NCBI GenBank assembly: GCA_012519925.1
Contig: JAAYPF010000233.1
Span: forward strand, 1 to 33,044
From: Clostridiaceae bacterium
GTDB taxonomy: Bacteria > Bacillota > Clostridia > Acetivibrionales > Acetivibrionaceae
Direction of reading: 5' to 3'
Length of the DNA: 33,044 nt
A program made the position numbers and the translations under genes. The notes below the pieces were generated by a model. It was given only the letters and a program-made list of their open reading frames with translations, was not told the origin of the DNA and searched no databases. Below are positions 1 to 33,044 of the stretch, piece by piece (the first letter of the stretch is position 1; each line of letters starts with the position of its first letter).

Positions 1-516
1 TGAAAACTTTATTGCTATGATATATCTTTTGGCTGGAAAGTTAACATACAATTTTTCCAGTAATAAATGAAAATTTAGCGGAATTAATTAACTAATTAGT
101 GTGTTTACCCACACAAAATAGCGAAGTGCCAAATAGAATAATCTATGATATATTCCTGTTTAACTCAGTTAACCAAGACCCTTTTAAGCAAAGTATAATA
201 TGAGTATGTTTTTGGCTCAATCATTTACTTTAAAGAGAATTGTGTATTAATAAATCACTTGATTAGTATGTCAAAAATGCCTTGAATATATAAACAGTAC
301 TTATATTGGTATATTTTACATCACTAGTTCATGCGATATTCTCAGCTTCGCTTTATCATGCTAAAGTATTGTGTTGTAAGGCTTATAAATGGGCATTTTA
401 CAGTCGGTGGTATTATTTTGAAGTTCTAAAGAATAGGTAGATATTCTGCTTTCTCCTATTATAAAAAAACACTTTTTGACGATAAATTATACAAAACATG
501 GAAAGAAAGGAATACT
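1..516. other. Noncoding AT-rich leader region, no gene recognised
   Basis: No reading frame here has a ribosome site or recognisable product on either strand. The only local structure seen is a short GTGTG/CACAC inverted repeat near 100-115, with no T-run behind it, so it is not a convincing terminator. The last 40 bases lead into the YkvA-like gene. A TTGACG hexamer at 476-481 has no well-spaced -10 partner. The region may be decayed sequence, like the following 4 kb. Confidence 0.4.
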
Positions 517-929
517 ATGATGGACTACAGAAATGAAAATTTAAACAAAGGTGAAATCGAAGAGCAATTAAACAGACGTAAAAATGAAGCAATAGGATTG
601 CTGAAAGACCCCAAAAAACCGAACAAACCTTGGATGAAGCAATGAAAAAGTTAGAAAGATTAAATAACCCCCAAATAAGTAACGCATTTGAAGATATAAA
701 ATTGATGATTGAACTAGTTAGAGATTATACAAAAGGAGAATACAAAGAAGTTCCTATTGGTTCAATTATTGCCATTCAGGGTGTTGTTTTGTATTTCTTA
801 TCTCCTATCGATATTATACCTGACTTTATACCTGTTGCAGCATATATTGATGATTTAACTGTAATTGGCTTAGTTGTAAAGCAAGTTCATAATGACTTAC
901 AGAAATATAAAAGAACGAGAATGTGTTAA
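517..929 (+). pseudogene. YkvA-type DUF1232 protein, interrupted by a one-base frameshift
   Basis: The gene starts at the ATG at 517 (or the adjacent ATG at 520) behind GAAAGAAAGG and runs in frame 1 as MMDYRNENLNKGEIEEQLN..., then reaches a premature TGA at 643-645. The conserved part is in another frame (630-929) and carries the DUF1232 signature LSPIDIIPDFIPVAAYIDDL inside a hydrophobic helical hairpin. Adding one A to the six-A run at 613-618 joins the frames as ...LLKDPKKTEQTLDEAMKKLE..., which reads like an ordinary YkvA N-terminus. The restored protein would be about 137 aa. YkvA proteins are small membrane-associated proteins of unknown function. The break is a real mutation, a sequencing error in a homopolymer, or Lys-tRNA slippage. 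The TTG at 630 is probably not a true start, because it has no ribosome site. Confidence 0.75.
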
Positions 930-1137
930 TATTAAAATGTTATAGATACGCTACGTATGCCCATTTTAGAGTCTCATACAGTAGGGTATGTATTTTAACC
1001 TAAACACACAATTGTCAGGGTGTTTTCTTTCTGTCTCAAATATGGACACCCAGAAATCAGTATGATAAAATAATGACACAGAATTACCAAGTAAGGTTAT
1101 ATGTGGATTATCCGAGCAATGTAAGGGGGTAAGAATA

Positions 1138-2160
1138 TTGGCATACAAGGTTTCTATTTCGGACGGTACAGTACTACAAGAATGTATAGAGCATGTGAAT
1201 TTCAATGTAGATACATCAAATGATTACAACTCTAGGCATACAAACGTGACAAATTCCATGATAATCACAGGGAAAATTGATACAGAAGAAGGAACTACAA
1301 ACCTGTATAAATGGGCATTACTTTCTGGAACAAATCCAGACTGTTATAAATCAATTACAGTCGAATACCATCGTGCTACCAAGTTGCTAAGGCAAGTCAG
1401 CTTTTCCAAAGCATTCGTAATAGATTATACGGAAAATTATTCAAATCATGCTGGCACTGGAACATTTACGCTCTATGTTAGACAGTTGCAAGGGAAAGAA
1501 ATTGAGATAACAAGCGAAGAAGGTAGTAAGAATACTGCAACACCAGAAGCACCCCAAGTTAAAGAAACAGTCGAATCCTTACAACAAAAGGTTGCAATAG
1601 TAAGCAATGTTTTGCCTTTGAATAAAAAGAATCCGAATATCACAGATAAGCTTGCAGAAAAGAAAAAGGAAATTCAAGATACACCGAAATTATCATACTT
1701 GCCAAAAAACAATGGAAAATGGAGTGGTGAAGAAGGTAACTCGGAATGGATTCCTGACCCCGATTTTGTTCCCAAGAATCCTAAATCAAACCCTGAGCAG
1801 TTGTCGTGGAAACAAATATCTGCTAAATACGGTGTAAGCAGTATCCTTTTTGTTTCCGAGCAACCAGACTTTTCACCTATATCTAAAGGAACAGTTGAAA
1901 TAAAAGACTTTTCTTCTGAACGTGATGACAACTTTGATTCTGCCGATGAAGAACTGGCAGTAAAAAGAGGATGCACAAAAGCAGATGTCAGAAGATGGAG
2001 AAAAAAGAACAAGTATACTTGGCATGAGAGAAAAGATTGCAAGACTATGGACAAAGTTCCAACATGTGTACATGGAAACATTACACATTCGGGGGGAATA
2101 TCCGAAACGAAAAAAAGGAGGAGATTAAATGGAGAATATTATCGATGCTGTTTTTGGTGA
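1138..2160 (+). CDS. Hcp-like carrier protein fused to an HNH (WHH-type) nuclease toxin
   Basis: The start is TTG, placed eight bases after the strong GGGGG ribosome site at about 1125-1129. Residues 1 to about 130 resemble the Hcp/tail-tube-like proteins of Clostridia (MAYKVSISDGT start, AFVIDYTENYSNHAGTGTFT near the end of the domain). A charged, low-complexity linker follows to about 190. The C-terminal 150 residues match an HNH/endonuclease VII superfamily toxin domain: GNSEWIPDPDFVP, then TWHE (W295-H296-E297), TMDKVP, and paired histidines H312 and H317 followed by SGG. The nuclease probably attacks DNA in rival cells, with the Hcp-like part acting as the export carrier; that role is inference. 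The next gene overlaps by 32 bp and probably encodes immunity. The basic tail after ISETKK may be a frameshift product: one A fewer in the A7 run at 2110-2116 would end the protein at TAA 2126-2128. Confidence 0.72.
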   Translation: MAYKVSISDGTVLQECIEHVNFNVDTSNDYNSRHTNVTNSMIITGKIDTEEGTTNLYKWALLSGTNPDCYKSITVEYHRATKLLRQVSFSKAFVIDYTENYSNHAGTGTFTLYVRQLQGKEIEITSEEGSKNTATPEAPQVKETVESLQQKVAIVSNVLPLNKKNPNITDKLAEKKKEIQDTPKLSYLPKNNGKWSGEEGNSEWIPDPDFVPKNPKSNPEQLSWKQISAKYGVSSILFVSEQPDFSPISKGTVEIKDFSSERDDNFDSADEELAVKRGCTKADVRRWRKKNKYTWHERKDCKTMDKVPTCVHGNITHSGGISETKKRRRLNGEYYRCCFW

Positions 2161-2554
2161 AATGACGTATAATCATGGATGGGTAAATAGAAAAAAGATT
2201 CAATTCTGGGGAGAAGTAATCGACTTTAAAATTAAAGTAGTTACATATGAAGAAAACATTGTGTTGGAAAGTCAACGTGAAGATTATCAGTATTTTATGC
2301 ACAATCTTGATAGACTATCAAACGAGACACTTATTGAAGTAGAGAAGTATATAGAAGACAACAAAGATGAAATTTACCCTTATTTGCCTAACAACATAAA
2401 GTATGATGTTAAAGAGCTTGTTAAACCAATAACTATTCTGTTCGACGAAGAAAATGTGTTTGGTATCTTGTGTGATTGCTTGTGGGACGAGCATGGTATT
2501 GGAATACAGATATTGCCTAATATAGAAGTTGGAACACAAGACATGTTGCTGTAA
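2129..2554 (+). CDS. Probable immunity protein of the HNH toxin (DUF6985-like)
   Basis: A 141-aa acidic, cytoplasmic protein with no signal peptide or membrane segment. Its start ATG follows an excellent AAGGAGG site that lies inside the 3' end of the toxin gene. The C-terminal part FGILCDCLWDEHGIGIQI resembles the WDEEHG motif of DUF6985-type proteins, which often sit beside polymorphic toxins. The length, the acidity and the 32-bp overlap with a nuclease toxin all fit a cognate immunity protein that binds and blocks the nuclease. The family name is from memory and is the weaker part; the immunity role is inferred from context. Confidence 0.6.
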   Translation: MENIIDAVFGEMTYNHGWVNRKKIQFWGEVIDFKIKVVTYEENIVLESQREDYQYFMHNLDRLSNETLIEVEKYIEDNKDEIYPYLPNNIKYDVKELVKPITILFDEENVFGILCDCLWDEHGIGIQILPNIEVGTQDMLL

Positions 2555-2559
2555 TAAAA

Positions 2560-2592
2560 ATGGGGGCTAAATGCCCCTATTCTACTTATATT
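2560..2592 (+). terminator. Hairpin terminator after the toxin-immunity pair
   Basis: GGGGC at 2563-2567 pairs with GCCCC at 2573-2577 across a 5-base loop. A T-rich but not pure-T stretch follows. It lies seven bases after the immunity stop codon, a normal place for an intrinsic terminator. Confidence 0.5.
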
Positions 2593-2599
2593 ATCTTAT

Positions 2600-2690
2600 T
2601 TATCCAAAATAGCTTTGATTACCTTGTCTATAAGCAATAAATCGTCATGTGACGCTGATTTTAACAACCTTCTCAGTTTAGAAGTGATAA
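2600..2690 (-). pseudogene. C-terminal scrap of a reading frame, possibly a DNA-binding regulator
   Basis: On the minus strand the frame reads ...LLKSASHDDLLLIDKVIK... to a TAA at 2602-2600. The run of alternating acidic and aliphatic residues resembles the last helix of small Xre-type helix-turn-helix regulators. No helix-turn-helix, start or ribosome site is present, so at best this is the 3' remnant of a deleted gene. Confidence is low because the segment is only about 30 codons long. Confidence 0.22.
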
Positions 2691-2700
2691 AAAGATTGAT

Positions 2701-3018
2701 ATGAGTACTCCTGCCCACATAACAGGTAACTTTATGTTATTGGTAAGGCATGAAAAATATCAAGATGCTAGAAAGCTTTTGACAAGTGATGCAAATAAGA
2801 TGTATTCCGACTATGACCTAGAGCGTTTTAGATACTTTTTTGAGAAGGATGATGGTGGTGTAACTATGCCTTTTCCAAGTGATGTAATTATAAGAGGAAA
2901 GGAGGCAATAGAACCAATTGTTTCGTTTAACATTTCATCTCAGCAAAAAAAGACAGTTTATCTACAAAAGACTTTTTTGGGGGTGGAAAATAAGCAGTAT
3001 TGTTTGAGAAAGGGCTAA
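2701..3018 (+). CDS. Hypothetical protein, probably N-terminally truncated
   Basis: The frame gives 105 aa starting MSTPAHITGNFMLLVRHEKY. It stays open upstream to 2665 with no better start, and there is no clear ribosome site before the ATG. The opening text (FMLLVRHEKYQDARKLLTSD, then a YFFEKDD segment) has the look of a small helix plus cone-shaped NTF2-like domain, as in many exported Clostridial proteins, but here it lacks the signal peptide such proteins carry. I infer that the 5' end was lost, probably when the neighbouring minus-strand fragment was formed. No function can be given. Confidence 0.4.
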   Translation: MSTPAHITGNFMLLVRHEKYQDARKLLTSDANKMYSDYDLERFRYFFEKDDGGVTMPFPSDVIIRGKEAIEPIVSFNISSQQKKTVYLQKTFLGVENKQYCLRKG

Positions 3019-3264
3019 AGATATGTACAATAAGGGATATAATGATACCATGCTGTATTTAGGTGTAATATATACATAATTACCTATCTTTACATATTTA
3101 TCTTGTTAGAATACAATATAAAGTGTGCTTGTCAGATAATTTAGCATAGAGAATTTTATGAAAACATGCTTGGATACTTTATTTAATATAGAAAGTAGGG
3201 GTTAAATGCAAATACTTTGTTACAATTTCAGTTTATTTTGTATGTTTTAGAAAGGTTTTTTTAA

Positions 3265-3660
3265 TGCTAAGCTTTTCGCTTCTGTCTATCATATTTATGC
3301 GATCTTTTCTGGATTTAGAGTCGGCCAGATTTTTTTAAGCCAGGTGACCTCATATGAGAGTTGACCTATTTGCCTAAGAAGTTCGTCTTTCTCCTTATCA
3401 AACGACTGTTTGACCTTCTCTAATTCATCGTTTTGTTTACTAAATACTCTGCCAGCATTGCTCAAAAATTCCGATTTCCAGCGACTTATTTGGTTCGGCT
3501 GGATTTCATATTCCGTTGCAATTTCATTCAGTGTACGATCTTCCTTTAAGACCTCAATAACAATTTTCGCTTTTTTTCAGGTGTAAAATTTCGTCTCTTT
3601 TCCATAGTCTTATTCTAACTTATTTTTGCCGCTTTGTCTGTCTGATTTTATGGTACCATT
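3265..3660 (-). mobile_element. Truncated IS3-family insertion sequence
   Basis: The element reads leftward. It has one putative end near 3640-3659, a complete-length but frameshifted orfA (3295-3605), and then the first codons of orfB: ATG at about 3290 giving MIDRSEKLSIKK, with a stop soon after. The remaining roughly 270 codons of orfB and the right terminus are absent, so the element cannot move by itself. The orfA-orfB spacing is the normal IS3 arrangement, in which a programmed frameshift makes the OrfAB transposase. No target duplication can be defined because one end is missing. Confidence 0.75.
3295..3605 (-). pseudogene. IS3-family transposase OrfA, one-base frameshift
   Basis: From the ATG at 3605-3603 the frame begins MEKRRNFTPEKK and then breaks at a T7 run (3571-3577 on the plus strand; A7 in the gene). 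With one more base it continues as AKIVIEVLKEDRTLNEIA, then YEIQPNQISRWKSEFL (the helix-turn-helix), a leucine-heptad coiled coil ending QIGQLSYEVTWLKK, and a TAA stop at 3297-3295. The restored length is 103 aa, normal for OrfA. OrfA binds the IS ends and supplies the DNA-binding part of the OrfAB fusion. The one-base loss in an A/T run mirrors the one in the YkvA-like gene at 613-618. Confidence 0.78.
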
Positions 3661-3869
3661 ATATTTTTGACATACAGAATAGTGTTTTTCAATATTTCGT
3701 TAAAAATGTTTTTTGGCATCAACTTACACCAAGTGCATAACACCTGTAATAAAGCAGCAATTAATATCAAGCAATTTATACATTTATTATTTTTTTCAAA
3801 ACATCTTCCAATTTGAGTGGATTATATGATATTATGTAATCTAAGTTAATACACAGGAGGAAGGATTCA

Positions 3870-4103
3870 ATGGAGGATAAAACGTTTGAGCTGCTTGAAA
3901 GAATGTATAGTGAGTTTACAGAGTTCCGTAAAGAGACTAATAAGCGTTTTGACAATCTCGAAAGCGAAGTAAAGGATTTGAAAAAAGATGTTCTTGGGAT
4001 GGAGCACAGTTATGGCAAAAAGCTAGAATCTTTGTTTGATGGCTATAAGCAGCATGAAAGAAAGATTGATGAAATACAAAAAGACATTGGTAACGTTGGG
4101 TAG
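3870..4103 (+). CDS. Small coiled-coil protein
   Basis: A 77-aa, highly charged protein with a strong AGGAGG site eight or nine bases before its ATG. Nearly the whole chain is predicted helix with heptads (FELLERMYSEFTEF, KRFDNLESEVKDLKKDV, HERKIDEIQKDIG). There is no signal peptide, cysteine or catalytic motif. Similar short coiled-coil proteins are frequent in Clostridia and have no assigned function. It stands alone: a TTGAGT hexamer at 3813-3818 with TGTAAT 16 bases downstream could be its promoter, and an intrinsic terminator follows at 4169-4196. Confidence 0.65.
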   Translation: MEDKTFELLERMYSEFTEFRKETNKRFDNLESEVKDLKKDVLGMEHSYGKKLESLFDGYKQHERKIDEIQKDIGNVG

Positions 4104-4168
4104 TTTATATTTCAAAAGAAAAAATTAAGTAATTGACAAGAGAATAGATTATTCTAATACATATAATA

Positions 4169-4197
4169 GAATCGGAAATGTAATCCGGTTCTTTTTG
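4169..4197 (+). terminator. Intrinsic terminator of the coiled-coil gene
   Basis: GAATCGG (4169-4175) pairs with CCGGTTC (4185-4191) through one G-T wobble. It is followed at once by TTTTT (4192-4196). A TTGACA hexamer at 4133-4138 with TAATAC 16 bases on lies just upstream, so a very short transcript ending here is also possible. Confidence 0.65.
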
Positions 4198-4286
4198 TAT
4201 GCAAAAAAATCACAAAAACACCTATGATATGTGAAATCCTATGCTAAAAAGACCCTATCAATAAAACGGAAAAAAACTTTTCCCTA

Positions 4287-4315
4287 TTTACAATTTATAG
4301 GTCATATGATATAGT
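4287..4315 (+). promoter_or_regulatory. Sigma-A type promoter of the GntR/ABC operon
   Basis: TTTACA at 4287-4292 and TATAGT at 4310-4315 are separated by exactly 17 bases. Transcription would begin near 4322. The -10 box overlaps the left edge of the inverted repeat at 4314-4350, so a bound repressor would block RNA polymerase. Confidence 0.65.
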
Positions 4316-4350
4316 ATTAAGTGTACTATAGCAGATAGTACACTTAATAC
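4314..4350. promoter_or_regulatory. Perfect 16-bp inverted-repeat operator for the YtrA-type regulator
   Basis: GTATTAAGTGTACTAT (4314-4329) and ATAGTACACTTAATAC (4335-4350) are perfect reverse complements separated by five bases. The element covers the -10 box and predicted start site of the gene that encodes a GntR-family protein 20 bases downstream. Autorepression through such a dyad is typical for YtrA-type regulators; here it is inferred from position. Confidence 0.8.
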
Positions 4351-4370
4351 ATTGAAAATGGGTTGATAAA

Positions 4371-4748
4371 ATGATTAATATTGATGCAAGAAGCAGTAAA
4401 CCTATATTTGAACAAGTGGTTTACAAAATTAAAGAAAACATAATAATGGGAGGCTTGAGTCCTGGAGACAAAATGCCCTCAATAAGGGAGTTGTCAAAAA
4501 TGCTAACAATTAATCCGAACACTGTCAGCAAAGCATATGCAGAACTTGAACGTCAAAAGCTGATTGAAACCATTTCAGGTAAAGGCACTTATGTTTCGTT
4601 GGATTATAAACCTAAGGTAGACGAAGACAGATTCCGAAAACTCAGAGATGTTTTAAAGGATGCTATAGTTGAAGCCCATTGTATGGGGATTGGACAAAAA
4701 CAGTTGGCTGAAATAATCAATGGAATATATAAGGATATTGAAAGGTAG
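4371..4748 (+). CDS. GntR-family (YtrA subfamily) transcriptional regulator
   Basis: A 125-aa protein with an N-terminal winged helix of the GntR type: PIFEQVVYKIKENIIMGGLS, then GDKMPSIRELSKML, then the recognition helix INPNTVSKAYAELERQKLIE and the wing TISGKGTYV. The short C-terminal tail (about 45 aa) defines the YtrA subfamily, whose members usually repress a neighbouring ABC transporter and respond to cell-envelope stress or antibiotics. Its stop codon overlaps the GTG start of the ATPase gene, so the genes are co-transcribed. The perfect dyad at 4314-4350 is the likely operator. The ligand is unknown. Confidence 0.9.
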   Translation: MINIDARSSKPIFEQVVYKIKENIIMGGLSPGDKMPSIRELSKMLTINPNTVSKAYAELERQKLIETISGKGTYVSLDYKPKVDEDRFRKLRDVLKDAIVEAHCMGIGQKQLAEIINGIYKDIER

Positions 4749-5629
4749 TGAGGATTATGATAAATGTTTGTGGGGTTTGCAAAGAAATAGAAGGCACTAA
4801 AATACTTAATGATATAAACCTGAACATCAAAGAAGGCAGCATATTAGGACTTATTGGTCCGAACGGTGCCGGTAAGACAACTCTCATTAAAATACTGACA
4901 GGAGTGTGGCAAGAAGACTTAGGGACAGTGAAATATGACGATATGCCTGTATTTGACAACAAGGAAGTAAAAAAGCGAATAGGGTATGTTCCAGACTTTT
5001 GTAACTATTATGAAAGCTTTAAAGTAAGAGAAATTATAGAATTTTATAAATTAGCTTATGACAAGTTTGACGAAAAAAGGTTTGATGAAATAAACAGTAC
5101 TCTCCAAATTTCAAAAAGTAAGAGAATATCAAGTCTCTCAAAGGGAAATAAAGCAAAATTAATGCTAGCACTTAATCTTTCAATATATCCTGAATTTCTT
5201 ATGATGGACGAACCGACTTCTGGACTTGATCCTGTTGCAAAGAGAAAGTTTGTTGAAATAATCCTTGATGAAGTATCGGCAAGAAAAACAACGGTTTTAA
5301 TATCCACTCATAATCTTGCAGATGTGGAGCAAATATGCGACAGTATAGCAATTATAAATAGTGGGGAAATACAGTATGATGGCTCGGTTGATGCTATAAA
5401 GCAAAAGGTAACAAAGCTTCAAGTTATATTTAAAAACGGATTTACAAGGGAAGCTTTTGGAGATGAAATACTTGAAGTTAAGAATGTGGGAAGTGTTTAT
5501 TACATTATAGTAAAAGACTATTCTGAGAAATTTGAAGAAAAATTGAAAGAACACGGAGCATCGCTGGTAGAAGAAGTGGATTTGAGTCTTGAAGAAATAT
5601 TTGTTTATTCATATGGCAAGGGGGTATAA
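4748..5629 (+). CDS. ABC transporter ATP-binding protein (YtrB type)
   Basis: A 293-aa ATPase. Walker A GPNGAGKTT is at residues 37-45, the Q-loop region near IGYVPDFCNYYE, a variant signature LSKGN at 130-134, Walker B LMMDEPTSGLD with E155, and the H-loop STHNL. The lower-conserved 80-residue C-terminus is typical of drug or bacteriocin exporters of the ABC-2 class. The GTG at 4748 overlaps the regulator's stop; the ATG at 4757 with GAGG close upstream is an alternative start. It works with the next gene, three bases downstream, as the motor of a membrane exporter or envelope-stress transporter. The substrate cannot be read from the sequence. Confidence 0.9.
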   Translation: MRIMINVCGVCKEIEGTKILNDINLNIKEGSILGLIGPNGAGKTTLIKILTGVWQEDLGTVKYDDMPVFDNKEVKKRIGYVPDFCNYYESFKVREIIEFYKLAYDKFDEKRFDEINSTLQISKSKRISSLSKGNKAKLMLALNLSIYPEFLMMDEPTSGLDPVAKRKFVEIILDEVSARKTTVLISTHNLADVEQICDSIAIINSGEIQYDGSVDAIKQKVTKLQVIFKNGFTREAFGDEILEVKNVGSVYYIIVKDYSEKFEEKLKEHGASLVEEVDLSLEEIFVYSYGKGV

Positions 5630-5631
5630 AG

Positions 5632-6678
5632 ATGAAATCAATAAATAAAGCACTTATTTATAGAGATTGGAAATATACAAAGTGGTTTATGCCAATAATT
5701 TTTATTGTTTTGTTATTTAGCATGCTCATTAACATTAGTGGAGATTCTTATGGTGATTTGATTGTAAATGAATTCGGTTTCAATATAGGAACTTGGATAG
5801 TAGTGGCTATGCTGCTAATTATGACTTCTATTATGTTTTCCTTTGATAGAAATCTTTCAAGTTATTCCTTAGCGGCAAGTATGCCTTTTACCAGAAAAGA
5901 AATAATTCTAAGTAAATGGTTTGTAGGTGCATATAATCTTTTGATTCCCTTTTCTTCTGTATATGTAATACTAAATATGATACTAATAGTGAACAACTGT
6001 TGGCTTGATAAAATAGGCTTTGTAACATTCAGTATTACTTTTAACCTTATGTTTTTGCTATGTGTGTTTGGATTTTTTATTATGATTCAAGCAATTAATG
6101 GGACAGTTTTTTTAGGTAGCTTTATTAGTGCGTTGTTTATAGCAATCCCCTATAGTTTTGTACATATAATACATAACATATATAGCTTTTATCAGGGAAG
6201 GTACTTAGTTCCTTCAATTATAGTCAATACAGAAAAGGTTATGAACAGTATATTTATTTTTATCACCTATATTCTAAATATTAATCCTCTTGTAGATGCC
6301 GATACAATTAAATATTTAAAACAAAATCCAATTGATGAACTAATGATTTTAGTCAATTATGAATATCACCTTAAATGTATTGGGTTGGCTTTTTACATAG
6401 TGTCATTAATAGTATTATTCAAGCTTTCTATTAAGCTTTTCAGCAAGTCAAAATCGGAGATAAACGGACGAATAACAACCGTTAATGGAGTAAATAAAAT
6501 ATATAAAATAGTACTGGCTTATTATACTGGATATTTGCTTCATACATTATTTGCAGGGATATTTGATGGTGCGTTTTACAGACTGGATTTAGTTGTTTTG
6601 TTTTATTTCGTCCTTCCCATTCCACTATACTTCCTTATGGGTAAGATTATAGTTAAGTATAATCGGAGGAATGAGTAG
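5632..6678 (+). CDS. ABC-2 type transporter permease
   Basis: A 348-aa integral membrane protein with about six hydrophobic segments, clearly seen around residues 18-36 (WFMPIIFIVLLFSMLI), 50-70, 100-122, 132-160, 255-275 and 320-340. The stretch SYSLAASMPFTRKEIILSKW is the ABC-2 permease pattern in which a membrane-side loop precedes the second helix pair. It is the membrane partner of the ATPase just upstream and is not homologous to importer permeases. The gap of two bases and the shared promoter make them one unit. The substrate is unknown; a lantibiotic, peptide or lipid precursor would be in line with YtrA-controlled systems. Confidence 0.85.
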   Translation: MKSINKALIYRDWKYTKWFMPIIFIVLLFSMLINISGDSYGDLIVNEFGFNIGTWIVVAMLLIMTSIMFSFDRNLSSYSLAASMPFTRKEIILSKWFVGAYNLLIPFSSVYVILNMILIVNNCWLDKIGFVTFSITFNLMFLLCVFGFFIMIQAINGTVFLGSFISALFIAIPYSFVHIIHNIYSFYQGRYLVPSIIVNTEKVMNSIFIFITYILNINPLVDADTIKYLKQNPIDELMILVNYEYHLKCIGLAFYIVSLIVLFKLSIKLFSKSKSEINGRITTVNGVNKIYKIVLAYYTGYLLHTLFAGIFDGAFYRLDLVVLFYFVLPIPLYFLMGKIIVKYNRRNE

Positions 6679-6723
6679 GAAACCATATTTAAGACCAAAA
6701 AGAATTAATAGGAGATGACTAAT

Positions 6724-7866
6724 ATGAAAAAACTTGCTATTGTTTTAGCAATAATATATTTTATATCAATTTCCGGTTCAGTTGTATGCTCTAAAATTTC
6801 TGAAGATATGATTGATTATATCAAATCCGGGAATATGGAAAAACTCGAACAAAAGTTACAAAAGGGAACAAACCTAGATGAGATTTATGTTGCATTGTGC
6901 AGTGCGGTTTATAAGGAAAATGTGAGTGCAGTTAAGACTATTCTAAAGTATACAGATGTTGATGCTTTATCGGCTAAAGGATATACACCTTTAATTTTGG
7001 CGATAAAAGTTGGTAATGAAGAAATTGTAAGCTTGTTGATTGATGCAGGTGTAGATATTAATGATAAAGACATCTTTAAAGAGTCAACAATTCAAACAGC
7101 ATTGTCTGGACATAAATATTCTATAGCTTTAATGCTTATTGAAAGAGGTGCAGATCTTTCTATAGCAAATTTTGCGTTTGCTTTAGTTAGAAGTGAAATG
7201 GTGAAAGCAGATAAGGATATAATAGAGAAACTTGTGAAAATTGCAGCTGATAATACTGATTTAGATAAAGCTGATAATATAAAGACCTTTTTTGGAGCAG
7301 CTGTTTATACAAAAAATTACCGACTGTTAGATTTCCTCAATGAAAAATATAAAGACATAAACTATCTTAATTCGGCATTTAAACATTCACTAATAAATTC
7401 TGATACAAAAATGGCCGATTATATATACCAAAAAGGTGGAATTATAGGCGATGAAGAGAATGTTTTAGGAATTATATATTTATTGGATAATTGTGATACA
7501 GATACAATAAAGCATGTTGTTGATAATTATGATAAATCTGATGATAAAATTGCTCTTGGGGTTATTGATAGGGCAATATTGACCAAAAGACTTGAGGTTG
7601 CAGAATATGTTTTAAAGAAAGGTATATATGTAAACAAGCTAAATAATATAGAAGGTGATTCGCCTATATTTACTGCAATAAGAATAGGTGATGCTGACGC
7701 TGTTAAGCTTTTACTGGATTATAGTGTGCCTGTCAATGTGACAAATATGAACGGAAAAGATGTATTTGAAGCACTAGAGGAAACAAAAAATACTGTTGAT
7801 TGGTTTGATTTTGGAAACAAGAAGAAGTTAGACGATATTTATAAAATGCTAAAGAATGATCAATGA
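6724..7866 (+). CDS. Exported ankyrin-repeat protein
   Basis: The best start is the ATG at 6724, nine bases after GGAG at 6711-6714; an earlier ATG at 6715 touches that site and is less likely. The protein of about 380 aa opens with MKKLAIVLAIIYFISISGS, a signal peptide or anchor. The VVC sequence after it does not make a good lipobox. Ankyrin repeats follow: a canonical one is GYTPLILAIKVGNEEIVSLL, others lie near residues 110-150 and 265-300, and the last is SPIFTAIRIGDADAVKLLLD. Ankyrin repeats bind other proteins. The gene lies 45 bases after the permease and may share its operon, so it could be an extracytoplasmic partner of that transporter; this is inference. Confidence 0.78.
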   Translation: MKKLAIVLAIIYFISISGSVVCSKISEDMIDYIKSGNMEKLEQKLQKGTNLDEIYVALCSAVYKENVSAVKTILKYTDVDALSAKGYTPLILAIKVGNEEIVSLLIDAGVDINDKDIFKESTIQTALSGHKYSIALMLIERGADLSIANFAFALVRSEMVKADKDIIEKLVKIAADNTDLDKADNIKTFFGAAVYTKNYRLLDFLNEKYKDINYLNSAFKHSLINSDTKMADYIYQKGGIIGDEENVLGIIYLLDNCDTDTIKHVVDNYDKSDDKIALGVIDRAILTKRLEVAEYVLKKGIYVNKLNNIEGDSPIFTAIRIGDADAVKLLLDYSVPVNVTNMNGKDVFEALEETKNTVDWFDFGNKKKLDDIYKMLKNDQ

Positions 7867-7892
7867 TATACTACTCTTCTAGAAGATTTACA

Positions 7893-7920
7893 CAATTAAA
7901 AGAAACAATTCTTTTAATTG
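7893..7920 (+). terminator. AT-rich perfect hairpin after the ankyrin gene
   Basis: CAATTAAAAGAA (7893-7904) and TTCTTTTAATTG (7909-7920) pair perfectly around the 4-base loop ACAA. It lies 26 bases after the stop codon. The sequence behind it (GGCTTTGG) is poor in T, so termination would be weak; mRNA 3' end protection is an alternative. Confidence 0.4.
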
Positions 7921-8077
7921 GCTTTGGAAAATTGATTCTAATTTAGTATAAAGATGACAATTGTAAAATTATTTAAAACGACCTTAATAAAAATAAATTA
8001 TTTACGTATATTTATTTCATAAAAGGTTAATAATTTAAATGACCTCACAAAATACATTTTAACCCCCTAACAAATAT

Positions 8078-8105
8078 CCCGGCAAAATTGCCGGGGTATT
8101 TTTGT
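8078..8105 (+). terminator. Strong intrinsic terminator
   Basis: CCCGGC (8078-8083) and GCCGGG (8090-8095) form a GC-rich stem around AAAATT, whose own bases extend the pairing. It is followed by GTATTTTTGT. It lies about 210 bases beyond the ankyrin gene and probably ends the operon. Confidence 0.8.
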
Positions 8106-8297
8106 GCTTATTGGGCAATAAATCATTTCTTGTTTTAACTACTTATTGAATTTGTTAGAGAAGATTGAATCACCCATTGACCAGTTGTTTTTTGAAATCA
8201 CATAAATAGTAAATTAAGTACAACGGGATTCAGATAATTATTCGATGATTTTTTGTTTAGCGTATTTGATATTTATGTTAAAAAAATATATAGTTAT

Positions 8298-8349
8298 AAT
8301 TAGGTGATTTAAAAAGAGCTTTGTAATAGCCCTTTCAAAAATATAATTT
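8298..8349 (+). repeat. Copy A of a 52-base dispersed noncoding element
   Basis: This segment aligns without gaps to 19775-19826, with 42 of 52 bases identical. Shared blocks are AATTAGGT, AAAA, AGCTTTG and TTCAAAAATA. It lies about 150 bases before the DUF1294 gene; the other copy lies 80 bases before the sugar transporter. In both cases a (T)TGCAAGA motif follows further downstream (about 8447 and 19850). Confidence 0.5.
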
Positions 8350-8400
8350 TAATTTTTTTTACATAGCAATATAATGTTCTTGTGTTTTAAATAAGACTAG

Positions 8401-8446
8401 AAGGTCCATGATTTAGTATTGTATAAGTTGATTCTTAGAGGACCTT
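8401..8446 (+). promoter_or_regulatory. 7-bp inverted repeat in the leader of the DUF1294 gene
   Basis: AAGGTCC at 8401-8407 is matched by GGACCTT at 8440-8446 across 32 bases. It could close a stem in the transcript leader. The loop is long and AT-rich, no T-run follows, and its function is unknown. Confidence 0.35.
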
Positions 8447-8498
8447 TGCAAGAAGTAAAACAGGTATTTCTAGTTACTATGGAAAAGGAGATTTGAAT

Positions 8499-8774
8499 GT
8501 GTTCTTATATGTGATATTAGCTTTTGTGCTTCTGGTTAATATTTTTGGTTTTATATTAATGGGTATAGATAAGCATAAAGCCAAAAAAAGACTCTGGAGG
8601 ATTCCTGAGAAGGCGTTTTTTACAGTAGCTGTTTTAGGAGGAGCAGCTGGTGTGTATGCGGGAATGCTTTTTTTCAAGCATAAGACAAAACATTGGTACT
8701 TTATGCTTGGTATTCCGGCAATTTTATTGTTAGAAGTACTAGTTACCTTATTTTTTATAAAAAGTCAATTATAA
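8499..8774 (+). CDS. DUF1294 small membrane protein
   Basis: The preferred start is GTG at 8499, eight bases after AAGGAG (8485-8490). The TTG at 8493 is too close to that site. The product of about 91 aa has an N-terminal membrane helix, then MGIDKHKAKKRLWRIPE, the hallmark of DUF1294, a second helix with GGAAGVYAGM, the motif FKHKTKHWYF, and a third hydrophobic helix. This family is widespread in Firmicutes and its function is unknown. It appears to be a single gene with its own long leader (8298-8498), in which a repeated element and an inverted repeat are seen. The DNA-repair-like operon downstream has its own promoter. Confidence 0.85.
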   Translation: MFLYVILAFVLLVNIFGFILMGIDKHKAKKRLWRIPEKAFFTVAVLGGAAGVYAGMLFFKHKTKHWYFMLGIPAILLLEVLVTLFFIKSQL

Positions 8775-8799
8775 ATATTCATTAATAATCCCATAATGG

Positions 8800-8828
8800 T
8801 ATAATATACTCAAGAACTATTTTGGAGG
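8800..8828 (+). promoter_or_regulatory. -10 box and ribosome site before the AddB-like gene
   Basis: TATAAT lies at 8800-8805, with a weak -35 (TTCATT, 8778-8783) 16 bases upstream. The predicted start site near 8812 leaves only a few bases before GGAGG at 8824-8828. In the gene's frame the first canonical start (TTG 8822) overlaps that ribosome site. The best-spaced codon is ATT at 8837. Confidence 0.5.
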
Positions 8829-10888
8829 GATATACCATTATTTTTGATGATGATTCTCGGAAGATAATTGAAATGCCTTCACATAACTCAAAGTACATTC
8901 TCAGAGGGCCTACAGGAAGTGGAAAATCTACAATACTGCTAGAAAGATACAGGTATATGGTGGATAAGCTAAAGGTGCCTAGCGAGAAGATATTGATATT
9001 GCTTCTAAATAGGACCCAGTCATTAGAGTGGAGGACTAAAACTGTGCTTGAAGGTTCAGGTGCGGTTTTAAGAACTTCATATTACGGCTTTATTCAAAGC
9101 GAAATCAAAACCTACTATCCTATTATTGCAAAAAAGTGCAAGGAAATAGTAAACAAAGACATAAAACCGGTTTTCCTTACCTTTGAGGCGGCTCAGTTTC
9201 TTGTTGCTACTGTAATTGAATGGAGGAGGCAGCATGAAGGGGCGTTTGCAGGGGTTACTTCCTATACCGACAGACTTGCTATTGATCTTACGGGTAACCT
9301 TGTAAAAGCGGCTATATCGGATATCCCGTACAACAAGATTGGGGACAGGCTTTATAATGCTCTAGAAAATAAGGATGACTTAAGAAAGCAGATTTATAGG
9401 GAAGCCGATGATATTTTAGCGGCCTACAGAAAAAGGTGCTTAGAGCTTGGAATATTTGATTTTGGCATGGCGGTTGACCTGTACAACAATTATCTTTTGA
9501 AGGACAAATCATATACTGACAGTTTGTACCTAAGGATTGAGCATCTTATTGTAGATAATATTGAAGAGTGTGTACCAACCGAAGCTGATTTTATTGATTT
9601 TCTCCTGCCAAATCTTAAAAGCTGCCTTTTAGCTTATAACCACGAGGGTGGTTTTGGAGAAGCTTTTGGGAGTAATCATAAATATGTAAAGTCGGTATTG
9701 CTAGATAAAATGGATAAGATTGAAATGGGCAAATCCTATACTTGTCAAGATTATATGGTCGAGTTTTCAGACATGCTGTTTGACAATATAGAAAACCTTA
9801 AAGGAAACAAGTGTAATGTTGGGGCTTATATAGAAAGGAATTCACCCTTTGAATTGAGAAGTGAGATGTTAGAGAATGTTGCCGAGAGAATAGTACATTT
9901 GATAAGTAAGGAAGGTTATAATCCTTCGGATATAGTTGTAATATCGAGTTATGCTGATCCGGTTACCGAGTTTGTAATTGCCCGAATTCTTGAAAGGCAT
10001 GGGTATGAAGTTAAAAATCTTGCAAGAAAAAGTAGACTTATTGATAACCCATTTTCACAGGCACTTATAACCTTAGCTCAGTTGTGTCATCCTACTTATG
10101 GGTCAATGCCCAATAGGGATGATGTAAGAGCACTACTTAGGATGGTACTTAAAATTGACCCTGTAAGAAGTTCAATTCTAGCTGGCGAGATTGTAAGTCA
10201 AAGACCTTTTGCACAGTTTCCCGATATTGAGTTTCCGGGACTAGTTGAGAGAATAGGATATTACAATATAGAAAAGTATGAATACATAAGAAACTGGATA
10301 AGTGAATACAAGGCAAGACCGAAGCCTCTTAAAATAAATGAATTTTTCCAGAAAGTTTTCTTGGAAATACTTATATCAAAGGAAGTATCCCAGAAGGATA
10401 TTTTAGAAGCAAAGAATCTTATTGACAGTGCTCAGACTTTTGTTGAAGTAGTATCAAGGTTTAAAAGAAATGCGAGCAAAGATTTTTTAGAGGTTGTGAG
10501 GCGTGGGATTAAATCTGCGGAAAGTATTTTTGAACTTGAAGAGAAGCTCAGTGGAGATTTTGTGCTTATTTCTACACCGGTGCCCTATTTAGCAAGTTCA
10601 TTAAAGAGTAAGGTTACTATAATCACTAGCCTTAGCAGCGACAATTGGACTCCACGCAGTATTAAGGAGATTACAAACCTGCATGTACTCACAAAGACTT
10701 GGGACGAAAACGGAGTTTATACCGAGGAGCTTGAGGAGAAAAACCAGAAACACTATTTAGCTACACTTATGAGAGCTCTTTTCAAGAGGTGTAGCGATAA
10801 GCTTATTACTTTTGAGTCTATGCTGTCGGCTAATGGATATGAAAATGATGGGATTTTAGCGGATTACTTTGATGAAATAATGTCGTAG
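8822..10888 (+). CDS. AddB/UvrD-like SF1 helicase-fold protein with degenerate Walker B
   Basis: A 688-aa protein counted from TTG 8822; if ATT 8837 is the start it is 683 aa. Walker A RGPTGSGKST lies near residues 28-37, followed by ILILLLNRTQSLEWRTKT, like SF1 motif Ia. At the expected motif II the sequence is LIVDNIEECVPTEADF with D245-N-I-E-E, where active UvrD proteins have DExxD. The middle part (GYNPSDIVVISSYADPVTEF, then ARILERHGYEV) resembles the second RecA-like domain of UvrD/AddB proteins, but the clear motif VI arginine pattern is not seen. No nuclease domain or Fe-S cysteines are present, unlike true AddB. It is the first of four co-directional genes with a helicase, a RecB-type nuclease and RecJ. 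I infer a scaffold or DNA-scanning role. An ordinary but divergent helicase is the alternative. Confidence 0.72.
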   Translation: MEGYTIIFDDDSRKIIEMPSHNSKYILRGPTGSGKSTILLERYRYMVDKLKVPSEKILILLLNRTQSLEWRTKTVLEGSGAVLRTSYYGFIQSEIKTYYPIIAKKCKEIVNKDIKPVFLTFEAAQFLVATVIEWRRQHEGAFAGVTSYTDRLAIDLTGNLVKAAISDIPYNKIGDRLYNALENKDDLRKQIYREADDILAAYRKRCLELGIFDFGMAVDLYNNYLLKDKSYTDSLYLRIEHLIVDNIEECVPTEADFIDFLLPNLKSCLLAYNHEGGFGEAFGSNHKYVKSVLLDKMDKIEMGKSYTCQDYMVEFSDMLFDNIENLKGNKCNVGAYIERNSPFELRSEMLENVAERIVHLISKEGYNPSDIVVISSYADPVTEFVIARILERHGYEVKNLARKSRLIDNPFSQALITLAQLCHPTYGSMPNRDDVRALLRMVLKIDPVRSSILAGEIVSQRPFAQFPDIEFPGLVERIGYYNIEKYEYIRNWISEYKARPKPLKINEFFQKVFLEILISKEVSQKDILEAKNLIDSAQTFVEVVSRFKRNASKDFLEVVRRGIKSAESIFELEEKLSGDFVLISTPVPYLASSLKSKVTIITSLSSDNWTPRSIKEITNLHVLTKTWDENGVYTEELEEKNQKHYLATLMRALFKRCSDKLITFESMLSANGYENDGILADYFDEIMS

Positions 10889-10922
10889 AAATTTAAGAAC
10901 TGTATTTTCGTGGAGGATAAGA

Positions 10923-13166
10923 ATGGGACTTAGAAAAGGTCAAAGAGAACTCGTAGAGCAATACAGAAGCGGATACTGTGCTATTCCTGCAATTCCAGGA
11001 GGTGGTAAGACACACTGCCTTTCGCTTTGGGCTGTTGAGATGATTGCAAACAAACTTCACAAACCAGGTAAGATCCTTATTGTTACTTATATGAATAGTG
11101 CTGTTAATAATTTTAAGCAGCGTATAGCTGCAGAGCTTAAAAACAGAGGAATTATAAGCGGTAAGGATTATTTTGTCTCCACCATCCACGGATTATGTCT
11201 TCAGATAATAAAAGAAAAGCCTGACCTTGTGATAACTAATGAAGAGTTTACCATAATAGACGGTGTATCAAAAACTCATCTGATTTCTAGCAGTATCGAC
11301 GATTGGAAGAGACATAATGAGAGAAAATTTAAGCTTTATTTAGATGAAGCAAACCTGAATGCAAATAGGATAAGTGATACCTACAAAAACTGGCAGGATA
11401 AGCTGTGTAATATTATGCTCTCTGCCATCGGGGATTTTAAATGTAGGGGTATTGGAGCTAGAGAGGCAATGGAGCTTTGCAAGAATCTCAGGGAAGATTC
11501 AATATTATCTTGGGCAAGTGAAATATACGAAATATACGACAGGAAGCTTAAAATTGGAGGTTTTTTAGACTTTGATGATATGCTTTATAATGCTAAGAAA
11601 ATGCTCAAAGAGGATGAACTTTTGCTTGAAAAGTATCAAAAAAAGTATACTTTTGTGTGCGAGGATGAGGCACAGGACTCAAACCTTATACAGAGCGAAA
11701 TACTAGAGCTGATATCAAACGGTAACTTGTTGAGGGTTGGAGACAGTAATCAGGCAATATGCGGAAGTTTTAGTAATAGTGATTTTACTTTGTTTAAAAG
11801 TTTTTGCGAAAATCCCTTAACAACGGTATACAAAATTACACAGTCCAGCAGAAATACTGTTGACATAATAAATCTTGCCAACTATTTTGTTGAGTATGTA
11901 AGGGAAAAGCATCCAGTGCCTGAGTGCAAGGAAAGCCTCCTGCCCCAGTTTATAGAACCCGTCGGAGAGGATGATATAAGACCAAACCCTAAAATAGACG
12001 AGTATGGTATTAAGGTGGGCATATTTAAATCCTGGGAGGATGAAGCCCGTACTGTGGTAGTGAAAGCCCAGGAAATGGCAAAGAAATATCCCGATAAGAC
12101 TATTGCAATACTTGTTCCGACATCATGGAGAATGAATGCAATTATAAAGTTTTTAGAAGCAAGACATGTACCCTATGAACAACTGGATAATACATCGGGA
12201 GAAAAAAATAAAACCGTAAGAAAGTTGGGCAGGATCATAGATTTTATAGCCCAACCGGAAAACGGACAGAAATTCTTTGATATGATGAATGAATGCTTTC
12301 TTCTAGATTCCTATGACAGCGGCTTGGTTGAAGGAGAACCTGATGAAGAGAAGAAAATTGTTGGGCAGAAAGTAAAATTAAATGGTTTTTTAAAAATGTA
12401 TCCCGTTGAGAAACTGCTATATCCAATCGGTGGTGAAATTGAGAGAAATGATATACCTAAGGATTTGATAATTAGTGATATATGGACTGATTTTACCGAT
12501 AAACTAGAAATAGTAAGAGAGCTTTTGGAGTTCCCTAACACTATTGTAGAGAAGTTGATACTTTTTATATCTGAGAAGTTGAGATTTGAAAAGGAAGAGA
12601 GGGCAATAGCTCAGAAGGTGGCCGGTGATGTTAGATACCTTATGAGTCAAGATCCTCGTTGGAAATTGGCAGATTTGGCTTTAGAGCTTTTGAGTCCTAA
12701 AAACATATTTAACTTTTTTGCAGGTATCGTGTGGGACTTGAAAGGGTATGAACCTAAACCGGGCGTAGTTACATTGGCTACATATCATAAATCAAAAGGG
12801 CTTGAATGGGACATTGTGTTTCTTACAAGTATTACCAACGGTGATTTTCCTGTTAGTCTTGATGACAAGTTTGTTGGGGAGTATTGGTATCTAAAGGAGG
12901 AGTTTAAGAACCCTCAAGCGATTATAAAAGCCGATTTAGAGAGGTTATTAGATGGAAAAACCGGAGGGGATTCTATAGTGCAGTCGAAAATCGAGACTAT
13001 ATCTGAAAGAGCAAGGCTATTATATGTAGGTATAACTAGGGCAAAGGAGTACTTGTTTTTGACCTCTTTTGAGGCAAATAAGGGAAAAAGGAATGAAACA
13101 TTGCCATCTAAATATATTCTAGAACTCAGAAATTATATTGGACACACAAAAAATCAGCTAATGTAA
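10923..13166 (+). CDS. UvrD/Rep-type SF1 DNA helicase, all motifs intact
   Basis: A 747-aa ATP-dependent 3'-5' helicase of the UvrD/AddA superfamily. Motif I is PAIPGGGKTH (K29), Ia ILIVTYMNSAVNNFKQRI, Ib FVSTIHGLCL, II CEDEAQDSN (D248-E249), III LLRVGDSNQAICGSF, IV ITQSSRNT, V ATYHKSKGLEWDIVFL, and VI LLYVGITRAKEYLFL (R706). The GGGK variant of Walker A is slightly unusual. There is no C-terminal nuclease domain, so any nuclease activity must come from the partner 106 bases downstream. A good GGAGG site precedes the ATG, and the gap to the upstream gene is 34 bases. It is expected to unwind duplex ends for the nuclease and RecJ; this role is inferred from family and context. Confidence 0.92.
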   Translation: MGLRKGQRELVEQYRSGYCAIPAIPGGGKTHCLSLWAVEMIANKLHKPGKILIVTYMNSAVNNFKQRIAAELKNRGIISGKDYFVSTIHGLCLQIIKEKPDLVITNEEFTIIDGVSKTHLISSSIDDWKRHNERKFKLYLDEANLNANRISDTYKNWQDKLCNIMLSAIGDFKCRGIGAREAMELCKNLREDSILSWASEIYEIYDRKLKIGGFLDFDDMLYNAKKMLKEDELLLEKYQKKYTFVCEDEAQDSNLIQSEILELISNGNLLRVGDSNQAICGSFSNSDFTLFKSFCENPLTTVYKITQSSRNTVDIINLANYFVEYVREKHPVPECKESLLPQFIEPVGEDDIRPNPKIDEYGIKVGIFKSWEDEARTVVVKAQEMAKKYPDKTIAILVPTSWRMNAIIKFLEARHVPYEQLDNTSGEKNKTVRKLGRIIDFIAQPENGQKFFDMMNECFLLDSYDSGLVEGEPDEEKKIVGQKVKLNGFLKMYPVEKLLYPIGGEIERNDIPKDLIISDIWTDFTDKLEIVRELLEFPNTIVEKLILFISEKLRFEKEERAIAQKVAGDVRYLMSQDPRWKLADLALELLSPKNIFNFFAGIVWDLKGYEPKPGVVTLATYHKSKGLEWDIVFLTSITNGDFPVSLDDKFVGEYWYLKEEFKNPQAIIKADLERLLDGKTGGDSIVQSKIETISERARLLYVGITRAKEYLFLTSFEANKGKRNETLPSKYILELRNYIGHTKNQLM

Positions 13167-13186
13167 TTATGGTTGTTTTATATTTC

Positions 13187-13214
13187 TTGAAAGTGCCTAA
13201 TTTAATAGTATAGG
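13187..13214 (+). promoter_or_regulatory. Possible internal promoter before the nuclease gene
   Basis: TTGAAA at 13187-13192 and TATAGG at 13209-13214 are spaced by 16 bases in the 106-base gap between helicase and nuclease. This could give extra nuclease-RecJ transcript, but the -10 box is imperfect. Confidence 0.3.
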
Positions 13215-13233
13215 AATTTGCATTTTGAAAGTC

Positions 13234-13247
13234 CGCCCGATAGGGCG
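13234..13247 (+). other. Small GC-rich hairpin in the helicase-nuclease gap
   Basis: CGCCC (13234-13238) pairs with GGGCG (13243-13247) around GATA. It stands out because the surroundings are very AT-rich. It lacks a T-run and is followed 11-15 bases later by the ribosome site of the nuclease gene. It may be a processing or translation-control point, or a weak pause site. Confidence 0.4.
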
Positions 13248-13272
13248 ATAAGTTCATAGAATAGGAGTTATT

Positions 13273-14100
13273 ATGATGAAGGATTTAAGATTTGCGCAAT
13301 ATTTTTTATTTACACAGCAGTCGTTAGCAACCTATGAAAGGTGCCCTTTAAAGTTTAAAAAGAGATATCTTGAGAATCTTAAGTGGGAAAACTTCCCTGA
13401 CGAAGAAATAAAGAAACGGCTTGAAATGGGGAACAATTTCCACCTTCTAGCTCACAGATATTTCCTTGGTATAGATACGGGGTTAAGCGAGAAAACAGAG
13501 GGGTTTGATGAACTTGATAGTTGGATAAATAGCCTTAAAAATAAGTTTAAAAAAGAGGATGGTCGTAAATACCTTCCCGAGTATAAGCTGAGGATTGCAA
13601 AAGGGCTTTTGAGGCTAGAGGCTAATTTTGACCTTGTGATAGTTGATCAAGATAAAATTGAAATTTGGGATTGGAAAACTCATGGCAAGAAAAACAAACT
13701 TGAGCAAAAGGAAATAAGGGCAAATAAATATAATAAAAGTCTTCAATCCATAGTGTATCTTTTTGTGCTAAAGGAGCAAAGCGAGAGAATTACAGGAAGG
13801 GACATTAATTGCGAGAATATCACCATGTATTATTGGCAGCCTGACCCTCCGGAAGTGTTGACGGAAATAAGATACAGCGATGAAAAGCATAATACATACA
13901 GAGAACTTTTACAAAATAAAATCAGAGGAATACTTCAATACGATTTTTCTACATTTGATAAGGCCTTATATGAAAAAAGCTGTAAATACTGTGAATTTAA
14001 CTGGTTTTGTAATAACCAAAGGATAGATTTTAAGGTTCTTGAGGAAGATGAAGATTTTTTAGACGAGCTTGAATGGGAAAGCATTGAGGAGTTGACTTAG
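13273..14100 (+). CDS. Stand-alone RecB/AddB-type PD-(D/E)XK nuclease with Fe-S cluster cysteines
   Basis: A 275-aa nuclease. The N-terminus has SLATYERCPLKFKKRYL, then NNFHLLAHRYFLG, the conserved helix and histidine of RecB-type nucleases. The catalytic core is FDLVIVDQDKIEIWDWKTHG, with D120, D133 and K135. A SLQSIVYLFVL helix supplies the Q and Y of the RecB motif. Four cysteines at 24, 237, 240 and 246 give the pattern C-X212-C-X2-C-X5-C, the arrangement of the AddB iron-sulfur staple (also similar in Cas4). In AddB this domain is fused to an inactive helicase; here it is a separate protein whose likely scaffold is the gene at 8822. RecJ begins directly after its stop codon. Cas4 is a less likely name because no cas genes are nearby. 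Confidence 0.85.
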   Translation: MMKDLRFAQYFLFTQQSLATYERCPLKFKKRYLENLKWENFPDEEIKKRLEMGNNFHLLAHRYFLGIDTGLSEKTEGFDELDSWINSLKNKFKKEDGRKYLPEYKLRIAKGLLRLEANFDLVIVDQDKIEIWDWKTHGKKNKLEQKEIRANKYNKSLQSIVYLFVLKEQSERITGRDINCENITMYYWQPDPPEVLTEIRYSDEKHNTYRELLQNKIRGILQYDFSTFDKALYEKSCKYCEFNWFCNNQRIDFKVLEEDEDFLDELEWESIEELT

Positions 14101-16392
14101 GTGAGGATTGATATAAATTTATTGAATAAGGATGTAAATATACCTAAAGAGCTTATAGAAGTTGCTGATGGGGATGAACTCATTGCAAGAATTTTCTACA
14201 ATAGGGGTTACAAAAACCCAGATACAGTACGTCAAATGCTAAAGGATGAATACTATAATCCCACAGAGGTAAATGAGTTTGAAGGCATACAAAGGGCCGT
14301 TTACAGGATACTCGAAGCTGCTGACAAAGGTGAGAAAGTATGTGTGTACGGTGATTATGATGTTGATGGTGTGACTAGTACGGTTATACTTGTGGAATGC
14401 TTAAGCTTATTTTTAGAAAAGGTGATATACCATGTTCCTGATCGTTTTACAGAAGGGTATGGCATGAATTTAGAGGTTATAGAGAGACTTGCAAGGGAAG
14501 GGGTTTCTTTAATTATTACCTGTGACTGTGGAATATCCAATATAAATGAGATAAACCGTGCAAAAGAATTGAATATGGATATAATACTTACTGACCATCA
14601 CAATATTCCATCCGAGCTTCCAAATGCAGATGTGATATTAAACCCAAAGCTTCTTCAAGAGGGGCACAAGGCAAGAAATATCTCAGGGTGTGCAATGGCG
14701 TATTTTTTATGCCTTGCCCTTTTAAAGAGTAAAGGTCTTGAGGAAAAGTCGGAAGACTATTTAGATATGCTTGCTCTATCGCTTATTGCAGACGTAGTAA
14801 GCCTTAATGGAGAAAATAGATATTTACTTAAAAAAGCAATTCCTAAATTGTTTAATACAAAAAGGGAAGGGCTGGTAAAATTATTAGAGATAGCAAGCAA
14901 GACTAGTGAACTCAGCACTGAAGAGGATATTGCTTTCCAGATAGCACCTAGAATTAACGCAGCAGGTAGAATGGAATCGGCAAGGCTTCCCGTAGAATTA
15001 ATGCTTTGTAAAGACCCTTATAATGCAGGTGAAATGGCTCAAAAGATAGATTATCTTAATATAGAGCGCAAAAGGGTTCAACAGGAAATTATAGATCAGG
15101 CAATAGAACAGGTGGAGACAAAAAAGAAAAACAAGACAGTGTTAGTGCTCTACAGTGATTTTTGGCATCATGGAATTATCGGGATTGCAGCAGGCAGGGT
15201 ATGTGAGGTATATAGAAAACCGGCAATTCTCTTATCCCTCAAAGAGGATGGCAAAACGGTTGTTGGTTCTGCACGGTCTGTTGAGGAGATAAACATATAT
15301 GAACTAATTAAGGAATGCAGCGGTAAGCTTTTAAAATATGGAGGTCATTCCCAGGCAGCTGGACTTTCTCTTATGAAAGAGAATCTTCAGGACTTTGTTA
15401 GTGAAATCGAATTTCTTGCGGAAAAGAAACACTTCGTCAGTGATACAATAAGTGTTGATGTAGATTTAGAGCTTGAAATTGATAGCATAACTATGGAATT
15501 TTATGAAAGACTACTTACAGCAGGTCCGTATGGTGAAGGTTTTGAGGCACCGCTTTTTGTATCCTATGGTTTAAATGTTTTAAGTGACAGAAAGACTGAA
15601 AAGAACCATCACATAATGATATTAGAGGGGAAGAATAATACAAGGGTTTCTGCAGTCAAGTGGTTTGGTGAGGATAAATCGCTTCAGGGCAAAGTTTTTG
15701 ATGTTATCTACAAGATAAGCAAAAATACTTATAGGGGTAATTCTAGTATTCAGCTGACTTTGGTACATATGCTTGAAGGAACAGGAGAGATACAAAAGGT
15801 ATTTCGTGGGGATATTATCGATGAAAGGGGTATAGGTCTTAATATTTTAGGACAAAAATATGAAAAAGCCCTATTTTTCTATGAAGGTTTAAGTTCGAAA
15901 TGTTCTCTAGCTAAAACTGTTAATCGCTTTACTATTACAAAGGCTGATAGCCTAGTGTTATTATCTCCACCTCCTAATACAGAGATTTTTAGGGAAATTG
16001 TAGCTTTGAGTAATCCTCATAATATTATTATTAATTTTAGTATTATGCCCGATTACTCATTTAGAGGCTTTGTCACAAATCTTTTAGGTGTTATAAAGCA
16101 CACAGTGACAAAGGATATGGGAAATGGAGATGTTGAAGCTATCGCAATTAAACTTGGTGTGGAGGAGAGCCTCATAAAATCCGCATTAAGATTTTTAAAA
16201 GCAGCTGGTAAAATAAACTATCTCTTGAGTGAAGATGATACAAAGGTGTTTTTATTTAAAGGTGACGGTACTATAAGTGATAACATGGCTTTATTGGAAA
16301 AGCGATTAAGAAATGCCCTATTGGAAAAGAAGGCATATCAACAGTTTGTATTAAAAACCGAAGTTATTAACTTCAGGAAGTACTTAAAATAA
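14101..16392 (+). CDS. recJ: RecJ-type single-strand DNA 5'-3' exonuclease
   Basis: A 763-aa DHH/DHHA1 protein. It starts at GTG 14101, the base after the nuclease stop, with GAGGAG nine bases upstream inside the nuclease gene, so translation is coupled. Metal-binding motifs are VYGDYDVDG (D85-D87-D89), ITCDCGIS, LTDHHNIP (D165-H166-H167) and LSLIADVVSL. PRINAAGRME is the conserved RecJ motif, and KYGGHSQAAG (G414-G415-H416) is the DHHA1 signature. The C-terminal roughly 300 residues match the length and OB-fold-plus-extension layout of Firmicute RecJ. RecJ degrades single strands during repair and recombination. Chromosomal recJ usually sits elsewhere, near protein-export or purine-salvage genes, so this may be a second, system-specific copy; that is an inference to be checked on the full genome. 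Confidence 0.9.
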   Translation: MRIDINLLNKDVNIPKELIEVADGDELIARIFYNRGYKNPDTVRQMLKDEYYNPTEVNEFEGIQRAVYRILEAADKGEKVCVYGDYDVDGVTSTVILVECLSLFLEKVIYHVPDRFTEGYGMNLEVIERLAREGVSLIITCDCGISNINEINRAKELNMDIILTDHHNIPSELPNADVILNPKLLQEGHKARNISGCAMAYFLCLALLKSKGLEEKSEDYLDMLALSLIADVVSLNGENRYLLKKAIPKLFNTKREGLVKLLEIASKTSELSTEEDIAFQIAPRINAAGRMESARLPVELMLCKDPYNAGEMAQKIDYLNIERKRVQQEIIDQAIEQVETKKKNKTVLVLYSDFWHHGIIGIAAGRVCEVYRKPAILLSLKEDGKTVVGSARSVEEINIYELIKECSGKLLKYGGHSQAAGLSLMKENLQDFVSEIEFLAEKKHFVSDTISVDVDLELEIDSITMEFYERLLTAGPYGEGFEAPLFVSYGLNVLSDRKTEKNHHIMILEGKNNTRVSAVKWFGEDKSLQGKVFDVIYKISKNTYRGNSSIQLTLVHMLEGTGEIQKVFRGDIIDERGIGLNILGQKYEKALFFYEGLSSKCSLAKTVNRFTITKADSLVLLSPPPNTEIFREIVALSNPHNIIINFSIMPDYSFRGFVTNLLGVIKHTVTKDMGNGDVEAIAIKLGVEESLIKSALRFLKAAGKINYLLSEDDTKVFLFKGDGTISDNMALLEKRLRNALLEKKAYQQFVLKTEVINFRKYLK

Positions 16393-16406
16393 GGTTAATA
16401 ATGGCT

Positions 16407-17225
16407 TTACACAATATCAAGTATTTTGATTACACAAGCTGTAATATTGTCTGTTCCTAAATTGCCTAGTGCTAAATCAATCAGGTCTTTACATATAGTA
16501 GTACTAGTGTCGTTTATGGCTAGATGGAATTTTATTTCTTCGTTGTTTATAAAGTCTGAAAGCCCATCACTACAGACAAGATAGGTATCTCCTGTTAAAA
16601 CGTTTAATTCATCGGAGTAATCTGCCTCCATTGTACCGAGGGAAGGGTCTGTGCCTAGATATCTAGTGAGTATGTTTTTGCTTTTATGAAATCTAGCGGT
16701 ATGGCTGTTTAAAACTCCGAGACGTATAAGTCGTTGAGCCTCAGTATGATCCGTTGTGAGTTCTGTCAGCTTTGAACCACGTAATAGGTATACTCTACTA
16801 TCTCCAATATTTAGGGTCATTGTTTTGTTGCCACAAAATACAATAGATGTCAAAGTGGTGCCCATTCTTTTTCCTAAAGATAATGCTTGTTCATATATTA
16901 GTTTATTAGCTATTTTTATATGCTTATCTATAGATTCTTTTAGCTCTGATAATGATGTGCTAGTTGGAAAGCTGCTTTTATAGAATTCATCTAGAGCTTG
17001 AACAGCAAAAAAAGCTGCTTGTTCTCCAAATTGCTCACCGCCCATACCGTCACAAACAGCAAAGATGAATTGTTGGGCGGAAGTTATTGTCGAAAAACAT
17101 AGAGGACTGGTAATAGAGTCTTTTTTCATAAAAGCACCATTAAAATAAAAATTATCTTCATTTTTATTTAGGACCTTTCCTTTAGTTGTCATAACGGAAG
17201 CGTCAATTTTAAGCATTATACCCAT
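16407..17225 (-). CDS. PP2C-family protein phosphatase
   Basis: A 272-aa soluble Ser/Thr phosphatase. Metal-binding motifs are NKNEDNFYF (E23-D24), AVCDGMGGEQFG (D59-G60), GTTLTSIVF, LNIGDSRVYLLR, VCSDGLSDF, and a final DNITACVI. All acidic residues needed for the two-metal centre are visible. The start at 17225 has an AAAGGTGGTG site upstream on the minus strand. It lies 12 bases after the kinase gene and is surely co-transcribed with it, forming a kinase-phosphatase switch. Its 3' end faces the RecJ gene at a distance of only 14 bases. The substrate is unknown; the kinase itself is the usual one. Confidence 0.93.
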   Translation of the reverse strand: MGIMLKIDASVMTTKGKVLNKNEDNFYFNGAFMKKDSITSPLCFSTITSAQQFIFAVCDGMGGEQFGEQAAFFAVQALDEFYKSSFPTSTSLSELKESIDKHIKIANKLIYEQALSLGKRMGTTLTSIVFCGNKTMTLNIGDSRVYLLRGSKLTELTTDHTEAQRLIRLGVLNSHTARFHKSKNILTRYLGTDPSLGTMEADYSDELNVLTGDTYLVCSDGLSDFINNEEIKFHLAINDTSTTICKDLIDLALGNLGTDNITACVIKILDIV

Positions 17226-17237
17226 ACCACACCACCT

Positions 17238-19157
17238 TTAGATGTAAATCCATTCGTCATCAACATTTCCCTCCACTAGAATTTGAGTTCTATTAAGACC
17301 ATTTGGGCAGATTTTGTAAATCCTGTTATTATCGGTTTTGTTACAGTAATAGATCCAATCATCCACCACAGTGATAAAATCAGTATAATCATCATTGAGT
17401 TTTTCTTTATCAGATCCGTCGCTACGTATTCTATATAGTTTACTCATATCGTTTTTATTACAATAATAGATCCAATCCTTATAGATGTTTATATTACTTG
17501 AAGTATCCTCACAGATCATCACTGTTTTTGTTCCGGAAGTATTTATTTTGTAGAGTTTCATATGGTCACTTTTGTTGCAGAAAAATATCCAACCATCGGC
17601 TATGCAAAAATAGCTTGCTTCGTCATTTGAAATTTTTGTTTTTTCTCCTCCGCAAGTATTTATTCTATAAAGCCTACCCTTATCGCTTTTATTGCAATAG
17701 TATAGGAACTCATGGTATAAGCTTAAATTATATGCTTCGTCATTGAGCAATTTAATCTTTTCTGTCCCATCAGTTTTAGCTTTGTATATGCTGTAACCGT
17801 CAGATTCATTACAATAATAAATCCAATTCTGTTCCACATTTAAATACAAAGAGCTGTCAGCTATAACTTTTTTTCTATGGCTTCCATCTATATTAATACG
17901 ATAAATATGATCATTATCAGAGGAGTTGCAGTAATAGATCGATTTATCCACTATATTGATAAACCATGTTTCATCGGAAGTTAGCTTTATTATTTGGGTT
18001 TTGTCAGGGTTGATTTTATATAAATTGTGTTTTTGGTTAGGACACGATAGGTATATCCATTCCTCCATTGAACAGACGAGACTTCCGTTTACAATGTTGC
18101 CGGATATATGTGTGTGTTTGCTAATATCTGTGTTATTTAATATTACGGTTTCAGGAACAATACTCATAGTTTTTGGTGAGTTTACTTTTTTCTTTGGCAG
18201 GACAATCTTTTGCCTGTCAATGTAGGACATATCAGAGCATGCCTCTATTAAAGCCCTTTTAACTTCCTCAGGGGATACAAATCTATCAGAAGGCTTGTAT
18301 TCACATAGTTTAAGTATAATATTGCCTAGTTTTGGGTGTGCAGTGCATGGGGGTAGCATAGTTTCACCGAGTAGGCGTTTTTCTACAGCAATTTCTCTGT
18401 CTTTTATACGAAGCTCGGTTGGGAAAGGTGGCATAAAAGGATACCTACCATTATTTAGGAGTTTATAAAGTAAAATGCCTAAAGAATATAGGTCAGACCT
18501 TGTATCATAAGTTTCACCCTTATATACTTCAGGAGCCATATATAGGGGAGTGCCGCGAATTGAGGCAGAATAGCCTTTTGACAGTTCTCGTGCGATTCCA
18601 AAATCACCCAACTTATAGCGTTTGTCTTGTGATACAAATATATTTTCATCCTTTATATCTCTATGAACAATGTTCTTTTTCGAACACAGCTCTAGAGCAG
18701 CACATATATCTAGACCGATATTTACAACATCATCTATAGATAAATCTTTTTCTTCAATATATTTATTAAGGGGTGTAAGAAATTCCATCCTTATCAAAAT
18801 ATCCCATGCGATTTTGTCTGGATGTTTTTCTACAGTATGATCTTCATAACTTACTATATTACTGTTTCCCCTAAGGTTATAAAGCATAACAATTTCATTT
18901 GTAATACTTTTTACAGCATCTTCAAAATAATGCTTTAGTAGGTTTTCGTCATTTCCTAGAGTTGATATGGCCTCGCTGTACTGTTCTTTAGTGGGAATGC
19001 TCATGAGCTTTAAGGCGGACTCATATTTATAGCCCCATTCTTCTTTGAATATCTTATAGACTTTTCCAAAACTGCCTTGACCAACAAATTTCTCTATGTA
19101 CCAACTGCCCCAAAAGGGTTCATACCTTTTCACGTAGTCATCCTTTGAATAATCCAT
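17238..19157 (-). CDS. Ser/Thr protein kinase with C-terminal DUF5050-like repeat domain
   Basis: A 639-aa protein with a kinase domain at about residues 18-290: glycine loop FVGQGSFGKVYKI, lysine K50 in SALKLM, catalytic loop HRDIKDEN (D167), GDFGIARE, activation segment end GTPLYMAPEVY, and SDLYSLGILLY. After a linker, residues 340-635 hold about seven repeats of the form WIYYCNKSD..LYRI..DGS..K, a DUF5050/propeller-type fold that probably senses a ligand or partner. No membrane segment separates the two parts, which differs from PASTA-type PrkC kinases, so both domains are cytoplasmic. The ribosome site AGGAGG is 11 bases before the ATG. It forms an operon with the PP2C gene. Targets are unknown. 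Confidence 0.92.
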   Translation of the reverse strand: MDYSKDDYVKRYEPFWGSWYIEKFVGQGSFGKVYKIFKEEWGYKYESALKLMSIPTKEQYSEAISTLGNDENLLKHYFEDAVKSITNEIVMLYNLRGNSNIVSYEDHTVEKHPDKIAWDILIRMEFLTPLNKYIEEKDLSIDDVVNIGLDICAALELCSKKNIVHRDIKDENIFVSQDKRYKLGDFGIARELSKGYSASIRGTPLYMAPEVYKGETYDTRSDLYSLGILLYKLLNNGRYPFMPPFPTELRIKDREIAVEKRLLGETMLPPCTAHPKLGNIILKLCEYKPSDRFVSPEEVKRALIEACSDMSYIDRQKIVLPKKKVNSPKTMSIVPETVILNNTDISKHTHISGNIVNGSLVCSMEEWIYLSCPNQKHNLYKINPDKTQIIKLTSDETWFINIVDKSIYYCNSSDNDHIYRINIDGSHRKKVIADSSLYLNVEQNWIYYCNESDGYSIYKAKTDGTEKIKLLNDEAYNLSLYHEFLYYCNKSDKGRLYRINTCGGEKTKISNDEASYFCIADGWIFFCNKSDHMKLYKINTSGTKTVMICEDTSSNINIYKDWIYYCNKNDMSKLYRIRSDGSDKEKLNDDYTDFITVVDDWIYYCNKTDNNRIYKICPNGLNRTQILVEGNVDDEWIYI

Positions 19158-19774
19158 TGCAAAAGATACCTCCTAAGTACTTTTAGATGAGCTCTTCTAT
19201 TTCAATAGGATCAAAAAGCAAATATAGAATTATAACAATAAAAAAAACAAGATATATATAAGATAATGTCAATAAGATTCTATTAGGAGTGAAGTTCACA
19301 TATAATTTTAAATATATATATATTTTATCATATATGCATTATTTGAGTCAATTGAAGCACTACTTAATGTGCGAAAACAGTGCAAGTATCTTTTCATAGT
19401 GAGGACTCTTAATGCCATTTGTACAATATGCGTAATATTGCTAATAATTATTACTGCTATAATTTTCGAAAATTAAGTATACAGAAAAAAGTTTATGTAA
19501 AAAAATTATTGCGTTTGCATTAGAATTATGATACCATTTACTCAAATGATTTACTAAACCGGTTTCTTTAAAGAGATAAAGAGCTTTTAGGATAAAAAAG
19601 AGACAATATAAACAAGTACATAATAGATAGATAAAATATGTATTGCTGAGATATAACATACTAGGGAGTATAGCTTTTTTCAATTAAATGGTTTTTTCTA
19701 TATAGCTAAAAGGAAATAAACGATTTTTGGTGCAATGTTCAATGGATATTATGTGAATTTGTATATTGGTTTTT
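19158..19774. other. Long noncoding region upstream of the kinase and sugar importer
   Basis: No convincing gene is present. The only open frame (minus strand 19683-19441) has no ribosome site and an ordinary AT-rich hydrophobic composition. The divergent promoters of the kinase and importer operons must lie here, but no well-spaced hexamer pair stood out. The palindrome at 19556-19565 is the one site that stands out. Confidence 0.5.
19556..19565. promoter_or_regulatory. Palindrome AAACCGGTTT, possible LacI-family operator
   Basis: The perfect 10-bp palindrome with a central CG fits the general form of LacI/GalR-type operators, and it lies 340 bases before a sugar ABC importer. The wider context (TACTAAACCGGTTTCTTT) is partly symmetric. 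No regulator gene is in the window, so the call rests on form and position only. Confidence 0.4.
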
Positions 19775-19826
19775 AATTAGGTAATTTCAAAAAAGCTTTG
19801 CAATTATCAATTCAAAAATAGAATTT
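19775..19826 (+). repeat. Copy B of the 52-base dispersed noncoding element
   Basis: It is 81% identical and ungapped relative to 8298-8349. Here it lies directly in the leader of the sugar importer operon, ending 79 bases before the first start codon. The blocks AGCTTTGCAAT and TTCAAAAATA are the most conserved. Confidence 0.5.
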
Positions 19827-19905
19827 GATGTACTTTATGAAATGAGCGTTGCAAGAGTATTTTTTGAAGAAATCTTTTTTAAATACTTCGTGAGGTGATT
19901 AGAAT

Positions 19906-20886
19906 ATGTCAACAAGTACGAACACTACACCGGATATAAGCATCCAAATGGAAAAAAAGAGCTTATGGAAAAAATCGAGTTTTCTTAAAGAATTGGTAAC
20001 AAACAAAGCCCTATTTCTGATGTTGTTACCGCCATTTATTCTGATTTTCATCAACTACTATTTACCTATGATCGGTGTTGTCATTGCCTTTAAGGATTTT
20101 AACTATGCTGATGGCTTCATTAAAAGCCCATGGGCAGGTTTGAAGAATTTCAAGTTTCTTTTTATGTCTAATGCAGCATGGCAGATAACACGAAATACTA
20201 TATTATATAATTTAGCTTTTATTTTACTAGGATTAATTTTTGCGGTATTATTTGCATTAGCTCTCAATGAATTGAGAAGCAAGTTTGCTGCTAAGTTGTA
20301 TCAGTCTATAATATTTTTACCTTATTTTCTTTCATGGGTAGTAGTGGCGTATCTTGCACTTGCAGTCCTAGATCCTAATGGATTTTTCAACAAAACAATC
20401 GCTAGAGTGCTAAATATTAATACAATAGATTGGTATGCTTCGCCACAGTATTGGCCAGTTATATTGGTTTTGGTTAATCTTTGGAAGAATATTGGTTACG
20501 GTATAGTTATCTATTTAGCTGGAATCACAGGTATTGACCAAGAATATTATGAAGCTGCCATATTAGATGGTGCGGGCAAGTTGCAACAGATATGGTATAT
20601 TACAATTCCGTTTCTAGTTCCTTTTATGATTGTAACTACCATCATCAACCTTGGTAATATCTTCAGGTCTGATTTCGGTCTTTTTTATCAGGTTACGATG
20701 CAACAAGGGCTTTTAGCACCTACAACAGAAGTTCTAGACACGTACATATATAAGGCTTTGATCTTTACTGGAGATATAGGTATGTCCTCTGCTGCAGGGT
20801 TATATCAATCAATTGTAGGGTTCTTTACGGTGCTATGTGCAAATTGGATTGTGGGTAAAATCAGCGAGGAAAATAAAATATTCTAA
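19906..20886 (+). CDS. Sugar ABC transporter permease, LplB type
   Basis: A 326-aa membrane protein. A hydrophilic N-terminus of about 30 residues is followed by six membrane segments, the first being LFLMLLPPFILIFINYYLPM. The binding-protein-dependent permease motif EYYEAAILDGAGKLQQIWYI sits in the loop that contacts the ATPase. The order and lengths match LplB/YtcP-type importers of Firmicutes, which take up oligosaccharides or polysaccharide fragments. GAGGTGATT precedes the ATG. No ATPase gene is in the operon, as is usual for this subfamily, which shares an MsmK/MsmX-type ATPase encoded elsewhere. The substrate is not readable; a plant cell-wall oligosaccharide is a guess. Confidence 0.9.
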   Translation: MSTSTNTTPDISIQMEKKSLWKKSSFLKELVTNKALFLMLLPPFILIFINYYLPMIGVVIAFKDFNYADGFIKSPWAGLKNFKFLFMSNAAWQITRNTILYNLAFILLGLIFAVLFALALNELRSKFAAKLYQSIIFLPYFLSWVVVAYLALAVLDPNGFFNKTIARVLNINTIDWYASPQYWPVILVLVNLWKNIGYGIVIYLAGITGIDQEYYEAAILDGAGKLQQIWYITIPFLVPFMIVTTIINLGNIFRSDFGLFYQVTMQQGLLAPTTEVLDTYIYKALIFTGDIGMSSAAGLYQSIVGFFTVLCANWIVGKISEENKIF

Positions 20887-21015
20887 TTTGTATTACTTTG
20901 CTGATTATTTGCTTGGTACTTCAACAAATGAAATTAAATGCAATTTAACTATTATAGCATTTTAAGATATATTATTTGTTTAGTAAAATATATTATGCGT
21001 ATTTAGGAGGAAAAT

Positions 21016-21939
21016 ATGAAGTCAGAAAAAATACAATCATCTTCAAGATTAAATTCTATTTCACCGGTTACAAATATAGTTCTTAATACGTTTTTCATTA
21101 TTTATTGTGTTTTGTGTGTAGCTCCTTTGATTTTAATTTTCATGGTTTCTATTACAGAACAGACAGCTCTTGCAATTGACGGATACACTTTTTTCCCAAG
21201 CAAGATAAGTTTTGATGCATATAGGTATTTATTCAATGATATCGAAAAATTGTTAAGAGCTTATGGTGTTACAATTTTTGCTTGTGTTGTAGGTACATTT
21301 TTCTGTGTGACATTTACTATGATGTATTCATATCCTATATCTAGGAAGTCTTTTAAATACAGAAACTTTTTCTCCTTTTTCATATTCTTTACTATGTTAT
21401 TTCAAGGGGGATTAGTACCGTGGTATATACTTTATACTAAGTACTTGGGTTTGAAGAACAATTTAATTGCGTTGGTAATGCCAGCTGTCATGAATGCGTT
21501 TTATGTGCTGATTACCAAAACTTTTTTCTCACTCAATATACCTGATTCGGTATTAGAAGCGGCTAGAATTGATGGGGCTAGTGAGTTTAATATATTCTTT
21601 ACGATTGTTATTCCGATGTCTAAGCCCGTTATAGCTACAATAGCATTATTTGCATCGTTGAACTACTGGAATGATTGGTACCTTTGTCTCTTATTTATTA
21701 ACAATCCTAAATTCTACAATCTTCAATATTCTATGTATCAAGCTCTACGTTCTCTGCAGTTTTTGACTTCATCTTTGGCAACAGCATCAGGAAATACATC
21801 AAGTGCTTTGGCAAATGTACCTGGCGAGACATTGCGTATGGCTATGGCTATAATAGGGATAGGACCCATTGTATTTGCGTATCCATTCTTCCAGAAATAC
21901 TTTATAAAGGGTCTTACTATAGGTGCGGTTAAGGGTTGA
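21016..21939 (+). CDS. Sugar ABC transporter permease, YtcP type
   Basis: A 307-aa partner permease with six membrane segments. The EAA loop is SVLEAARIDGASEFNIFFTI, and the C-terminus ends KGLTIGAVKG, the characteristic tail of carbohydrate permeases of the YtcP group. AGGAGG is seven bases before the ATG. The 129-base gap from the first permease is AT-rich, with no clear terminator. It forms the second half of the membrane channel with the gene at 19906. Confidence 0.9.
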   Translation: MKSEKIQSSSRLNSISPVTNIVLNTFFIIYCVLCVAPLILIFMVSITEQTALAIDGYTFFPSKISFDAYRYLFNDIEKLLRAYGVTIFACVVGTFFCVTFTMMYSYPISRKSFKYRNFFSFFIFFTMLFQGGLVPWYILYTKYLGLKNNLIALVMPAVMNAFYVLITKTFFSLNIPDSVLEAARIDGASEFNIFFTIVIPMSKPVIATIALFASLNYWNDWYLCLLFINNPKFYNLQYSMYQALRSLQFLTSSLATASGNTSSALANVPGETLRMAMAIIGIGPIVFAYPFFQKYFIKGLTIGAVKG

Positions 21940-22026
21940 TTTTAGTATTGATTTCAACATTGGTAATAGATTGTTTTTGCCTCTGTTGATCAATTTATAG
22001 ACGTGACACATACTTAAGGAGGTATA

Positions 22027-23565
22027 ATGATGGTAAAAATCAAAAAGTTAGGACGTTTAATTTCTGCTGGTTTAGTATTGTGTTTGTTATTTTCAGGCTG
22101 TGGGGGTAAAGAGCCGAATGAACCTGGAGGTACTACCGAACCTGGTGGAAGTACCACAAGTTCTAATTTGAAACCCTATGAAATCAATGCGTATTTCCTT
22201 GCCCCACAAGTTAAAGATGTGGCATTGGTAGAAGCAGAAGTAAACAAGATTCTCAAGGAAAAAATTAATGCAACTATCAAACTAAACTATTATTGGTGGG
22301 ATAATTATCAGCAAAAACAGCAATTGGACGTGACTTCTGGTGAAAAGATAGATATTATGTTTTCTCCAAGTTGGTGGGGATTTAATGATTATGTAGCAAA
22401 ACAAGCATGGTTACCGTTGGATGATCTTCTTCAAGAGCATGGTCAGGATATTATTGCCAATATCGATCCAGCATATTTGAAAGCCCCAGTTATAAATGGA
22501 AAACTATACGCTATTCCTACATCAAAAGATATGTACGGAACTGGAGGATTTATCTTTAATAAAGAACTTGTTGATAAGTATAATTTTGATGTAAATTCTA
22601 TCACTAAGCCTGAAGATATTGAACCATGGCTAAAGACTATTAAGGAAAATGAGCCAGATATAATTCCGTTCTTGTCTACAGGTGGTGACCAGCAAGCATA
22701 TTTACAACAGGATTGGAATGTAAATGTTGGTTCAGTAGATGTCCCAGTAGGTTACGCAAAAACTGATGGGGATGTTAAGATAATAAATTTACTTGAAACA
22801 GAAGCTTCAAAAAGAATATTCAAATTAAGCCACAGTTGGTATAAAAAACAATACATAAATCAAGACGTAGCTACATTACAAGATGGAACTCCAATTAAGA
22901 AGTCTAAGAAAGTATTTGCTTGGACAGAGCAGTTAAAGCCTGGTAAAGCGGAAGAATTAGCGGCACAATACGGATATGACCTTGTTCAGGCAGATGCTTG
23001 GAAAGGTATTGAATATTATACTACCACTCTTGACTTGACAAACTCACAGTTGGTAATTCCTAGGACTTCTGAGGATCCAGCAAGAGCAATGATGTTCATT
23101 AATCTTCTGTTTAAAGACAAAGAGCTTAAAAATCTTCTTAGCTGGGGTATAGAAAACAAGCACTATAAGAAAGTAAGCGACAACCAGATTGACTTTGCTG
23201 ACGGAGTTAATGCTGATAACTCTGGTTACTATGGACTTGCACAATGGGCAATGGGAGGAAGCCAATTCCTTGATTACCTATGGGTAAGCGAAAGTGCTGA
23301 CAAGTGGCAGAAGATGGCAGAATTCAATGCCATTGCAAAGCCGATGAAAATTGTCGGATGGACTTATGACTCTAGTAATGTAAAATCAGAAATGGCAGCA
23401 CTAGCAACAGTTGGGCAGAATGAAGTGAAGCCGCTTTCTCAAGGAATAGTTGATTACGACACTTATTATCCTAGAGTAAAGGCTTCCCTTGAAGCTGCAG
23501 GTATTCAGAGAGTAATTGAAGATTGCCAGAAATCTGTTGATGAGTTTATAAAATCAACGAAATAG
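22027..23565 (+). CDS. Extracellular sugar-binding lipoprotein with DUF3502 C-terminus
   Basis: A 512-aa solute-binding protein of the ABC importer. The N-terminus has a basic region, a hydrophobic stretch and the lipobox LFSGC (C25), so the mature protein is lipid-anchored outside the membrane. A flexible Gly/Thr/Pro linker follows. The body is a cluster-D type periplasmic-binding fold (for example GGFIFNKELVDKYNFD and NSQLVIPRTSEDPARAMMF), and the last 150 residues fit DUF3502, which is common in LplA-like proteins. AAGGAGG lies four bases before the first ATG and seven before the second (22030), so either may be used. It captures the sugar for the two permeases upstream. Confidence 0.92.
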   Translation: MMVKIKKLGRLISAGLVLCLLFSGCGGKEPNEPGGTTEPGGSTTSSNLKPYEINAYFLAPQVKDVALVEAEVNKILKEKINATIKLNYYWWDNYQQKQQLDVTSGEKIDIMFSPSWWGFNDYVAKQAWLPLDDLLQEHGQDIIANIDPAYLKAPVINGKLYAIPTSKDMYGTGGFIFNKELVDKYNFDVNSITKPEDIEPWLKTIKENEPDIIPFLSTGGDQQAYLQQDWNVNVGSVDVPVGYAKTDGDVKIINLLETEASKRIFKLSHSWYKKQYINQDVATLQDGTPIKKSKKVFAWTEQLKPGKAEELAAQYGYDLVQADAWKGIEYYTTTLDLTNSQLVIPRTSEDPARAMMFINLLFKDKELKNLLSWGIENKHYKKVSDNQIDFADGVNADNSGYYGLAQWAMGGSQFLDYLWVSESADKWQKMAEFNAIAKPMKIVGWTYDSSNVKSEMAALATVGQNEVKPLSQGIVDYDTYYPRVKASLEAAGIQRVIEDCQKSVDEFIKSTK

Positions 23566-23602
23566 AGAGTAATTAATTAAGTGATATTTTTTGTTCCCAT
23601 AT

Positions 23603-23710
23603 TATAATAAACCTATGAGTGCACTTAGAAAACGAATGTATGGACTTACAAAAACATATAAATATGTGATTGTTAGATTTAAGTTTTATGAGTGCACTCA
23701 TAGTGATTTT
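23603..23710 (+). ncRNA. Candidate structured small RNA or operator pair
   Basis: CTATGAGTGCACT (23613-23625) and AGTGCACTCATAG (23691-23703) are perfect 13-bp inverted arms enclosing 65 bases with a further CATAT/ATATG stem. TATAAT at 23603-23608 would start transcription at the first arm, and GATTTTT follows the second. The second arm lies inside a 14-bp palindrome (ATGAGTGCACTCAT), so two operator sites for a dimeric regulator are an alternative reading. There is no good -35 box. Confidence 0.4.
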
Positions 23711-23734
23711 TAAAAGAATGGAATTTTTAATAGA

Positions 23735-23810
23735 AAACCCATGTGCATTATGTGGAAGATAGGAGTTTAATTGACCACATATTGAGCATGGGTTTGCCTG
23801 TTCTTTATTA
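23735..23810 (+). terminator. Long imperfect hairpin after the sugar importer
   Basis: AAACCCATG (23735-23743) pairs with CATGGGTTT (23787-23795), and ATGTGG (23750-23755) pairs with CCACAT (23775-23780), leaving a 19-base loop. GCCTGTTCTTT follows. It is likely an operon terminator or a folded RNA; the T-run is weak. Confidence 0.5.
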
Positions 23811-24032
23811 GTATTTAAAACATCTAGCTTAATTTATATTAGATATTTAAAATTCTAAACAAGTCTTTTGTTTTATGCGATTATTTTGTATAATAAAAAG
23901 TATGCAGTGATCGGTTTTATATGTACTTTGTGCATTTGTTGCAAAAATAAATAATTAAAATCTCAAAACATAATTAAAGGTTTTAAAAGGTACATAGTTG
24001 AATACGCTTAATTTGATTAAAGGAGAATATAA
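23796..24032. other. AT-rich gap before the SEC-C gene
   Basis: No gene or strong structure is seen. A ribosome site AAAGGAG just before 24033 belongs to the next gene. Confidence 0.4.
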
Positions 24033-25154
24033 ATGAATAGAATAGCTTTATTTGATTGTTTTGAAGAGGAAATAAAGACAGGCTTAAAGGAATGCTTGAA
24101 ATTATACTGGGGATATAGACTCTTAGAGTTGGCACAAGCTCATGGACTACAAATTGATGAAGGGACACCCGATGCTGAAATTGTAGATCAGTTGATGCCA
24201 AAAATGCTGGATAATTTCCTAAAAGATGTAGAATATTTGAACGAAGCTGAATGGGCATTTTTAAATAAAATTAAGCAAAATCCTAATAAAGAAATGGATG
24301 ATATTGAAAAAGAGCAGTATATTACTTTAAAGTGGCTGGGATATGTATATTTATTCAATAATGACGGGCATATATATCCGATTATACCGAATGAGTTGTC
24401 GAATTTACTGCACCAATTAGACAAGGAGGAAATAAAGCTTAGGGTTGAGTTTAATCAAAGGCTTTTTTCATACACCTTTGCTCTGACAAATTTATATGGA
24501 GTGTATAGAATTGAGCAGCTTGTCGATGTTTGGAATATGTACAATAAGGACAAAATTAATGTTGAGACGGCTAAAGATTACATTGATGCGGTTAAAATGC
24601 GTCAGGCGGATTTTTGGTATGACAATGGATATGTTATTTCACGTTTACTTAAGGATGAAAAGCATTACCTAGGTATGCTGAAAAAAGCATCCCGATGCCC
24701 TTATTTTATGCCGACGAAAAGTGATATAGCATTTTATTCAAATTATGAAAATTCAATGTCATCAACTCATTGTAAAAATGTTGAGGAATTTATTAAGAAG
24801 AAAAATACATTTGATGAAGGTGAAGCAGCTGATTTGATTTATGATGTTTTTGGGGCATGCAAATTGGATATTCCTTTGGATTTAATTGTGGATATGCTAA
24901 AGGAGAGTGGATTGGAATTTAGCGATGAAGGTGAAAAGAATGAACTAATGAGGGTGTTGAGAGTTTTATCAAATAACACTAGAAAATGGGTGTTGCGTGG
25001 ACACATGCCTTCTGAATTGACCAAGAATCCTCCAATAACCCCTACTAAACAGCAACAGACCAAGAGTACACCAAAAATTATGAAGAAGATAGGAAGAAAT
25101 GACCCTTGTTATTGTGGCAGTGGGAAGAAATATAAGCACTGTTGTAGCAAATAG
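24033..25154 (+). CDS. SEC-C zinc-motif protein of unknown function
   Basis: A 373-aa, mostly helical, soluble protein. The last 20 residues are a SEC-C motif, GRNDPCYCGSGKKYKHCC, a zinc-binding C-X-C-X8-CC site like the tail of SecA. A low-complexity Pro/Gln/Thr/Lys linker (about residues 333-353) joins it to a roughly 330-residue N-terminal region that I do not recognise. Proteins of this layout occur in many Firmicutes without known function. AAAGGAG precedes the ATG. It appears monocistronic. A role in binding ribosomes or partner proteins through SEC-C is possible but unproven. Confidence 0.8.
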   Translation: MNRIALFDCFEEEIKTGLKECLKLYWGYRLLELAQAHGLQIDEGTPDAEIVDQLMPKMLDNFLKDVEYLNEAEWAFLNKIKQNPNKEMDDIEKEQYITLKWLGYVYLFNNDGHIYPIIPNELSNLLHQLDKEEIKLRVEFNQRLFSYTFALTNLYGVYRIEQLVDVWNMYNKDKINVETAKDYIDAVKMRQADFWYDNGYVISRLLKDEKHYLGMLKKASRCPYFMPTKSDIAFYSNYENSMSSTHCKNVEEFIKKKNTFDEGEAADLIYDVFGACKLDIPLDLIVDMLKESGLEFSDEGEKNELMRVLRVLSNNTRKWVLRGHMPSELTKNPPITPTKQQQTKSTPKIMKKIGRNDPCYCGSGKKYKHCCSK

Positions 25155-25316
25155 AAGGTATAAGGAGTTATTTGGCGATTTTATCAAGATACCAACTTAG
25201 GCTATTTTTATGTTGATAGGTAACATATTATTTAAATCATACATAAAGTATTGTAAGGAAAGTTTTATTCTAAACCCTTAATAATAAATGCACATATGCA
25301 ATTGGAGAATTATGTT

Positions 25317-25556
25317 ATGAATGATGAGTATATAGCCTTAAACCATTTGCCTATAGGTAAGAAGGCAAGGGTAAAATTGCTTACTTCGGAAGGAATAATA
25401 AGAAGGAGAATGTTAGATTTAGGTTTGATTTATGATACCGTTATAGAAGCATTGCAAAAGAGTCCATCTGGAGATCCTGTAGCATATAATATTAGAGGTG
25501 CTGTTATTGCATTACGTTCAGAGGAGGCGTCTAAAATATTTGTTGAAGCTCTCTAG
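25317..25556 (+). CDS. FeoA-domain protein, stand-alone
   Basis: The start is placed at ATG 25317, nine bases after GGAG (25304-25307); the ATG at 25296 lies upstream of that site and is unlikely. The 79-aa product is a single SH3-like FeoA domain: LNHLPIGKKARVKLL, then RRRMLDLGLIYDTVIEAL, then SGDPVAYNIRGAVIALR. FeoA regulates the ferrous-iron transporter FeoB, or acts as a small domain in metal-responsive regulators. No feoB lies within the window, so this may be an orphan or serve a distant FeoB. The flanking genes are unrelated. Confidence 0.85.
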   Translation: MNDEYIALNHLPIGKKARVKLLTSEGIIRRRMLDLGLIYDTVIEALQKSPSGDPVAYNIRGAVIALRSEEASKIFVEAL

Positions 25557-25730
25557 ATGTATATTTTAAGGCTGTTTATTGCATCATATATAAATAATTA
25601 TTATTAAAAAGTCTATTAATGCACTGGACATGTGTTTTGGAATATATGTAAAATAATATTTAGAAGTTGATTAGGTTACTAATAAAGATAACCTTACCTA
25701 ATAAATAAAAAAGGATAGGAGCTAATACAC

Positions 25731-26774
25731 ATGGGGAAGAGATATTTAGTTACTGGAGGGGCAGGTTTTCTAGGAATAAACCTTATAAGGTTTTTGTTAA
25801 ATAAAGGCTGTGAAGTAACATCTTTAGATATTGCAGAGTTTGACTATGAAGATGTTAAAGGTAAAATTAGAATAGTCAAGGGTGATATTAGAGACAGAAA
25901 GACTGTGGATCAAGCAATGGAAGAAGTGGATATAGTAGTTCATACTGCAGCAGCCCTTCCTTTATATAAAAAGGAAGATATTTTTTCAACGGATATTGAT
26001 GGTACAAAGAATGTAGTTGATTCGGCATTTTCTAAGGGTGTGGAGAGAGTAATACATATTTCTTCAACGGCTGTTTATGGCATCCCAGATCATCATCCTC
26101 TAGTAGAAGATGATAAACTTGATGGTGTAGGCTATTATGGAGAAGCAAAGATAAAAGCTGAAGAAGTTTGTATTGAATATAGAAAAAAGGGTATGTGTAT
26201 ACCGATATTACGTCCTAAGTCTTTTATAGGTCCAGAAAGGTTGGGGGTTTTTGCTCTTTTTTATGATTGGGCAAAAGATGGAAAAGGTTTTCCTATGATA
26301 GGGAGCGGAAAAAACAGATATCAGTTTTTAGATGTTGAAGATTTATGTGAGGCTATATATCTTGCCGCAGAAGGACCAAAAGATAAGGTAAATGATACTT
26401 TTAATATAGGTGCAAAAGAGTTTACTACAATGAGGGAAGATTATCAAGCGGTGCTGGATTATGCAGGGTTTGGCAAGAAGATTAAGGGTTTCCCAGCAAA
26501 GCCGATGATACTTACATTGAGATTTCTAGAATTTTTTAAGCTGTCACCTTTGTATAAATGGGTTTATGAGACAGCCTGTGAAGATTCTTTTGTGTCCATA
26601 GAAAAAGCTGAAAAAATCTTAGGTTTTAAACCGAAATATTCAAATAAGGATGCTTTACTTAGAAACTATAAGTGGTATATAGATAATTTAGAAGAATTTC
26701 AAAACCAAACTGGAATTTCCCACAGAGTGCCATGGAAGCAAGGAATACTTAAAGTGGCAAAAATATTTTTCTAA
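25731..26774 (+). CDS. NAD-dependent epimerase/dehydratase (extended SDR)
   Basis: A 347-aa Rossmann-fold protein. The nucleotide-binding motif is GGAGFLGINLIRFL near the N-terminus; an aspartate after the second strand (TSLDIAEFD) favours NAD over NADP; and the SDR dyad is YYGEAKIKAE (Y and K). The SSTAVYG stretch supplies the catalytic serine or threonine region. The C-terminal 100 residues are variable and fit nucleotide-sugar or steroid-type substrates. It appears monocistronic, with GATAGGAG before the ATG. The substrate cannot be read; a nucleotide-sugar is most common in this family. Confidence 0.85.
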   Translation: MGKRYLVTGGAGFLGINLIRFLLNKGCEVTSLDIAEFDYEDVKGKIRIVKGDIRDRKTVDQAMEEVDIVVHTAAALPLYKKEDIFSTDIDGTKNVVDSAFSKGVERVIHISSTAVYGIPDHHPLVEDDKLDGVGYYGEAKIKAEEVCIEYRKKGMCIPILRPKSFIGPERLGVFALFYDWAKDGKGFPMIGSGKNRYQFLDVEDLCEAIYLAAEGPKDKVNDTFNIGAKEFTTMREDYQAVLDYAGFGKKIKGFPAKPMILTLRFLEFFKLSPLYKWVYETACEDSFVSIEKAEKILGFKPKYSNKDALLRNYKWYIDNLEEFQNQTGISHRVPWKQGILKVAKIFF

Positions 26775-26830
26775 TTAGAGGATGTAAATCATTTTGTGTA
26801 AACTTTTAGAGGCAGGTTTTATGCCAGTAA

Positions 26831-26945
26831 GTTATGTAAATCAACACCTTTCTTTTCACGAGAAAAGAAAGAAGCAAAGAAAAGCGGACCTCAAAAATCA
26901 TGGTTCTTATGTTGCTTATGGTAATTTTACATAACGTCGAAAAAC
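26831..26945. repeat. 115-bp segment with 10-bp terminal inverted repeats (MITE-like)
   Basis: GTTATGTAAA (26831-26840) and TTTACATAAC (26936-26945) are perfect inverted ends. Inside is a perfect hairpin, CTTTCTTTTC-ACGA-GAAAAGAAAG, at about 26849-26872. The layout looks like a miniature inverted-repeat element, but no target duplication is clear. Confidence 0.4.
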
Positions 26946-27044
26946 ACAATATTATTTACACTCCTCAATGAAACTTACTGGGGTACGGCAATGATTCGTG
27001 AATTTTACAGCCATAAACCATAATATCTCATTTATTGAGTGTGT

Positions 27045-27109
27045 ATTTCGGACGTATTCGGACCCCATTCCGTAATGTCTGGACAGCATTTCGCAATCAC
27101 CGGTAATAG
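27045..27109 (-). repeat. Three degenerate ~22-bp repeats, resembling an IS21-type end
   Basis: Units at 27045-27066, 27067-27087 and 27088-27109 all begin ATTTCG or ATTCCG; the first two carry a GGAC block in their second half. Arrays of transposase-binding repeats of this size are typical of IS21-family termini. No istA or istB follows, so at most this is an end remnant. Confidence 0.33.
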
Positions 27110-27298
27110 TTTTTTTAAAAAATTTTGAAATAAAAATAGCATAGTATAAACACAGCACTGTTCTAAACCGAGATATTGACATTAACATTTTTCCTGTACC
27201 CTATATAATAAGAAGTTATTTTTAACCTAGTACAGAACCTCGCAAATCCATCCCAATAGTGTATTGACTTATTGACTTTCACTAGCTGGACTAAATGC

Positions 27299-27337
27299 AA
27301 AAGAACTGCTACACTTTAGTGTAACAGCTCTTTTTTA
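27299..27337. terminator. Bidirectional intrinsic terminator
   Basis: AAAGA..CTG..TACAC and GTGTA..CAG..TCTTT pair around the loop TTTA (27315-27318). TTTTTT follows on the plus strand and TTCTTTT on the minus strand. It lies just beyond the stop of the minus-strand fragment at 27344. Confidence 0.75.
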
Positions 27338-27343
27338 GAAAAA

Positions 27344-27590
27344 TTAGTTGTCTACATCTGACCTATCTCTTAATTCTCTTAAGAGTTGACCAGGTGCGGA
27401 ACTAGCCACCTTTGAAGGAATGGGCCTAATGGGATCATCCTTGACACTTATCTTGACTTAATTTTTGAAAAGCTTGATATAAAGCCATGTGAGTGTTGCT
27501 TATATATAAACTACGTGGTTGATTTTTGGAGGCCTGTTCAATTCTCCCAAATCCTCCCGAAACAAGAATATAATAGAAACTTGATTCTTA
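27344..27590 (-). pseudogene. Decayed 3' end of an unrecognised gene
   Basis: On the minus strand a frame from 27457 to the TAA at 27346-27344 reads ...DDPIRPIPSKVASSAPGQLL... and then LRELRDRSDVDN, a composition that looks truly coding. A different frame just upstream (27590-27457) reads ...SLYISNTHMALYQAFQKLSQ..., so at least one frameshift and an in-frame stop separate the parts. The strong terminator eight bases after the stop supports a genuine gene end. I cannot name the family; a transposase or phage-type protein is possible. Confidence 0.4.
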
Positions 27591-27730
27591 TGGTAATAAT
27601 GTCTTGTTGGGAGTTTTTACACGAATCTTAGCTCTTACAACCTTGGACGCAAGACCTGATCAGGTTGAAGCTCTCTTAGTGGGAATATGTTGGTAGCTGC
27701 GCATGGTTATGCTTCCAGGTTGAAAAAGTA

Positions 27731-27793
27731 AAAAGAGGCGTTTTCTGATTGAAAGTCGTGAGGGTGCAGAAACAATCAGAAAATGCCTCTTTT
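27731..27793 (-). terminator. Long-stem terminator after the propeller-protein gene
   Basis: Arms of 21 bases (27731-27751 and 27773-27793) pair with a single G-T wobble around a 21-base loop. On the minus strand the stem runs into TTTTTACTTTTTC. It lies nine bases beyond the stop of the minus-strand gene at 27803, so it ends that operon. Confidence 0.85.
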
Positions 27794-27802
27794 GCTTGTT
27801 AA

Positions 27803-28837
27803 TTAATCGAACCAGAAGATAGAACTTACATATACTATATCATTGTTATCTACATTTTTAAAATATTCTTTTAATGAGGTATTCAACTTCTCCCAGTTTT
27901 TCTTGCTTTCTTCAATCATTTTGCTGTCTATTGGAGATGAAATATCTTCCCAAGTTCCTTTTTCCTTATTTAATTTAGTAGATTTTATCCCATTCTCAAG
28001 AAATACATTATCTTCCTCATCAAAAAGTAAAAGTAACCTTTTGTTTTTGGCAGTGTTAACACTTGCTTTCTGGCTTTTGGAAATAAGGTTTTTACTTGCA
28101 TCCAAATCGGCTGTCACTACAAAGTTCTTATTATTTTTATTGTCTTTTTCAACAATGAGTAATTTTGAGATATTTGGTGAAACCTGTATGTCTTCTATTT
28201 TAGTATCAATGTTATCTGCTCTGTAAACTGGAGTGTCATCTATATATACGGTATCTATTTCTGCATTATCATCGTATGGAGAGCCAGACTTTTTATAAAC
28301 GATTGATTTTCCATCTTTTAGTGAGTTGAATAAAGATCCCTGGCATCTTTTTATCAGGCTTCCATCGTCTACTTTATAAGTAAAATATTCCGCTATATGA
28401 GGACTTATATGTCCCTCAACTCCTATTGAGTTATTACCTACCCATTGTATATCCATGATCTCATTTGTAAACGTATTGTCGATAATAATATCTTTGATCT
28501 CATTTGTTTTTAAGTTTAGAATTCCTACTTTTAACATATTGAATTTATCGTAATCTTTTGCATATGCAAAAGCAACATAGTTCTTGTTTGGCGCTAGCCG
28601 AGGTATGTACTTTTTGTTTCCGTCATCCGCCAATGGTGTTATTTTATTAGTTGATAAGCTATAAGTATATATAATCCCCATCTTCTCAAAAATTGCCTTT
28701 TGAGGCAGTCTGGAAGTGCTATTACTGGAGATGTCCTGTGTAGTCAGATTATTTGCTACCGCAAAGCCGCAAAGAGAGACACTTAATAAAATAATAAGGA
28801 TTGTTATTGCGGTAGGCATTTTTATTTTTCTAAACAT
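27803..28837 (-). CDS. Exported protein with TolB-like propeller features
   Basis: A 344-aa protein with an N-terminal signal peptide or anchor (MPTAITILIILLSVSLCGF). The mature part has repeating beta-strand text typical of TolB/WD40-like propellers: IIYTYSLSTNKITPL, IPRLAPNKNYVAFAY, VGILNLKTNEIKDI, MDIQWVGNNSIGV. These fold as blades that display or sense ligands. No catalytic residues stand out. GAGGAGG lies upstream of the ATG. It follows the 3D-domain gene by 23 bases on the same strand, so the two exported proteins are probably made together. Function is unknown; a cell-wall sensing or anchoring role would fit the neighbour. Confidence 0.72.
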   Translation of the reverse strand: MFRKIKMPTAITILIILLSVSLCGFAVANNLTTQDISSNSTSRLPQKAIFEKMGIIYTYSLSTNKITPLADDGNKKYIPRLAPNKNYVAFAYAKDYDKFNMLKVGILNLKTNEIKDIIIDNTFTNEIMDIQWVGNNSIGVEGHISPHIAEYFTYKVDDGSLIKRCQGSLFNSLKDGKSIVYKKSGSPYDDNAEIDTVYIDDTPVYRADNIDTKIEDIQVSPNISKLLIVEKDNKNNKNFVVTADLDASKNLISKSQKASVNTAKNKRLLLLFDEEDNVFLENGIKSTKLNKEKGTWEDISSPIDSKMIEESKKNWEKLNTSLKEYFKNVDNNDIVYVSSIFWFD

Positions 28838-28860
28838 ATTATTATCCTCCTCAACTTAAA

Positions 28861-29949
28861 TTAATTTATAGTCGCAGTATATGACGCATATGCACTTTTA
28901 TGTCCGTTATCAGTCAACAAGCCTGAATGCAAGCTGGAAAAATAACTGTCATTGGCGCTTTGGGTTCCATAAGGAGCCAGACCGCAAAAAATATCTACAT
29001 GATAGCCTCTTATTAATCCACCCGAGTCTTCAGCAATCCTATTTCCATCATCTCCCGACCCATAGGCGATACCATTGAAATAGACCTTCCTTTTGTACCA
29101 TTGGTTTTGATAAGGTTGCATTTGAATATATTCCGGATCTACTGCCATGGACTTTTTAGGGTATAACCACTTAACACCAGAAGCACACCTGGGTGAATTG
29201 ACAGAAGCTTTTGTCCGTCCCCAGTACCACTGACCGGTTTTTGTCGTGTTCGTGTAAGGATCTAAATAGGTTTTGCTAGTATCGGTGTCATCTACCCCTG
29301 AACCTTCCATATAACATGCGTCAAGGAATGCAGCCATGGAACTGTATTTACTTCTTTGTGGGTAATAATAAAAAGTTACCATGAATATATTATAATAGTT
29401 TGCACTAGTAACAGTGTAACTAGGTGAAGTTGACGAAATGCTACCGACCTTTGCAGTGACTGTAAAACTACGTTTACCATAAAACTGAATATAACCTGTA
29501 GTTTTACCGCTTGAATTGGTAGGGGAAGTAGGCTGCTTTATAAAACAATTAGTTCCCAAAGTGCAGCCAGTAATTGTAACTGTCTGACCCGACAATGGTG
29601 AGCCTGTACTAGAATCTATGACAGTAATTTCGACATGAGCTCTTCTGAGAACTCCGTCTGTGCCTGCTGCTTTACCTAATGAATTGTCGAGATCGATAGA
29701 ATCCCAGCCAGAGTAAGGCTTATAAGATGAGTTGTGGTCATAACAAGCGTTTGCAATAAGATTCCATTTGTAAGTTGAAACAGCATTTTTATTTTCTGGA
29801 ATATATACATTTGTTATGGTTACATTTCTAATAACTGGAGAAACTGCAAAAGCCGGGGATTGTGGGTTAATAACCGTTAATATCATAAGTAAAACCAAAG
29901 AGATAACATATAATTTCATTTTACAGGTTTTGTGGCTTAATCTTTTCAT
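28861..29949 (-). CDS. Exported Ig-like and 3D-domain (murein hydrolase-type) protein
   Basis: The preferred start is the ATG at 29949, preceded by GAGG; an in-frame start at 30045 lies upstream of the ribosome site. The 362-aa product begins with a signal peptide (LYVISLVLLMILTVINPQSPAFA). Residues about 90-200 form an Ig-like Big-1 type domain: AHVEITVIDSSTGSPLSGQT, then SSGKTTGYIQFYGKRSFTV. The last 120 residues contain a 3D domain: SMAVDPEYIQM (compare AVDP.VIP), then RIAEDSGGLIRGYHVDIFCG (compare A.DTGG.I.G..IDIY), with its aspartates present. 3D domains form a double-psi barrel, as in MltA and Rpf-like/YabE proteins that cleave glycan strands. It is probably secreted and acts on peptidoglycan, perhaps during sporulation or growth; the exact bond is not determined. 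Confidence 0.82.
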   Translation of the reverse strand: MKRLSHKTCKMKLYVISLVLLMILTVINPQSPAFAVSPVIRNVTITNVYIPENKNAVSTYKWNLIANACYDHNSSYKPYSGWDSIDLDNSLGKAAGTDGVLRRAHVEITVIDSSTGSPLSGQTVTITGCTLGTNCFIKQPTSPTNSSGKTTGYIQFYGKRSFTVTAKVGSISSTSPSYTVTSANYYNIFMVTFYYYPQRSKYSSMAAFLDACYMEGSGVDDTDTSKTYLDPYTNTTKTGQWYWGRTKASVNSPRCASGVKWLYPKKSMAVDPEYIQMQPYQNQWYKRKVYFNGIAYGSGDDGNRIAEDSGGLIRGYHVDIFCGLAPYGTQSANDSYFSSLHSGLLTDNGHKSAYASYTATIN

Positions 29950-30290
29950 GATGAAAATATCCTCTATTCTTGTAATATATAATATAAGAGTAATGGTTAA
30001 AACCTTGCGCAAGGGATTTACCAATATACGCAAAGTATATAACATTTTTCTCTAAAAGTAAACATAAAATGACACTTTTAACAAAGTTTTTATATTAATC
30101 GAGAATTCTATGAAGGCAACAAGTCGGTCAAACATTTGTTTATCGTCATAAAATTACAATTTACATACTTTACTTTTATTTATAAAAAGGATATACTTAA
30201 TGCAAATAAGGTTCTAAGTAGTTAAAATTTTTTAAGACAAACTTTAGTTCATGGAAGTTATTAGATAAATTAATATATGGGTGGATATTT
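29950..30290. promoter_or_regulatory. Divergent intergenic region between two exported-protein genes
   Basis: These 341 bases carry the promoters of the minus-strand pair and of the plus-strand gene at 30291. The sequence is AT-rich, with several near-consensus hexamers but no pair I would trust. No structured leader is seen. Confidence 0.4.
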
Positions 30291-31337
30291 ATGAAAAAAG
30301 ATACATTTCTGAAAGTACTAGTTGCTATTTTACTAATTGTAAATATTTTTTGCATAATAAACGCAGAAAAAAGTCCCCAGGTAGAGAAGGACTACATAAC
30401 AGACTTAACTCTGGGTACAACTAATAAAAGCGGAACTGAGAAACAACTTGATAAAGCGGATGAAGAGGTAATTCCTGTTGGAGTTGATTTATACGGCATC
30501 ACCTACAATGGAAGAGATCGATATGTTTTGGTCGGCGAAAATGGTATGGTTGCATTTTCATACTCTGGTGATGCAAAAACATGGAAAAAAAGATTATGGC
30601 ATTCAAAGAGTAATCTTTATGCTGTTACATATGGTGGTGATAAATATGTTGCTGTAGGAGAAGGTGGTACAATAATTACGTCTGAAAGTGGGTCCGAATG
30701 GCAACCTGGAATTTCACCATCAAAAAACACACTTTATGGAATTGTATGGGATGGAGAAAAGTTTGTTGCGGTTGGAGAAAAGGCAACAGTTTTACTTTCC
30801 TATGACGGATTGTTATGGGAGGAAATAAAGATTGACAATTTGCTGTGTAATTTTTATGGTGTCTCTTGGAATGGGAATGTGTTTGTAGCTGTTGGGAGTT
30901 ATTTCGGAGGCCGATACGAAGATGGAGTTGTATTTACTTCCGTGGACGGCTATCAATGGATTGAACCTTTAGAAGGGGCTAGTGCAATATTCTCGATTTC
31001 TCCTCTGAAAAGTATCGCTTCGGACGGGAAGGGATTCGTCGCCGTCAGTAATAATATTACCGGCGAAGGGAAAATGTTTTCCTCTCCCGATGGGTTTAGC
31101 TGGGAGGAGGTAAACACTCCAGTAGACGGTTTGAGAAGTATTATATGGGATAACAAGTATTTTCTTGCTACAGGGAATAGAAGGACAGTAGTAAAATCCG
31201 CTGATGGCATAAACTGGAGCAAAAAAGTGTACCAAGATCTAAGATTATCTACATTTTATGGAATAGCAAGCAGCGGAAATCAGTATGTAGTTGTTGGAGA
31301 ACGCGGAGCCACCCTTGTGGACACCTCCGTGGAGTAA
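30291..31337 (+). CDS. Exported BNR/WSG-type repeat protein (beta-propeller)
   Basis: A 348-aa protein with an N-terminal signal anchor (FLKVLVAILLIVNIFCIINA). The mature part has about six repeats of the form LYGIxWxGxxFVAVGExGxxxxSxDGxxW, such as LYAVTYGGDKYVAVGEGG, LYGIVWDGEKFVAVGE, and FYGIASSGNQYVVVGERG. The S-DG-W motif is the Asp-box-like element of BNR/YCF48-type propellers. No catalytic residues are evident; such proteins usually bind carbohydrate or other cell-surface partners. GGTGGA precedes the ATG. It is transcribed divergently from the 3D-domain operon, and all three neighbouring genes encode exported proteins, suggesting a shared envelope role. Confidence 0.8.
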   Translation: MKKDTFLKVLVAILLIVNIFCIINAEKSPQVEKDYITDLTLGTTNKSGTEKQLDKADEEVIPVGVDLYGITYNGRDRYVLVGENGMVAFSYSGDAKTWKKRLWHSKSNLYAVTYGGDKYVAVGEGGTIITSESGSEWQPGISPSKNTLYGIVWDGEKFVAVGEKATVLLSYDGLLWEEIKIDNLLCNFYGVSWNGNVFVAVGSYFGGRYEDGVVFTSVDGYQWIEPLEGASAIFSISPLKSIASDGKGFVAVSNNITGEGKMFSSPDGFSWEEVNTPVDGLRSIIWDNKYFLATGNRRTVVKSADGINWSKKVYQDLRLSTFYGIASSGNQYVVVGERGATLVDTSVE

Positions 31338-31375
31338 AGGTAGTGTTGCAAAAAATCCACCCTACAGATTCAACT

Positions 31376-31414
31376 TCAAAAAGGACACATTAAATTTGAT
31401 AACCTGTCCCTTTC
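31376..31414 (+). terminator. Weak hairpin after the repeat-protein gene
   Basis: AAAAGGACA pairs with TGTCCCTTT with one bulged C around a loop of about 17 bases, followed by CTAATC. It lies 40 bases after the stop codon. It is a poor terminator by sequence but is correctly placed. Confidence 0.4.
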
Positions 31415-31534
31415 TAATCATATGAATAATAATTACAATTCCACAAATCGTTTTGCTGGCAGTTACTAAGCTTTTGGGATATTGGCTAGATTTTACATGC
31501 CAAGTAGTGAAAACTATTTTATAAAATAATTCAT

Positions 31535-31624
31535 TCAAATAATAAGAAGGTTATCTACCCTCTCTTTTGCTACTTCGCCAATATGCATATCAAGACTTTT
31601 ACTCATAACATTCCAACCTTTCAT
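31535..31624 (-). CDS. 29-codon mini-ORF or gene remnant
   Basis: On the minus strand ATG (31624-31622) opens MKGWNVMSKSLDMHIGEVAK and continues ERVDNLLII to a TGA at 31537-31535. TTAGGTGAAAAG upstream is a fair ribosome site, and TATAAT lies in the tandem-repeat flank on the same strand. The acidic-helix look suggests the N-terminus of a real gene cut short by a deletion. The product is unknown, and the ORF may be fortuitous. Confidence 0.28.
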   Translation of the reverse strand: MKGWNVMSKSLDMHIGEVAKERVDNLLII

Positions 31625-31655
31625 GTAAACTTTTCACCTAATCCATTATACATAT

Positions 31656-31713
31656 ATAGACAGTTAAAATATGTAAAACGTTGCATAGACAGTTAAAATA
31701 TATAAAACGTTGC
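31656..31713. repeat. Two tandem copies of a 29-bp repeat
   Basis: ATAGACAGTTAAAATATGTA plus AAACGTTGC (31656-31684) is directly followed by a copy with one difference (ATA for ATG, 31685-31713). Each copy has AACGTT. It abuts a possible minus-strand promoter for the ORF at 31624. Confidence 0.8.
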
Positions 31714-31987
31714 ATATTTCCCAGAAAAATTTTGCATGGTTCGAGAAAGAGCGATGAAATAGCGTCTGAAATCAAAGAATCCTTTCTTTAGAAGCTTTGA
31801 GGATGTGAGGCAGTTTAGATTATTTCCAGTTAAAATAAATCAAGTAAAATCAGTGGGTTAAGATTTGCTGAATACTAACTATTTCTTATTTATTCAAAGT
31901 TATCAAATTATTTTAGAACTATTTCAAAAAGACTCGAAACTATGGTATACCCAATTAAGTAAGTAATGTTTGGAGGTGGAGAATATA

Positions 31988-32025
31988 GGGGTACAGCCGA
32001 GATACGGTTAAAAATAGGCAATAGG
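31988..32025 (+). repeat. Tn3-type 38-bp terminal inverted repeat (left end)
   Basis: It begins GGGGTACAGCC, continues with CGG followed by an A-rich run, and ends near GCAATAGG. This matches the general layout of Tn3-family ends (GGGG outer end, CGG plus A-run in the middle, TAAG-like inner end). Its GGGG faces outward to the left, as required for the element whose genes lie to the right. The mate is not in the window. Confidence 0.7.
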
Positions 32026-32039
32026 CTGGATAACATTTC

Positions 32040-32082
32040 CAGGGTCTAAAAAGGTATACTTTTTGGACCTTTTTTATTTGTT
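32040..32082 (+). terminator. Intrinsic terminator just inside the transposon end
   Basis: AGGGTCTAAAAAG pairs with CTTTTTGGACCT around GTATA, with one bulge and one wobble, and TTTTTTA follows. It would stop transcription entering the element from the left, which is common near transposon ends. Confidence 0.7.
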
Positions 32083-32089
32083 TAAAAAA

Positions 32090-32185
32090 ATAGGTTTTTG
32101 ATAGACTAAAAAAGTTTCATTTTTATTTATATACGTCTAATAATTTTTGTATATTTATTTATACGCTTATGATAGAATTTACCTG
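32090..32185 (+). promoter_or_regulatory. Probable res site and resolvase promoter
   Basis: This AT-rich block before the resolvase carries several partial ATAGACT/ACGTCTAAT/TATACG repeats that could be resolvase subsites. TTTTGT (32145-32150) and TATGAT (32168-32173), spaced by 17 bases, could be the promoter, placing the start near 32180 and so under autorepression by resolvase. The exact subsites are inferred, not measured. Confidence 0.4.
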
Positions 32186-32196
32186 GAGGGATGATC

Positions 32197-32808
32197 GTGA
32201 ATCTTGCATATATTCGTGTAAGCTCTAAAGACCAAAGCGTGGAAAGACAAGTTGCAAAAATGAAAGAATTGAAAATAGAAGAAAGATTTATTTTTATAGA
32301 TAAACAGAGTGGAAAAGATTTTGATAGACCTCAATATCAAACCATGAAGAAAATTTTAAGGGAAGGGGATTTATTATATATGGATTCCCTTGATAGACTT
32401 GGAAGAGATTATGATGGAATTATTCAGGAATGGAAACACATTACTCGAAAAACAAATGCTGATATTATAGTTCTTGAGAACTCTTCTCTATTTGATAGCA
32501 GGAAATTTAAAGAAATGGGTGATATGGGTAAACTCATGGAGGATCAGTTTTTGAGTTTATTAAGTTATATTGCTGAACAAGAAAGGAAAAAGATAAAACA
32601 GCGCCAGTCTGAAGGTATTGCGCTTGCAAGGTTAAAGGGAACTTCAATTGGAAGGCCAAAAGTTACTCTTCCTCATAATTTTGAAGAAGTTTATACGCAA
32701 TGGAAACAAGGGAAACTGAAGGCTGTAGAGGCATTTGAAATTTTGAACCTAAAAAAAGCTACATTTTATAATAAGGTTAAAATTTTTGAATGCAGAAATA
32801 GAAGTTAA
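32197..32808 (+). CDS. tnpR: Serine recombinase, Tn3-family resolvase
   Basis: The start is GTG at 32197, seven bases after GGAGG (32185-32189); the ATG at 32191 touches that site and is unlikely. The 203-aa enzyme has the catalytic motif YIRVSSKDQS (nucleophile serine S9), VERQVAKM, the DFDRPQYQTM stretch, and MDSLDRLGRDYDGI with the active-site arginines, then a long E helix and a C-terminal helix-turn-helix (TQWKQGKLKAVEAFEILNLK, then KATFYNKV). Resolvases cut and rejoin two res sites in a cointegrate. The Tn3 terminal repeat upstream and the transposase fragment downstream show it belongs to this transposon rather than to a DNA inversion switch. Confidence 0.88.
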   Translation: MNLAYIRVSSKDQSVERQVAKMKELKIEERFIFIDKQSGKDFDRPQYQTMKKILREGDLLYMDSLDRLGRDYDGIIQEWKHITRKTNADIIVLENSSLFDSRKFKEMGDMGKLMEDQFLSLLSYIAEQERKKIKQRQSEGIALARLKGTSIGRPKVTLPHNFEEVYTQWKQGKLKAVEAFEILNLKKATFYNKVKIFECRNRS

Positions 32809-32854
32809 AGTTCAAAAGCTGGAAAATTTCATGGAAATGATGTGATATTTTAAA

Positions 32855-32944
32855 ATGCCAAGTATAAGTGAAACGGCATATCCAAGATATAAGAGCAATT
32901 TTACACAAAAAGAATTAAACCTGAATTATTCACGGATTTTATAA
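32855..32944 (+). pseudogene. tnpA: N-terminal fragment of Tn3-family transposase
   Basis: The ATG at 32855 opens MPSISETAYPRYKSNFTQKE, which matches the ISETAYPR.KS....KEL opening of Gram-positive Tn3-family transposases, then LNLNYSRIL and a stop at 32942-32944. Transposases of this family are about 970-1000 aa, so over 95% is missing or out of frame here. After the stop, translation in the same frame gives no transposase-like sequence up to the window end. There is no strong ribosome site. The remainder might continue in another frame beyond 33044. Confidence 0.7.
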
Positions 32945-33044
32945 AATGATTCTTTACACACTATATTTGCTGCATTTGCATTAATATTAATTTTCATCTA
33001 AAAAGTGAACTATTTTTGTAGGAAAAAGAGCTCAACTTTGTTAA

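Follow-up and report, generated by a model that had tools for sequence, protein, structure and literature searches.

Introduction

Do four adjacent genes for a degenerate helicase, an intact helicase, a nuclease, and a RecJ exonuclease encode a machine for processing DNA ends, an anti-phage system, or proteins with nothing in common? This question is raised by a stretch of 33,044 nucleotides from a Clostridiaceae bacterium (contig JAAYPF010000233.1 of assembly GCA_012519925.1), referred to here in its whole length as the window. An earlier note had read the genes as a split AddAB-like system with an added 5'-3' exonuclease, serving either alternative end resection or defense against phages. 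To our knowledge, how breaks are resected in bacteria without RecBCD, AddAB, and AdnAB is mostly unknown. One of these three enzymes is found in 88% of bacterial genomes, and about 12% have none (PMC6452273).

Results

Four open reading frames, designated A to D, were observed as one collinear unit on the forward strand, with intergenic gaps of 34, 106, and 0 bases; the common direction, the tight spacing, and a RecJ gene starting right after the nuclease stop codon had all been claimed in the earlier note. Gene A (8837 to 10888; listed as an ORF of 688 aa from a TTG at 8822) encodes a motor-dead protein of SF1A/UvrD fold that resembles the helicase part of AddB, and gene B (10923 to 13166) encodes an intact UvrD/PcrA-type 3'-5' helicase of 747 aa without a nuclease domain. 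Gene C (13273 to 14100) specifies a stand-alone RecB/AddB-type PD-(D/E)XK nuclease of 275 aa with four Fe-S cysteines, and gene D (14101 to 16392) specifies a second RecJ of 763 aa, which belongs to a cassette-specific subfamily and has its own C-terminal extension. The host, whose genome is 99.98% complete in 253 contigs, is a member of the Acetivibrio group; among named organisms, the closest relatives of A come from Acetivibrio alkalicellulosi, Herbivorax, Acetivibrio mesophilus, Acetivibrio straminisolvens, and Pseudobacteroides. Convergent on the cassette lie genes for a PP2C phosphatase and a Ser/Thr kinase with a DUF5050 C-terminal domain (16407 to 19157). As both other genomes of the genus (loci L114 and L115) show this pair next to the cassette too, it is probably a mere local neighbor.

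Conserved co-occurrence of all four genes, which had been proposed as a check, was borne out in the host's order and in about 17 further families. Among 58 genomes of the order, A was present in 25, B in 24, C in 25, and D in 23, and the genome sets of A, B, and C were identical except for B, which was not found in the fragmentary genome G014. D was absent from G055, where a glycosyltransferase gene on the opposite strand comes next after C, and was not found in G054, where the contig is broken. While B, C, and D remain linked, A drifts: it lies 1.5 kb away in G004, 8.7 kb away in G027, and about 10 kb away in G007, occupies separate contigs in G029 to G031, and is 2 Mb distant in the single-contig genome G028. 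Because A is kept with B and C though unlinked, these genomes provide strong evidence of joint function. Within families the cassette is near-universal, occurring in all five genomes of family f5 and in 12 of 14 genomes of family f1, where one negative genome is only 55% complete. Pairwise distances of the A, B, C, and D proteins correlated at 0.90 to 0.96 across 24 carriers, a value that in part reflects species history.

The phyletic pattern observed outside the order extends this result. Among 391 genomes sampled from the class, 7 outside the order contained A; A-B-C stood in order in the six of these with enough contig, and D was present in one. RecJ is thus not obligatory, as D is missing from G055 and from most class carriers outside the order. 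In three genomes of one family (G345, G413, and G198), A-B-C is followed directly by canonical addB and addA in the same direction (L191, 1 to 12386; L192, 1 to 11914; L193, 3 to 9581). A lacks the P-loop in all three, the cysteines of C are lost in G198, and the cassette may work with AddAB in this family. A phylum-wide sample of 398 genomes yielded A in 27 genomes of other classes, distributed over about 17 families, and nearly all of those with enough contig carried A-B-C-D in the same order. In G650 (L242), a gap of about 650 bases lies between C and D, unlike in relatives of the same family. A complete cassette in the same order was also found in a second phylum, on the 56-kb plasmid pSR56 of Salinibacter ruber M8 (Rhodothermota; L201, 8938 to 16821), where the genes are annotated as hypothetical protein, ATP-dependent helicase, PD-(D/E)XK nuclease, and RecJ and the proteins are 24 to 31% identical to those of the window. 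Ilyobacter polytropus carries a lone A on a megaplasmid.

These distributions bear on the simplest alternative, namely that four unrelated repair genes are merely adjacent in Clostridia. The drift of A from B-C-D in several genomes would fit such a reading, but, at 24 to 32% identity, the gene set and order hold across about 17 families and in a second phylum, and the retention of A with B-C even if unlinked, like the co-occurrence data as a whole, contradicts chance adjacency. We regard this explanation as practically ruled out; the grouping is far beyond chance and recurs together in dozens of genomes.

Motif states and predicted folds divide the roles among the proteins, with B, C, and D intact in their residues and A motor-dead. 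The motif check covered up to 36 relatives beside the window sequences (37 sequences). A matched only the UvrD N-terminal domain of Pfam (40.9 bits). In the window it retains the P-loop GPTGSGKS, and its motif II reads VDNIEE (D245 N246 x E248 E249) instead of DExxQD, so that the catalytic glutamate is replaced by asparagine. The same position is Asn, Asp, or Ser in all relatives but one, and the P-loop is mostly retained. The predicted model of A (mean pLDDT 78) matches UvrD-type helicases over its whole length, with Z scores of 29 for UvrD/PcrA, 25 for AdnB, and 22 for AddB. Both the suggested degeneracy of an SF1/AddB-like protein and the expected alignment of the product listed from 8822 with AddB/UvrD folds are therefore confirmed, the latter over the full length. 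In L255 and L256, two carriers from the phylum sample, gene A is broken over two frames (frameshift or assembly error), and B and C are intact. A suspected A-B fusion in L256 and a suspected large C in L258 were rejected, each being explained by a long upstream or overlapping reading frame.

B carries the UvrD N and C domains of Pfam and no others, as expected of the intact, nuclease-free helicase that the note had described. All 14 positions checked (Walker A, DExxQD, and motifs III to VI) were invariant in 37 sequences, and profile comparison placed B nearer to PcrA than to AddA. C matched PDDEXK_1 (PF12705; E 3e-29), and its nuclease positions G53, H57, E103, D120, D133, K135, Q158, and Y162 were likewise invariant in 37 sequences. 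The four cysteines named in the note (C24, C237, C240, and C246) are all present and are retained in 35 of the 37 sequences, the exceptions being G198 and one sequence cut by a contig end. Their C-x2-C-x5-C spacing also occurs in the AddB sequences compared. An Fe-S site is predicted from these residues, and the cluster itself is inferred. Since a sequence search of the PDB with C gave no meaningful match, fold comparison was required. The best match for the model of C (pLDDT 82) was the AdnA nuclease domain (Z 15.7), followed by ACE1, an Argonaute-associated Cas4-family protein (Z 13.9), and the AddB nuclease (Z 13.3). Profile comparison placed C weakly on the AddB nuclease domain (residues 790 to 1006; probability 33%, E 5e-4) and did not place it on the nuclease domain of AddA.

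Whether the RecJ of the window is the only one in the host had been named as a check. It is not: a canonical RecJ, sharing 34% identity with D in the core region, is also encoded by the host. D contains the DHH, DHHA1, and RecJ_OB domains of Pfam, scores 524 bits against the NCBIfam RecJ model TIGR00644 (cut-off, 396.9), and is invariant at the DHH-family positions across the relatives checked; domains and catalytic residues are thus common to both RecJ types. D differs from canonical RecJ in its C-terminal extension and in its phylogeny. A maximum-likelihood analysis of 46 RecJ sequences placed the 31 D proteins from cassettes, that of Salinibacter among them, on one side of a single branch (support, 100/99) and 15 canonical RecJ proteins drawn from four phyla on the other. 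Canonical RecJ was present in every carrier of the order, and D was present in no cassette-free genome there.

The listed start of gene A, TTG 8822, requires correction. In aligned upstream DNA of about 20 relatives, TATAAT, GGAGGG, and an ATT, ATC, or ATA codon follow one another at constant spacing, and GGAGGG with 6 to 7 bases before ATT, ATC, or ATA is conserved at gene A starts. In the window, a −10 box (TATAAT, region 8802 to 8807) and a ribosome-binding site (GGAGGG, 8824 to 8829) lie on the forward strand directly 5' of A, within 8800 to 8829; a promoter-like match at 8782 to 8810 is by itself not above chance. Five relatives of A (L033, L034, L039, L046, and L054) have no in-frame ATG, GTG, or TTG 5' of the P-loop. 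Judged from these alignments alone, the start codon of A seems to be a non-standard AUU, AUC, or AUA. The start in the window is probably ATT 8837; TTG 8822 is doubted, as it overlaps the ribosome-binding site. Such starts are rare outside infC, and this one may restrict expression of A. SOS control of the cassette was considered and rejected, as no LexA/DinR box (GAACN4GTTC, at most one mismatch) was found in the 500 bases 5' of A in 18 of 19 loci; a single imperfect match was seen in L053.

The distribution of the cassette was then compared with that of AddB, scored as TIGR02773 with E below 1e-50. Within the order, AddB was found in 8 of 25 carriers versus 30 of 33 non-carriers (Fisher p 3.6e-6, rising to 4.5e-5 if divergent AddB is counted as present), and across the phylum in 3 of 27 carriers versus 233 of 370 non-carriers (p 1e-7). 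These p-values are guides only, as shared ancestry was not corrected for. Fourteen carriers of the order had no AddB (G001, G003, G004, G005, G007, G014, G027 to G033, and G048). Their PF12705 matches listed beside C were short (Cas4-sized or 370 to 390 aa) or weak, and one further weak match in G001 lay outside those listed; RecB, AddA, and AdnAB would normally be detectable by PF12705, since it picks up E. coli RecB. In family f4, G026 has AddB only and G027 the cassette only, and the same contrast was seen in family f159 (G651 and G511). The host itself, for which the note had asked about a standard addAB, has a divergent AddAB-like pair of about 1147 and 1068 aa on another contig (G000:C218; L009 and L010), well below the Gram-positive AddA and AddB cut-offs; the answer is mixed, since the 14 other carriers named above have no AddB. 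Low-scoring AddB matches like those of the host also occur in G010, G011, and G049. Because the host has this pair and eight carriers of the order keep canonical AddB, the cassette is not a strict replacement of AddAB.

We also considered that the cassette serves some repair step other than end resection, such as the processing of stalled forks or gaps with RecFOR. In E. coli, RecJ and RecFOR act together at gaps (PMC1193525), and by profile B is nearer to PcrA than to AddA. However, a canonical RecJ and further UvrD/PcrA proteins exist besides those of the cassette, AddB depletion and the A-B-C-addB-addA order point to the AddAB pathway, and a dead-helicase partner combined with an Fe-S nuclease of AddB type is what marks an end-resection complex. 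This alternative strikes us as quite improbable.

A role mainly in defense, with the helicase-nuclease and exonuclease degrading incoming phage or plasmid DNA, had been the second suggestion of the note. It draws support from the plasmid location in Salinibacter, from matches of B to GajB-type helicase profiles, and from the fact that AddAB-type enzymes also degrade phage DNA. Screens in Synechococcus elongatus add that loss of uvrD, recJcy (a second recJ), a cas4-like gene, or Synpcc7942_0992 (PD-(D/E)XK) favors foreign plasmids and transformation (PMC10653904). Homology is undemonstrated; these genes are possibly an unlinked version of the cassette, which we take as a lead only. Neither neighborhood nor distribution supported the suggestion, however. 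PADLOC scored B only as a generic UvrD protein and gave no system-level match for A, C, or D. Most of the 68 neighboring proteins have housekeeping roles (adenylate kinase, mraW, glycerate kinase, and Hsp33), and defense-type matches among them are few. Near-universal presence in families (5 of 5 and 12 of 14) is unlike the patchy occurrence of defense genes, no relatives were found in the phages or viral contigs searched, and loss of AddAB is not predicted by a defense role. Defense as the main function is therefore unlikely, and housekeeping is the best reading of the cassette's role.

Discussion

Overall, we consider it likely that the cassette encodes a split counterpart of AddAB and AdnAB, with its own RecJ, that prepares double-stranded DNA ends for RecA-dependent repair. 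Co-occurrence, the fold of A, and the second RecJ support the split AddAB-like system with a 5'-3' exonuclease for alternative end resection that the note had proposed, and this proposal withstood each refuting condition set out in the note. The direct evidence consists of gene content and order, conservation, motif state, fold, and phyletic pattern; the biochemical function, including the activity, the role in break repair, and a complex of A, B, and C, is inferred. The inferred strand polarity would follow from B as the single 3'-5' motor, pulling along the 3'-ended strand. A, the motor-dead UvrD-fold partner, would hold or scan DNA like the helicase-like part of AddB, and C, by analogy with the AddB nuclease, would cut the 5'-ended strand. 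Coupling with RecJ is again an inference, in which D would be dedicated to digesting the 5' strand once displaced, so that a 3' tail is left for RecA. Such a split would drop the second, AddA-type nuclease, and some of the strand removal may fall to RecJ.

The observation is confirmed, and the case for it is stronger than a reading of the sequence alone could show. The cassette occurs in many Gram-positive bacteria and on one plasmid of an unrelated phylum, often in place of standard AddAB, and looks like an undescribed variant. We see an even chance that it constitutes a fourth presynaptic end-resection class beside RecBCD, AddAB, and AdnAB, in which scanner, motor, Fe-S nuclease, and 5'-3' exonuclease are inherited together as four individual proteins and form the sole such machine in many Bacillota without the three. 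If so, it would close part of the resection gap in genomes lacking those enzymes, would occur in cellulolytic relatives of Acetivibrio that biotechnology makes use of, and would tie a dedicated RecJ to such a complex; we know of no class that has one. AddAB domains as single proteins would also permit the dead-helicase scanner, the motor, and the nuclease to be studied or mutated separately.

An unfused UvrD and Cas4-like protein have been mentioned in one sentence as a predicted operon of Clostridiales, probably for repair and not defense (Hudaiberdiev et al. 2017, PMC5704561). As far as the available portion of that paper goes, this operon is very probably the B-C pair, and the same portion does not describe the dead-helicase partner, the RecJ, or the link to AddAB. 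The literature searched, which excludes most subscription papers, likewise yielded the B-C pair only; A, D, and the AddAB link were found in no text searched.

Compared with known systems, the cassette meets some defining features and fails others. No GajA match, as would be expected of Gabija (GajAB), was found in the four proteins, and C reached 18 bits against the Cas4 model TIGR00372 (cut-off, 65); the proteins scanned around the cassette gave no cas-type match. With RecBCD the cassette shares a single nuclease domain and a dead helicase subunit in a RecC-like role. It differs in that RecC has no P-loop, that there is no RecD-type 5'-3' motor or RecD-like gene in the unit, and that the nuclease is unfused from the motor; B scored 95.4 bits against the recB model (cut-off, 696). 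In common with mycobacterial AdnAB are the pair of a live and a crippled motor, the fold of C, nearest to the AdnA nuclease domain, and that of A, near AdnB. AdnA and AdnB, however, each combine motor and nuclease in one chain, a requirement that the single-domain cassette proteins, with motors and nuclease apart, do not meet.

With AddAB the cassette has in common a live UvrD-type motor (B), a motor-dead UvrD-fold protein with a P-loop (A), and a PD-(D/E)XK nuclease with the Fe-S cysteines C ... C-x2-C-x5-C (C). The two systems have complementary distributions, and the cassette adjoins addBA in one family. In contrast to AddAB, the cassette nuclease is separate from the dead helicase, one PD-(D/E)XK nuclease is present instead of two, and a dedicated RecJ is added. 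None of its proteins passes the AddA or AddB models: B, without a fused C-terminal nuclease, scored 80.9 bits against TIGR02785 (cut-off, 707.65), and TIGR02773 gave no match with A, which ends at the UvrD fold, or with the separate C. Since it lacks the fusion features and falls short of the curated models, the cassette is not counted as AddAB; it is best classed as a variant within the AddAB/AdnAB kind.
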